This document shows, in pieces, positions 1 through 64,000 of a stretch of 64,000 bases of DNA (the stretch's first letter is position 1; each line of letters begins with the position of its first letter). The translations under genes and the position numbers were made by a program. Below the pieces are notes generated by a model, which ran no database searches, was not told the DNA's origin, and saw only the letters and a program-made list of their open reading frames with translations. This DNA is from Rhizobium sp. C4 (GTDB taxonomy: Bacteria > Pseudomonadota > Alphaproteobacteria > Rhizobiales > Rhizobiaceae). The DNA is taken from contig NZ_JAJNCX010000001.1 in the NCBI RefSeq assembly GCF_021026315.1, positions 186,001-250,000 on the forward strand, written 5' to 3'.

Positions 1-1389
1 GGTGATGATCTGCGCGACCTGCTCGCGGCCATATTTCTGCTGGACGTAGCGAATGACCTCTTCGCGGCGGTCCTGGCAGAAGTCGATATCAAAGTCGGGC
101 ATCGACACGCGTTCCGGATTGAGGAAGCGTTCGAAGAGCAGCGAGAAGCGGAGCGGATCAACGTCGGTGATCGTCAGCGCATAGGCAACGAGCGAGCCTG
201 CACCCGAACCGCGGCCGGGGCCGACCGGGATGTCGTGCTGCTTGGCCCATTTGATGAAGTCGGCAACGATCAGGAAGTAGCCCGGGAACTTCATGCGCTC
301 GATGATGCTCAACTCGAAGGCCAGCCGTTCATCATACTCCTCGCGGGTATATCCCGGCGCTATTCCCAGCGTTTCGATGCGCATTGCCAGGCCCTCGATC
401 GCCTGACGCTTCAACTCTTCCGACTCCGCACGCTCGGCCTCTTCCGCATCGTCCGTCGCGCCGGTGAAGCGTGGCAGGATCGGCTTGCGAGTGTTCAGCA
501 CGAACGAGCACCGCCTGGCGATCTCGACGGAATTCTGCAACGCCTCGGGAAGATCGGAAAACAGGGCGCACATTTCCGCGCGACTTTTCAGATAGTGGTC
601 CTGCGTCAGGCGGAAACGGTTGTCATCCGACACCATGGCGTTATGCGCCACCGCCATCAATGCATCATGGGCATCGAAATCCTTGCGCGCCGGGAAGAAG
701 GCCTCGTTGGTGGCAACCAGAGGCAGATCGTGCCGGTAGGCAAGATCGATCATCTTCTGCTCATGCCGGCGGCTATAGCCTTCCTGCCGCTGCAGCTCGA
801 CATAGAGGCGACCGGGAAAGAGCCGCGCCAGAGACAGCAGGCGCTGCGCCGCCAGCGCCGCATGGCCGTCCTTGACCGCCATGTCCACGGGACCGGTCGT
901 GGCTCCCGTCAGGGCAATCAGCCCATCCGTCCCATCCTCCAGCCAGGACAACAGCAGGTGCGCCGCCTGATTGCCCTCACCGTCGAGATAGGCACGACTG
1001 ACCAGTTCCATCAACCGATCATAGCCCCGCTCGGTCGAGGCCAGCAGGATCAGCGACGGCAATTTGGCGAGAGACGCCTGAACGCCGCCCCGCCGATCGT
1101 TCTCGGTGGCGTCCTGCATGTCGAGCGACATCTGGCAGCCGATGATCGGCTGAATCCCGTCCGAGATCGCCTTCTGGGCAAATTCCAGGGCAACAAAGAG
1201 ATTGTTGGTATCGGTAATCGCGATCGCCGGCTGCTCGTCAGATACGGCGATCGACAGGATTTTCTTGAGTGGCAGCGCCCCTTCGAGAAGCGAAAAGGCG
1301 GAATGCACACGCAGATGGACGAAACCGGGACCGGTCTGCGCTCCGGTAGCGCCTGTCGCTGCCGGCTTACCCGTTACCAGATCGCCCAT
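1..1389 (-). CDS. dnaE: DNA polymerase III alpha subunit, N-terminal part (gene runs off left edge)
   Basis: Replicative polymerase catalytic subunit; 463 codons are present and the frame is open to base 1, so the 3' part lies outside. The PHP domain opens at about residue 21 ([10 protein letters not shown]), the palm shows [10 protein letters not shown] near residue 390 and the catalytic aspartate motif PDFDIDFC near residue 430. The ATG at 1389 is chosen because it follows GGAGAA at good spacing and gives the usual short lead before the PHP domain. It looks like the main replicative DnaE1 rather than the mutagenic DnaE2, which would normally sit beside imuA/imuB. A small SOS-controlled gene lies 99 bases upstream in the same direction, so some transcription from that promoter could reach dnaE. 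Confidence 0.95.
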
Positions 1390-1488
1390 CGCCCATTCTC
1401 CATTTTCTGAATCAAGGTCGCATTGTGGGAAATCAGCAGGTGTCCTGTCCAGTCGTATCGCAGTGACAGGCCGAAGCGTCCCCTAAAT

Positions 1489-1575
1489 TCACATGGCCAT
1501 GAGGATGAGAGACATGGTGGCGACGAACATGGTCATGGATGCGAATGCAGCGAGATCACGAAGGATGTCAGTCAT
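1489..1575 (-). CDS. 28-residue SOS-regulated single-span membrane peptide
   Basis: A tiny gene starting MTDILRDLAAF and ending LILMAM. After a short charged N-terminus, residues 9-28 form one hydrophobic, methionine-rich segment, so the product should be a single-pass inner-membrane peptide. AGGAG sits six bases before the ATG. Directly upstream is a promoter overlaid by three GTTC repeats spaced by seven bases, the alphaproteobacterial LexA operator pattern. Size, topology and SOS control resemble SidA of Caulobacter, a 29-residue SOS-induced division inhibitor; no sequence homology is claimed. The coding call rests on ribosome site, operator and composition. Confidence 0.7.
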   Translation of the reverse strand: MTDILRDLAAFASMTMFVATMSLILMAM

Positions 1576-1596
1576 AGCGGGCTCCTTTCCACTTAT

Positions 1597-1622
1597 GTTC
1601 ACATAATGTTCTCATTACGTTC
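1597..1622 (-). promoter_or_regulatory. Triple LexA (SOS) operator
   Basis: On the plus strand GTTC occurs at 1597-1600, 1608-1611 and 1619-1622, each pair separated by exactly seven bases. GTTC-N7-GTTC is the known LexA recognition pattern of Rhizobiales and other alphaproteobacteria; here two boxes share the middle half-site. They cover the spacer, the -10 and the start region of the promoter below, so LexA would block polymerase. Confidence 0.8.
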
Positions 1623-1632
1623 ACAGAGTCAA
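1603..1632 (-). promoter_or_regulatory. Sigma-70 type promoter of the SOS peptide
   Basis: On the minus strand TTGACT (1632-1627) is followed after 18 bases by CATTAT (1608-1603). The predicted start falls just before the ribosome site of the 28-residue gene, and the three LexA half-sites lie inside and just downstream of this promoter. Confidence 0.55.
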
Positions 1633-1760
1633 GCACCCCTCCGAAAGATTCTCGGAAGTGTCTGAAATCAAAGCAAGACTCGGCCGCGCACCGCGGAGGT
1701 GCCCGTCCGAAAAGGCTCAGGGAGCGGAAGTGGGAAGGTTGGCGACCCTGGGCGTGGTTC

Positions 1761-2444
1761 TCAGAATTCGAGAACCCTGCCCTCGTCCAGCGTGATGCGG
1801 CGATCCATCTTCGAGGCGAGCTCGTGGTTATGGGTCGCGATCATGGCCGCAAGGCCGGACTGCCGGACGAGCGCCGTGAGCGCTTCGAAGACGTAGCCGG
1901 CGGTATCCGGATCGAGATTGCCGGTCGGCTCGTCGGCGAGCAGGATCTGCGGCGCGTTGGCGACCGCGCGCGCAATCGCCACGCGCTGCTGCTCACCGCC
2001 GGACAGTTCTGCCGGGCGATGGGTGCCGCGATGGCCGATACGCATGTAGGCCAGCAACTGCTCGGCGCGCTCTGAGGCGTCCTTGCGGGACAGGCCGGCA
2101 ATGAGCTGCGGCATCATGATATTCTCCAGCGCGCTGAATTCCGGCAGGAGATGATGGAACTGGTAGACGAAGCCGATCTCGGCACGGCGCACGGCGGTGC
2201 GTTCGTCATCGGACATTTCGGCGCAGGAATGGCCACTGACGATGACATCGCCTTCGCTTGGCCGCTCAAGCAGACCGGCAATGTGCAGAAGCGTCGACTT
2301 GCCGGTGCCGGAGGGCGCGACAAGCGCGACGGTCTCGCCGCTTCTCAGCGTGAAATTGGCGCCCTTGAGGATCGACAGTTCCTGATCGCCCTGCCCGTAG
2401 CTGCGCCGGATGTTCTTCAGTTCCAGGACTGGTTGCTGCTTCAT
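1761..2444 (-). CDS. lolD: Lipoprotein-releasing ABC transporter ATPase LolD
   Basis: Cytoplasmic ATPase that powers extraction of lipoproteins from the inner membrane for transfer to LolA. 227 residues, the normal length. Walker [10 protein letters not shown] lies at residues 43-51 (first residue Ala where Gly is usual), the signature [14 protein letters not shown] near 145 and Walker [12 protein letters not shown] near 167. It follows the LolC/E permease gene by about 16 bases and forms a proS-lolE-lolD cluster. Other MacB-type ATPases look similar, but the adjoining LolC/E permease decides the call. Confidence 0.93.
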
Positions 2445-2460
2445 CGGGTTGGGAGCCTTC

Positions 2461-3765
2461 TTATTCGTATCTCAGCGCCTGGACAGGGTCCAGCTTGGCG
2501 GCGCGCCAGGCCGGGAAAATCGTGGCGAGGAAGGACAGCGCCAGCGCCATGACGAGGACGGAGAGCGTCTCGCCAAGGTTCATCTCGGCCGGCAGCTGGC
2601 TCAGGAAATAGAGTTCCGGATTGAAGAGCGTCGTCCCCGAGAGCCAGGAGAAGAACTGCCGGATGCGCTCCACATTCAGGCACACCACGACGCCGAGGAT
2701 CAGGCCAGCAAATGTGCCCGTCGTGCCGATCGCGGCGCCTGTCATGAAGAAGATGCGCATGACCGCCCCGGACGTCGCGCCCATCGTGCGCAGGATGGCG
2801 ATGTCGTGTCCCTTGTCCTTCACCAGCATGATCAGGCCGGAGATGATGTTGAGGGCTGCGACCAGCACGATCAGCGTCAGGATCATGAACATGACGTTCC
2901 GCTCGACCTGAAGGGCGGAGAAGAAGGTCGAATTGCGCTGTCTCCAGTCGGTGATAAAGATCTGTCGACCGGCAGCCTTTTCGATCGGCTCGCGCAGTTC
3001 GTCGATCTTGTCCGGGTTGTTCACGAAGAGTTCGATCGACTGGACGATGCCGTCGGCGTTGAAATAGAGCTGTGCCTGCTCCAGCGGCATGAAGATGATG
3101 CTGGAATCATATTCCGACATGCCGATCTCGAAGACGGCCGAGACCTTGTAGGACTTGACGCGCGGATTGACACCCATCGGCGTCACGTCACCTTCCGGTG
3201 ATATCAGTGTCACCGTGTCGCCAACGCCCACTCCCAATGATGCGGCGAGCCGCGATCCGATGGCGATCCCGTCGCCGGCGGCAAAGCCCACGAGGTCACC
3301 GGATTTGATATTGTCGGCGACATATTTAAGCTTGGTGATGTCTTCGGCGCGAATGCCGCGCACAAGGGCGCCGGAGCCGGCGCCGTTCTTGCCAGACGCC
3401 AGCGTCTGCCCCTCGACCAGCGGAATGGCCATCTTCACGCCGGGAACGGCGGAGAATTTCTGGGCGAGTTCATTATAGTTGTTGAGTGGCGTGTCGACGG
3501 GCTGGATGATCATGTGCCCGTTGACGCCGAGGATGCGCGAGATCAGCTCGGTGCGGAAGCCGTTCATCACCGCCATGACGATGATGAGCGTCGCCACACC
3601 CAGCATGATGCCCACGAAGGAAAAGCCGGCAATGACCGAAATGAACGCTTCCTTGCGCCGGGCGCGCAGATAGCGCCAGGCCACCATGCGTTCGAAGGCG
3701 GAAAACGGCCCCGTTTTCGTGATCCGGTTTGCCGTTGCGCTTGCGCCGCTGTCGCCTTTCGCCAT
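2461..3765 (-). CDS. lolE: Lipoprotein-releasing ABC transporter permease LolC/LolE family
   Basis: Inner-membrane permease of the Lol system, 434 residues. The sequence shows one N-terminal membrane segment after [18 protein letters not shown], a large periplasmic MacB-like domain, and three C-terminal membrane segments starting near residue 290. Only one permease gene is present next to lolD, as is common in alphaproteobacteria, where a single LolC/E-type protein may act as a homodimer; the letter E is therefore nominal. The stop lies just before lolD and the start lies 20 bases after proS, so all three are likely co-transcribed. Confidence 0.9.
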
Positions 3766-3784
3766 GTCGTCTCCGTATCGGCTG

Positions 3785-5107
3785 TCAGCCGATGAGTTTG
3801 TTGATCGCCGCCTCGATCGTCAGGGTCTGACGCTCGCCGGTCTTGCGGTCCTTCAGTTCCACTTCGCCACTGGCCACCGAACGGGGGCCGACAATGACCT
3901 GATCCGGAACGCCGATGAGATCGGCCGTTGCGAATTTGGAACCCGCCCGTTCGTCCGTGTCATCCAGCAGTATGTCCTTCCCGGCATTCGCGAGGCTTTC
4001 GTAAATGCGCGAAGAGGCTTCATCGCAGCCTGCGTCACCGGTTTTCATGTTGATGATCGTCGCATCGAACGGTGCAACGGAGCGCGGCCAGATGATTCCG
4101 TTCTCGTCATGGGAGGCTTCGATGATGGCGGGAACGAGGCGTGTCGGGCCGATGCCGTACGAACCCATGTGGACAATGTGTTCCTTGCCGTCGGGACCCA
4201 GGACCTTGGCACCCATGGGATCGGAATATTTCGTGCCGAAGTAGAAGATGTGGCCAACTTCGATGCCGCGCGCGGAAAGACGGTCACCTTCGGGGATCGC
4301 GTCGAACTCGGCCGCATCATGCATTTCGGACGTTGCGGCATAGGCCGAGGTCCACTTGTCGAAGATCGACTGCAGCGCGGGCACATCGTCGAAATCGGTG
4401 TTCTCGGCCGGAATGTCGAAATTCACGAAATCCTTGTGGCAGAACACTTCCGACTCGCCGGTTTCAGCCAGGATGATGAATTCATGGCTGTGATTGCCAC
4501 CGATCGGGCCGGTGTCTGCACGCATCGGGATGGCGCGCAGCCCAAGGCGCGAGAAGGTGCGCAGATAGGCCGCGAACATCTTGTTGTAGGAATGGATCGC
4601 GCCTTCCTTCGTCAGGTCGAAGGAATAGGCATCCTTCATCAGGAATTCGCGCGAACGCATCGTGCCGAAGCGCGGACGGATCTCGTCACGGAACTTCAGC
4701 TGGATATGATAGAGGTTCAGCGGCAGGTGCTTGTAGGACTTGACGTAGGACCGGAAAATGTCGGTGATCATCTCCTCGTTCGTCGGACCATAGAGCATGG
4801 CGCGGTCCTGACGGTCCTTGATGCGCAGCATCTCCTTGCCGTAGTCGTCATAACGACCGCTTTCCTGCCACAGCTCGGCTGACTGCAAAGTAGGCATCAG
4901 CAGCTCGATGGCGCCGGCGCGGTTCTGCTCTTCGCGAACGATCTTGCAGACCTTGTCGAGCACACGCTTGCCGAGCGGCAGCCAGGAATAGATGCCGGCC
5001 GACTGCTGGCGGACCATGGCCGAGCGCAGCATCAGGCGGTGGGAGACGATTTCCGCCTCCTTGGGGTTTTCCTTGAGGATGGGCAGAAAGAAGCGGGAGA
5101 GACGCAT
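3785..5107 (-). CDS. proS: Prolyl-tRNA synthetase (short alphaproteobacterial form)
   Basis: Charges tRNA-Pro in the cytoplasm. The start at 5107 ([18 protein letters not shown]) is chosen over an upstream in-frame extension because this is the invariant family N-terminus. At 440 residues it is far shorter than the roughly 570-residue E. coli enzyme, as expected for the form lacking the editing insertion domain. Class II core blocks are visible, for example [20 protein letters not shown] and [15 protein letters not shown], followed by the C-terminal anticodon-binding domain. It leads the cluster with the lol genes; a promoter candidate sits 204-232 bases upstream. Confidence 0.96.
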
Positions 5108-5310
5108 GACGGGTTCCAGACGAAAAGCCGTCTCCAGAGGCTGGAGAATCGGGCTTGCGGTTGTCGAATTCGAAGCGTTCTTAAACGCTTCCGGTCCGGA
5201 AGAAAACCCGCCTGCGCATACGTGCCAGAACGACACACACAAGCTGCCGTAACGGCGGCATCTTACGTAACGGCAAGACCCGCATGACGAGAATGTGAAA
5301 TTTCATTGTC

Positions 5311-5339
5311 AATAGGAAAAATTCCGACAACTGTGTCAA
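5311..5339 (-). promoter_or_regulatory. Promoter candidate for proS-lolE-lolD
   Basis: On the minus strand TTGACA (5339-5334) is followed after 17 bases by CCTATT (5316-5311). This matches the rhizobial housekeeping pattern and points at proS, leaving a leader of about 200 bases. A second TTGACA overlaps the -10 and could serve a further start. Confidence 0.5.
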
Positions 5340-5355
5340 AAATGCAAAAAAACCT

Positions 5356-5384
5356 GATGACAAGCCCAAATCAATTCGCTAGGT
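5356..5384 (+). promoter_or_regulatory. Promoter candidate for the plus-strand small RNA
   Basis: GATGAC (5356-5361), 17 bases, CTAGGT (5379-5384). The -35 keeps TGAC of the rhizobial CTTGAC pattern and the -10 resembles CTATAT. The expected start is near 5391. Confidence 0.45.
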
Positions 5385-5390
5385 TCAGCC

Positions 5391-5543
5391 TACAAAACAG
5401 GCAGAGATCAACAAACTCTGCTAATTTCGCGGTCAAGTCTTGGGAGGATCAGATCGTAGGCGCGCTCAGTCGCTGCCGCCGGAAACGGCTAAGGGTCACG
5501 CGAAGAATTTGGAAACAAGGCTCAAAAGGCCTTGTTTTTTTTT
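5391..5543 (+). ncRNA. Small RNA candidate between proS and the DUF1467 gene (possibly the alpha-r9 / Smr9C family)
   Basis: A transcript of about 150 bases is bounded by a promoter candidate and a strong terminator, with no minus-strand gene across it. An internal hairpin has arms GCAGAG (5401-5406) and CTCTGC (5416-5421), and a second short stem lies near GCCGCCGGAAACGGC. The reading frame that crosses the region shows no conserved or protein-like features. From memory, the rhizobial alpha-r9 family (Smr9C) lies beside proS; that identification is recalled and unverified. Function unknown. Confidence 0.6.
5513..5543 (+). terminator. Strong rho-independent terminator of the small RNA
   Basis: Arms AAACAAGGC (5513-5521) and GCCTTGTTT (5529-5537) enclose a seven-base loop and run into nine T residues (5535-5543). 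The T-tract is on the plus strand only, so the terminator serves a rightward transcript although both neighbouring genes read leftward. Confidence 0.85.
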
Positions 5544-5681
5544 GCTTTCATTCGAACAGCGCGGATGAATGGCTGAGGCGCCCTCTTCGCTGCTTCATAC
5601 TTTCCAGAGATTGTCCAGACGTCCAGGCCTCGGCGGACCGCCACCATGCGTGTTGGTCCTCAGGTGCGTATCACGCGTGCG

Positions 5682-5957
5682 TCAGAGTGAGCGGTAGTCC
5701 GGGTAAAATTGCGGGATGGAATCGAAGGTAAAGCCGAAATACATCGAGATCAGAAACCAGCCGGCGAAGATCGCAGCGGCGACCAACGTCGTTAACAGAA
5801 AGGTCCGCCAGGCCCGGTGATGCGCAGGCGCGCTTGCCACGGTTCCGAGAAGCCGCTCGCCCTCTTCCTGCTGGCTGCGGAAGCCGAAGGGCAGGATGAG
5901 AAACAGCGTCAGCCACCAGATGATGAAATAGACGGCAAAGCCAAAGAACCAGTTCAC
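5682..5957 (-). CDS. DUF1467 family small membrane protein
   Basis: 91 residues starting MNWFFGFAVYFIIWWLTLFL. Two membrane segments are visible, about residues 3-25 and 52-76, separated by a short polar loop containing QQEEGERLLG. This matches the DUF1467 family, found beside proS and the mce gene in many alphaproteobacteria; its role is unknown. It follows methylmalonyl-CoA epimerase by 162 bases and may be the last gene of the nuo-birA-rnj-mce run. Confidence 0.8.
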   Translation of the reverse strand: MNWFFGFAVYFIIWWLTLFLILPFGFRSQQEEGERLLGTVASAPAHHRAWRTFLLTTLVAAAIFAGWFLISMYFGFTFDSIPQFYPDYRSL

Positions 5958-6032
5958 GCGACATCCTCCCGACGCCCGACATCAAAACGCAGCCAGACCA
6001 TCATCTACGCCCAACCTGTGCCGCCTGCAAAG

Positions 6033-6051
6033 AGCACGCGGATTGCGTGCT
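6033..6051 (-). terminator. Possible hairpin terminator after mce
   Basis: Arms AGCACGC (6033-6039) and GCGTGCT (6045-6051) around a five-base loop. The following bases on the minus strand are CTTTG, a weak tail, so termination would be partial. Confidence 0.35.
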
Positions 6052-6119
6052 TTCATCGCCCTTGATGAAAATCAGATACTTATGCTGGACAGTGAACCAA
6101 ATGGCGCTGCGCCAAAGCG

Positions 6120-6524
6120 TCACACCTGCTCCAGCTCGACCAGAGTGCCCTGAAAGTCCTTCGGATGCAGGAAGAGAACCGGTTTGCCATGCGCGCCGAT
6201 CTTGGGCGTCCCATCGCCCAGAACGCGGGCACCACCGGCCGCCAGCTGGTCGCGCGCCGCGATGATGTCGGCGACCTCGTAGCAGATGTGGTGCATGCCG
6301 CCGGAGGCGTTCTTGGCGAGGAAAGCCGCGATCGGAGAGTTTTCGCCCAGTGGTTCGAGGAGTTCCACCTTGGTGTTCGGCAGCTCCACGAAGACGACGG
6401 TCACGCCATGCTCAGGCAGTGCCTGCGCCTGCGAAACCTTCGCCCCCAGCGTATCCCGATAGACCGTGGTCGCGGCGGTGAGATCCGGGACGGCGATTGC
6501 GATGTGATTGACCCTTCCCAGCAT
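6120..6524 (-). CDS. mce: Methylmalonyl-CoA epimerase
   Basis: Interconverts the R and S forms of methylmalonyl-CoA in propionyl-CoA metabolism. 134 residues with the vicinal-oxygen-chelate fold: MLGRVNHIAIAVPDL at the start supplies the first metal histidine, GGMHHICYEV in the middle the second, and the C-terminal TLVELEQV a glutamate ligand. The length is normal. It sits 21 bases after RNase J on the same strand; this linkage is usual in Rhizobiales and reflects co-transcription more than shared function. Confidence 0.92.
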   Translation of the reverse strand: MLGRVNHIAIAVPDLTAATTVYRDTLGAKVSQAQALPEHGVTVVFVELPNTKVELLEPLGENSPIAAFLAKNASGGMHHICYEVADIIAARDQLAAGGARVLGDGTPKIGAHGKPVLFLHPKDFQGTLVELEQV

Positions 6525-6545
6525 GTCTCTCTCCTCAATTCCGGT

Positions 6546-8216
6546 TCAGGTAACCCGGTTCAGAAACACGGTCACGACCGGCTTCTTGCCCCAGCTCTGG
6601 TTGACCGTCGCCCTCACCGCACGGCGAACGGACTCCTTGACGGCTTCAAGGTCCTTCCGGCGCGCGCGCGGAATGCTCTCGACGGCTCCCAGAACGGCAT
6701 CATAGATGGCGTCATCCATGGCATCGCCTTCATCGTCGAAGGCTGGCAAGCCAAAGCTGACTACATCCGGGTCATCCACGAAGTCGTAGCGTGCGTCGAG
6801 CAGGACATTCACGGCGACATGTCCGACATAAGCGAGTTTGCGGCGTTCGCCAATTCCCACTTCGTCGAAGTCGCCGATCAGGTTGCCGTCCTTGTAGATG
6901 CGGCCGAAGTGCACCTTTTCGAGGATCACGGCCGGTCCCGGCGCAAGACGCAGCATGTCGCCGTTGCGAACCTGCTGGACCGTCTCGATACCGGCACTGC
7001 TGCCCAGTTCTGCCTGGGCATTCAGATGCGCGGCCTCGCCATGAACCGGAACGAGGATCTTCGGGCGGACCCATTCATACATCTGGCGCAGTTCCGCACG
7101 GCGCGGGTGACCGGAGACATGCACGAGGGCATCGCTGTCTCCGATGATCTTGATGCCCTGGTCGATCAGGCCGTTGCAGATGTCGAGGATCGGCTTTTCA
7201 TTGCCCGGAATGGTGCGCGAGGAAAATACGACGAGATCACCCGGCGCCAGCGCCACATTGCGCATTTCGTCGCGCGAAAGCTTGGCCAGAGCCGCCCTCG
7301 CCTCGCCCTGGCTGCCCGTCAGGATCACCACGACCTTGTCGCGCGGGATGTAGCCATACTGGTCTTCGCTGATGAACGGCTTCACGCCCTCCATCAGACC
7401 GCAGTCGCGCGCCACATCAGTGACGCGCTTCATCGAACTGCCGAGCAGGAGAACGTCGCGCCCGGCGCGTTCGGCGGCCTGGGCGATGGAGCGGATGCGG
7501 CCGACATTCGAGGAGAAGGTGGTAATCGCGACGCGGCCTTCGGCCTGCTCGATGATCTTGGTCAGGCTCTCCGCCACCTCCTTCTCGGAGGGTGAAATGC
7601 CTTCGCGCATGGCATTGGTGCTGTCGCACATCAGCGCGAGAACGCCCTCGTCGCCGATGGCGCGGAAGCGGTTTTCATCCGTCAGCGGCCCGCCGGACGG
7701 ATACATGTCGATCTTCCAGTCGCCGGTGTGAACCAGATTGCCCAGCGGCGTGCGGATGAAAAGCGACATCGGCTCGGGGATCGAATGGGTGACGGCCACC
7801 GCCTCGATCTCGAAGGGACCGACATTGATGCGGTCTCCGGCCTTGAAGATGGTAATCGGCACTTCGCCGCGGCTCTGTTCGTATTCGCGCTTTGCTTCCA
7901 GCATGCCGGCGGTAAACGGCGAGGCGTAGACAGGCACATTGAGCTCGCGCCAGAGATCCGACAGCGCGCCATAATGGTCTTCATGGGCGTGCGTGATGAT
8001 AATGCCCTTGAGGTCGGTGCGCCGCTCCTTGATGAAGGCAATGTCGGGCAGCACGAGGTCGGCGCCCGGCAGATCGGGACCTGCGAAGGTCACGCCGCAA
8101 TCGACCATGATCCATTGGCGCTTGGCCGGGGGACCAAAGCCGTAGAGCGCGAGATTCATGCCGATTTCGCCGACACCACCGAGCGGCAGAAATACCAGGT
8201 CTTCAGATTTCGCCAT
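6546..8216 (-). CDS. rnj: Ribonuclease J
   Basis: Endo/5'-exoribonuclease of the metallo-beta-lactamase/beta-CASP class, acting in mRNA decay and rRNA maturation. The zinc motif THAHEDHYGAL lies at residues 75-85, beta-CASP blocks are seen around residues 230-330 (SSNVGRI, GSQGE), and a late histidine motif HVSGHPRR near 370. The ATG at 8216 overlaps the end region of birA and follows GGAAGAAG; a TTG at 8222 is a less likely start. The length, 556 residues, is typical of rhizobial RNase J. Confidence 0.94.
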   Translation of the reverse strand: MAKSEDLVFLPLGGVGEIGMNLALYGFGPPAKRQWIMVDCGVTFAGPDLPGADLVLPDIAFIKERRTDLKGIIITHAHEDHYGALSDLWRELNVPVYASPFTAGMLEAKREYEQSRGEVPITIFKAGDRINVGPFEIEAVAVTHSIPEPMSLFIRTPLGNLVHTGDWKIDMYPSGGPLTDENRFRAIGDEGVLALMCDSTNAMREGISPSEKEVAESLTKIIEQAEGRVAITTFSSNVGRIRSIAQAAERAGRDVLLLGSSMKRVTDVARDCGLMEGVKPFISEDQYGYIPRDKVVVILTGSQGEARAALAKLSRDEMRNVALAPGDLVVFSSRTIPGNEKPILDICNGLIDQGIKIIGDSDALVHVSGHPRRAELRQMYEWVRPKILVPVHGEAAHLNAQAELGSSAGIETVQQVRNGDMLRLAPGPAVILEKVHFGRIYKDGNLIGDFDEVGIGERRKLAYVGHVAVNVLLDARYDFVDDPDVVSFGLPAFDDEGDAMDDAIYDAVLGAVESIPRARRKDLEAVKESVRRAVRATVNQSWGKKPVVTVFLNRVT

Positions 8217-8218
8217 TC

Positions 8219-8995
8219 TCAACTTCTTCCGGCTTTCAAGAAAAATACATCACCGGCAGCGATTGCCTGGCGCGTCCCATCGGGAAGATCGAGCAATAGC
8301 ATGCCCTGCGGATCAATCCCGGAAAAAATTCCCTGCAATGAGCGATCGGGAAGGTTCACCGCCACCGGCTCGCCGATACCCTTGGCGACCTGCCGCCACC
8401 GATCGACGAGAATGGACGTACCCTCGCCTCGGTTCCAGACTTTCAACATATGCTCCATCGCCTCGTAAAGGCGGGCAAACAGGATGTCCGGGCTGCAGGT
8501 GGCGCCGCGCTCGGCAAGACATGTCACCGGATAGAGAGTTTCGGCAGGCTTGTGGGCAATGTTGATGCCGCAGCCAATCACGAGCGCATGATGCCCCTGT
8601 GGCAGAGCTTCACCTTCCAGAAGGATGCCGCTCACCTTGCAGCCCTCGACAAGGACGTCGTTCGGCCACTTGATCTTGACATCGACATCGGCGGGAAGTT
8701 CGCGCCGGATCGCGTCATATACGGCCAGCGACACCGCGAGCGGAAGGCTCGCAAGGCGGTCAAGCGGCGCAGGATCGATCAGAAGCAGGGAAGCATAGAG
8801 ATTGCCGGGCTCGGACACCCAGGACCGGCCGCGTCGCGCCCGACCGCCGGTCTGCTTGCGCGCGGTGACCCAGAGATTGCCCGGATCGCCAGCACGCGCA
8901 CGTTCGAGACATTCGAGATTGGTCGATTGCGTTTCATTCAGTTCAATGTGCCGAAAGCCGGTATCCGGCTTCCGGCGAGACTCGATGCCGTCCAT
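8219..8995 (-). CDS. birA: Biotin--[acetyl-CoA-carboxylase] ligase
   Basis: Attaches biotin to the carboxyl carrier protein. 258 residues: the catalytic domain is present with GGRARRGRSW (biotin-adenylate loop) near residue 50 and KIKWPNDVLV near 108, but there is no N-terminal helix-turn-helix, so this is the monofunctional type without repressor activity. Its ATG shares one base with the nuoN stop (TGATG), and its stop lies just before the RNase J start, so it is translated as part of the nuo transcript. Confidence 0.93.
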   Translation of the reverse strand: MDGIESRRKPDTGFRHIELNETQSTNLECLERARAGDPGNLWVTARKQTGGRARRGRSWVSEPGNLYASLLLIDPAPLDRLASLPLAVSLAVYDAIRRELPADVDVKIKWPNDVLVEGCKVSGILLEGEALPQGHHALVIGCGINIAHKPAETLYPVTCLAERGATCSPDILFARLYEAMEHMLKVWNRGEGTSILVDRWRQVAKGIGEPVAVNLPDRSLQGIFSGIDPQGMLLLDLPDGTRQAIAAGDVFFLKAGRS

Positions 8996-10437
8996 CAGTA
9001 GAAGGAACGGGCAGCGGCTTCAGCCGCCGCACCCAGCGGTCCACCGATCAGCAGATAGCCGATGACGAAGAGACCGGAGAGGCCATAGACCAGCTTCAGC
9101 TCACCTGCCGGACGCACGAACTCGTGCTTGGCATCGTCGAACCACATGACCTTGACGATGCGCAGGTAGTAGTAGGCACCGACAACAGACGACAGAACGC
9201 CGAGGATTGCGAGCGTCAGAAGGTTCGCCTTGATGGCAGCCATGAAGACGAAATACTTGGCGAAGAAGCCTGCGAGCGGCGGAATGCCGGCCAGCGAGAA
9301 CATCAGCAGCGTCAGAACCAGGGCCATGGCCGGATTGGTCTTGGACAGGCCCGCGAGATCGTTGATGCCTTCAACAGCGCCGCCGTCCTTCACGCGCATG
9401 GCGAGGATGCAGGCGAATGCGCCGAGCGACATGACCGAGTAGATCAGCAGGTAAATCAGGACGCCTGAAATGCCTTCCTGGTTGCCGGCAGCAATGCCGA
9501 CCAGCGCATAGCCCATGTGACCGATCGACGAATAGGCCATCAGACGCTTGACGTTCGTCTGGCCGATCGCGGCGAAGGCACCGAGCGCCATCGAGGCAAT
9601 CGAGATGAAGACGATGATCTGCTGCCAGTCGTGCACGATCGGCTTGAAGGCAACGGCAACGAGGTGGATGAGGATCGCCATGGCGGCAACCTTGGGTGCT
9701 GCCGAGAAGAAGGCCGTGACCGGGGTCGGCGCACCTTCATAGACGTCCGGCGTCCACATGTGGAACGGCACGGCCGAAATCTTGAAGGCGATGCCGGCGA
9801 GCACGAAGACCAGGCCGAAGACGAGACCCAGCGAACGATGTTCGGCGGTCAACGCAGCGGCGATTTCGGAGAAGCCCGTCTGGCCGGTGAAGCCGTAGAC
9901 CAGCGACATGCCGTAAAGCAGCATGCCCGAAGAGAGCGCGCCGAGAACGAAATATTTCAGGCCGGCTTCAGTCGACTTAACGCTGTCACGGTTGATCGCG
10001 GCGACAACGTAGAGCGCCAGCGATTGCAGTTCGAGCGACAGGTAGAGCGAGATGATATCGTTGGCCGAAATCATCAGCATCATGCCGAGCGTCGCAAGCA
10101 CCATCAGCACCGGATATTCGAAGCGCATATCAGGCTCCGACCGGCGATGGCCGATGGCAAGAACGAGCGCGACGATGGAGCCGCCGAGCGACAGCAGCTT
10201 CATGAAGCGAACGAAGGCATCCGAGCGATAGGCGCCTGCATAAGCAGTGCCATCGACACCCTTGAAGACGACAAGCGCGCCGACGGCAATCAGCAGGAGC
10301 ACCGAAAGGCCGGTGACAGTTCCCGCCGACTTGTCGCCGGAGAAGACGCCGATCATCAAGAGGATCAGCGCGCCGACAGCGAGAACCAGCTCCGGAAGCG
10401 AAAGCTGCAGGCTGGCAATGAGCGTTTCTGCGGTCAT
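8995..10437 (-). CDS. nuoN: NADH-quinone oxidoreductase subunit N
   Basis: Antiporter-like proton-pumping subunit in the membrane arm of complex I. 480 residues with about 14 hydrophobic segments; the proton-antiporter core is seen in [37 protein letters not shown] and [16 protein letters not shown], which contain the conserved lysines. Last of the nuo genes and 19 bases after nuoM. Confidence 0.97.
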
Positions 10438-10456
10438 GATCTCGTAAATCCCGTCG

Positions 10457-11968
10457 TCAGTTCATCGTGACCGCGACAGAATGCGCGGCTTCGATTGCAG
10501 CAGTATAGTTCTTGAGCAGCAGGTCTACGGAAGCTGCGGTCGCATTGAAGACCGGAGCAGGATAGACGCCGAAGAAGATGGTGGCGATGGCCAGCGGATA
10601 AAGGATGAGCTTTTCGCGGGCCGACAGGTCGAGCAGGCTCTTCAGCGTATCCTTGTCCAGCGCACCGAAGATGACTCGGCGATAGAGCCAGAGCGCGTAG
10701 GCCGCCGAGAGGATGACACCTGTTGCGGCAAACAGAGCCACGAAGGTGTTGGCGCGGAAGGCACCGAGAAGCGTCAGGAATTCACCCACGAAACCCGAGG
10801 TGCCCGGCAGGCCCACATTCGCCATCGTGAAGATCATGAAGGCGACGGCATATTTCGGCATGTTGTTGACCAGACCGCCATAGGCCGAGATCTCGCGGGT
10901 ATGCATCCGGTCATAGACAACGCCAACGCAGAGGAAGAGCGCGCCGGAGACGATGCCGTGCGAAAGCATCTGGTAGATCGCGCCCTGCAGACCCTGAACG
11001 TTGGCTGCAAAGATACCCATGGTCACATAGCCCATGTGGGCGATCGATGAATAGGCGATCAGCTTCTTGATGTCCGTCTGCATGAGGGCGACCAGCGACG
11101 TATAGATGATCGCCAGAACCGACAGCGTGAAGACAAAGGGTGCGAAGTGCTCGGACGCGACCGGGAACATGGCCAGCGAGAAGCGGATGAAACCATAGCC
11201 GCCGAGCTTCAGGAGGATGCCGGCCAGGATAACCGAACCCGCGGTCGGTGCCTGAACGTGCGCATCGGGAAGCCATGTGTGGACCGGCCACATCGGCATC
11301 TTCACCGCGAAGGAGGCGAAGAAGGCAAGCCACAGCCAGGTCTGCATCCCCGCGGGGAACTTGTGGCTCAGCAGTTCCGGAATGCTGGTCGTGCCGGCGT
11401 CCCAGTACATCGCCATGATGGCAAGCAGCATCAGCACCGAGCCGAGCAGCGTGTAGAGGAAGAACTTGTAAGATGCGTAGACGCGATCCTTGCCACCCCA
11501 GACGCCGATGATGATGAACATCGGGATCAGGCCTGCCTCGAAGAAGACGTAGAAGAGAACGATGTCGAGCGAGACGAACACGCCGAGCATCAGCACTTCG
11601 AGGATCAGGAAGGCAATCATGTATTCCTTGATGCGCTTCTCGACGGCGAACCAGCTGGCGAGCACGCAGAAGGGCATGAGGAAGGTCGTCAGGATCACGA
11701 AGAGCATGGAAATGCCATCGACACCGACGGCATAGGAAATGCCGGTGTTCAGCCAGGCATGCTTTTCGACCATCTGGAAGCCGGGATTGGCATTGTCAAA
11801 GCCGATCCAGATGAACAGCGACACGGCAAAGGTCACAACAGTGGTCAGCAGCGCGATGCTCAGCACATTGCGACGGCCGGACGGGGAGTCGTCACGCGTC
11901 AAAAGCAGCAACAGTACGCCGACCAGCGGCAGGAAGGTGACGACGGTCAGAATTGGCCAATCGGTCAT
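10457..11968 (-). CDS. nuoM: NADH-quinone oxidoreductase subunit M
   Basis: Antiporter-like membrane subunit, 503 residues, starting [20 protein letters not shown]. The start at 11968 shares one base with the nuoL stop and removes a non-conserved upstream extension that overlaps nuoL. Conserved blocks include [19 protein letters not shown] and [18 protein letters not shown]. The channel glutamate and lysine residues typical of the family lie in these segments. Confidence 0.97.
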
Positions 11969-13959
11969 CAGAGGGCACTCCCGACGATCATCCAGGTAAC
12001 AAGCGCGGCAATGCCGATCAGCATCGCGAACGCGTAATGGTAAAGGTAGCCGGACTGGAGCCGGACAACGCGACCGGTCACATCCATGACACGGGCAGCA
12101 ACACCGTTCGGGCCGAAGCCATCGATCACGCGGCCATCGCCCTCCTTCCAGAGGAAGTTGCCGAGCCACTTGGCCGAGCGGACGAACAGGAAGTCGTAGA
12201 TCTCGTCAAAGTACCACTTGTTCAAGAGGAACTGGTAGAGAACGCGATGCTGTTCGGCGAGAACCTTCGGCACATTCGGCGAGACGATGTACATCCAGTA
12301 GGACAGCAGGAAGCCGAGCACCATGGCGATGAAGGGGCTGAGCTTCACCAGCGCCGGAACACCATGAACGTGATGCAGGATCTCGTTGGTCGGGAGCGTG
12401 AAGAGCGCACCCTTCCAGAATTCCGCATATTCTTCACCGAAGAAATGATCATGGAACAGGAAGCCTGCGAACAGCGCACCGATCGACAGGATCAGCAGCG
12501 GCAGCAGCATGACAGCCGGCGATTCATGCACGTGGTGCATGACCTCATGCGAGGCGCGCGGCTTGCCGTGGAAGGTCATGTGAACCAGACGCCACGAGTA
12601 GAAGCTCGTGAAGAAGGCGGCGATGACTAGGAGCCAGAAGGCGAACTGACCGGAGGCGCTGTGCGCGGCATAGGTCGCTTCGATGATGGCGTCCTTGGAG
12701 AAGAAGCCGGCCGTACCGATGACGGTGAAGGGAACGCCAACACCCGTGAGCGCAAGCGTGCCGATCATCATGGCCCAGTAGGTCATCTTGATGTGCTTGC
12801 GAAGGCCACCCATGTAACGCATGTCCTGCTCGCCATCGACGGCGTGGATGACCGAGCCGGCGCCAAGGAACAGAAGCGCCTTGAAGAAGGCGTGCGTGAA
12901 GAGGTGGAAAACGGCCGCGCCATAGGCGCCAACGCCGAGGGCCGCAAACATGTAACCGAGCTGCGAGCAGGTCGAATAGGCGATCACGCGCTTGATGTCG
13001 TTCTGGACGAGACCGACGGTCGCGGCGAAGAAGGCCGTGATGGCTCCGATGATCGTGACGACGGTCAGCGCATCGGGCGACAGTTCGAACAGCGGCGACA
13101 TGCGGGCGACGAGGAAGACGCCGGCGGTGACCATGGTTGCAGCATGGATAAGTGCCGAAACCGGTGTCGGGCCTTCCATGGCGTCCGGAAGCCAGGTGTG
13201 CAGCAGGAACTGAGCAGACTTGCCCATCGCGCCGAGGAACAGCAGCAGGCAGGTCGCGGTGATCGCGTGGCCCTGGTCAAGCTGCATGCCGAACAGGTTG
13301 ATGACAACCTTGCCCTGCCCTGCGGCCGGAATGTAGGTCGGAGCGGCTGCAAAGATCGTGTCGAAATTGATCGAGCCGAACAGCACGAAGACGCTGAAGA
13401 TGCCGAGAACGAAGCCGAAGTCGCCGACGCGGTTGACGATGAAGGCCTTCATGGCGGCAGCACTGGCCGACGGCTTCTTGAACCAGAAGCCGATGAGCAG
13501 GTAGGACGCCAGACCCACGCCTTCCCAGCCGAAGAACATCTGCAGCAGGTTGTCCGACGTGATGAGCATGAGCATCGCGAAGGTGAAGAGCGAAAGGTAA
13601 GCGAAGAAGCGCGGCCGATGCGGGTCGTGATGCATGTAGCCGATCGAGTAGAGATGCACGAGCGACGACACGGTGTTGACCACGACGAACATGACGGCGG
13701 TCAGCGTGTCGATGCGGAACGCCCAGGAGACGTCGAGGCCGCCGGACTGGATCCAGTGCAGAACCTGAACCTTGATCACTTCCTCATGATGGCCCAGCGC
13801 CACGTTGAAGAAGACCACCCAGGACAGCACAGCAACGACGATCATGAGGCTCGTCGTGACGAATTCGGAGGCTTTTGCGCCAATGGTGTTGCCACCGAGG
13901 CCTGCAATGAGGAAGCCGATCAGCGGAAGGAAGACGATGGCTTTGTAGAGCATGTCCAT
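11968..13959 (-). CDS. nuoL: NADH-quinone oxidoreductase subunit L
   Basis: The most distal antiporter-like subunit, with the long lateral helix at its C-terminus. 663 residues, starting [20 protein letters not shown]. Typical motifs: [15 protein letters not shown]-like block ([10 protein letters not shown]), [35 protein letters not shown]. The gene lies 7 bases after nuoK, in the standard K-L-M-N order. Confidence 0.97.
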
Positions 13960-13966
13960 GGTTCGA

Positions 13967-14275
13967 TCAGCCCTTCATGACGTTGACGTCATCGACCGCG
14001 ATGGAGCCGCGGTTGCGGTAGAAGACGACGAGAATTGCAAGACCGATGGCCGCTTCAGCAGCCGCAACGGTCAGAATGAACAGAGCGAAGACCTGGCCTG
14101 CAATGTCATGCAGGAAGGTCGAGAAGGCCACCATGTTGATGTTGACCGCGAGCAGGATGAGCTCGACCGACATCAGGATGACGATGATGTTCTTGCGGTT
14201 CAGGAAAATCCCGAAGATACCCAGCACGAAGAGAATGGCGCTGACCGTGAGATAATGGGAAATACCGATTTCCAT
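13967..14275 (-). CDS. nuoK: NADH-quinone oxidoreductase subunit K
   Basis: Small membrane-arm subunit, 102 residues with three membrane segments. The conserved acidic residues of the proton pathway are in [12 protein letters not shown] and [13 protein letters not shown]. Standard length and place between nuoJ and nuoL. Confidence 0.97.
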
Positions 14276-14308
14276 GATTGTCTTTCCTTGAATGTCCGGT
14301 CGCCTGCC

Positions 14309-14923
14309 TTAGATGCCCTGCCCCGGCTTCACCTTGACGATCGTGACCGCCGTCTCGGGTGTGCGGGCCACCTGGGCCGAAATGTTCTGCCGCTTGACGT
14401 TCGTCCGATGCTTCAGCGTCAGCACGATCGCGCCGATCATCGCAACGAGAAGAACAAGTCCGGCGATCTGGAAGAAGTAGATGTAGTGCGTGTAGAGCAC
14501 GTCGCCGAGCGCCTGCGTGTTGCTGCGCTCCGTCAGTGCCGGGATCGGAACCGCCGCCTTCTTGGCAATCTCAGGCGAAATCGTGGAGCCGCCGATCACG
14601 AAGATCAGTTCGAGCGCCAGGATGATGCCGATCAGGCCGCCGATCGGGGCATATTCCAGCGCCTTCGTGCGAAGGGCCGCGAAGTCGACGTCGAGCATCA
14701 TCACGACGAAGAGGAAGAGAACCGCCACCGCGCCGACATAGACGACGAGAAGGATCATCGCCAGGAACTCGGCGCCGGTCAGCAGGAAGAGCCCGGCCGC
14801 GTTGAAGAAGGTCAGGATCAGGAACAGGACGGAGTGAACCGGGTTCCGCGCCGAAATCACCATGAACGCCGATGCGATGGCGATGAAGGCGAACAGATAA
14901 AAGAATAGAGCCTGAAGACCCAT
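14309..14923 (-). CDS. nuoJ: NADH-quinone oxidoreductase subunit J
   Basis: Membrane-arm subunit, 204 residues with five membrane segments. The start at 14923 (MGLQALFFYLFAFIAIASA) matches the family; a longer open frame upstream runs through the nuoI-nuoJ gap and is not conserved. The block LLVVYVGAVAVLFLFVVMML is the usual one around the TM3 pi-bulge. Confidence 0.96.
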   Translation of the reverse strand: MGLQALFFYLFAFIAIASAFMVISARNPVHSVLFLILTFFNAAGLFLLTGAEFLAMILLVVYVGAVAVLFLFVVMMLDVDFAALRTKALEYAPIGGLIGIILALELIFVIGGSTISPEIAKKAAVPIPALTERSNTQALGDVLYTHYIYFFQIAGLVLLVAMIGAIVLTLKHRTNVKRQNISAQVARTPETAVTIVKVKPGQGI

Positions 14924-15061
14924 GTCGATGCCTTTTTCAGCTTTCCGGAGGACGACGGTCCGTCGCCGGCCCATCCGGTGAGACGCACCGGTTGCCGGCG
15001 CGCCATGCCCCTTTTGCGCGCCCGCCCAGACTGGCGAAGCGCGTTTCATGTCAGATGCGGA

Positions 15062-15553
15062 TCACCGGTACGGTGCGTCCATTGCGATATTGGCCGCGAT
15101 TTCCCGCTCCCAGCGGTCGCCGTTGTCGAGAAGACGGGCCTTGTCGTAATAAAGTTCTTCGCGCGTTTCCGTCGCGAATTCGAAGTTCGGGCCTTCGACG
15201 ATGGCGTCGACCGGGCAGGCTTCCTGGCAGAAGCCGCAATAGATGCACTTCACCATGTCGATGTCGTAACGAACCGTACGGCGCGTGCCGTCATTGCGGC
15301 GCGGGCCGGCTTCGATGGTGATGGCCTGTGCGGGACAGATCGCTTCGCAGAGCTTGCAGGCGATGCAACGCTCTTCACCATTCGGATAACGGCGCAGCGC
15401 ATGCTCACCACGGAAGCGCGGAGAGACCGGGCCCTTTTCGAACGGGTAGTTCACAGTCGCCTTGGGCCGGAAGAAGTAGCGCATGGTCAGACCGATGGCG
15501 CTGACAAACTCGCGCAGGAACAGCGACTTAACGAATTGGGAAGCAGAGGCCAT
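15062..15553 (-). CDS. nuoI: NADH-quinone oxidoreductase subunit I (two 4Fe-4S clusters)
   Basis: Carries clusters N6a and N6b on the peripheral arm. 163 residues; the two ferredoxin motifs are [12 protein letters not shown] (63-74) and [12 protein letters not shown] (103-114). The start [16 protein letters not shown] at 15553 lies two bases after the nuoH stop. The intact cysteines indicate a working electron carrier. Confidence 0.97.
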
Positions 15554-15555
15554 AA

Positions 15556-16599
15556 TCACGCCCATCCCGTCAGCTTGAGTACGAATGCGGTTACGATCAG
15601 GAAGAAGAGCGACAGCGGAAGGAAGACCTTCCAGCCGAGGCGCATCAGCTGGTCGTAGCGGTAGCGCGGCACGAATGCCTTCACCAGGCCGAACATGAAG
15701 AACACCATGGACGCCTTGAGGATGAACCAGATAACGCCAGGCACCCAGTTCAGGAACCATACATCAACCGGAGGCAGCCAGCCGCCAAGGAAGAGGATCG
15801 TCGTCAGCGCGCACATCAGGACGATGGCCGAATATTCGCCGAGCATGAACATCATGTAGGGCGTGGAGCCGTATTCGACCATGAAGCCGGCCACGAGTTC
15901 CGATTCCGCTTCCGGAAGGTCGAAAGGCGGACGGTTCGTTTCAGCAAGCGCCGAGATGAAGAAGATGATGAAGACCGGGAAGAGCGCGAGCCAGTTCCAG
16001 TCGAGCAGCGACGGCGGCAGGCCAAGCTTGGTGCCCAAACCCGTGTTCTGCGCCATGACGATGTCGGAAAGGTTCAGCGAGCCGACGGTCAGAAGAACCG
16101 TGACGATCACGAAACCGATCGAGACTTCGTAGGACACCATCTGCGCGGCGGAGCGGAGCGCGCCGAGGAAGGGATACTTCGAGTTCGAAGCCCAGCCACC
16201 CATGATGATGCCGTAGACTTCGAGCGAGGAGATCGCGAAGACATAGAGGATGCCGACATTGATGTTGGCGATCACCCAGCCGGCATTCAATGGAATGACG
16301 GCCCAGGTGGCCAGTGCCAGCGTCACGGCAACCAGCGGCGCCAGAAGGAAGACGCCCTTGTTGGCGCTTGCCGGAATGACCGGTTCCTTGAGCACGAACT
16401 TCAAAAGGTCGGCGAAGGACTGGAAAAGTCCCCAGGGACCCACCACGTTAGGACCGCGACGCATCTGGACGGCAGCCCAGATCTTGCGGTCTGCGAGCAG
16501 GATGTATGCGATGAAGAGCAGCAGCGCGACGAGCAGCAGCAGGGACTGCCCTACAATGATCAGCGCCGGCCAGACATAGGTGAAGAAAAACTGGTCCAT
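15556..16599 (-). CDS. nuoH: NADH-quinone oxidoreductase subunit H
   Basis: Membrane subunit that forms much of the quinone chamber. 347 residues, about eight to nine membrane segments. Conserved stretches [19 protein letters not shown] and [20 protein letters not shown] mark the cytoplasmic loops facing quinone. The start at 16599 ([17 protein letters not shown]) is 12 bases after the nuoG stop. Confidence 0.97.
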
Positions 16600-16610
16600 G
16601 ATCCCTGCCC

Positions 16611-18692
16611 TTACTCCGCGGCAACCTTGAAGTTGTTGGCCGCCAGCGCGGAACACTCAGCCATGACGGCAGAGGCCCTCGCTATCGGGTTCGTCAAATA
16701 GAAGTCTTTGACCGCGCTTGCAAATGCGGATTTCTCCAGAGCACCGGTTTTTTTCGCCAATGCAGCAATTTCAGCCGCAGAGCCGGGCTGGATCGCGTCC
16801 AGCTGGGCGAAATGCGGGTGGCTTGCATAGAGCTTTGCACGCAATGCACCAAGCGAATCAAAGGGAAGCTTCTTGCCGAGCACGTCGGAAAGCGCACGGA
16901 TGATCGCCCAGTCTTCGCGGGCATCGCCCGGTGCGAAGCCGGCGCGCGCGCTCATCTGGACGCGGCCTTCGGTGTTGACCCAGGTGCCGGACTTTTCCGT
17001 GTAGGCGGCACCCGGCAGGATGACGTCAGCGGCGGAAGCGCCGGCGTCGCCATGGCTGCCGATATAGACCGTGAAGCCGGCCTTCTTGGCCGAGAAGTCT
17101 AGTTCGTCAGCGCCGAGCAGGAAGAGAACATCCATCGTGCCTACCTGCGTTGCAGCATCCGCACCGCCCTCACCCGGCACGAAGCCGAGATCGAGTGCGC
17201 CGACGCGCGAGGCTGCCGTGTGCAGGACGGCAAAGCCGTTCCACTCGTCGGTGACAGCGCCATACTCGACAGCGATCTTGGCGGCAGCAGCAAGAACAGC
17301 CGCGCCGTTTGCGCCCTTGAGTGCGCCCTGGCCGACGATGATCATCGGGTTCTTGGCGGCTTTCAGCTTTTCAGCGAAGCCGTTCGAGCCATCAGCAACG
17401 GCTGCGAGCGTATCGGTGCCGGCGCCGAGATATTCGTGGCCGTAGCGGAATTCGCCATCCTGACCGATCACGCCAACGGCGACGCCGCCCTGGCGCCAGC
17501 GCTTGCGGATGCGGGCGTTGAGAACGGCCGCTTCGAAGCGCGGATTCGAGCCGACGAGCAGGAAGGCATCTGCCTTCTCGATACCGGCAACAGTCGGGTT
17601 GAAGATGTAGGAAGTGCGGCCGAGCGACGGATCAGCAAATGCGCCATCCTGACGGGCGTCCACATTCTTGGAGCCAAGCGCGGCCATCAGTTCGCCAAGC
17701 GCATAGATTTCCTCGACGGAGGCGAGATCGCCGGCGATCGCGCCGATCTTCGAGCCAGAGGTCTTGGAAACGGCATCCTTGATCGAAGCGAAGGCTTCAC
17801 CCCAGGTCGCCGGAACCAGGCGGCCGTCCTTGCGGACATAGGGCTTGTCGAGGCGCTGCGTGCGCAGGCCGTCCCAGACGAAGCGCGACTTGTCGGAGAT
17901 CCACTCCTCGTTCACGTCTTCATTGATGCGCGGCATGATGCGCATGACTTCGCGACCACGCGTGTCGACGCGGATCGAGGAGCCCAGCGCGTCCATGACG
18001 TCGATCGTCTCGGTCTTGTTCAGCTCCCACGGGCGGGCCGTGAAGGCGAAGGGCTTGGAGGTCAGTGCGCCAACCGGGCAGAGGTCAACAACGTTGCCCT
18101 GCAGCTCGGAGGTCATGGCCTGCTCGAGATAGGTGGTGATTTCGGCATCTTCACCGCGACCGATCAGGCCGAGTTCGGAAATGCCCGCGACTTCCGTCGT
18201 GAAGCGGACGCAGCGCGTGCAGTGAATGCAGCGGTTCATCACGGTCTTGACGAGCGGGCCGATATACTTGTCTTCGACGGCGCGCTTGTTTTCATTGTAG
18301 CGCGTGCCATCCATGCCGAAGGCCATGGCCTGGTCCTGCAGGTCGCATTCGCCACCCTGGTCGCAAATCGGGCAATCCAGCGGATGGTTGATCAGCAGGA
18401 ATTCCATCACGCCTTCGCGGGCCTTCTTGACCATCGGCGTATTGGTGTAGACTTCCGGCAGTTCGCCGTTCGGGCCACCGCGGATGTCGCGCACGCCCAT
18501 GGCGCAGGAAGCTGCCGGCTTCGGCGGGCCACCCTTGACCTCGACGAGACACATGCGGCAGTTGCCGGCAACCGACAGCCGCTCGTGAAAACAGAAGCGC
18601 GGCACCTCCGCCCCGGCTTCCTCACACGCCTGCAACAGCGTGAAATGATCCGGAACTTCGATTTCCTTACCGTCGACTTTCAGCTTCGCCAT
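16611..18692 (-). CDS. nuoG: NADH-quinone oxidoreductase subunit G
   Basis: Largest peripheral-arm subunit, 693 residues, starting [20 protein letters not shown]. The N-terminal 2Fe-2S domain has [19 protein letters not shown]; the middle holds [20 protein letters not shown] and [11 protein letters not shown] for the 4Fe-4S clusters. The rest is the molybdopterin-oxidoreductase-like domain without a cofactor site. It is separated from nuoF by an extra 237-residue gene. Confidence 0.97.
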
Positions 18693-18817
18693 ATTCGCCT
18701 TCCCGCTTCCGCGCTCAACCGCGCATCAAGCCAGAGTTTCTGTCGTGGTCCGCGCAGTCCTTGATGCGGACCACCCTCGCCTATTTCATTTCACGCCCTT
18801 GAACCAAGCCTTGCGGC

Positions 18818-19531
18818 TCAGTGTCCGGTCGCCAAGATCGTCCGTGCCTGCCCTGCCCAATCATCCCGCAAAATCCGGCCTTCAAGGCCAAGTTCCGCGT
18901 CGAGCGCAGCAAGCGCTGCTTCGTCCATTTTCGCCAGCTGCGCGAATGTCACCACACCGTGACCGATCAGCACATTGGCCAGCTTCGGGCCAATGCCCGA
19001 AATCCGCTTCAAGTCGTCTTTGGCCGAAGCCGAGGTCTTAACCACCGCAGCCTTTTCGGCTGACTTGCGCGCCTTGGCAGACTTGACCGCCTTGCGCGCA
19101 TGCTTCTCGATCACCTCTTCGACCGCCGGCTTCGCAGAGCGAGCCTTGCTCGGCGCACCAGTGACCACCGGCTCCGCCGGTTCGGCTTCTGCAACCTTCG
19201 CCACGACCGGCTCGGCAGCAGGCGCCACATCCGCGACAGCAGGTTCCTGGGTTTCCGCATTCGCGCGGTCTGCCTGATCCTGCAGTGCATTGAGGAAGAG
19301 ACTTGCCCACTGGCCCGTCATCCGGATCCCGTAAGCCGTTGCCGCTGCCATCATGATGGCCGGGTTGGCCATCAGCGGATTGAGCGCAACGCCCTCTTCC
19401 TTGTCCCTGTCCTTCGTCCAGTCGGTCTTCATGAACGCCTCCATCGCCTCATTCGTCGCTCGAACAAGGTTCGCAACCGCATCATGCGGCGCGGACATGT
19501 CGTCACGATGATCGTTGCGCTGAGCGTTCAT
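18818..19531 (-). CDS. Helix-hairpin-helix protein inserted between nuoF and nuoG
   Basis: 237 residues, function unknown. The N-terminal ~85 residues look helical (ANLVRATNEAMEAFMKTDW, then MTGQWASLFLNALQ, loosely phasin-like). A central Ala/Glu/Val/Lys-rich linker follows. The C-terminal ~60 residues (DDLKRISGIGPKLANVLIGH onward, ending in RILRDDWAGQARTIL) form a helix-hairpin-helix-like domain. The same domain ends NuoE in this operon (DDLKMISGVGPVMETKLHDL). Start seven bases after nuoF, so it is co-expressed with complex I; an assembly or accessory role is an inference. Confidence 0.8.
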   Translation of the reverse strand: MNAQRNDHRDDMSAPHDAVANLVRATNEAMEAFMKTDWTKDRDKEEGVALNPLMANPAIMMAAATAYGIRMTGQWASLFLNALQDQADRANAETQEPAVADVAPAAEPVVAKVAEAEPAEPVVTGAPSKARSAKPAVEEVIEKHARKAVKSAKARKSAEKAAVVKTSASAKDDLKRISGIGPKLANVLIGHGVVTFAQLAKMDEAALAALDAELGLEGRILRDDWAGQARTILATGH

Positions 19532-19537
19532 GGAAGC

Positions 19538-20842
19538 TTACTCGGCAGCCTCCAGAACCGCGCCGTGCGCCATGGCGTTGGCCGTGTACTGGTCGATCCG
19601 CTTTTCGATTTCCGGACGGAAATTGCGGATCAGACCCTGGATCGGCCAGGCGGCAGCGTCACCCAATGCACAGATCGTGTGACCTTCGATCTGCTTCGAG
19701 ACTTCAAACAGCATGTCGATTTCGCGCTTCTGCGCGTTGCCCTTCACCATGCGCTCGAGAACGCGCATCATCCAGCCCGTGCCTTCGCGGCAGGGCGTGC
19801 ACTGACCGCAGCTCTCGTGCTTGAAGAAGGCGGCGATGCGCCAGATGGCCTTGATGATGTCGGTGGACTTGTCCATGACGATCATGCCGCCGGTGCCGAA
19901 GGAAGACTTCACTTCGCGCATGCCGTCGAAGTCCATGATGGCATCCTTCATGTCCTCGCCCTTGACGACGGGGCACGAAGCACCACCCGGAATGACGGCG
20001 AGCAGGTTGTCCCAGCCGCCACGGATGCCGCCGCAATGCGTTTCGATGATCTCGCGGAAGGACAGGCCCATCGCTTCTTCGAAGGTGCAGGGCTTGTTGA
20101 CGTGACCGGAGACCATGAACAGCTTGGTGCCGACATTGTTCGCACGGCCGATCGAGGAGAACCACGAGGCGCCGCGACGCAGGATGGTCGGGGCAACGGC
20201 GATCGATTCGACGTTGTTGACCGTGGTCGGGCAGCCATAGAGGCCCATATTGGCCGGGAACGGCGGCTTCAGGCGCGGCTGGCCCTTCTTGCCTTCAAGG
20301 CTTTCGAGCAGTGCCGTTTCTTCGCCACAGATGTAGGCGCCTGCACCGTGGTGCAGGTAGACGTCGAAGTCCCAGCCGTTCTTGTTGTTCTTGCCGAGAA
20401 GGCCGGCATCGTAGCACTCGTCTACGGCCGCCTGCAGGGCTTCACGCTCGCGCATGTATTCGCCGCGCAGGTAGATGTAGGCGGTGTTTGCGCCCATGGC
20501 GAAACCGGCAATCACGCAGCCTTCGATCAGCGTATGCGGATCGTGGCGCATGATGTCGCGGTCCTTGCAGGTACCGGGCTCGGATTCGTCGGCATTGACG
20601 ACGAGGTAATGCGGGCGGCCGTCGCTCTGCTTGGGCATGAACGACCACTTGAGACCCGTCGGGAAGCCAGCGCCACCGCGGCCACGAAGACCTGAAGCCT
20701 TCATTTCCTCGATGATCCAGTCGCGACCCTTTTCGATGATCTGCTTGGTGCCGTCCCAGTGGCCGCGCGACATCGCGCCCTTCAGGGACTTGTCCTTGAG
20801 ACCGTAAAGGTTGGTGAAAATGCGATCTTCGTCTTTAAGCAT
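19538..20842 (-). CDS. nuoF: NADH-quinone oxidoreductase subunit F (NADH/FMN site)
   Basis: Binds NADH, FMN and cluster N3. 434 residues, starting [17 protein letters not shown]. The FMN/NADH glycine-rich motif [13 protein letters not shown] is near residue 54, and the 4Fe-4S motif [15 protein letters not shown] near residue 347. Normal length; 10 bases after nuoE. Confidence 0.97.
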
Positions 20843-20852
20843 GTCTCACCTC

Positions 20853-21848
20853 TCAACGCGGCTTCTTGCCGAAAACGCGCACATATTCTTCTTCGCCGCC
20901 GCGCGCCAGCGCGTCAGCCTGCTTGATCCAGTCGTCGCGGACAATGCGGCCGCGGAATGCGAGATAGCCATCGACCCAGGCGATTTCCTTCTCGGTCCAC
21001 TTGGCGATCTGCGCGAACGTGTAGATGCCGAGATCATGAAGCTTGGTTTCCATAACCGGGCCAACGCCGGAAATCATCTTGAGGTCGTCCGGTGTTGCCG
21101 GCTTTTCGACGGCCGCAGGACGGTTCGGATCATCGAGCGACGGCTTGGCGTCTGCCTTTGCAGCGGCAGCCGGTGCTTCAGCAGCGGGCGCGACCGGAGC
21201 CACAGCCTCAACGGGCTTGGCAGCCTTGGGTGCCGGCGTATCGGATGTCAGTGTCACAGGCGCACCGGCCGGAGCCGAGTAGACCCGATCGATCTGCGGA
21301 CCGGGGGTGACGTCACCGCCCTTGCCGGCTTCGAAACGGTCGATGATGTATTCAAGCTGCGTCGGCGTCAGGTCCTCATAGGTGTCCTTGAAGATGACAA
21401 CCATCGGCGCGTTGACGCAGGCGCCCTGACATTCGACTTCTTCCCACGACAGCGTACCGCTCTCGTTGGTGTGAAGCGGATCGTGGTGGATCTTCTTCTT
21501 GCAGACCGCGATCAGGTCTTCGGCGCCGCGCAGCATGCAGGGCGTGGTGCCACAGACCTGAACGTGAGCGCGCGTACCGACCGGCTTGATCTGGAACTGC
21601 GTGTAGAAGGTCGCGACTTCGAGAACGCGGATATAGGGCATTTCCAGCATGTCCGCGATCTTTTCGATCGCCGCACGCGTGACCCAGCCATCCTGTTCCT
21701 GAGCGCGCATCAGCAGCGGGATCACCGCCGACTGCTGGCGGCCAGCAGGATACTTCTTGATCGTTTCAGCCGCCCACGCGCTGTTGGCTTCGTTGAAGGC
21801 GAAGCTCTGCGGCTGGACGTTATCATCGGCTAGTCGTCGAACGGACAT
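20853..21848 (-). CDS. nuoE: NADH-quinone oxidoreductase subunit E with C-terminal extension
   Basis: Carries the N1a 2Fe-2S cluster. 331 residues; the thioredoxin-like core (residues about 1-185) has the four cysteines in CGTTPCMLRG and ECQGACVNAP. It is followed by a Pro/Ala-rich linker (about 190-255) and a C-terminal helix-hairpin-helix-like domain (DDLKMISGVGPVMETKLHDL to RIVRDDWIKQADAL). The plain family length is about 160-180 residues. The added domain is paralogous to that of the 237-residue protein two genes downstream. Confidence 0.95.
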   Translation of the reverse strand: MSVRRLADDNVQPQSFAFNEANSAWAAETIKKYPAGRQQSAVIPLLMRAQEQDGWVTRAAIEKIADMLEMPYIRVLEVATFYTQFQIKPVGTRAHVQVCGTTPCMLRGAEDLIAVCKKKIHHDPLHTNESGTLSWEEVECQGACVNAPMVVIFKDTYEDLTPTQLEYIIDRFEAGKGGDVTPGPQIDRVYSAPAGAPVTLTSDTPAPKAAKPVEAVAPVAPAAEAPAAAAKADAKPSLDDPNRPAAVEKPATPDDLKMISGVGPVMETKLHDLGIYTFAQIAKWTEKEIAWVDGYLAFRGRIVRDDWIKQADALARGGEEEYVRVFGKKPR

Positions 21849-21864
21849 TCTCTTTCACGCCTTG

Positions 21865-22122
21865 TCAGTTGATGGCACCGCATTTGGTATTCGTGACGGA
21901 CACGAATTCGCAAGCGTAGGCCGACTGGTCTTTCTGCATAAATATCACGAACTTGGCGCCGTTCGGAACGGCGGCCTTGATCTCGTAGCCCTGGCCAAGA
22001 AGATCCTTCATCGTGGACGGCGGCTGGGGCGCATTCTTGCCCGTATTGCCACCGAGCGTCTCGGCGGAGGCCGCAGACGCCAGAACCATGATGAAAGTCG
22101 CCAGGGCGATCCGAGACATCAT
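21865..22122 (-). CDS. Small secreted protein coupled to nuoD
   Basis: 85 residues with a clear Sec signal ([20 protein letters not shown], likely cleaved after ASA). The mature part is about 65 residues with two cysteines near the end ([17 protein letters not shown]), suggesting a disulfide in the periplasm. The start overlaps the nuoD stop by four bases (ATGA), implying translational coupling, and nuoE follows 16 bases later. No known family recognised; being exported, it cannot join the cytoplasmic arm, so its place in the nuo operon is odd. Confidence 0.75.
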
Positions 22123-23318
22123 CTGTCAACCTCACCGAACACGATGTCGAGCGAGCCAAGGATCGCCGTCACGTCTGCCAGCATGTGGCCGGAGCTCAGG
22201 AAATCCATCGCTTGAAGATGCACGAAGCCCGGGGCGCGGATCTTGCAGCGATACGGCTTGTTGGAACCGTCGGAGACAAGATAGACGCCGAATTCGCCCT
22301 TCGGCGCTTCGACAGCCGCATACACTTCGCCGGCCGGAACGTGGAAGCCTTCGGTGTAGAGCTTGAAGTGGTGGATCAGCGCTTCCATCGAGCGCTTCAT
22401 CTCGCCACGCTTCGGCGGAACGACCTTGCCGTCGAGTGCCGAAACCGGACCAACCTTTTCGCTCCCAAGCAGGCGTGCGCAGCATTGCTTCATGATCTTC
22501 ACGGCTTCGCGCATTTCGATCATGCGGATCAGGTAACGGTCGTAACAGTCGCCATTCTTGCCGATCGGGATATCGAAGTCGAGTTCCGAGTAGCACTCAT
22601 ACGGCTGCGCGCGACGCAGGTCCCAGGCAGCGCCCGAACCGCGAACCATCACACCCGAGAAACCCCACTTCCATGCGTCTTCCAGCGACACGACGCCAAT
22701 GTCGACGTTACGCTGCTTGAAGATACGGTTGCCGGTCAGCAGGCCTTCGATATCGTCGAGAACCTTGAGGAAGGGATCGCACCAGGCGGCGATGTCTTCG
22801 ACCAGCTTGTGCGGGATATCCTGATGCACGCCACCCGGACGGAAATAGGCTGCGTGCATGCGCGCGCCACAGGCGCGCTCATAGAACACCATCAGCTTTT
22901 CGCGCTCTTCGAAGCCCCAGACCGGCGGCGTCATCGCGCCAACGTCCATGGCCTGCGTGGTCACGTTCATGATGTGCGACAGGATGCGGCCGATTTCCGA
23001 AAAGAGCACGCGGATCAACTGACCGCGCTTCGGAACGTCGATGCCCAGCAGCTTCTCGATCGCGAGGCAGTACGCATGTTCCTGGTTCATCGGCGCGACG
23101 TAGTCGAGACGGTCGAAATAGGGAACGGCCTGCAGATAGGTCTTGGCTTCGATCAGCTTTTCGGTGCCGCGATGCAGAAGGCCGATATGCGGGTCCGCGC
23201 GCTCGACGATTTCGCCGTCAAGTTCGAGAACCAGACGCAGAACGCCGTGTGCCGACGGATGCTCGGGACCGAAGTTGATCGTGAAGTTGCGGACGGAATG
23301 TTCTTTCGTCATTGTCAT
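22119..23318 (-). CDS. nuoD: NADH-quinone oxidoreductase subunit D
   Basis: 49-kDa subunit that forms the quinone site with NuoB. 399 residues; [20 protein letters not shown] at residues 16-35 and [18 protein letters not shown] are the family marks, with the quinone-site histidine in GPEHPSAHG. The stop overlaps the start of the small secreted gene. MTMTKEH offers two in-frame starts (23318 or 23312). Confidence 0.97.
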
Positions 23319-23330
23319 GTCTTCCGCCCC

Positions 23331-23933
23331 TTACTTCGCTGCCTTCTCGTCGCCGGGCAGCACATAATCCGTGCCTTCCCAGGGCGAGAGGAAGTCAAAA
23401 TTGCGGAACTCCTGGCGCAGTTGCACGGGTTCATAGACCACCCGCTTTGCCTCGTCGTCGTAGCGCACTTCGACATAGCCGGTCATCGGGAAGTCCTTGC
23501 GCAGCGGATGCCCCTCGAAACCGTAGTCGGTGAGGATGCGGCGCAGATCGGGATGGCCCGAGAAAAGAATGCCGTACATGTCGTAGGTTTCGCGCTCGAA
23601 CCAGTTTGCGCCCGGATAGATATCGCAGGCGGAGGGAACCGGCTTGTCTTCGCTCGTCGAAACCTTGATGCGGATACGCAAATTCTTCGACGGCGACAGA
23701 AGGTGATAGACCACCTCGAAACGCTCTTCACGGCCCGGATAATCGACACCGCAGATATCCGTCAGATTGACGAAACGACAGGCAGCGTCGTCATGGAGGA
23801 ACTGCAGAACATCCAGGATGTTTTCCGGCGCGACTGTTATGCTCAGTTCGCCATGGGCAACTTCCGACGCCAGAACCAGCGAACCCTTCTGTTCGCCGAT
23901 CCGGACCGAAAGCTCGTTCAGTGCTTCGCTCAT
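23331..23933 (-). CDS. nuoC: NADH-quinone oxidoreductase subunit C
   Basis: 30-kDa subunit of the peripheral arm. 200 residues; the signature [39 protein letters not shown]-type block is at residues about 117-155. Separate from nuoD, unlike the fused NuoCD of E. coli. Twelve bases before nuoD. Confidence 0.97.
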
Positions 23934-23950
23934 TGCTTAACCCTTCAGCC

Positions 23951-24535
23951 TTAGCGCTCGATCGTTCCGGTGCGCCGGATCTTCTTCTGAAGAAGCAGCA
24001 CGCCGTAGAGCAGAGCCTCGGCCGTGGGGGGACAGCCCGGAACATAAACGTCTACCGGAACGACGCGGTCACAACCACGCACGACCGAATAGGAATAATG
24101 ATAGTAGCCGCCGCCATTGGCGCAGGAACCCATCGAGATGACGTAACGGGGCTCGGGCATCTGGTCATAGACCTTGCGCAGAGCGGGCGCCATCTTGTTG
24201 GTCAGAGTGCCAGCAACGATCATGACGTCCGACTGGCGCGGTGATGCGCGCGGAGCAACGCCGAAGCGCTCCATGTCGTAACGCGGGCCGGAAGCCTGCA
24301 TCAGGCCCTCAACGGCGCAGCAGGCCAGACCGAACTGCATCCACATCAGCGAGCCGGTACGGGCCCAGGTGATGAGCTCGTCCGTTGCGGTGACGAGGAA
24401 GCCCTTGTCGGCCAGCTCGTTGTTGATTTCACCGAAGAACTTGTCGTTCGCGCCAAGCGGCTTGCCGGTCGAGGGATCGATGATCCCCTTCGGCTGCGGC
24501 GCGACGAGCGTGGTGTTGCCGGATGTCACTCCCAT
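23951..24535 (-). CDS. nuoB: NADH-quinone oxidoreductase subunit B (cluster N2)
   Basis: Carries the N2 4Fe-4S cluster beside quinone. 194 residues from the ATG at 24535 ([17 protein letters not shown]), which overlaps the end of nuoA. Cysteines are in [18 protein letters not shown] and [12 protein letters not shown]. The loop after ACCAVE reads [16 protein letters not shown], one residue longer and with fewer methionines than the common form. It keeps the conserved arginine of PRYD. Confidence 0.97.
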
Positions 24536-24891
24536 TCGAGTGCTCCCTTCTTCCATTCATAAATGAAGCCGATCGTGAGGACGCCGAGGAAGACCATCAT
24601 GGACCAGAAACCGACCCAACCGATGCTGCTGAACGACACGGCCCAGGGGAACAGGAAAGCGACTTCCAGGTCGAAGATGATGAACAGGATCGACACGAGA
24701 TAGAAGCGGATGTCGAACTTCATGCGCGCATCATCGAATGCGTTGAACCCGCACTCGAACGAGGAAAGCTTTTCCGAATCGGGCGCCTTGAACGCAAGTG
24801 CGAAGGGCGCGATCAACAGCGAGATGCCGATAATCAGCGACACGCCTATGAAGATCGCGATCGGGAGATAGGAACTAAGGAGATCTGTCAT
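24526..24891 (-). CDS. nuoA: NADH-quinone oxidoreductase subunit A
   Basis: First gene of complex I; 121 residues with three membrane segments. The start at 24891 ([19 protein letters not shown]) is typical; the upstream open frame is non-conserved leader. The cytoplasmic loop has [22 protein letters not shown], including the conserved cysteine of the TM1-TM2 loop. The end overlaps nuoB. Confidence 0.97.
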
Positions 24892-25320
24892 TCTGTCCGT
24901 CCTTGCCTGTCCTTGAGAGCGGTCGCGTCGGGCGCGCCGGGCAGTTGCCGACAGGGCGTAGGTCTTCGTTGCAACGTCATCGTGACTAGCGCAGCCCGTC
25001 TTGCGGCGCAAGCGATTTGAACCGCAAAACAGCGATTAACATCATGAACTTTACCAATTCACGACACAGATGCCGCAGCACCGTTTCGCAGCGCAATATG
25101 ACGAGGGTCAATTCGAAAGAAATGTTCGATCAGCACTGCAGGCACGATACATTTCCACAGCTGAAGCACAGAGGACCTGCGCCCGAACGACGCGCAGCTG
25201 CGCAAGTTTACGACGTGAGTCGCGAGCAACGAAACACAGCTTCAGGTATTGGATGGAGGAGGAAATTGCGTTCACCTTTTCGATGAACCTATTCTCATAT
25301 CTTACTGTTAAGAAAGAGAA
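24892..25320. other. Non-coding region upstream of nuoA
   Basis: Apart from the promoter candidate at 24984-25012 and a 12-base perfect palindrome GCGCAGCTGCGC at 25192-25203, I see no gene. Open frames here have no ribosome site or protein-like composition. Confidence 0.5.
24984..25012 (-). promoter_or_regulatory. Promoter candidate of the nuo operon
   Basis: On the minus strand CTTGCG (25012-25007), 17 bases, CTAGTC (24989-24984), a good fit to rhizobial CTTGAC-N17-CTATAT promoters. The start would fall near 24977, about 85 bases before nuoA. Confidence 0.5.
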
Positions 25321-25397
25321 TGGCGCGAGTGACGGGGCTCGAACCCGCGACCTCCGGCGTGACAGGCCGGCACTCTAACCGACTGAGCTACACCCGC
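25321..25397 (-). tRNA. tRNA-Asp (GTC)
   Basis: Cloverleaf on the minus strand: acceptor GCGGGTG pairs with CACTCGC, anticodon stem CCGGC/GCCGG around loop CTGTCAC with anticodon GTC, T-arm GGTTCGAGCCC, and an encoded CCA at 25323-25321. Confidence 0.97.
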
Positions 25398-25418
25398 GCA
25401 TTTTCCCGAACCGCGTCG

Positions 25419-25439
25419 CCGCCTCGTTCGGTGAGGCGG
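25419..25439 (-). other. Hairpin in the tRNA-Asp leader
   Basis: Arms CCGCCTC (25419-25425) and GAGGCGG (25433-25439) lie between the promoter below and the mature 5' end of tRNA-Asp, so they form in the precursor leader. Confidence 0.4.
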
Positions 25440-25440
25440 T

Positions 25441-25469
25441 TTCTAGGGGGTAGACGGATGAGTGTCAAG
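25441..25469 (-). promoter_or_regulatory. Promoter of tRNA-Asp
   Basis: On the minus strand CTTGAC (25469-25464), 17 bases, CTAGAA (25446-25441). The start would lie near 25435, about 40 bases before the mature end. Confidence 0.6.
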
Positions 25470-25500
25470 CAGATTTGAAAACAAAAAATCGCGCTGACGA

Positions 25501-25549
25501 CATTTTTTTGACAGATGCCCGGAATGATCGCCGCAGGTCAAAAAAAATG
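25501..25549. repeat. Inverted repeat between the divergent tRNA genes
   Basis: CATTTTTTTGAC (25501-25512) and GTCAAAAAAAATG (25537-25549) are complementary apart from one extra A, around a 24-base centre. It lies just upstream of both tRNA promoters. Its role is unknown. Confidence 0.6.
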
Positions 25550-25569
25550 CGAAAAATGCCAATCGCCCT

Positions 25570-25598
25570 CTTGCGGATCACAGTCTTTGCGAATAGAT
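25570..25598 (+). promoter_or_regulatory. Promoter of tRNA-Val
   Basis: CTTGCG (25570-25575), 17 bases, ATAGAT (25593-25598). The start would fall around 25605, about 12 bases before the mature tRNA. Confidence 0.6.
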
Positions 25599-25616
25599 CA
25601 CCCCCACCAACGCGGC

Positions 25617-25692
25617 GGGCGATTAGCTCAGTTGGTAGAGCGCCTCGTTTACACCGAGGATGTCGGGAGTTCGAGTCTCTCATCGCCCACCA
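25617..25692 (+). tRNA. tRNA-Val (TAC)
   Basis: Acceptor GGGCGAT pairs with ATCGCCC, D-arm AGCTCAGTTGGTAGAGC, anticodon stem CCTCG/CGAGG around TTTACAC with anticodon TAC, and an encoded ACCA end at 25689-25692. Confidence 0.97.
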
Positions 25693-25770
25693 TTCTTTCC
25701 CAAACAACATGAAGAACAGCCGCCAACGCACTGATGACAGTCGCGTGTTCGGTGTTCGTGTTGATCGAAT

Positions 25771-26343
25771 TCAGCTTTTCAGAACAGTGACGATCAGCAG
25801 GACGGACACGGCCGCCAGCCAGACAGAGGCGACGCGCTCCACGATTCGTGCCCGTTTCCCAGGGTTTCCGCCACTCAGCAGACTTCCGGCGCTCATCCAG
25901 ACAAGTGCGACAGCGACGACGAGACCGCAGAACGTGGCAAGGCGCGAGATGAAAGCCGGATCGCTGGTCGACGGCAAAAGAATGAAGCTGACGACAAGGG
26001 CCTTCGGATTGAGCGCGGTCGTCATATAGACTCTGGCTGCCGTGACCGTCCCCAGGCGCCCTTCCTGCTGTGCCCTGCCCCACAGCTGGATGGCGAGAAA
26101 CATCACCCAGACGGCGGCGGCCGACTTGAGCACAAGCGAGGCAACCGGAAACTCCGCAAAGAATCGCGAGCCGACGATCGTCAGTGGCAGGATTGCAGTG
26201 AGGTAGCCGGCCAGTTCTGCAGGAATCAGTCGCGCGGCTATGGCAATGCCGCTTTGGGTTCCAGCCACGCCCATCAGCGTATTGGTGGGCCCGGGCGCCA
26301 GCAGGAGCGCCAGCACTGCCGTGATGAATGCCAGAATGGTCAT
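25771..26343 (-). CDS. LysE family amino-acid/metabolite exporter
   Basis: 190 residues, five to six membrane segments. The N-terminal LLLAPGPTNTLMGVAGTQSG block is the LysE/RhtB family mark (usual form PGP). A second block, ALNPKALVVSFILLP, matches the family NPK motif. Substrate cannot be told from sequence. The gene stands alone between tRNA-Val and a small membrane protein gene. Confidence 0.82.
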   Translation of the reverse strand: MTILAFITAVLALLLAPGPTNTLMGVAGTQSGIAIAARLIPAELAGYLTAILPLTIVGSRFFAEFPVASLVLKSAAAVWVMFLAIQLWGRAQQEGRLGTVTAARVYMTTALNPKALVVSFILLPSTSDPAFISRLATFCGLVVAVALVWMSAGSLLSGGNPGKRARIVERVASVWLAAVSVLLIVTVLKS

Positions 26344-26423
26344 GCGATCCGATTCCCCGACAAGGAGCTTACTGGCTGTCTGGATAGGCGCGGCGGTCTT
26401 TGCCCGCCTTGACCTTCATCAAC

Positions 26424-26723
26424 TCAGGACTGGCCGGTCGACGCTTCGGGAGACTTTTCCCCCTGCCTGCGACGAACGATCTCGAAAATGGTGCCAAGAC
26501 CGAATCCGATGACAAGGCCGCCGAGATCATACGCGTTGCCGCCATATCCGAATCGCGGCCCCAGCAGATGAATTGCAGCAATGGCGATGAAAGCCCCAAT
26601 GAAGCCGGTGCGTAGAAAGACCAGCGCCGAGGTCATGCGCGAGACAACCAGCCATCGGGGTTGAACAGGCTCTTCATTCTGAGGCTTGTTGTTGCCATAG
26701 AATTCTTCGGGCGGCATGGACAT
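26424..26723 (-). CDS. Small membrane protein, unknown function
   Basis: 99 residues. A polar proline-rich start (MSMPPEEFYGNNKPQNEEP) is followed by two likely membrane segments (about 29-52 and 62-80) and a charged end (EIVRRRQGEKSPEAS). The ATG at 26723 follows AGGAGG at five bases, a strong ribosome site that supports a real gene. No family recognised. Confidence 0.65.
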   Translation of the reverse strand: MSMPPEEFYGNNKPQNEEPVQPRWLVVSRMTSALVFLRTGFIGAFIAIAAIHLLGPRFGYGGNAYDLGGLVIGFGLGTIFEIVRRRQGEKSPEASTGQS

Positions 26724-26876
26724 GGGGTCCTCCTGAACGATCGGGTGTATTTAAGCCCTCCCGCAGATGTTTTGCCGTATCCGGCGGGCCGATGGCAAGG
26801 GCGCGACACTTCAAATGCCACCGGGCTTTGGCTAATGTTGCCGCAGCCAGGAAGAATCAACACAGATGGAGGCGAC

Positions 26877-27113
26877 ATGCGCTGCATTTTTACCCAGGTC
26901 CGTTGCCGGCCGGGCCAGACCTACGAAGTTGCCAACAAGATCTATGAGAAGGAAGTGGTCTCCGAGCTCTATTCGACGAGCGGCGACTACGACCTCATCG
27001 CGAAAATCTATGTTCCGGACGGCCAGGATATCGGCCGCTACGTCAACGACATCTTCGTCAGCATCCCGGATGTCGAACGGACGCTGACCACGATCACGTT
27101 CCACGCGTTCTGA
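26877..27113 (+). CDS. Stand-alone Lrp/AsnC ligand-binding (RAM) domain protein
   Basis: 78 residues, starting MRCIFTQVRCRPGQTYEVAN after GGAGGC. It is a single alpha-beta RAM domain (VVSELYSTSGDYDLIAKIYV, then SIPDVERTLTTITFHAF) without the helix-turn-helix of full Lrp/AsnC regulators. Such proteins assemble as rings and bind amino acids; they may modulate full-length partners. It reads against its neighbours and ends in its own terminator. Confidence 0.88.
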   Translation: MRCIFTQVRCRPGQTYEVANKIYEKEVVSELYSTSGDYDLIAKIYVPDGQDIGRYVNDIFVSIPDVERTLTTITFHAF

Positions 27114-27135
27114 AACAGACGCAGGGCAGTTTGAA

Positions 27136-27159
27136 ACGGGGGCTTCGGCCCCCGTTTTC
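27136..27159 (+). terminator. Rho-independent terminator after the RAM protein
   Basis: Arms ACGGGGGC and GCCCCCGT around a TTCG tetraloop (27136-27155), then TTTTCG. It lies 22 bases after the stop. The minus strand has TTTCAAAC after the stem, so it may also serve ribN weakly. Confidence 0.85.
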
Positions 27160-27167
27160 GTTTGCGC

Positions 27168-28079
27168 TTATTCGGCGGCCGGAGCGACCGCCCTCTCCCG
27201 CCGTGATTCGTAGGTCATGATGAAAAGGGACGCGCCGAGAATCAGCACAGCGCCGAGCCAGAGCGTGCCCGCCGGCGCATAACCGAAGACCAGCCAGCCG
27301 GCGAGAACGTTGAGCGGCAGTTTCAGATCGTCGAACGGCTGGACATAGGCGGCATCCGCCGTGGCGTAGGCGAGCGTCAGTAGATATTGCGCAATCGCAG
27401 TCAGCAGTCCCAGGATCACGAAGATCGCCAGCGCCGAGCCATGGGGTATCTCGAAGCCAGAGGCCAGCGCGAAGGCGCCGTTGACCGGGGTCAGCAGCAG
27501 CAACAGCCAGACGGTGATGGTTTCGGGTGATTCGTCGTGGGTCAGGCTTTTCGTGTAGAGCGAGGTGGCGCCCCAAAGAAGTGCGGCCAGGACCGGCAGA
27601 AGCGCTGCCCAGGTGAACGTATCCGCCCATGGCTGCAGGATGATCATCGCTCCGGCAAAGCCGGTGGCGGTCGCGGCCCAGCGAGCCGGGCCCACGCGTT
27701 CGCCGAGAAAGATCCGCGCGCCGAGAATGATGAAGAAGGGTGATGTCATGACGAGCGCGATGGCCTGCCAGATCGGGACATGCGCGAGCCCCATCACCCA
27801 GGCCTGAACACCGAAGACGGAAAATGCTACCCGGATGATGTGGCTTGCCGGATAGCGCGTCCGCATGGTGCCGATCCCGGTGCGCCAGAGATAGGGCAGC
27901 GAAAACAGCAATGCGATGCCATATTGCCAGAAGGCGGTGGAGACCGAGCCGAAGCCCAGTTTCATCGTCACCCATTGGGTGAGGACGTTGATCGCGGCAA
28001 AGGCGACGCCCGCGAGGACCATGATGGCGGCGGCAGCGATCGCCGGATAGCGTTGGCGAAGATTTCCAATCTGATTCAT
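27168..28079 (-). CDS. ribN: Riboflavin importer RibN (EamA family)
   Basis: 303 residues with about ten membrane segments in two EamA repeats (starts near residues 15 and 160). The start at 28079 (MNQIGNLRQRYPAIAAAAIM) is the last ATG before the first membrane segment and discards a basic, non-conserved extension that overlaps the riboswitch. EamA proteins are diverse, but an FMN riboswitch directly upstream identifies this as RibN, a rhizobial riboflavin transporter group. It reads alone, so import would be shut when FMN is plentiful. Confidence 0.85.
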   Translation of the reverse strand: MNQIGNLRQRYPAIAAAAIMVLAGVAFAAINVLTQWVTMKLGFGSVSTAFWQYGIALLFSLPYLWRTGIGTMRTRYPASHIIRVAFSVFGVQAWVMGLAHVPIWQAIALVMTSPFFIILGARIFLGERVGPARWAATATGFAGAMIILQPWADTFTWAALLPVLAALLWGATSLYTKSLTHDESPETITVWLLLLLTPVNGAFALASGFEIPHGSALAIFVILGLLTAIAQYLLTLAYATADAAYVQPFDDLKLPLNVLAGWLVFGYAPAGTLWLGAVLILGASLFIMTYESRRERAVAPAAE

Positions 28080-28182
28080 GTTCACTTTCCCAGAACAGGA
28101 TCGACACAAATCAGGGCATGAGAATTCCACGCCTCTCATCGCGCCGCGAAACGCGGACACGACGGCAGACATGGGCCTCATT

Positions 28183-28324
28183 CTCTTTCATCCGGACTGT
28201 GACCGTCGGCTCCGGAATTACACCGGATCTGCTGACCCGCACCCTCTCATCGAAGCTGCGGCGCTCGCGGGCTCGGGGCGAACCCCTTACCGCCGGTGGG
28301 GAGTTTCACCCCGCCCTGAGAACG
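28183..28324 (-). promoter_or_regulatory. FMN riboswitch (RFN element)
   Basis: On the minus strand the conserved blocks follow in order: CTCAGGGCGGGGTGAAACTC, CCCACCGGCGGTAAGGG, AGCCCGCGAGCGCC, GGTCAGCAGATCCGGTG, TTCCGGAGCCGACGGTCAC and AGTCCGGATGAAAGAG. These are the signature strands of the six-helix FMN aptamer. No clear terminator lies between it and ribN, so control by masking of the ribosome site is likely. Confidence 0.95.
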
Positions 28325-28349
28325 ATTGCCGGACAAGCCGACGCGCCAT

Positions 28350-28378
28350 TGATAGGACGAATTCGCAATTGCGGCAAG
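28350..28378 (-). promoter_or_regulatory. Promoter of the riboswitch-ribN transcript
   Basis: On the minus strand CTTGCC (28378-28373), 17 bases, CTATCA (28355-28350). The start falls about 20 bases before the aptamer. Confidence 0.55.
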
Positions 28379-28416
28379 ATTGCTGACATATCTGCCGCTT
28401 CACTGGACCGAAGATA

Positions 28417-28449
28417 CAAAAAGACCCGGTGCGACGAACGCACCGGGTC
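28417..28449 (-). terminator. Rho-independent terminator of hupB
   Basis: Arms GACCCGGTGCG (28423-28433) and CGCACCGGGTC (28439-28449), 11 perfect pairs around a five-base loop, followed on the minus strand by TTTTTG. Confidence 0.9.
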
Positions 28450-28509
28450 TCAAAACTCTTGCTTGCCTGTTCCAGTCGAAACTGGCGGGTGGCAGGCAGA
28501 AAGCCGATC

Positions 28510-28782
28510 TTAGTTGACGGCGTCCTTCAGACCCTTGCCGGCCGAGAACTTCGGCACGTTGCGGGCCGGGATGGCAACTTCAGCGCCCGTGGACGGGTTG
28601 CGGCCGGTGGAAGCTTCGCGGCGGGTAACCGAGAAATTGCCGAAGCCAACGAGACGGACGTCGCCGCCATTCTTCAGTTCGCCCTGGATTGCTTCGAACA
28701 CAGCGTCAACAGCCGATGCAGCATCGGTCTTGGACAGGCCAGCCTTTTCCGCAACTGCGGATACGAGCTCGTTCTTGTTCAT
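28510..28782 (-). CDS. hupB: HU family DNA-binding protein
   Basis: 90-residue nucleoid protein, starting MNKNELVSAVAEKAGLSKTD. The signature GFGNFSVTRREASTGRNPST spans residues 47-66, including the arm proline that intercalates DNA. It follows lon in the order clpP-clpX-lon-hupB common in alphaproteobacteria and has its own promoter and terminator. Confidence 0.97.
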   Translation of the reverse strand: MNKNELVSAVAEKAGLSKTDAASAVDAVFEAIQGELKNGGDVRLVGFGNFSVTRREASTGRNPSTGAEVAIPARNVPKFSAGKGLKDAVN

Positions 28783-28834
28783 GTTTCCACCCCTTTCTTA
28801 CTGGTATGAAACGATTCGATTGGTCATCGCGGGC

Positions 28835-28863
28835 AGAATACGCAGGAGCGCGTCCACCGCAAC
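28835..28863 (-). promoter_or_regulatory. Promoter candidate of hupB
   Basis: On the minus strand GTTGCG (28863-28858), 17 bases, TATTCT (28840-28835), about 50 bases before the start codon. Confidence 0.45.
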
Positions 28864-28913
28864 CGAAAATGCGCTCAATCCCTTGTTTTGCAGGGGTTTG
28901 CGCGCCGTTTTCG

Positions 28914-28942
28914 TTAAAAAAGGCCGGCATTTCTGCCGGCCT
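28914..28942 (-). terminator. Rho-independent terminator of lon
   Basis: Arms AGGCCGGCA (28921-28929) and TGCCGGCCT (28934-28942) around a four-base loop, with TTTTTTAA following on the minus strand. Confidence 0.88.
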
Positions 28943-28988
28943 CGGGTTCTTATCAGGTTCATTCCGGCGCAATTGAGGCCGGATCGCG

Positions 28989-31406
28989 TCAATGCGCGAC
29001 GCCTACACCACTTTCTTCGCCCGAATCGACAGCAACGACAGTTGTGTCAGGCTTGGGCTCCCAGACGATCGGCTGGGGCTGGCGAACCAGCGCGTGCTGC
29101 AGGACTTCGCCCATCCGCGAGACCGGGATGATTTCCATCTCGTTCTTCACGTTGTCCGGAATATCCGCCAGATCCTTGGCGTTTTCTTCCGGGATCAGCA
29201 CCTTCTTGATGCCGCCGCGGAGTGCCGCAAGCAGCTTTTCCTTCAGGCCACCAATCGGGAGAACGCGACCGCGAAGGGTGATTTCGCCAGTCATGGCGAC
29301 ATCCTTCGAAACCGGAATTCCCGTCATGATCGACACGATCGCCGTTGCCATCGCGACACCGGCAGACGGTCCATCCTTCGGCGTCGCACCTTCCGGCACG
29401 TGGACGTGGATGTCGGCCTTGTCGAAGCGCGGGGGCTCGATGCCGAAATCGATGGAGCGCGAGCGGACATAGGAGGCCGCCGCCGAAATCGATTCCTTCA
29501 TCACGTCCTTCAGGTTGCCGGTCACCGTCATGCGGCCCTTGCCACCCGGCATCATCACGCCTTCGATCGTCAGCAGCTCGCCGCCGACTTCCGTCCAGGC
29601 GAGGCCCGTGACAACACCGACCTGATCCTCGCGTTCAGCCTCGCCGTGGCGGAAGCGCGGAACGCCAAGATAGTCGGACACGTTCTCGGCGGTCACCTCG
29701 ATCGAGGTCGCCTTGCCCTTGAGGATTTCGGTCACGGCCTTGCGGGCGAGCTTCATCAGCTCGCGTTCCAGCGAACGGACACCGGCTTCGCGCGTGTACT
29801 GGCGGATCACCGCCATCAGCGCGTCGTCGGAGACCGAGAACTCGCTCGGCTGCAGGGCATGATCGCGGATCGCCTTCGGCAGAAGGTGACGACGGGCGAT
29901 TTCCCGCTTCTCATCTTCCGTGTAGCCGGCGATGCGGATGATCTCCATGCGGTCCATGAGGGGCGCAGGGATGTTCAGCGTGTTCGCCGTCGTGATGAAC
30001 ATCACATCCGAAAGGTCGTATTCGACTTCCAGATAGTGGTCCATGAACGTTGCGTTCTGTTCCGGATCGAGCACCTCGAGCAGAGCAGAAGACGGATCGC
30101 CGCGGAAGTCCTGGCCCATCTTGTCGATTTCATCGAGCAGGAAGAGCGGGTTGGCCTTCTTCGCCTTCTTCAGCGACTGGATGACCTTGCCGGGCATCGA
30201 GCCGATATAGGTGCGGCGGTGACCACGGATCTCGGCTTCGTCACGGACGCCGCCAAGTGCCATGCGCACATATTCGCGGCCGGTCGCCTTGGCGATCGAG
30301 CGGGCGAGCGAGGTCTTGCCGACGCCGGGCGGGCCGACGAGGCAAAGGATCGGACCCTTGATCTTCTTCGAGCGCGCCTGAACGGCGAGATATTCGACGA
30401 TGCGTTCCTTGACCTTGTCGAGGCCGAAGTGATCGCCGGCGAGCACTTCCTCGGCAAAGTTCAGGTCGGCCTTTACCTTCGAGCGCTTGCCCCAGGGCAG
30501 ACCGGTCAACCAGTCGAGATAGTTGCGCACGACGGTGGCTTCCGCCGACATCGGGCTCATCTGGCGCAGCTTCTTCAGCTCGGCATCCGCCTTTTCGCGG
30601 GCCTCCTTGGAAAGCTTCGTCTTCTTGATGCGCTCTTCCAGTTCGGCCATCTCGTCACGGCCGTCTTCGCCGTCGCCGAGCTCCTTCTGGATCGCCTTCA
30701 TCTGCTCGTTGAGGTAATATTCGCGCTGCGTCTTTTCCATCTGGCGCTTGACGCGCGACCGGATGCGCTTCTCGACCTGGAGGACGGAAATTTCGCCTTC
30801 CATGAAGCCGAGCGCCTTTTCAAGACGCGTCTTGACGCTCACCGTTTCGAGCATTTCCTGCTTTTCGGTGATCTTGATGGAGAGATGCGAGGCAACCGTG
30901 TCGGCGAGCTTCGAATAATCCTCGATCTGGCTGGCAGCGCCGACCACTTCCGGGGAAATCTTCTTGTTCAGCTTCACATAGTTCTCGAACTCGGAAACGA
31001 CCGAGCGAGACAGGGCCTCGATCTCGACGGCATCTTCGGCAGGTTCGGAGAGAACATGCGCCATCGCTTCGTAAAACTCGTCGCGTTCGGTGTAGCCATC
31101 GATTTCAGCGCGTGCGCGGCCCTCGACCAGAACCTTGACGGTCCCATCGGGCAGCTTGAGCAGCTGGAGGACATTGGCAACCGTGCCGACGGTATAGATC
31201 GCGGAGGGCTTCGGATCGTCGTCGCTCGCATTGATCTGGGTTACCAGCATGATCTGGCGATCAGAGCCCATCACCTCTTCCAGAGCGCGGATGGACTTTT
31301 CACGGCCGACGAAGAGCGGCACGATCATGTGCGGAAAGACGACAATGTCGCGCAGCGGCAGTACCGGATAGGCAATGCTGTCTGCAGGCAACGTCTTCTT
31401 GGTCAT
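28989..31406 (-). CDS. lon: ATP-dependent protease Lon
   Basis: Cytoplasmic AAA+ serine protease for misfolded and regulatory proteins. 805 residues from 31406 (MTKKTLPADSIAYPVLPLRD). Walker A GPPGVGKTS lies near residue 355, and the catalytic serine is in PKDGPSAGVAM near 675 with the partner lysine about 43 residues later. An in-frame ATG at 31478 behind AAGGAG would add 24 residues (MRSIGAPRPMRRVAQL...); the shorter start has its own AAGGA and fits the family. Promoter candidate and leader hairpin upstream; strong terminator downstream. Confidence 0.96.
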   Translation of the reverse strand: MTKKTLPADSIAYPVLPLRDIVVFPHMIVPLFVGREKSIRALEEVMGSDRQIMLVTQINASDDDPKPSAIYTVGTVANVLQLLKLPDGTVKVLVEGRARAEIDGYTERDEFYEAMAHVLSEPAEDAVEIEALSRSVVSEFENYVKLNKKISPEVVGAASQIEDYSKLADTVASHLSIKITEKQEMLETVSVKTRLEKALGFMEGEISVLQVEKRIRSRVKRQMEKTQREYYLNEQMKAIQKELGDGEDGRDEMAELEERIKKTKLSKEAREKADAELKKLRQMSPMSAEATVVRNYLDWLTGLPWGKRSKVKADLNFAEEVLAGDHFGLDKVKERIVEYLAVQARSKKIKGPILCLVGPPGVGKTSLARSIAKATGREYVRMALGGVRDEAEIRGHRRTYIGSMPGKVIQSLKKAKKANPLFLLDEIDKMGQDFRGDPSSALLEVLDPEQNATFMDHYLEVEYDLSDVMFITTANTLNIPAPLMDRMEIIRIAGYTEDEKREIARRHLLPKAIRDHALQPSEFSVSDDALMAVIRQYTREAGVRSLERELMKLARKAVTEILKGKATSIEVTAENVSDYLGVPRFRHGEAEREDQVGVVTGLAWTEVGGELLTIEGVMMPGGKGRMTVTGNLKDVMKESISAAASYVRSRSIDFGIEPPRFDKADIHVHVPEGATPKDGPSAGVAMATAIVSIMTGIPVSKDVAMTGEITLRGRVLPIGGLKEKLLAALRGGIKKVLIPEENAKDLADIPDNVKNEMEIIPVSRMGEVLQHALVRQPQPIVWEPKPDTTVVAVDSGEESGVGVAH

Positions 31407-31447
31407 GTGAGTTCCTTTCCATAGGGTTCCCAGCTGGGCCACCCTTC

Positions 31448-31471
31448 GCATCGGGCGGGGAGCCCCGATGC
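31448..31471 (-). other. Hairpin in the lon leader
   Basis: Arms GCATCGGG (31448-31455) and CCCGATGC (31464-31471) around an eight-base loop. It lies between the two possible lon starts and could form in the leader. Confidence 0.4.
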
Positions 31472-31489
31472 TTCTCATTACCGCTCCTT

Positions 31490-31518
31490 AAGTGGAGTCT
31501 CACGGATGTCTTTTCAAG
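31490..31518 (-). promoter_or_regulatory. Possible heat-shock (RpoH) promoter of lon
   Basis: On the minus strand CTTGAA (31518-31513), 17 bases, CCACTT (31495-31490), near the alphaproteobacterial RpoH pattern CTTGAA-N-CCnnAT but with a mismatch in the -10. If used, the start would lie downstream of the AAGGAG at 31489-31484, which would exclude the upstream lon ATG. Confidence 0.35.
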
Positions 31519-31721
31519 ACAATCAACGCGTATCCACCCATTGTCCCGCCTTCAGATCCAACCTTGCCCCGTTCCGCTGTCGCGAGGCTTGCCGGCTCTC
31601 AACTTGGTGCCGCGATACGCTGTATTCCCACGCGGATTCTGCGTTCACTATCGCGGTACTTTACATAGTACGCAACTCAAAAAGACCCGGATTACGACGA
31701 TTTAACGACATTAAACCCATG

Positions 31722-31751
31722 AAAAAAGCCCGGGACTTGGCCCCGGGCTTG
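31722..31751 (-). terminator. Rho-independent terminator of clpX
   Basis: Arms AAGCCCGGG (31727-31735) and CCCGGGCTT (31742-31750) around a six-base loop, followed on the minus strand by TTTTTTC. It lies about 30 bases after the clpX stop. Confidence 0.88.
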
Positions 31752-31778
31752 TCTATTGCATACGATGTATTGTGGCGG

Positions 31779-33056
31779 TTACGCCGATACGTTGGCCTTT
31801 TCTTCGTTCCGCTCCGAATAGATGTAGAGCGGACGTGCCTTGCCTTCGACCACGTCGTCGGAAATGACCACTTCGCGGACACCTTCCAGGGCCGGCAGCT
31901 CGAACATCGTGTCGAGCAGGATCTTTTCCATGATCGAACGAAGGCCGCGGGCACCGGTCTTGCGGACGATGGCCCGCTTGGCGATGGCGCGCAGGGCGTC
32001 CTCGTGGAAGGTCAGTTCGACATCTTCCATCTCGAAAAGGCGCTGATACTGCTTGATCAGGGCGTTCTTCGGCTCGGACAGGATCTGGATCAGTGCATCT
32101 TCATCCAGGTCTTCGAGCGTTGCCAGAACCGGCAGACGACCGATGAATTCCGGGATGAGGCCGAACTTGACCAGATCTTCCGGCTCCAGTTCGCGCAAAA
32201 CTTCGCCGACGCGGCGATCTTCCGGCGACTTGACGCTGGCCGAGAAACCGATCGAGGTCTTCTCGCCACGGGCCGAAATCAGCTTGTCGAGACCAGCAAA
32301 GGCACCGCCGCAGATGAACAGGATGTTCGTCGTGTCGACCTGCAGGAATTCCTGCTGGGGATGCTTGCGGCCACCCTGCGGCGGAACGGAAGCAACCGTG
32401 CCTTCCATGATCTTGAGAAGCGCCTGCTGAACGCCCTCGCCCGACACGTCCCTCGTGATGGAGGGGTTGTCCGACTTGCGGGAGATCTTGTCAACTTCGT
32501 CGATATAGACGATGCCGCGCTGGGCGCGCTCGACATTGTAATCCGCAGACTGAAGCAGCTTCAGAATGATGTTTTCGACGTCTTCACCGACATAGCCGGC
32601 TTCCGTCAGCGTCGTGGCGTCCGCCATGGTGAACGGCACGTCGATGATGCGGGCGAGCGTCTGGGCAAGATAGGTCTTGCCGCAGCCGGTCGGGCCGACC
32701 AGAAGGATGTTCGACTTTGCCAGTTCCACATCGCCATTCTTGGAGGCATGCGCCAGCCTCTTGTAGTGGTTGTGAACCGCTACGGAGAGGATGCGCTTCG
32801 CCTGCTGCTGGCCGATGACGTATTCGTCCAGGACCTTGATGATTTCCTGCGGGGTCGGCACGCCATCGCGCGACTTGACCATCGAGGTCTTGTTCTCTTC
32901 ACGGATGATGTCCATGCAGAGTTCGACGCACTCGTCGCAGATGAAGACCGTTGGTCCGGCAATCAGCTTGCGCACTTCATGCTGGCTCTTGCCGCAGAAA
33001 GAGCAATAAAGGGTATTCTTCGAGTCACCGCCGCTGCTACCGCTGACCTTGCTCAT
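31779..33056 (-). CDS. clpX: ClpX ATPase subunit of ClpXP
   Basis: AAA+ unfoldase feeding ClpP. 425 residues; the N-terminal zinc domain has [11 protein letters not shown] and [10 protein letters not shown] (residues 19-45). Walker [13 protein letters not shown] is near residue 118 and Walker [11 protein letters not shown] near 185; the ClpP-contact loop IGF appears in KTSIGFSA. It lies 276 bases after clpP with a palindromic element between, so it may have its own control. Confidence 0.97.
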
Positions 33057-33228
33057 GTCACTTTCCTTCCAAGCATACCGGCGTTACCCGCTGAGGGAAT
33101 ACACGGAACCTTTTCCACCCTTTGGATCTGCGCCTCGTGTCGCATCGGAAAGGGTTTCCGGGGGTACTAGCTGATCCGAACAAATCACTTTATCCGGCAG
33201 CTTGCAACGAATCCCCCACTCTCAACTG

Positions 33229-33260
33229 AATGCTATGTCATAAAAATTCAACATAGCATT
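33229..33260. repeat. Perfect inverted repeat between clpP and clpX
   Basis: AATGCTATGT (33229-33238) and ACATAGCATT (33251-33260), 10 perfect pairs around a 12-base AT-rich centre. No T-tract follows on either strand, so it is not a standard terminator; it could be an operator or an RNA hairpin ahead of clpX. Confidence 0.65.
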
Positions 33261-33332
33261 AATTCCATATCCTGCACCTTAGGCTGACGCCGGCCTTGAT
33301 CCTTGTCAAGAATGGCGCCAATCCCCAGCTGA

Positions 33333-33965
33333 TCAGGCGCCGGCCGGGCCTTCGATCTCTTCACGCGAGGTGAAGACCTGATCGACCAGACCCCAGTTCT
33401 TGGCTTCCTGCGCGTCCATGAAGTTGTCGCGGTCGAGTGCCGTTTCGACTTCTTCGTAGGTGCGGCCCGTGTGCTTCACGTAGATTTCGTTCAGGCGACG
33501 CTTCATCTTCAGGATGTCGCGCGCGTGGCGCTCGATGTCGGACGCCTGGCCCTGGAAACCGCCCGAGGGCTGGTGAACCATGATGCGGGCGTTCGGCATG
33601 GCAATGCGCATGTCCTTGTGGCCAGCGGCCAGAAGCAGCGAACCCATCGAAGCAGCCTGACCGATGCAGAGCGTCGAGACAGCCGGCTTGATGAACTGCA
33701 TCGTGTCATAGATGGCCATGCCGGCGGTGACGACGCCACCCGGCGAATTGATGTAGAGCGCGATTTCCTTCTTCGGGTTCTCGGCTTCGAGGAAGAGCAA
33801 CTGCGCCGAAACGAGCGTCGCCATGTGATCTTCGACCGGGCCCGTCAGGAAGATGATGCGTTCCTTCAGAAGCCGCGAATAGATGTCATAGGACCGCTCG
33901 CCGCGATTGGTCTGTTCGACGACCATCGGGATCAGTGCCATTGCGGTATCAACAGGATTGCTCAT
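33333..33965 (-). CDS. clpP: ATP-dependent Clp protease proteolytic subunit
   Basis: 210 residues, starting [20 protein letters not shown] with a short propeptide. The catalytic serine is in [14 protein letters not shown] (near residue 103), the histidine in MVHQPSGG (near 128) and the aspartate in ALDRDNFM (near 176). Acts with ClpX/ClpA. Rhizobia often carry several clpP copies; this one sits beside clpX and lon. Confidence 0.97.
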
Positions 33966-34036
33966 CTTCTACCTTCAAACGTTGGGTCCGGATTTCGCAG
34001 CTGATCCGGGAATCATCGAAATTTCTCATTCCCTAC

Positions 34037-34064
34037 ATAGAGTGTCAGGAGGGCGAACTTCAAG
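34037..34064 (-). promoter_or_regulatory. Possible heat-shock (RpoH) promoter of clpP
   Basis: On the minus strand CTTGAA (34064-34059), 16 bases, CTCTAT (34042-34037). This fits the alphaproteobacterial RpoH pattern with one -10 mismatch. About 65 bases before the clpP start. Confidence 0.45.
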
Positions 34065-34299
34065 ACACACATGGAGAATGACGAGTTTCATGGACGCTTG
34101 CTCCTTAATACGGCGTTACGAAAGCAAACTGCCCACAGAGCAATTCAAACACGATAAAAACTTCGTGAAGTCGACCGGTTCAACTGCAACCGACACCGGC
34201 AACCCGGCAACAGGGGATAGCTCTCCAATCAGGGAGCCGAAGTGGACCACCAAATCTCTCGGGGAGTTCAATGCGTTGTCGGATGAGCCGCATATAGGA

Positions 34300-34340
34300 A
34301 CCGGCGCCGTCCACTTCCAGAGGAAGGTGGAGACGCCGGT
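34300..34340 (-). terminator. Long imperfect hairpin after ald
   Basis: The 41-base element pairs ACCGGCGTCTCCACCTTCC with GGAAGTGGACGGCGCCGGT on the minus strand across a three-base loop, with a few mismatches. It lies 37 bases after the ald stop. The tail TCCTAT is poor, so termination is uncertain. Confidence 0.4.
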
Positions 34341-34376
34341 CCGATTTCATAGATGATGTCGATCAAAGAGCCGAGT

Positions 34377-35495
<1,119 letters not shown>

Positions 35496-35653
35496 TCTTG
35501 TTCCTCTCGATGTATTTCCGCCCGCTGAACACGGGTCGATAATGCGTCGATTAAAGGAGAAAGCGCGTCGAACGTCCTTGCAAATGCACTTTGCTCAGAA
35601 CACATTTTTCGAATATTCTTGCGTTTTGTGTCAAAAATTCGAAGGAGATTGCG

Positions 35654-36115
35654 TTGTCCGAACTCGATACGATCGATACTGCGATTCTGAGGGAGCTTCA
35701 GAAGGACGGCCGAATTTCCAATGCGGACCTGGCACAGCGGGTCGGACTGTCCGCATCGGCGTGTTCGCGCCGCCTCGATATTCTGGAGAAGTCCGGTGTC
35801 ATTTCCGGCTATCACGCCCGCCTGTCCAACAAGGCGATCGGTTACAAGATGATGGTCATCGTCCATATCTCACTGTCCGGCCAGTTCGCCAAGACGCTGA
35901 CAGAGTTCGAGGCAGCCGTTCGCCGCTGTCCGAATGTCGTCGTCTGTTATCTGATGTCAGGCGAATACGACTACATTCTCCGGGTCGCAGCAAAGGATCT
36001 CGAAGACTACGAGCGCATCCACCGCGACTGGCTCTCCGCCCTGCCCCATGTCGTGAAGATCAACTCGTCCTTCGCGCTCCGGGAAATCATCGATCGGCCG
36101 AACGCGGGCCTGTAA
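35654..36115 (+). CDS. Lrp/AsnC family regulator (AldR-like)
   Basis: 153 residues from a TTG start at 35654 (SELDTIDTAILRELQKDGRI follows), which has AAGGAGA at proper spacing; the ATG further upstream adds a non-conserved lead. The helix-turn-helix covers residues about 5-50 (ISNADLAQRVGLSASACSRR), followed by the RAM amino-acid-binding domain (about 65-140). Divergent from ald, so activation of ald by alanine is the obvious inference. Confidence 0.88.
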   Translation: MSELDTIDTAILRELQKDGRISNADLAQRVGLSASACSRRLDILEKSGVISGYHARLSNKAIGYKMMVIVHISLSGQFAKTLTEFEAAVRRCPNVVVCYLMSGEYDYILRVAAKDLEDYERIHRDWLSALPHVVKINSSFALREIIDRPNAGL

Positions 36116-36189
36116 GCCGAAGGGAAACATTTTCTCTTCGATCTCGGAATATTGTTAATGTTTTTCCATCTGGTCAAACTTTTCGATTG

Positions 36190-36207
36190 CTGACATCTTG
36201 CTGTCGT
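36190..36207 (+). promoter_or_regulatory. Possible Pho box upstream of the nucleotidase gene
   Basis: CTGACAT (36190-36196) and CTGTCGT (36201-36207) are direct repeats with an 11-base period, close to the PhoB consensus CTGTCAT-N4-CTGTCAT (two mismatches). It lies about 90 bases before the gene. Confidence 0.4.
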
Positions 36208-36297
36208 CAAACGCCGCCAAGATGCAGCGCCGCTTCAAGAAGCGCCGCCCATCGGGGGCAGAAGACCCCGCTCCCGCGCAATTACTGGAGAACTTCC

Positions 36298-38286
<1,989 letters not shown>

Positions 38287-38310
38287 TCGTCAGGCAGTCC
38301 ACAAACAGGA

Positions 38311-38336
38311 AAACGGCGCCTTGTGGCGCCGTTTTT
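38311..38336 (+). terminator. Rho-independent terminator after cpdB
   Basis: Arms AAACGGCGCC (38311-38320) and GGCGCCGTTT (38325-38334) around TTGT, then TTTCG. The minus strand reads TTTCCTG after the stem, so it may also end the hlyU transcript weakly. Confidence 0.85.
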
Positions 38337-38384
38337 CGTTGTGCTTCTAAGTTTGACGAAAAGTCACCGCAGGGTGATATTTCC

Positions 38385-38708
38385 TTATGCACGACCTGTC
38401 GTCGCGCCATCGGCAAACAGGGCTTTGCCGTTCTGGCTGATGATCTGCTCCGCCTTGCGGAAGGTGATGTCAACGGCGTCGTCCTCCGTCGAGAAGAGGT
38501 CTGCGCGAACGAATTCGCGCGTCAGCGTCACGCCGTCCTGATCCTTCTCGATGCGACCGGCCAGACGGAACTGTGCGCCTTCGCGCTGCGGGGTTGCGAA
38601 GACACGGAGCCCGGCGATCTCGCGCATATGCTCTTTCGCCGCCCCCTTGGCCTCGCCCGAGGATGCGCCGCCGCCGAAGATCGATGCGATTTTGGAGAAG
38701 AAGCTCAT
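38385..38708 (-). CDS. HlyU family protein
   Basis: 107 residues, starting MSFFSKIASIFGGGASSGEA. The family core begins with EIAGLRVFATPQREGAQFRLAGRI and contains FVRADLFSTEDDAVDITFRKAEQII. In Vibrio HlyU is a virulence regulator, but the rhizobial members are of unknown function and the domain here lacks an obvious DNA-binding helix-turn-helix. It is preceded by the COQ10/RatA-like gene. Confidence 0.8.
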   Translation of the reverse strand: MSFFSKIASIFGGGASSGEAKGAAKEHMREIAGLRVFATPQREGAQFRLAGRIEKDQDGVTLTREFVRADLFSTEDDAVDITFRKAEQIISQNGKALFADGATTGRA

Positions 38709-38734
38709 GTCGTTCCCTTTCGTGCACGCGGCCG

Positions 38735-39190
38735 TCAGGCGGGCGTGGCGTAAATCTTTGTGGCCCGCGCCTCGAAGGCTTCCGAAAACATGCGGAAGGC
38801 ACGGTCGAACATGGAGCCCATGACCGCGCCGAGAATACGGCTTTTGAATTCGTAGTCGATGAAGAAATGCACTTCGCAGCCGCCATCCGGCAGTGCGTTG
38901 AAGCGCCAGCGGTTGTCGAGATAGCGGAATGGCCCGTCGAGATATTTGACGTCGATGGCGCGCTCAGCCGGGTTCAGCAGAACCTGCGTCGTGAAGGTCT
39001 CGCGGATCGCCTTGTAGCCCACCGTCATGTCCGCCACCAGCAACGCCTTGCCATCACGCTCCTTGCGGCTGCGGACGACCAAGCCCTCGCAAAGCGGCAG
39101 GAATTGCGGATACTGCTCCACATCCGCGACAAGCGCGAACATCTGGTCGGGAGATTGCGGTACTGGGCGGCGGGTTTCGAACTGGGGCAT
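38735..39190 (-). CDS. COQ10/RatA-like START-domain protein
   Basis: 151 residues, starting MPQFETRRPVPQSPDQMFAL. This is the ubiquinone-binding COQ10/RatA family (SRPBCC fold), with VADVEQYPQFLPLCEGLVVR and GGCEVHFFIDYEFKS. In alphaproteobacteria it most likely aids coenzyme Q use, which fits a window rich in respiratory genes; the RatA toxin activity described in E. coli is not implied. Confidence 0.9.
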   Translation of the reverse strand: MPQFETRRPVPQSPDQMFALVADVEQYPQFLPLCEGLVVRSRKERDGKALLVADMTVGYKAIRETFTTQVLLNPAERAIDVKYLDGPFRYLDNRWRFNALPDGGCEVHFFIDYEFKSRILGAVMGSMFDRAFRMFSEAFEARATKIYATPA

Positions 39191-39249
39191 GATTGGGAAA
39201 TACGGTCGAAGACCGGCAAAATCAACTCGGAAGCTGCAACAATTCGAAC

Positions 39250-39546
39250 TCAGGCCGCCTGAATAGGCCGGATCGCATCCAGCCCCTTCGACTGCTTGAG
39301 CGCAACGGCCAGATCATAGGTTCGTTGCAGGTTCAGCCAGTATTCCGGGGAGTTTGAAAAATAACGAGAGAGCCGCAGCGCCAGGTCCGCATCAAGCGCG
39401 GCCGCTGCATCCAAAACCGCGCCCAAGCGATCCTGCTCGATGCCGATCTCGCTCGCCAGCTTCTGTTGGGTGAGTTGATAGTCTGCCATGAACTCTTCCC
39501 TGATGATTTCGCCGGGATGAATAGGATCTGTCGGAACGAAAAGCAT
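39250..39546 (-). CDS. higA: HigA family antitoxin
   Basis: 98 residues from the ATG at 39546 (MLFVPTDPIHPGEIIREEFM), which follows GAGG; a TTG at 39558 is an alternative. An XRE helix-turn-helix spans about residues 27-60 (LTQQKLASEIGIEQDRLGAV), and the C-terminus has the HigA mark YFSNSPEYWLNLQRTYDLAV. It neutralises the toxin encoded just upstream and should repress the pair. Confidence 0.93.
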   Translation of the reverse strand: MLFVPTDPIHPGEIIREEFMADYQLTQQKLASEIGIEQDRLGAVLDAAAALDADLALRLSRYFSNSPEYWLNLQRTYDLAVALKQSKGLDAIRPIQAA

Positions 39547-39554
39547 TGGCCGCC

Positions 39555-39836
39555 TCAATGATAATCACAAATTTCGACGTCGAAAGCGTCGCCATCCTCG
39601 AACCGGAAGCAGATGCGCCACTGATCATTGATCCTGATCGAGTATTGCCCCTCTCGATCACCTTTCAGGCGCTCGAGGCGATTGCTCGGCGGCACCCTGA
39701 GATCATCGAGCATATTAGCAGCATGCAAAGACATCAGCTTTCGCCGAGCCCGAACCGAAATTTCCGCCGGCAGCCGACGCGAATTGGCGCTCTCGAATAT
39801 CTTTTCGGTCTGCTTATCCTTGAAGGATCGTATCAT
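39555..39836 (-). CDS. higB: HigB family mRNA-interferase toxin
   Basis: 93 residues, RelE/HigB fold. The motif NRLERLKGDREGQYSIRIND followed by QWRICFRFEDGDAFDVEICD is diagnostic and carries the basic residues used in mRNA cleavage on the ribosome. Its TGA lies eight bases before the higA ATG. No clear ribosome site precedes the ATG at 39836, and lipA ends 27 bases upstream, so it may be read through from lipA. Confidence 0.92.
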   Translation of the reverse strand: MIRSFKDKQTEKIFESANSRRLPAEISVRARRKLMSLHAANMLDDLRVPPSNRLERLKGDREGQYSIRINDQWRICFRFEDGDAFDVEICDYH

Positions 39837-39863
39837 GAAAAAGAACCGAAAATCAAAGCCGCC

Positions 39864-40832
39864 CTATTCCGCCGCCTGAAGCTTCCGTTCCCGAGCCGCC
39901 TTCAGCCGTGCGAAATCATCGCCCGCATGATGCGACGAGCGAGTCAGCGGCGAGGACGCCACCATCAGGAAGCCCTTGGAATAGGCGACCGTCTCGTAAG
40001 CCTTGAACTCTTCCGGCGTCACGAAAGCTTCCACCTTGTGGTGCTTGCGGGTCGGCTGGAGATATTGGCCGATGGTCATGAAATCGACGTCAGCGGTGCG
40101 CAGGTCGTCCATCAGCTGCAGCACTTCGTTGCGCTCTTCGCCGAGGCCCACCATGATGCCGGACTTGGTGAACATGGTCGGGTCGAGTTCCTTCACCCTC
40201 TGCAAGAGGCGGATGGAATGGAAATAGCGTGCGCCCGGCCGCACCGTCAGATAGTTGCCCGGCACGGTTTCGAGATTATGGTTGAAGACATCGGGCTTGG
40301 CCGCCACGACCCGCTCCAGCGCGCCGGGCTTCTTCAAAAAGTCCGGCGTCAGGATTTCAATGGTCGTCGCCGGCGAGGCCTCGCGGATCGCCCAGATCAC
40401 CTTTTCGAAATGTTCAGCGCCACCGTCCTCCAGGTCATCGCGGTCCACGGAGGTGATGACGACATGGCTGAGGCCCATCTGCTTGACGGCCTTGGCGACA
40501 TTGGCGGGCTCTTCGAGATCAAGCGGCAGCGGACGGCCGGTCGCCACGTTGCAGAAGGCGCAGGCGCGGGTGCAGATCTCGCCCATGATCATGAACGTCG
40601 CATGTTTCTTGTCCCAGCATTCGCCAATGTTGGGACAACCGGCTTCCTCGCAAACGGTCACCAGATTGTGGGAACGCACGAGCTCGCGCGTTTCCTGATA
40701 GCCCTTCGACACCGGCGCCTTCACGCGGATCCAGTCCGGCTTGCGCAGGATTTCGGTATCCGGCTTGTGTGCCTTTTCCGGGTGGCGGACGCGCTTTGCA
40801 TCGCCAGCGACGTTGTCGAGAATGGTGACCAT
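39864..40832 (-). CDS. lipA: Lipoyl synthase
   Basis: Radical-SAM enzyme that inserts sulfur into octanoyl groups of lipoyl domains, here probably those of PdhB and PdhC. 322 residues. The auxiliary cluster motif [12 protein letters not shown] is near residue 61 and the radical-SAM motif [10 protein letters not shown] near 87; the C-terminal RSSHHAGDD supplies the last serine ligand. Normal length. Confidence 0.97.
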
Positions 40833-40853
40833 GAAATTTCAGTCCTTTCCGGA

Positions 40854-41111
40854 TCAGCTCCGGATGAGTTTGACCACGAAGAGAAGAATGCAGGCGCCGA
40901 TAAAGCCGGCGATCAGATAGGCGAGCCAGCCACCGAAGATCACGATGCCGAAAACGCCGAGAACGGCATTGGCGACAACCGCGCCGACGATGCCGAGAAT
41001 GATATTCATGAAAATGCCGCTCGGCATGTTCATGAACTTGCCAGCGAGCCAGCCTGCGATACCGCCGATGATGATGGCCATCAACCAGCCGACTTGAAAT
41101 GCATCATGCAT
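40854..41111 (-). CDS. GlsB/YeaQ/YmgE family membrane protein
   Basis: 85 residues, three hydrophobic glycine-rich segments (MAIIIGGIAGWLAGKFMN, IFMNIILGIVGAVVANAVLG, AYLIAGFIGACILLFVV). This is the transglycosylase-associated family linked to stress in enterobacteria. Between lipA and lpd, with no evident functional tie. Confidence 0.85.
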   Translation of the reverse strand: MHDAFQVGWLMAIIIGGIAGWLAGKFMNMPSGIFMNIILGIVGAVVANAVLGVFGIVIFGGWLAYLIAGFIGACILLFVVKLIRS

Positions 41112-41254
41112 CTTTACTCTCCGAGTTTGTTCCAGCCTGACATATGGACTGGCGGCGCCCGTTCAAGAGCCCGCCGCCATCCGAGCCATTTATCGTTGCA
41201 AAGCCGGAGCTTGCCAAGCCCCTCGCCAATGTCACCTTGCGGCGACTTTCCAAA

Positions 41255-42700
41255 TCAGGCGTTCAGAACCTTGCCATAGGCGTCAAGCACACTTTCCTTC
41301 ATCGTTTCCGAGATCGTCGGATGCGGGAAGATCGTGTGCATCAGGTCTTCCTCGGTCGTCTCGAGGTTCATGGCGACCACGAAGCCCTGGATGAGTTCAG
41401 TGACTTCCGCACCGACCATGTGCGCGCCGATCAGCTCGCCCGTCTTCTTGTCGAAGATGGTCTTGATCAGGCCCTGGTCTTCGCCGAGCGCCACGGCCTT
41501 GCCGTTGGCGGCGAAGTTGAAGCGGCCGACGCGGATGTCGCGTCCTTCGGCCTTCGCCTTGGCTTCCGTGAGCCCGACAGAGGCTACCTGCGGATTGCAA
41601 TAGGTGCAGCCGGGGATCTTGTTCTTGTCCATCGGGTGAACGTTCGGCACGCCTGCAATCTTCTCGACGCAGATGACCGCTTCGTGCTCGGCCTTGTGGG
41701 CGAGCATCGGCGGGCCTGCAACGTCGCCGATGGCGTAGATTCCAGGCACGTTCGTATTGCCGTAGCCGTCGATGACGATGAAGCCGCGATCAGTCTTCAC
41801 GCCGACGGCCTCAAGGCCGATGCCTTCGATATTGGCCTGAACGCCAACGGCGGAGATCATGCGGTCGGCGGTGATCTTCTCAACCGAGCCGTCCTTCTTC
41901 TCGATCGTGGCGGTGACGGAGTTTGCACCCTTGTCGACCTTGGCGACCTTCGCTTCGAGCATGATCTTCATGCCCTGCTTTTCGAGCTGCTTCTTGGCGA
42001 AGACGGAGATTTCCTCGTCCTCGACCGGCATAACCTGCTTCATGATTTCGACGACGGTCACATCGACGCCCATGGTGCGGTAGAAGCTGGCGAATTCGAT
42101 ACCGATGGCGCCCGAGCCCATGACGAGTAGGGATTTGGGCATTTCTTCCGGCTTCATCGCCTCGAAATAGGTCCAGATCAGCTTGCCATCGGGTTCGATG
42201 CCGGGCAGTGCACGCGGGCGGGCGCCGGTCGCGATGATGATATGCTTGGCGGTATAGGTGCCCTCGCCCAGCGTGTTCTTCGGAACCGGACCCTGCGGCT
42301 GAACCACCGGCTTGGCGCTCTTGCCGACGACGATCTCGCCCGGCTTGGTGATCTTGGCTTCACCCCAGATGATGTCGACCTTGTTCTTCTTGAACAGGAA
42401 GCCGACGCCGTTGTTCATGCGGGCGGCAATGCCGCGCGAGCGGGCAACGATTGCCTTGATGTCCGGCTTCATCGTGCCTTCCAGCACAAGACCGTAATCC
42501 TTGGCATGGCTTGCCGTGTGCATCACATCGGCGGTCCGCAGCAGCGCCTTGGTCGGGATGCAGCCCCAGTTGGAGCAGATGCCGGCCAGATGCTCGCGCT
42601 CGACCACGGCGACCTTCAGCCCCAGCTGGGAAGCCCGGATGGCGGCGATATAGCCGCCGGGGCCGGAGCCGATAACAATGAGATCATAAGCATTCGACAT
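41255..42700 (-). CDS. lpdA: Dihydrolipoamide dehydrogenase (E3)
   Basis: Reoxidises lipoyl groups of the pyruvate dehydrogenase complex. 481 residues from 42700 (MSNAYDLIVIGSGPGGYIAA). The FAD motif GSGPGG is at residues 12-17, the redox disulfide in CSNWGCIPTK near 42-51, the NAD motif MGSGAIGIEFASFY near 188 and the C-terminal catalytic HPHPTISE near 456. The block just before Cys reads AGICSNWGC where GGTCLNVGC or GGTCLNWGC is commoner; both redox cysteines are kept. Confidence 0.96.
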   Translation of the reverse strand: MSNAYDLIVIGSGPGGYIAAIRASQLGLKVAVVEREHLAGICSNWGCIPTKALLRTADVMHTASHAKDYGLVLEGTMKPDIKAIVARSRGIAARMNNGVGFLFKKNKVDIIWGEAKITKPGEIVVGKSAKPVVQPQGPVPKNTLGEGTYTAKHIIIATGARPRALPGIEPDGKLIWTYFEAMKPEEMPKSLLVMGSGAIGIEFASFYRTMGVDVTVVEIMKQVMPVEDEEISVFAKKQLEKQGMKIMLEAKVAKVDKGANSVTATIEKKDGSVEKITADRMISAVGVQANIEGIGLEAVGVKTDRGFIVIDGYGNTNVPGIYAIGDVAGPPMLAHKAEHEAVICVEKIAGVPNVHPMDKNKIPGCTYCNPQVASVGLTEAKAKAEGRDIRVGRFNFAANGKAVALGEDQGLIKTIFDKKTGELIGAHMVGAEVTELIQGFVVAMNLETTEEDLMHTIFPHPTISETMKESVLDAYGKVLNA

Positions 42701-42748
42701 GGGCGTCTCCACTCCTCTTTTTTTCAAGGGAGCGGATGTCCGCCCACC

Positions 42749-43009
42749 TCAGACGATGGGTTCGACCTGTTCGTGGCCCACCAGCATCGCGTAGATTTCA
42801 TCTTTCAGCTGCATGCGCTTCTTGCGCATCTCAGCCACATGGAAGTCATCAGCAGGTTCGATATCGGTCTCGGCGCGATGTATGGCCCGGTTCACCTCGT
42901 GATACTCGTTCGAGATGCGATAGAAGTGGCCGTCAATCTCGCGCAGATGGCGGATCTTGGCGGCATATTCCGGGAATTCCTCGTGCAGTTCGTGCGGTGT
43001 GTTCGACAT
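42749..43009 (-). CDS. DUF465 (YdcH) family protein
   Basis: 86 residues, highly charged and helical, starting MSNTPHELHEEFPEYAAKIR. The DUF465 marks HFYRISNEYHEVNRAIHRAE and MRKKRMQLKDEIYAML are present. Function unknown. Confidence 0.85.
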   Translation of the reverse strand: MSNTPHELHEEFPEYAAKIRHLREIDGHFYRISNEYHEVNRAIHRAETDIEPADDFHVAEMRKKRMQLKDEIYAMLVGHEQVEPIV

Positions 43010-43093
43010 GTCCGATCCCCTTCAGAAACGTTTGACACTGTCAGGCTACCCGCAACGCCGATCTCTTCCTTGACCCTGATCAACTCCCCTCAT

Positions 43094-43732
43094 TCACATC
43101 CCGAGCTGCATGCGGACGATGGGCTCCAATGCCCGTCCGATGGCCCGTGTATTCTCGGCATCCAGATGGACGCCATCGACCGGCGTCGCGACGGCAACCG
43201 AGGCCGAATCGAAAAAGCCGCAGCCCATTTCGTCTGCCATGTCGCGATAGAAGGTCGCGAGCATCTTCGACTGTTCCACTGCGCCCGCGAAGGCGGCCGC
43301 ATAGTCAGAGTTCGCCGTCTCGCGCACATGCGGCGGCGAGACGATCAGGATTTCCGGCGTCTCGTATTCAAACGGCCAGGCGTGATAGCGAATGAGCTGG
43401 ACGAGACGGGCCACACCCTTGGCTGCGCCATGGGCGGTGCCAACGACGGAAGGCTTCAAGTCGTTCGTGCCGAGCATCAGGATCACAAGATCGATCGGCG
43501 CATGCGTATGAAGCAGCGTCGGCAGGATGCGCGCGCCATTGCGGTCGCAATCGGCCAACTGATCTTCATAGGCCGTCGTGCGACCACCCAACCCTTCCGG
43601 GATCACGCGGACGCCATGGCCGAGAGCCTTTTGCAGGACCGAGGGCCAACGGTCCTCATGGGCATGACGGCCCAGTCGTTCCGCATCATGACCCCAGGTC
43701 AGGCTGTCTCCATAGGCGAGGATGGTTTTCAT
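43094..43732 (-). CDS. SGNH/GDSL hydrolase (arylesterase-like)
   Basis: 212 residues. Block I is ILAYGDSLTWG (serine near residue 9), the oxyanion block III is MLGTNDLKP, and the C-terminal block V is DGVHLDAENTRAIG with the Asp/His pair. No signal peptide. Substrate unknown; this gene sits in the pdh-lpd cluster of many rhizobia. Confidence 0.88.
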   Translation of the reverse strand: MKTILAYGDSLTWGHDAERLGRHAHEDRWPSVLQKALGHGVRVIPEGLGGRTTAYEDQLADCDRNGARILPTLLHTHAPIDLVILMLGTNDLKPSVVGTAHGAAKGVARLVQLIRYHAWPFEYETPEILIVSPPHVRETANSDYAAAFAGAVEQSKMLATFYRDMADEMGCGFFDSASVAVATPVDGVHLDAENTRAIGRALEPIVRMQLGM

Positions 43733-43739
43733 GTGCTGA

Positions 43740-43994
43740 TCACTTCGCCTTCATGATATCGTCGAACTTGCGCTCCAGAGCGGCAAGCCGCTCCTCAAAG
43801 TCGCCGATGACAAATTTGGACATCAGACTGTCAGCTGAAAGAGCATTGCGAAAATTCTTCTGCCCCTCATCCAGCTTGTCGAGACGCTTCCGGACATCCA
43901 CAAACTCGTTGCGGACCTCCTCAAATCCCTCCCGCGTCTCCTTGCGCATTTCGCGCAGCATCGGCAGGATCATGTCACCGGGTTCCTTCGTCAT
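43740..43994 (-). CDS. Short coiled-coil protein, unknown function
   Basis: 84 residues, very charged, with heptad-like spacing in MLREMRKETREGFEEVRNEF and FEERLAALERKFDD. The ATG at 43994 is chosen (GAGG nine bases upstream); a GTG at 44000 is possible. It resembles phage and plasmid coiled-coil fragments but no family is certain. The inverted repeat just upstream may control it. Confidence 0.55.
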   Translation of the reverse strand: MTKEPGDMILPMLREMRKETREGFEEVRNEFVDVRKRLDKLDEGQKNFRNALSADSLMSKFVIGDFEERLAALERKFDDIMKAK

Positions 43995-44017
43995 CGCCAC
44001 TCACCTCGTCCTTGCGT

Positions 44018-44046
44018 TGTTGGCCCCTCTATAAATGGGGCCAACA
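44018..44046. repeat. Inverted repeat around an AT-rich centre, upstream of the coiled-coil gene
   Basis: TGTTGGCCCC (44018-44027) and GGGGCCAACA (44037-44046) form 10 perfect pairs around TCTATAAAT. The centre resembles a -10 element in either direction, so it could be an operator; it could also be a hairpin ending pdhC, but there is no T-tract. Confidence 0.6.
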
Positions 44047-44087
44047 CAATGCAAAGTCACGTCTGCGTTTCGGCAGGTTCGCGCTGA

Positions 44088-45446
44088 TCAAACCAGCATC
44101 GACATCGGGTTTTCGATGTAGGCCTTGAAGGCTCCGAGCAGTTCGGCACCCAGCGCACCATCGACGCAGCGATGGTCGGTGGAGAGCGTCACCGTCATGA
44201 CCTGAGCGATGACCATTTCGCCGTTCTTGACGACGACGCGCTGTTCGCCTGCGCCGACTGCGAGGATGGTCGCATGCGGCGGGTTGACGACGGCTGCGAA
44301 GTGCTTGACGCCCATCATGCCCATGTTGGACACGGCGGTCGTGCCGCCCTGATATTCCTCGGGCTTCAGCTTCCGTTCCTTGGCGCGCTTGCCATAGTCC
44401 TTCATCTCGTTGGAGATGGTGGACAGGCTCTTCTCTTCGGCGCGACGGATGATCGGCGTGATCAGGCCACCGGGGATCGAGACGGCAACGCCGACATCGG
44501 CGTGCTTGTGCTTGACCATGTTGGTATCGGTCCAGGACACGTTGGCGTCCGGAACGTCGCGCAGCGCCAGAGCCAGCGCCTTGATGATCATGTCGTTGAC
44601 CGAGAGCTTGTAGGCTGCGCGGTCATCCTTGCGGGGGGCCGCATGGTTGAGCTGGGCGCGCAGTTCGAGAAGCGCGTCGAGTTCGCAATCGACCGTCACA
44701 TAGAAATGCGGGATCGTCTGCTTGGATTCGACGAGGCGCTTGGCAATCGTCTTGCGCATGCCGTCATGCGGCACGAGCTCGTAGGAGCCCGGCTCGAACA
44801 GCTTGAGAACGGCCTCTTCCGAAGCCTGCTTGGCGAGCGGCGCGGCGGATGCTGCAGCAGCGGGTGCGGCGGCCGGAGCAGCAGCGGCGGCAGGTGCGGC
44901 CTTGCCGGTGCCGGACGAAACAGCCTTCTCGACGTCAGACTTGACGACGCGGCCATGTGGGCCGGTACCGGAAATGGCAGCGATGTCGAGACCGGCTTCC
45001 TTCGCCAGGCGGCGTGCCAGCGGCGAGGAGAACGGCCGGTTGCCGGCAGGTGCAGCCGAAGAGACGGCGGCGGCAGGAGCTGCGGCGGGCGCAGCAGCAG
45101 CCGGAGCCGGTGCGGCGGCAGGTGCAGCAGCGGCGGGCGCCGTTTCAGCCTTCGGTGCCGGGGCAGCGGATGCACCACCGGCAGCAGCGGCCTTCACGTC
45201 TTCGCCTTCAGCGGCCAGGATGGCGATCAGGCTGTTGACCTTGACGCCTTCCGTGCCGGCGGGAACGACGATCTTGGCGATCGTGCCTTCATCGACGGCT
45301 TCGACTTCCATCGTCGCCTTGTCGGTTTCGATTTCGGCGATGACATCGCCGGACTTGATCGTGTCGCCTTCCTTGACCAGCCACTTGGAGAGGTTGCCCT
45401 CTTCCATGGTCGGCGAAAGGGCCGGCATCGTGATATTGATCGGCAT
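44088..45446 (-). CDS. pdhC: Pyruvate dehydrogenase E2, dihydrolipoamide acetyltransferase
   Basis: Core enzyme of the complex. 452 residues: lipoyl domain (about 1-80, lysine in [15 protein letters not shown]), an Ala/Pro-rich linker, the E1/E3-binding domain ([20 protein letters not shown], about 140-175), a second linker and the catalytic domain with [14 protein letters not shown] near residue 420. The Ala/Pro linkers are the flexible swinging arms. Third in pdhA-pdhB-pdhC. Confidence 0.97.
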
Positions 45447-45461
45447 GTCCTCGCCCTCCCC

Positions 45462-46847
<1,386 letters not shown>

Positions 46848-46963
46848 GGTCCTCACCCAATTCGTTTCAGGCGCTCGGCCTTAAAATTCTTGATCAGCGC
46901 CAGCATATCGCGGCGCGCGGCATGCGAAAGCTCCGCCTTCACTCCCGAAGGCGGAGCCCGCTG

Positions 46964-47995
46964 TCAAAGCAGGATATCGGTATAGAGTTCCGATACGGCC
47001 GGCTCGGGATTTGCCTGGGCGAAATCGGCAGCATCGGCGACGATCTCGCGGACTTCCTTGTCGATGTCCTTGAGCGAATCTTCCGTGGCCCAGCCCTTCT
47101 CGATCAGGCGCGCCTTGACCTGTTCGATCGGGTCATGCTCGGAGCGCATCTTCTGCACTTCGTCCTTCGAACGATACTTGGCCGGGTCAGACATGGAGTG
47201 ACCACGGTAACGATAGGTCTGCATTTCCAGGATGATCGGGCCGTTGCCGGAGCGGCAATGCTCGACAGCGTAATCCGCTGCGGCCTTGACGGCGCGAACA
47301 TCCATGCCGTCGACCTTGAGGCCCGGGATGCCGATGGAGGCACCACGCTGGGAGAAGTCCGTCTGCGAGGAGGCACGCGATACGGCAGTACCCATGGCGT
47401 AGCGGTTGTTCTCGATGATGTAGATCACCGGGAGCTTCCAGAGAGCGGCCATGTTGAAGCTCTCATAAACCTGACCCTGGTTGGCAGCGCCGTCGCCGAA
47501 ATAGGCGAGCGAGACGTTGTCATTGCCACGGTAGTGGTTGGCAAAGCCGAGGCCGGTGCCGAGCGATACCTGTGCGCCGACGATGCCGTGACCGCCGTAG
47601 AAGTTCTTTTCCTTGGAGAACATGTGCATCGAGCCGCCCTTCCCCTTGGAAAGACCGCCTTCGCGACCGGTCAGCTCGGCCATGACGCCACGGGCGCTCA
47701 TGCCGCAGGCCAGCATGTGGCCGTGATCACGATAGCCGGTGATGACCTGATCGCCTTCCTTCAGCGCCATCTGCATGCCGACAACGACAGCTTCCTGGCC
47801 GATATAGAGGTGACAGAACCCGCCGATGAAGCCCATGCCATAAAGCTGGCCGGCCTTTTCTTCGAAGCGGCGAATGAGCAGCATCTCGCGGTAGGCGGCG
47901 AGTTCCTGTTCCTTGTTGAATTCGGAAATCTTTTCCGCAGCGTCGGCTTTGGCGGACTTGCGGGCAGCAGCAGACGCGGGTTTACGCGGAGCCAT
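46964..47995 (-). CDS. pdhA: Pyruvate dehydrogenase E1 alpha
   Basis: Thiamine-diphosphate-dependent decarboxylase subunit. 343 residues from 47995 (MAPRKPASAAARKSAKADAA). The cofactor motif GDGAANQGQVYESFN...ENN lies around residues 168-200, and the loop YRYRGHSMSDPAKYRSKDE holds the active-site residues. An upstream hydrophobic open frame is non-coding leader. Confidence 0.97.
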   Translation of the reverse strand: MAPRKPASAAARKSAKADAAEKISEFNKEQELAAYREMLLIRRFEEKAGQLYGMGFIGGFCHLYIGQEAVVVGMQMALKEGDQVITGYRDHGHMLACGMSARGVMAELTGREGGLSKGKGGSMHMFSKEKNFYGGHGIVGAQVSLGTGLGFANHYRGNDNVSLAYFGDGAANQGQVYESFNMAALWKLPVIYIIENNRYAMGTAVSRASSQTDFSQRGASIGIPGLKVDGMDVRAVKAAADYAVEHCRSGNGPIILEMQTYRYRGHSMSDPAKYRSKDEVQKMRSEHDPIEQVKARLIEKGWATEDSLKDIDKEVREIVADAADFAQANPEPAVSELYTDILL

Positions 47996-48153
47996 GCAGT
48001 AACCTCCCCAGGCTTGATGTTTTTCCTTGGCCACCACCATAGGCAAAGTCAGGAAAAACAGCAATGCCCTAAACGCATAGCTAGCATCTATTGGAAGTAT
48101 TTGAAATATAACGCAAAAATCAAATTAATCCGATTTCGGTTATATTGCCGAAA

Positions 48154-48462
48154 TCAGTGAAAGATAACGATCTCATCGGGGCGGGACATATTGAGCTGCG
48201 CACGCGCCTCCTCGTCCAGCATATCCTTCTGTATCGAGCCGTCGCTGAGCGCCGAAACCTGCCGCTCCAGCGCCTTGCGCTTCACCTGCAGGGTCGCAAG
48301 CTTCTGCTGCCTCTCGGCTTTTTGCTGGAGGAACTTCTCGGTCGCCTTCAGTCCAAACTCGCCATGGACGGAATGATAGCCGAAATAGGCCAGGAATGCA
48401 GCCGTAATCGCCGGCAAGACGAAACGGCCGAACCGCCGCTTCCTGTACTGCTTGGTCAACAT
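48154..48462 (-). CDS. ftsB: FtsB/DivIC-like septum formation protein
   Basis: 102 residues from 48462 (MLTKQYRKRRFGRFVLPAIT). A basic N-terminus, one membrane segment (about 12-32), and a periplasmic coiled coil (TEKFLQQKAERQQKLATLQV onward) match the FtsB/DivIC family of the divisome. The C-terminus ALNMSRPDEIVIF-type block (LNMSRPDEIVIFH) is conserved in rhizobia. It lies between eno and pdhA, as is common in the order. Confidence 0.88.
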   Translation of the reverse strand: MLTKQYRKRRFGRFVLPAITAAFLAYFGYHSVHGEFGLKATEKFLQQKAERQQKLATLQVKRKALERQVSALSDGSIQKDMLDEEARAQLNMSRPDEIVIFH

Positions 48463-48547
48463 CGAATTACCCGTGACGCGATACTCTTTGAGAGACACAT
48501 TAGAACGCAGAGATTAACGCTCTGTTGACCACGCCAGAGCGGAAACG

Positions 48548-48577
48548 AAAAAGGCTGCAGCAGGGATGCCGCAGCCT
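48548..48577 (-). terminator. Rho-independent terminator of eno
   Basis: On the minus strand AGGCTGC (48577-48571) pairs with GCAGCCT (48558-48552) and is followed by TTTTCG. It lies 43 bases after the eno stop. Confidence 0.7.
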
Positions 48578-48619
48578 CTTCATGTATCGTTATGGAGGGC
48601 CATACGGCCCTCAGGCAGC

Positions 48620-50195
<1,576 letters not shown>

Positions 50196-50252
50196 GGGCC
50201 TCAGAACCCCGCTCTCAGCAAATCGAAAGGCTCCGCAACATGTCCCGAAACG

Positions 50253-50284
50253 GCAAAGGGGCCGACGTTGCCGCCGGCCCCTTC
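50253..50284 (-). terminator. Terminator of the nlpD-like gene
   Basis: On the minus strand AAGGGGCCGGCG pairs with CGTCGGCCCCTT across a short loop with one bulge, followed by TTTGCC. It lies 42 bases after the stop. Confidence 0.6.
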
Positions 50285-50325
50285 ACGCAGTCCCCGATAC
50301 GCAATACTCTGCGGGGAAAGTCGGA

Positions 50326-51741
50326 CTATTCCAGGAAGGACATCGGGTTGATCGGAGCCGAGTTCTTGCGGACTTCGAAGTGCAGCTTCGGCCGCGAGGC
50401 GTTGCCGGACATCCCTGAGTCGGCGACCACCTGACCGCGATTGACCTTGTCACCGCGATTGACGTCGATGCTCTTGAGATGGGCGTAGACCGTGACCTTG
50501 CCGTCGGAGTGGCGGATCAGAACCGTATTGCCGAGCTTTTCAAGACCATTGCCGGCATAGATGACAACGCCATTTTCAGCAGCCTTGACCGGGGTGCCTT
50601 CCGGCACGGAGATGTCGATACCGTCGTTGCGCTGGCCTTCGACATTGGCGCCATAGGCGGCAATGACTGCGCCGGTTGCCGGCCAGCGATACTTGCCGAT
50701 GCCGGTTTCAGCGGGTGCCGTGGAGGCAACCTGGTTGCCTGTAGCCGAAGAAACACTGTCCTTCGATTCGGCAGGCGCCGCGGCGGCAGCAGCAGCCGGC
50801 TGCGTTGCCTTCGGCTTCAGCGGCGCGTCGGGCTTCTGCGAGACGGAGGCCGTCGTCATGTCGTCGGCGGTGACTTTTTCGGTCGCGGGCTTTTCGGCGA
50901 CCTTCTGGGCAGAAGCCGGGATCTTGAGTTCCTGGCCGGCGCGGACGGCGTTGCTCGTCAGGCCATTGGCGGCGCGCAGCGCTTCCACGGTGACGCCATT
51001 CTTCTTGGCGATGGCAATCAGGCTCTCGCCCGAGGCAACCTTATGCGTTGCACCCTTGGCGCCATCCTTGGCCTCTGCGGTCGCAACCTTCTTCTTCTCG
51101 GCCTGAGGCGCAGACGGCAGAACGGCTTCCTGATGGGGGCCCTTGGTGGGAACAGGGATCTTCGTCGGGGCCTGCGCCACCTTTGCCTGCCCTGCAGACT
51201 GCGGCTCGATTGCCGCGACCTGCTTCGACGGCGCGGCAGGCTGAGACGCCGGCGTCGTACCCGTCGAGATCGGATCGGGCCCCTTGATCATGCGAATATT
51301 GCTGCTGCTCTTGGCAGGCACAGTCGTGTTGGCAGCCTGACGAACCGGCGCAGAGGCGGCAGGCGCAGCCGGCGGCAGAGGCGCACCGAGAGCCGCGGAT
51401 TGAACGGGCGAGCTCGATACGACACGGGCATTCGACGAAACCGGCAGCGGCGAGCCGTACTGCGCGTTCTGGGCCGGAGGAAGCGGCTGGCTCATCGGAT
51501 CGGAAAGATCCGAGCGCGGCGGCAGGTTGCCGGCAGAGGCCACATCGGCGCTCGGGGTCGGAACCCGACCGTTGCCACCAGAGCCCTGGATCGACCCGGT
51601 GCTCATGTTGTCGGCAGAATGATAGAAACTGTCAAAGCGGGTCGCATCGGAACTGCAACCGGCCGCAGTGCCGGCCAACAAAGCAATCGCAATGAACCGA
51701 ACTGCCGGATTTTTGTACGCTGACGCAATTCTGTTACGCAT
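50326..51741 (-). CDS. LysM/M23 envelope lipoprotein, NlpD-like, probably non-catalytic
   Basis: 471 residues from 51741. A lipoprotein-type signal ends at LLAGTAAGCSS (cysteine near residue 29). A long Pro/Ala/Ser-rich region follows, then a LysM domain (THKVASGESLIAIAKKNGVT, about 235-280) and a C-terminal M23/LytM domain (about 365-471). The first zinc-binding motif, usually HxGxD, reads NDGID, lacking the histidine; the later YAHLK and LHFEVR remain. This suggests an amidase activator like NlpD/EnvC rather than a working peptidase. Next to pcm and surE, as in many proteobacteria. Confidence 0.87.
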   Translation of the reverse strand: MRNRIASAYKNPAVRFIAIALLAGTAAGCSSDATRFDSFYHSADNMSTGSIQGSGGNGRVPTPSADVASAGNLPPRSDLSDPMSQPLPPAQNAQYGSPLPVSSNARVVSSSPVQSAALGAPLPPAAPAASAPVRQAANTTVPAKSSSNIRMIKGPDPISTGTTPASQPAAPSKQVAAIEPQSAGQAKVAQAPTKIPVPTKGPHQEAVLPSAPQAEKKKVATAEAKDGAKGATHKVASGESLIAIAKKNGVTVEALRAANGLTSNAVRAGQELKIPASAQKVAEKPATEKVTADDMTTASVSQKPDAPLKPKATQPAAAAAAAPAESKDSVSSATGNQVASTAPAETGIGKYRWPATGAVIAAYGANVEGQRNDGIDISVPEGTPVKAAENGVVIYAGNGLEKLGNTVLIRHSDGKVTVYAHLKSIDVNRGDKVNRGQVVADSGMSGNASRPKLHFEVRKNSAPINPMSFLE

Positions 51742-51886
51742 TACTGGCCCCGTCTCTACAAGAAACTCTCGTGAAGCCATTAAAGCGCGTTAGGGTTACC
51801 GCAGGGTTAAGGCGGCGTATCAGGAGGTCACTATTTTTCGTGATTTGCCAATCCTGCCGGCTGGTTGCCCTGCCCGGACAGGCGCT

Positions 51887-52540
51887 TCAGAGAGCGCTCG
51901 CCATATGCGGTTCCAGCGGCAGATAAGGCACTTCAAAGAGTTCCGTCCGCTCGAAGCGGACACCCACCTTGGTGAAGCGGATCATCACGCAGCGGCCATC
52001 TTCGAGAATCATCGGCGCCAGCATTTCGCCACCCGGAACGACCTGCTCGGCGAAGATTCGCGGCATTGTCGTGAAGGCTGCGGTGACGAGAATGCGGTCG
52101 AACGTGCCCTCGCCCGGCAGCCCGTTCATGCCGTCGGCCTGACGGGAAAAGATGTTGCCGCCGCCGATCTTGCCGAAGCGGCCATGGGCGTTTTCGACCA
52201 GCGTCCGGTAACGATCGACCGTCAGGACGCGCTGGCACAGCTTGCCCATGAGGCTTGCGGTGTAGCCGCTACCCGTGCCGATTTCGAGAACGCGATGATC
52301 GGGATGCAGGTTCAGGAAATGCACCACCTTGGCAGCGAGATCGACGCCTTCTGCAAAGGCACCGCATTCGATCGGGATCGAGTGCCGCGACCAGGCCTCG
52401 CGGGCAAAGGTCGGCGGCACGAAGAGGCCGCGCGGGACCTGCTCGATCGCATTGAAGAGGCTGGCATTGGAAATGCCATCCGACCGCAGCCGCATGACCA
52501 GCGCTGCAAACTCTTCCCTATCGCCAAGTCCGGGTTCCAA
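51887..52540 (-). CDS. pcm: Protein-L-isoaspartate O-methyltransferase
   Basis: Repairs isoaspartyl residues using S-adenosylmethionine. 217 residues. Motif I VLEIGTGSGYTASLMG lies near residue 80, and PTFAREAWSRHSIPIECGAF corresponds to the substrate loop. It begins four bases after the surE stop; the surE-pcm-nlpD order is widespread. Confidence 0.95.
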   Translation of the reverse strand: MEPGLGDREEFAALVMRLRSDGISNASLFNAIEQVPRGLFVPPTFAREAWSRHSIPIECGAFAEGVDLAAKVVHFLNLHPDHRVLEIGTGSGYTASLMGKLCQRVLTVDRYRTLVENAHGRFGKIGGGNIFSRQADGMNGLPGEGTFDRILVTAAFTTMPRIFAEQVVPGGEMLAPMILEDGRCVMIRFTKVGVRFERTELFEVPYLPLEPHMASAL

Positions 52541-52544
52541 AGAG

Positions 52545-53306
52545 CTACTCCAGAGAAAGCGCGGTCTTCAGCGCATTCTGCGCTGCATAATCGGTCAGGT
52601 CCAGCATCAGCGGCGTCACCGAAATGCGGCCCTCGGCGAGTGCATTCACATCCGTCCCCGTCTTCAGGTCGGATTTCCGGCCGTCGAACTTCAGCCAGTA
52701 ATAGGGGAAGCCGCGGCCGTCGCGACGCTGTTCGGCCAGGAGGCCGAAGGTGAGCTTGCCCTGATTCGTCACCTCGATGCCCTTGACCTCTTCCGGCCGG
52801 CAATTCGGGAAATTGACGTTCAGGAAGCTGAAAGCCGGCAGTTCGACGCCGATCAGCTTGTCGAGAAGTGCGGGCGCATGCGTCTCCGCAACGTCCCACG
52901 GAACCTTCCGCTCGCCGTCGAAGATGTAGGCCTGAGACAGCGCGATCGAACGCACGCCCTGCAGCGCGCCTTCCATGGCACCGGCAACGGTGCCGGAATA
53001 GGTCACGTCATCGGCCATGTTGGCCCCGGAGTTGACGCCGGACAGGACGAGATCCGGCTTGCCCTCCATCACTTCCTGAATACCCATGATGACACAATCA
53101 GTCGGCGTGCCGCGCAAGGCGAAGCGCTGGTCGGACACCTTGCGCAGGCGCAGCGGGTCGTTCAGCGTCAGCGAATGCGCAAGCCCGCTCTGGTCGGTTT
53201 CCGGCGCAACGATCCAGACGTCGTCCGTCAGTGTGCGGGCAATGCGCTCCAGGGCGGCGAGCCCCGGAGCGTGAATGCCGTCATCATTGGTGAGCAGGAT
53301 GCGCAT
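52545..53306 (-). CDS. surE: 5'/3'-nucleotidase SurE
   Basis: Stationary-phase survival phosphatase acting on nucleoside monophosphates. 253 residues from 53306 ([20 protein letters not shown]). The metal-binding NDD and the loop [20 protein letters not shown] are intact. Four bases after the serS stop. Confidence 0.96.
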
Positions 53307-53310
53307 CGGG

Positions 53311-54594
<1,284 letters not shown>

Positions 54595-54647
54595 TGAACT
54601 TCAGCCTTCGAAGACGGGTCAGTTCCGAAGGGTGGCAGCTTCGTCTT

Positions 54648-54680
54648 CAAAAAGCCCCGCCCCGAGTCATTGGGCAGGGC
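54648..54680 (-). terminator. Rho-independent terminator of tatABC
   Basis: On the minus strand GCCCTGCCC (54680-54672) pairs with GGGCGGGGC (54662-54654), then TTTTT (54653-54649). It lies just after the tatC stop and before serS. Confidence 0.75.
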
Positions 54681-54686
54681 CGGTCG

Positions 54687-55535
54687 TCACGCCCCGCCGT
54701 CTTCAGACGCGGAGGATGAGGCGACGTCAGTTGCTGTCGCCTGCTCTTCGTCCGCAGCCTTCTCCTTGCCGCGACCCTTCTCGATGAGTCGACCTGCATA
54801 GATTGCGATTTCGTAGAGAAGGATCGTCGGCAGCGCAAGGCCGATCTGGGACATCGGATCGGGCGGCGTCAGCACGGCGGCGACCACGAAGGCCATCACG
54901 ATGGCGTATTTACGCTTCTCCACCAGCGTCTGCGTGCGCAGGATATCGGCGCGGATCAGAAGCGATGTCACGACGGGAAGCTGGAAAACCAGACCGAAGG
55001 AGAACACCAGCGTCATGATCAGGCTCAGATATTCCGAGACCTTCGGCATCAGCTGGATAGCAACCTGGCTTTCGGAGCCGGACACTTCCATGCGCAGGAA
55101 GAACCACATCACCATCGGGGTGAAGAAGAAATAGACCAGCGCCGCGCCGAGCAGGAACAGCACGGGCGATGCGATCAGAAACGGCAGAAAGGCTGCGCGT
55201 TCGTTCTTGTAGAGGCCGGGCGCGACGAAACGATAGAGCTGCGAGGCAATAACCGGAAAGGCCAGGATCATGGCGCCGAACATGGCCACCTTCAATTGCG
55301 TGAAGAAGAATTCCTGCGGCGCCGTGTAGATGAATTCCGCCTTCTTCAGATCAAGATGCGCCCAGAGGACAGCCCACTTGTAGGGGATGACCAACAGGTT
55401 GAAGAGGTCTCTCGCGAAGAAGAAGCAGACCAGAAATGCGACGAAGAACGCTGCCAGCGACTTGATCAGGCGCGCGCGCAGTTCGACCAGATGCTCGATC
55501 AGCGGCTGCGGCTTGTCTTCAATATTGTCGGTCAT
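54687..55535 (-). CDS. tatC: Sec-independent translocase TatC
   Basis: Receptor for twin-arginine signals, 282 residues, six membrane segments. The N-terminal PLIEHLVELRARLIKSLAAF and the periplasmic block FRFVAPGLYKNERA-like (YRFVAPGLYKNERAAFLPF) are family marks. The start overlaps the tatB stop (ATGA). The Tat-signal nucleotidase at 36298 is a likely client. The C-terminus is extended and acidic. Confidence 0.97.
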   Translation of the reverse strand: MTDNIEDKPQPLIEHLVELRARLIKSLAAFFVAFLVCFFFARDLFNLLVIPYKWAVLWAHLDLKKAEFIYTAPQEFFFTQLKVAMFGAMILAFPVIASQLYRFVAPGLYKNERAAFLPFLIASPVLFLLGAALVYFFFTPMVMWFFLRMEVSGSESQVAIQLMPKVSEYLSLIMTLVFSFGLVFQLPVVTSLLIRADILRTQTLVEKRKYAIVMAFVVAAVLTPPDPMSQIGLALPTILLYEIAIYAGRLIEKGRGKEKAADEEQATATDVASSSASEDGGA

Positions 55536-56263
55536 GCATCACCCGTCTTCTTGGCCTTGGCGGCGGGTTTCTTCGGCTTGGCCGCCTTTTCAGCAGCCGG
55601 CTCGACCTTGGCAGCCGCGGCCGCGGCCTTGCGGGAGGCAGGCTTCTTGACCGGGGCACTCACGGCTTCCGGAGCGACAGCGGCAGTCTCGGCAACAACG
55701 GCAGCCTTCTTGCGCGGTGCGGCCTTTGCTTTAGGCGCGGCGTCCACAGGGGCGGCTTCCGCCACAGCCTGCTCCTTGGCCGCACGCGGCTTGCGGGCGG
55801 GCTTCTTCGCTTCGGGAGCCGGATCGCGCGAGGCGGGCGTTTCGGCCGACGTCGGCGGCGTCACTGTCGCCGGTTCAGCGACAGGGAATGTCGGTGGTTC
55901 GCCGGGGAGCTTGACCTCAGGTTCCGGCTTCCAGGGTTCGCCGATCTTCGTCGGCTCCGGCTTGGCAGCATTCTGCAGGTCGCTGCGGATGTCGTTGCCC
56001 ATCTGGCGCAGCGGGTTCAGTGCATCCTTTAGCGAATTGACCGGATTGAGCTTCTGCGCATCGGAGAAGGTCTGGCGGACATCGTCCAGCTCCGCTTCGC
56101 GAAGCGCCTCGTCAAACTGCTGGCGAAACTCGCCAGCCATGACGCGGAGGCGCTTCGTCATTTTGCCGAAAGCGCGCAGCATGGGCGGCAGGTCCTTCGG
56201 CCCGACCACCACGATCAAAACGATGGCGATGACCAAGAGCTCGGTCCAGCCGATATCCAGCAT
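55532..56263 (-). CDS. tatB: Tat translocase subunit TatB
   Basis: 243 residues, starting MLDIGWTELLVIAIVLIVVV. The N-terminal membrane segment and amphipathic helix (GPKDLPPMLRAFGKMTKRLR) match TatB; the conserved glutamate near residue 8 is present. A long Pro/Ala/Lys-rich tail follows (about 115-243), longer than in E. coli, as usual in rhizobia. Confidence 0.95.
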   Translation of the reverse strand: MLDIGWTELLVIAIVLIVVVGPKDLPPMLRAFGKMTKRLRVMAGEFRQQFDEALREAELDDVRQTFSDAQKLNPVNSLKDALNPLRQMGNDIRSDLQNAAKPEPTKIGEPWKPEPEVKLPGEPPTFPVAEPATVTPPTSAETPASRDPAPEAKKPARKPRAAKEQAVAEAAPVDAAPKAKAAPRKKAAVVAETAAVAPEAVSAPVKKPASRKAAAAAAKVEPAAEKAAKPKKPAAKAKKTGDA

Positions 56264-56298
56264 TGAATTACCTCAGAACTGCGCGGGCGGCGCTGATA

Positions 56299-56490
56299 TT
56301 ACTTGGCTTCGTCGGCTTTGTGATCGACCGTCTTGGCCTTGTCCGCCGGATCTTCCTCGGACATGCCCTTCTTGAAGTTCTGAATGCCCTTTGCCAGGTC
56401 ACCCATCAATTCCGGGATCTTGCCACGACCGAAGAACAGCAGCACGACGACCAGAACGATCAGCCAATGCACCATGCTAAAAGAACCCAT
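56299..56490 (-). CDS. tatA: Tat translocase subunit TatA
   Basis: 63 residues from 56490 ([20 protein letters not shown]). One membrane segment and the amphipathic helix [20 protein letters not shown] with FGRGK hinge are diagnostic for the pore-forming subunit. Confidence 0.96.
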
Positions 56491-56555
56491 CGGAATCTCC
56501 TTCCTGTCGCCTCCGAACACCGGAGGCTTATTTGTTCCCCAACGATGTAAGACGT

Positions 56556-57668
56556 TCAAGCGTCTTTTTCAAACACCATTATGTCGCGTTCGTTAACGTC
56601 TAGCGATATGTCGCGCAAGCCCTGCGGCAACTGGTCGGCACGAATTCGCGCGCGGACCGGTTCTTCGACGCCGGGTACGGCCAGTCTCAGCACCTCGACG
56701 ACGCCCAGAAAACGGCGCGAGAGAATTCTTGCGGGGATGCGACCACCCTCGCCGCTTGCCTTGACATCCGCCAGCCGAACCGCCGCATTGACACGGGTTC
56801 CGTCTGCAAATCCCTTCACTGTCGTGCGGCCGAGCGGTGTTTCCACCGCGCCATCGCGAACCACCGAGGCAAAGATGTTGATGTCGGAAAAGAAGCCGGC
56901 AGCGAACAGGCTGGCCGGACGGCGGTAAAGCTCTTCGGACGGGCCGGATTGCACCAGCCGCCCGTCGCGCAGAAGCGCGATGCGGTCAGCCATCAGCATC
57001 GCCTCCTCCGCATCATGCGTGACAACGATGGCCGTGGCGCGGGTTTCGCGCAGGATCGCCAGCGTCTCGGACCGCACCGAATCCTTGAGGCGGGAATCGA
57101 GACCGGAGAAGGGTTCGTCCATCAGGAAAACGGCAGGGCGCGGGGCAAGCGCGCGGGCGAGCGCCACGCGCTGCTGCTCCCCGCCGGACAGCGCATGCGG
57201 GTATTTCTCGGCGGCATGGTCGAGACCGACACGCGCCAGGGCCGCCATCGCCTCTTCGACTGCCGCCTTCTTGGGCAGGGCAGTCAGACCGAAGCGGACA
57301 TTCTCGAGGATCGTCAGGTGCGGAAAGAGCGCAAAGTCCTGGAAAATCAGCCCGATGCCGCGACGCTCGGGTGGCAGGAAGGTCGAGGGGCCAGCGATTT
57401 CACGGTCGTTCAGAAGAACCCGCCCGCTCGACTGGACCTCGATGCCAGCAGCGATGCGAAGCAGTGTCGTCTTGCCCGATCCCGACGGTCCCAGAAGGCA
57501 GAGAACTTCACTCGGCTGCGCCACCAGCGAAATGCCGCGGATGGTTTCCTTGCCGTGATAGCTGTGGCGGATATCGTCGAAGGCGAGACGCGCGGCGAAT
57601 GTCACGCCGGCCGTTCGGCGGCTGCGGACCTCGGGATCAACGTGCTGATTTGGGAGCGACTTCGACAA
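56556..57668 (-). CDS. Orphan ABC transporter ATPase, FbpC-like
   Basis: Up to 370 residues. Walker [10 protein letters not shown] is near residue 58, the signature [16 protein letters not shown] near 159, Walker [12 protein letters not shown] near 182, and a C-terminal TOBE-like region (about 265-370). It resembles ATPases of ferric-iron or polyamine importers. The start is uncertain: 57668 is a TTG, and a GTG around residue 22 is an option. No permease or binding protein lies near, so partners are elsewhere; it sits oddly between scpB and tatA. Confidence 0.85.
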
Positions 57669-57718
57669 TGAGACCGTCCGGATTGAGGGCCTTTTGGGCA
57701 GGCCGATAAAAGCGGAGC

Positions 57719-58429
57719 TTATTCCTCTTCTTTCCCGCCCGGTGTCAAGAGGCCGAGTTCCTCGAGGTCGAGTTGCGTCAGCGGATCTTCGTCCTCGGTC
57801 AACTCGTCATCGGACAGGGGAGACGGAATATTGAAGTTCGGCGGCATGCGGCCCGTGAGCAGCCCTGCCCCGCGCAGCTCTTCCAGACCCGGCAGATCGC
57901 GGATCTCTTCCAGCCCGAAATGGTCGAGGAAGTCGCGTGTCGTGCCAAAAGTGACTGGACGGCCCGGTGTGCGGCGGCGGCCGCGGAAGCGCACCCAGCC
58001 TGCCTCCATCAGGACATCGAGCGTTCCCCGCGAGGTCTGGACGCCGCGAATATCCTCGATTTCGGCGCGTGTCACCGGCTGGTGATAGGCAATGATCGCG
58101 AGTACCTCCAGCGCGGCGCGGGAGAGTTTCCTTGGCTCGCGCTCGTCGGAACGGAGCGCAAAAGAGAGGTCCGGCGCCGTGCGGAAGGCCCAGTGTCCCT
58201 CGACGCGGACAAGGTGGATGCCACGTGCGGCATAGTCATTCTTCAGCGTCGCCATGACAAGGCCGACATCGACACCGCGCGACAGGCGCTCCGCCAGAAA
58301 GCCTTCGGAAACCGGCTGCGCCGAGGCGAAGACAAGGGCTTCCGCCATGCGGCACGCCTCGACAAAGCGCGGGTCATCCATGCTCGTCTCGGTAACGTCG
58401 ATCAATTCGGATGTTTCGGCCATGGTCAT
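57719..58429 (-). CDS. scpB: Segregation and condensation protein B
   Basis: Winged-helix partner of ScpA and SMC in chromosome condensation. 236 residues; RLSRGVDVGLVMATLKNDYA and RAALEVLAIIAYHQPVTRAEIEDIRGV are diagnostic. An acidic C-terminal tail (SDDELTEDEDPLTQLDLEEL) follows. Its start overlaps the scpA stop (ATGA); an internal ATG at 58423 is possible. Confidence 0.96.
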   Translation of the reverse strand: MTMAETSELIDVTETSMDDPRFVEACRMAEALVFASAQPVSEGFLAERLSRGVDVGLVMATLKNDYAARGIHLVRVEGHWAFRTAPDLSFALRSDEREPRKLSRAALEVLAIIAYHQPVTRAEIEDIRGVQTSRGTLDVLMEAGWVRFRGRRRTPGRPVTFGTTRDFLDHFGLEEIRDLPGLEELRGAGLLTGRMPPNFNIPSPLSDDELTEDEDPLTQLDLEELGLLTPGGKEEE

Positions 58430-59262
58430 GCGTCTGAAGTTCCCTCACCCAGTTCAGAGGCCCTGTCGCCCGGCCGCATGAAGATGGGCTTGAATGCGCC
58501 ATCCTGGCGAATCTCGATCTTGCGTTCGCGCGCCATCTCCAGCGATGCGGCAAAGGCGCTGGCGATCATGGTGCGGCGCTCCTGCGGATCGATGGTGTAG
58601 CGCGCCAGATACATGTCCAGCGACACCCAGTCCGAAATCTCGCCAACCATGCGCGACAGCAGCGTTCTGGCCTCCACCAGCGACCAGACCTTTCGGCGGG
58701 CGATTACCACATTGGTCACCGCCTGTCGCTGTCGCAGGGCCGCGTACGCGGTCAGAAGGTCGTAGAGGCTTGCCTCGAAGGCGGAGCGGCGTTCGACGGG
58801 GATCAGTTCGGGCGCACCGCGCGGGAAAAAATCGCGCCCCAGCCTGTCGCGGTTGACCAGCCTCTCGGCAGCACCGCGCATGGCTTCGAGACGCTTCAGC
58901 CGGAAGGCCAGGCTTGCCGCCATTTCCTCGCCGGAGGGTTCGCCATCCTTGGGCGCCTGCGGAATGAGAAGGCGTGATTTGAGATAGGCGAGCCAGGCAG
59001 CCATCACGAGATAGTCGGCGGCCAGCTCGATGCGGATCGCGCGGGCCTGTTCGACAAAGACCAGATATTGTTCGGCCAGCGCCAGAACGGAAATGCGCGA
59101 CAGATCGACCTTCTGCGTGCGGGCCAGATGCAGCAGCAGGTCGAGCGGCCCTTCAAAACCGGCGACGTCGATCAGCAACGCGGGTTCGGTGACCCCACGC
59201 TCCGCATCCGCGTCCCACAATTTCTCAAGCGGCGCGGACGCCGGCTTCTGCCCTTCGGCCAT
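58426..59262 (-). CDS. scpA: Segregation and condensation protein A
   Basis: Kleisin that bridges SMC heads. 278 residues; the N-terminal FEGPLDLLLHLARTQKVDLSRI (about 35-56) and DYLVMAAWLAYLKSRLLIPQ are family marks. Coupled to scpB, forming nagZ-scpA-scpB as in many alphaproteobacteria. Confidence 0.96.
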   Translation of the reverse strand: MAEGQKPASAPLEKLWDADAERGVTEPALLIDVAGFEGPLDLLLHLARTQKVDLSRISVLALAEQYLVFVEQARAIRIELAADYLVMAAWLAYLKSRLLIPQAPKDGEPSGEEMAASLAFRLKRLEAMRGAAERLVNRDRLGRDFFPRGAPELIPVERRSAFEASLYDLLTAYAALRQRQAVTNVVIARRKVWSLVEARTLLSRMVGEISDWVSLDMYLARYTIDPQERRTMIASAFAASLEMARERKIEIRQDGAFKPIFMRPGDRASELGEGTSDA

Positions 59263-59313
59263 CTGAACTTCCTGCCCCTTAGGCCGGCCCCGGGGTGCCC
59301 CCAGGCCTGCCGG

Positions 59314-60330
59314 TCAGGCAGACGGGAACATCGCGAAGAACTCGGCGCGCAATGCGGCTTCATCCGAAGCGTCGGGCTTGGCAAAGCCGGCAATCGCTGC
59401 ATCAGCACGGGCCTTCGCCTTGCCGGCGAGAACCGGCGCTTCGGCGACGACGGCCTGCATTTCCGCCATCACGCCATTGCAGTGAAGCACGATATCACAG
59501 CCCGCCGCAACAATGTCGCGCGCGCGCTCCCCAATTGTTCCGGCAAGCGCATTCATCGAGGTGTCATCGGACATCAGCAGGCCATCGAAACCGATATATC
59601 CGCGAACGATCTCGTCGATGACGATCTTGGACGTCGTGCCCGGTCGTTCCGCGTCGATTGCCGTGTAGACGACATGGGCGCTCATGGCCATCAATTCGTT
59701 GCGCAGGGCGCGGAACGGCGCGAAGTCATGCGCTTCCAGCACCTCGCGCGAGGCGTCGACGACCGGCAGGTTATGATGCGAATCGGCGCCGGCGCGGCCG
59801 TGGCCCGGCATGTGCTTCATGACCGGCAGCATGCCGCCATCCTTCAGCCCCTGCGCTGCGGCGCGCCCCATGGCGGTGACGGTCTCGGGATCATGGCCAT
59901 AGGCGCGGCTGCCGATCACGTCATGTGCGCCCGCGACGGGAACATCGAGCACCGGCAGACAATCGATATCGATGCCGAGTTTCAGGAGATCGAAGGCGTG
60001 AAGGCGGGACATGAGCCAGGCGGCGCGCAGTCCCTTTTCCTTGTCCTCTGCATAAATCGCACCGAGGTCGGCACCGGACGGGTACTTGTCGGCGAGCGGC
60101 GGGCGAATGCGCTGCACGCGGCCGCCTTCCTGGTCGATCAGGACGGGCGCATGCCGGCCCGCAACGGTTTCTCTGAGATCATCGGTCAGCCGCCTGATCT
60201 GGTCGAGGCTTTCGATATTGCGACCGAAGAGAATGAAGCCCCAGGGCTGTACGTCGCGATAGAAGGCCTTCTCTTCGTCCGTGAGAACCGGGCCGGAGCA
60301 GCCGAGGATGAGCGCGCGTGTGTCTGTCAT
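59314..60330 (-). CDS. nagZ: Beta-N-acetylhexosaminidase NagZ
   Basis: Cytoplasmic glycoside hydrolase family 3 enzyme of cell-wall recycling. 338 residues from 60330 (MTDTRALILGCSGPVLTDEE). The flexible catalytic loop KHMPGHGRAGADSHHNLP (about 172-189) and nucleophile aspartate in LLMSDDTSMNAL (about 247) are intact. Upstream frame overlaps the SPOR gene and is not coding. Confidence 0.95.
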   Translation of the reverse strand: MTDTRALILGCSGPVLTDEEKAFYRDVQPWGFILFGRNIESLDQIRRLTDDLRETVAGRHAPVLIDQEGGRVQRIRPPLADKYPSGADLGAIYAEDKEKGLRAAWLMSRLHAFDLLKLGIDIDCLPVLDVPVAGAHDVIGSRAYGHDPETVTAMGRAAAQGLKDGGMLPVMKHMPGHGRAGADSHHNLPVVDASREVLEAHDFAPFRALRNELMAMSAHVVYTAIDAERPGTTSKIVIDEIVRGYIGFDGLLMSDDTSMNALAGTIGERARDIVAAGCDIVLHCNGVMAEMQAVVAEAPVLAGKAKARADAAIAGFAKPDASDEAALRAEFFAMFPSA

Positions 60331-60400
60331 GATCCATCCATAAAGCGAGCATCGCCGCCCTGACAGGCGGCGATGGTTTGAATATTCAACGGATTTTCTC

Positions 60401-63400
60401 TCAGCGGGAAACGAGGCAGCTTCCGCCCGCCGCCTTGTAGCGGGAGCAAAGCGCAATCGCGTCGTCCTTGCTGCCGGCAACGATGCGCAGGCGGTAGAAC
60501 GTGCCCTTGCCCGGGATTTCTGCGGGCTTGATATCCGGGCTCTTGCCGCCGATCACCGAGGAGAACTTGGCCGAGAGGTTGGCGTAGGACTTCTGCGCCT
60601 CGGCCTCAGAGGGAAGCGATGCGATCTGGATCACATAGGCACCGGCGGGCGCGCTGGATGCGACCGGCGCTGCAGCGGGCTGCGGTGCCGGCTTGGCAGC
60701 GGGAGCCTGTGCCTGCGGAGCGGCTGTGGGCTTTTCAGCCGCTGCGGTCTGCTGACCGACGACATTGCCGCGCTGCGTGACCGTACCGACAACATTGACC
60801 GGCTGTTCGGCCGGACGCGCGGTCGGGATCGGCATGGGTGCCGACTTGGTCGCCGGAGCCTTGTCAGCCGTTGCGGGCTGTGTGGCCTGCGCTGCAGGTG
60901 CGCCGTTTGCCGGGGCAATCGTTGCTGCGGGCTGGGACGCTTCGACCTTGGCCGTTGCAGCCGGTGCGGTCATCGCGGCATCTGCCGCAGCGGGTTTCTG
61001 CTGGGCCACGGGTTCAGCCGGGGCATTGGTTTCGCGGGCGACCAAGGTGCCGTTCGGCAAAACGATCATCGTCTTCACCTTGCGGGGCGCGACCGATTCG
61101 TTCGTCTTCTGGCCATCGACACCCGGCTGGGAAGGCGTTGCCGGCAGGCGGGCGTCGGCGTCATTGGTAGCCGTGGCATCGGACACACCGGGAACCTGAG
61201 ATTCTGCAGGCTGCGTGCCTTCATCACCCAGGGTCTTTGCGGCGACGTTGACCGGCTCTTCGGCATTGGCGATCAGGCTGCCCTGCTTGACCACTTCCGG
61301 CGACTTGCCGGCAACGCGGTCGTAGACCGCCTTGTCCTGGTTCGGCACCTGCTTGCCGCCCGGCTGGTCGGGAACTTCCTTGATCGGCGACTTGTCGGCC
61401 ATGATGACGCGGGGCGTTCCGTCCCCTGCGACACCCGGTACATCGCCCGAACGCCAAAGCACTACCGCGCCGAAGCCCGCGAACGCGACCAGAGCGGCAA
61501 ACGCAGCAACGCGCGCATACCGCGAGACGAAGCTTGTCGACGTCGCGTTGATTTCCGCCATGTCAAAGGCGCGGCCGGCCGGAATGGCAGGTGTTTCATG
61601 AATCGAGCGGATGAGCTCGTTGGCGAGGCCATCGGCATCGCTATCGTCGGACGAAGCCTGCTGGTTCGCGGCCTGTGCATCCGCAGCCTGTGCCTTGGAC
61701 TTGTTGCCGAAGGCGAACAGCTCTGCCATCTCCGCTTCGATATCGTAATCGAAGTCGGACACCGGCTTCGGGAGCGTCTCGCCATCCTGCTCAGGAACCT
61801 GCGGAACATCCATGTTGCCGAAGGAGGCAGGCATGCGGTCCTCGATCTCGGTGATCGCACTCGGATCGAAGGGCATTTCATCGACAGGCGGCTGTGCGGT
61901 GGCCGTCTGGAGTTCAGACATCACGGCACGCGAGACTTCCGCCTCAATCGCATCCTCATCGAAATCGAACTCGAAATCCTTGAAGTCGAAATCGGCGTTC
62001 TTTTCGGCAACGGGTTGCGGCGCAACCGGGTCCTTGCGGACGGAATGAAGCCAGTCCGGCATTTCGAAGGCGGGATCGGCGACGACCGGTGTTGCCACGG
62101 CAGCAGTCTTTGCCGCGAAAGACGGGAGTTCAGGCTCGACGGAAATATAGGACGCGACATCGTCAGCGGGCGCGTCCTTCAAGGCATGTATCGCCGGCGC
62201 GTCGTGCTCCAGAGCGTCATCAGCCTCGTAAGACGTCGAGGCCTCGTGCTGTGTCGTCACCTCGGCCGCTACAAGATCATCCTCGTTCAGATCGAACTCG
62301 AACTCACCGAGAAGATCGGCCTCCGGCTCCGCGGACGCAGCAACCTCAACCTCTTCGGCTTCGTGAACGACTTCAGGCTCTGCAGGCGCGGCAGCAAGCT
62401 CGTGCTTCGCCACGGCAGCAGCAACTGCGGAAACATCTTCAGCCGGAGGCAGCGTCTTTGGTGCAAGCGCTGCAGAGGAAAGCCAAGCCGGCGTTGTCGT
62501 TTCAAGCGCCACCAGACGATCGTTCTTCCAGGCAGCAAACGGGGATGCCGGTTCGGCCGCAGCCTCGGGTGCGAGGTCGAGCGCACCGAGAGACTGTTCC
62601 AGTTCCTCCTCCAGAGCCACACTCGCGGGCGCAGCATCCGCGACAGCCACATCCGCGGCGTCATCGTCGGAGAAATCGAAATCAGGGACAGGACCGGCGA
62701 AAACCGGCTCATCGGCGAGCTCAGCCAACACATCGTCAAGCTCGATCTCCGGCACGGGACCGGCAAAGACGGCTTCATCGCCGAAATCGAAATCGGGAAC
62801 CGGGCCGGCAAAGACAGGCTCTTCTTCGACGGCAACCGGCTCTTCGACCGATTCGGCCACAGGCGCGACTGCAGACTGGATAACCGCATCTTCCTCTTCG
62901 AGGTCCCAGCCGGCGAGATCCGGTACGGGACCCGAGAACTCTACGGGTTCATCGGCAGCCTCGACGGAAGCGTCCGCACGGTCCAGAGACGGCGCGAATT
63001 CGATCTCGGCATCCGGTTCGGAGGCGAACACGACGGGCGGCTCCGGCTCGATCCGCGGGGCTTCAGCAACCGGTTCAGGCGCGGCAGCGGCGCGAACGAC
63101 CTGCGCGGGACGGGCGGCACGGAACATGCTGCCCGCATCCATCGGCGGCATCGTATCGTCGTCATCGTCGAGAGCTGCCGCCGGCGCCTGCACAGGCGCG
63201 GCCGGACGGGCAACAGGCTCGAAGCTCGGCTCAACCTTTCGGGCGGGCTCACGCGAAGCGGTTTCGCGCGGCCCTTCGTAAAGGGCAAACTCGCGCAGGA
63301 GCTCATCTTCGAGATCGGCCATGGCAGGGATGTTCGACGACTGCCCCCCGGCCGGAGGGATGAAGCCGGCCCCGACGGCGATCGGCGAACGCCGCTCCGT

Positions 63401-63493
63401 CTCCAGCGCCTTGGAAATCTCCGCGAGAGTATCGTTTCCTTCTACGTCCCCGCGAAAGATTGTCCGTTCACCGGCGCGTCTGTTATCTGCCAT
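60401..63493 (-). CDS. Large acidic SPOR-domain membrane protein
   Basis: 1030 residues from 63493 (MADNRRAGERTIFRGDVEGN). About 655 acidic, low-complexity N-terminal residues face the cytoplasm and hold four copies of an F(A/S)GPVP(D/E) motif between residues 184 and 265. A membrane segment (RVAAFAALVAFAGFGAVVLW) lies near 658-680, then a Pro/Ala-rich periplasmic stretch, and a C-terminal SPOR domain (AYVIQIASLPSEAEAQKSYA onward, about 950-1030) for denuded peptidoglycan at septa. The argS-SPOR-nagZ-scpAB order is typical of the group. Confidence 0.9.
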   Translation of the reverse strand: MADNRRAGERTIFRGDVEGNDTLAEISKALETERRSPIAVGAGFIPPAGGQSSNIPAMADLEDELLREFALYEGPRETASREPARKVEPSFEPVARPAAPVQAPAAALDDDDDTMPPMDAGSMFRAARPAQVVRAAAAPEPVAEAPRIEPEPPVVFASEPDAEIEFAPSLDRADASVEAADEPVEFSGPVPDLAGWDLEEEDAVIQSAVAPVAESVEEPVAVEEEPVFAGPVPDFDFGDEAVFAGPVPEIELDDVLAELADEPVFAGPVPDFDFSDDDAADVAVADAAPASVALEEELEQSLGALDLAPEAAAEPASPFAAWKNDRLVALETTTPAWLSSAALAPKTLPPAEDVSAVAAAVAKHELAAAPAEPEVVHEAEEVEVAASAEPEADLLGEFEFDLNEDDLVAAEVTTQHEASTSYEADDALEHDAPAIHALKDAPADDVASYISVEPELPSFAAKTAAVATPVVADPAFEMPDWLHSVRKDPVAPQPVAEKNADFDFKDFEFDFDEDAIEAEVSRAVMSELQTATAQPPVDEMPFDPSAITEIEDRMPASFGNMDVPQVPEQDGETLPKPVSDFDYDIEAEMAELFAFGNKSKAQAADAQAANQQASSDDSDADGLANELIRSIHETPAIPAGRAFDMAEINATSTSFVSRYARVAAFAALVAFAGFGAVVLWRSGDVPGVAGDGTPRVIMADKSPIKEVPDQPGGKQVPNQDKAVYDRVAGKSPEVVKQGSLIANAEEPVNVAAKTLGDEGTQPAESQVPGVSDATATNDADARLPATPSQPGVDGQKTNESVAPRKVKTMIVLPNGTLVARETNAPAEPVAQQKPAAADAAMTAPAATAKVEASQPAATIAPANGAPAAQATQPATADKAPATKSAPMPIPTARPAEQPVNVVGTVTQRGNVVGQQTAAAEKPTAAPQAQAPAAKPAPQPAAAPVASSAPAGAYVIQIASLPSEAEAQKSYANLSAKFSSVIGGKSPDIKPAEIPGKGTFYRLRIVAGSKDDAIALCSRYKAAGGSCLVSR

Positions 63494-63552
63494 ATTGTCC
63501 ACTCGCAAAAGCTTGCGTTACCTGCCAGGACATTATGGGCAAATGGCGACGG

Positions 63553-64000
63553 TCACCGCATCTCGTCTGGCGCAGCCGTCCCGGTAATCCCGAGTCCCGA
63601 CTTCAAAACGGATGCCACTGCCCTCACCAATCCCAGCCTGGCCACGGTCAATTCTCTGTTTTTATCGTTAACAAACCGTAAGCCGGTATTTTCCTTACCC
63701 TTATTCCAGTGTCCATGGAACACGCCCGCAAGGTCGTAGAGGTAGTAAGCAACGCGATGCGGCTCCTGCGACACCGCCGCAGCCTCGATAATCCGGGGGT
63801 ATTCGGCCAGCTTGGCGACAAGCTGCAACTCTGCCGGATCGTCTATCATTGACGCAATCTTGTCATCAAACGGAAGATTTGCAAGGTCAAGATCCGGATA
63901 GACTTCGTGCGCCTGACGATAAATTGATTCGCAGCGCGCATGCGCATACTGCACGTAAAAGACAGGATTGTCCTTGGAGTGCTCAGTAACTTTGGCGAAG
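63553..64000 (-). CDS. argS: Arginyl-tRNA synthetase, C-terminal part (gene runs off right edge)
   Basis: The final 148 codons, open to base 64000. The start of the visible part reads [20 protein letters not shown], the conserved junction before the anticodon-binding domain; the C-terminus has the DALR domain ([39 protein letters not shown]). The 5' portion lies outside the window. Confidence 0.95.

Follow-up and report, generated by a model that had tools for sequence, protein, structure and literature searches.

A conserved 28-residue membrane peptide encoded under a LexA-type operator upstream of dnaE in Rhizobiaceae, a putative divergent homolog of the Caulobacter division inhibitor SidA

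What, if anything, is encoded in the short interval ahead of dnaE in Rhizobium sp. C4, and how might it relate to the SOS response of this bacterium? The window analyzed here is a 64,000-nucleotide stretch of this genome (contig NZ_JAJNCX010000001.1, positions 186,001 to 250,000), for which a preliminary description had proposed, at 1489-1632, an SOS-controlled gene for a peptide similar to SidA of Caulobacter in architecture, with no claim of sequence similarity. These coordinates are correct, and the gene, whose strand had been left unstated, is on the minus strand, with the start ATG at 1575-1573, the stop codon at 1491-1489 and the ribosome site GGAAAGGAG immediately 5' of the ATG (Table 1). 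The encoded peptide contains a single hydrophobic span that begins at about residue 8 (best 19-residue mean Kyte-Doolittle hydropathy of 1.97); the sequence and the hydropathy thus bear out the description of a 28-codon gene with a good ribosome site and one hydrophobic span. When the 84-nt frame is compared among five genomes of the genus, 1, 0 and 5 sites vary at codon positions 1, 2 and 3, respectively. The peptide matches no family in Pfam or NCBIfam at E ≤ 10, and an Rfam scan of positions 1-3000 of the window yielded one sub-threshold match, located elsewhere than the peptide locus; a novel antisense RNA might escape such a scan. The gap between the peptide gene and dnaE is 99 nt. On the other side, the frames 1761-2444 and 2461-3765, which we take from their sequence to be lolD and a lolC-type permease gene, have homologs in relatives and correspond to annotated ABC transporter genes in Sinorhizobium meliloti.

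Table 1. Features at and around the peptide gene (positions are those of the window)
Feature	Coordinates	Strand	Basis
28-codon gene, SidA-like peptide MTDILRDLAAFASMTMFVATMSLILMAM	1489..1575 (stop included)	-	sequence, conservation, third-position bias
Ribosome-binding site GGAAAGGAGC	1581..1590	-	sequence
Triple LexA half-site GTTC-N7-GTTC-N7-GTTC (two overlapping LexA boxes)	1597..1622	+	sequence, genome uniqueness
Promoter-like TTGACT-18-CATTAT, overlain by half-sites	1603..1632	-	promoter scan
5' part of dnaE (replicative polymerase III alpha), the gene following the peptide gene	1..1389	-	sequence, homologous neighbors
Presumed lolD, next gene upstream	1761..2444	-	frame; name from sequence
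Presumed lolC-type permease gene	2461-3765		frame; name from sequence

The region upstream of the peptide gene has the organization of an SOS operator. Three GTTC half-sites on the plus strand (1597-1600, 1608-1611 and 1619-1622; GTTCACATAATGTTCTCATTACGTTC) are spaced by seven bases and overlie the promoter-like site at 1632-1603, exactly as originally noted. The exact triple pattern occurs once in the 5.2-Mb genome, at this position, and the reversed control pattern does not occur at all. The pattern of two half-sites is found 139 times, compared to 89 for its reversed control, and a lone box is accordingly weak evidence, so that the weight falls on the triple arrangement and its conservation. 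The lexA gene of this genome has a box directly upstream (G000:C1:127499-127513), which is consistent with GTTC-N7-GTTC being its LexA motif; the same motif has been published for LexA of Caulobacter (PMC12700426; PMC9578287). The 500-bp region contains two promoter-like sites, against a mean of 0.3 in shuffled sequences. The second of these (TGGACA-18-CACAAT, 1451-1422, minus strand) is located in the gap between the peptide gene and dnaE and might be a separate dnaE promoter.

Is this small frame conserved? With the 28 residues as the query, 22 of 61 genomes had a match at E ≤ 10, and the best E-values ranged from 3e-11 to 0.75. A profile (A1) was built from 17 peptides representing 21 loci (L009-L029, with near-identical rows and L020 omitted), in which M1, D7, S13 and F17 are invariant. 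At E ≤ 1, this profile matches 280 of the 297 genomes of the family, the weak matches having been only partly checked, and at E ≤ 1e-3, about 220 by a hand count. The 17 family genomes that lack a match include six small ones, of 1.0-1.6 Mb (G011, G072, G104, G119, G195 and G209), and eleven of ordinary size; the peptide may have been lost upon genome reduction. In the order search, matches at E ≤ 1 were obtained in 150 of 297 genomes; many of these are no better than expected by chance. The residues of the membrane span are kept across orders. Among the order loci fetched and retained from outside the family (L063-L066 and L068-L080), a perfect box is present within 100 nt upstream in 14 of 17.

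The operator accompanies the frame in most loci. For the whole order set of 64 loci, a perfect box (GAAC-N7-GAAC) is found within 100 nt before the matched start in 58, compared to 4 of 1792 control windows of 100 nt taken from elsewhere in these loci; these loci are the best matches from related genomes, neither a random sample nor independent draws. The set excludes L030, L031, L067 (short) and five duplicate loci; if L030 and L031 are scored as lacking the box, the figure becomes 58/66. Given that the profile used to find the loci was built from protein only, the box is independent evidence. In 38 of the 58 loci with a box, a third half-site (at least 3 of 4 bases) lies 22 bases after the first, whereas other offsets give 0-10 (offsets 16-21 and 23-31), 13 (offset 32) and 20 (offset 33), which indicates that the triple arrangement recurs among the loci. 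Furthermore, 54 of the 64 loci have TTGAC 20-100 nt upstream, a motif seen in 76 of 2240 control windows. Thus, the search of the 28 residues together with the operator across relatives, which had been put forward as a check, finds the frame and the operator kept together, the opposite of an operator conserved without its frame. The expectation that such a gene would be missed by annotation also holds, the peptide being unannotated and yet conserved across the family and the order. The computational evidence therefore gives good support to a membrane micro-protein that is conserved, has escaped annotation and lies under a LexA-type operator.

The position of the gene on the chromosome is conserved as well. 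In 54 of the 64 order loci, dnaE is located downstream on the same strand within 1.5 kb, and lolD is found upstream within 1.5 kb in 43. In the remaining ten, dnaE is absent from this 1.5-kb range; five of these (L184-L188), when extended to 15.7-18 kb (about 7-9 kb on each side), show no dnaE match, and all five dnaE-less stretches contain the peptide and perfect boxes. Given these five loci, the tie to dnaE is not an obligate one, as it would be for a leader or an upstream frame.

Does the likeness to SidA extend beyond architecture? Four named Caulobacter genomes were reached through RsaA, and dnaE was located in them using the dnaE protein of the window as the query. In all four, a frame of 29 residues, of one sequence or a close variant of it, sits immediately 5' of dnaE and has a LexA box 64 nt ahead of it; in one (L118), the frame is preceded by lolC-lolD, and in the others (L115-L117) the divergent upstream frame looks like a nucleoside hydrolase gene. 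The peptide of Caulobacter sp. Root343 scores 74 bits, over a cut-off of 35, with the curated model NF033228 ('cell division inhibitor SidA'). The published locus tags of sidA (CCNA_02004; PMC10769358), the nucleoside hydrolase (CCNA_02005; PMC3667746) and dnaE (CC1926; PMC1839093), as given in these sources, agree with the identification of the peptide in this slot as SidA. A search of the Caulobacter order gave matches in 34 of 120 genomes at E ≤ 10. From 30 loci fetched, a Caulobacterales set of 24 was retained, the six dropped (L138, L142 and L145-L148) having neither a box nor dnaE. Within this set, dnaE is downstream in 22 of 24 loci under a strict position rule, lolD is upstream in 13 of 24, and a perfect box is present in 20 of 24 (20 of 30 on all fetched loci), compared to 0 of 672 control windows.

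Three kinds of comparison address the peptides themselves. First, hhalign aligned the rhizobial and Caulobacterales alignments without gaps from Met1, with E-values of 2e-5 (probability of only 77%) and 9.5e-6 (83%). Second, the ungapped register yields a total of 12.9, compared to 4.8 for the best shifted register and to a mean of -14.3 for shuffled columns, with 12 of 200000 shuffles reaching 12.9; when columns were shuffled within the two halves only, 197 of 200000 did so (z = 4.5 for the free permutation and 3.5 within blocks). This test employed 25 of the 31 rows of A2, the order-only alignment, and 15 of the 16 rows of A3, with other N-terminal lengths omitted. Third, an HMM derived from Caulobacterales peptides alone was used to rank all frames of each locus (about 76). 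The slot frame came first in 52 of 69 other loci, where 0.9 would be expected, and in 47 of 64 (less than one expected) without the five loci that came from the search with a SidA-containing profile, whereas 20 column-shuffled models placed it first in 1-14 of the 69 loci. The slot frame ranked below first in 17 of the 69, including the locus of the window itself, where it was third of 77. The similarity to SidA fades past approximately residue 18. The profile-profile, permutation and rank tests together suggest, with moderate strength, homology to SidA beyond shared composition. The architectural likeness originally described is thus upheld, and the slot, the register and the profile similarity carry it further than had been claimed.

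The peptide nevertheless does not belong to the curated SidA family. It has no match to NF033228 even at E ≤ 10, and seven order members tested singly (of 17) have none either. Genome-wide, NF033228 exceeds its cut-off of 35 bits in 0 of the 297 order genomes; 89 of the 297 contain matches at E ≤ 0.5, and none of the listed places in the order was seen to coincide with a known slot in a comparison by eye. In a mixed alignment (A4), 10 of 27 members hit the model at E ≤ 0.1; this alignment contains ten Caulobacterales rows. One Caulobacterales slot member scores 20.5 bits, which suggests that NF033228 is a narrow model. In view of the lack of a match to NF033228, we call the peptide of the window a putative divergent positional homolog of SidA, sharing its slot and standing outside the curated family, rather than a family member.

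The slot appears to extend further. With the order-only profile A2, matches of the class search outside the order are weak (best E-value 0.0047), and include G903:C68, which was recognized later. With A4, in which Caulobacterales rows are added, 33 of 385 genomes of the class match at E ≤ 0.1. In two families outside the order, f55 (L154 and L157) and f61 (L153 and L172), the peptide is accompanied by a LexA box and a downstream dnaE, so that the slot is found beyond both the order of the window and the Caulobacter order. Another f55 locus (L156) has the box and dnaE, and the matched frame, as read, lacks the peptide. Among the part of the other class matches that was inspected, outside f55, f61 and the Caulobacter order, neither a box nor dnaE was seen.

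Variant copies also exist. A second SidA-like frame of 32 residues, MRDLLHDIASFVAVSTFIATFAVWAGYLAEKV, with no LexA box, is present at L189:7438-7536 (G020:C27, the same as L031), in a prophage-like region upstream of matches to PHROG exonuclease VIII and a RecT-like annealing protein; it is perhaps a phage-borne copy, and a comparison with phage records returned no match for it. In L030 (G046, approximately 981-1593), the span forms the C-terminus of a longer frame of about 114 residues that possibly starts just past the LexA box; with dnaE downstream and the box 288 nt upstream, this is a possible N-terminally extended version. L190 (CP090106.1) and L191 (NZ_CP069303.1) are records of 3.7 and 4.6 Mb labeled as plasmids; L190 carries dnaE and a gene for proline--tRNA ligase and has the look of a mislabeled chromosome.

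What could the function of this peptide be? In the published account, SidA is a 29-residue inner-membrane protein that acts on FtsW (PMC4211646), is derepressed when LexA is lost and blocks division through FtsW (PMC4211646; PMC12700426). Residues A31, F145 and A246 of Caulobacter FtsW are described as suppressor sites of SidA, A31 being SidA-specific (PMC4211646). In Caulobacter sp. Root343, FtsW carries A, F and A at these positions, matching the published sites, and the alignment reads V, F and A for FtsW of the genome of the window. From the published action of SidA and these FtsW residues, we infer a division-blocking role as the best reading: the peptide, once induced in the SOS response, would most likely inhibit division by acting on septal synthesis of the FtsW type, and the gene quite probably codes for an SOS checkpoint peptide of the SidA type that has diverged in sequence. 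In an undamaged cell, LexA bound to the two overlapping boxes (GTTC-N7-GTTC) that span the promoter would keep the gene silent. Upon DNA damage, RecA would become active, LexA would be cleaved and the 28-residue peptide would be made and enter the inner membrane via its single helix. There, it would hold the septal wall-synthesis complex FtsW/FtsI/FtsN inactive, most likely by binding FtsW within the membrane, such that the cell would not divide over damaged DNA.

Size, single span and LexA-type operator would also fit a TisB- or DinQ-like peptide, induced by SOS, that depolarizes the membrane and would slow growth via a membrane leak; DinQ has been described as an SOS peptide with one span and toxic activity (PMC3567139). 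We consider this unlikely: most loci share one chromosomal slot, the gene is widespread in the family, and the invariant D7, S13 and F17, together with the register common to SidA, suggest a specific partner.

The frame could also be an upstream frame or leader that tunes dnaE, with the SOS promoter reading into dnaE and the frame mattering for polymerase expression only. Consistent with such a role, dnaE is on the same strand at 54 of the 64 loci, no terminator-like site was found between 1300 and 1800 of the window, and in S. meliloti, a novel small frame, sORF25, has been reported in the 5'-UTR of dnaE1 by a ribosome-profiling study, according to which frames of this sort could be uORFs (PMC10117765). 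The S. meliloti Ak57 genome encodes MADFVRDLAAFASMSLFIVSISVIALGL between the gene of an ABC transporter ATPase and dnaE, at a distance of 150 nt from the latter and with two overlapping LexA boxes; no gene is listed at this place in a gene table that is stated to be incomplete. Perhaps, sORF25 is the S. meliloti copy of the same frame. The span residues conserved across orders, however, speak against a leader, and so do the ten loci with no dnaE within 1.5 kb, the retention of the peptide and boxes in L184-L188 and the promoter-like site ahead of dnaE at 1451-1422, so that control of dnaE appears distinctly improbable as the sole role of the frame. Finally, a SidA homolog retargeted in these polarly growing bacteria (PMC8546619; PMC7327166), for example to the polar growth machinery instead of septal FtsW, would accord with the fading of similarity beyond about residue 18 and the difference at FtsW A31, but is highly improbable given that F145 and A246 of FtsW are conserved, even if perhaps for the sake of FtsW itself.

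Under the SidA-type checkpoint reading, the peptide, present in most genomes of the family, is a concrete candidate for the factor that restrains division in DNA-damaged cells of rhizobia and related bacteria. It also offers an alternative interpretation of the ribosome-profiled frame sORF25 (PMC10117765). We regard it as fairly likely that SidA is no peculiarity of Caulobacter and represents an SOS checkpoint on division ancestral to much of the Alphaproteobacteria, residing in the lolD-dnaE slot and unannotated in rhizobia, with the L189 copy perhaps acquired by a phage. The kind of gene is known; within the literature covered, what looks new is the rhizobial branch, how widely it occurs in the family and that it has been overlooked. 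Among the open-licence papers listed, none was seen to connect SidA with rhizobia, and a prior mention is possible. The many natural variants could be used to map how a 28-residue helix might stop the septal machinery.

Several known systems share features with this peptide. TisB of Escherichia coli is a short SOS-controlled membrane peptide as well; TisB and DinQ are type I toxins with antisense RNA. YneA and SosA of Firmicutes are larger proteins. These two are SOS-induced membrane inhibitors of late division, and YneA interacts with FtsW (PMC13396833); DinQ of E. coli is another short SOS-controlled membrane peptide (PMC3567139). DidA of Caulobacter is a damage-induced, single-span inhibitor of the FtsW/I/N complex but differs in its length of 71 residues, its independence of SOS and its binding to FtsN (PMC4211646). 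With respect to SidA of Caulobacter, the C-terminal half is divergent and W19, invariant in Caulobacterales, is absent from the peptide of the window, whereas the two have in common one span within 28 and 29 residues, respectively, GTTC-N7-GTTC boxes, a place directly upstream of dnaE, an aligned register with R6, an acidic residue at position 7, S13 and F17, and a nearly identical hydropathy (1.97 for the peptide of the window and 1.92 for SidA), with membrane insertion predicted.
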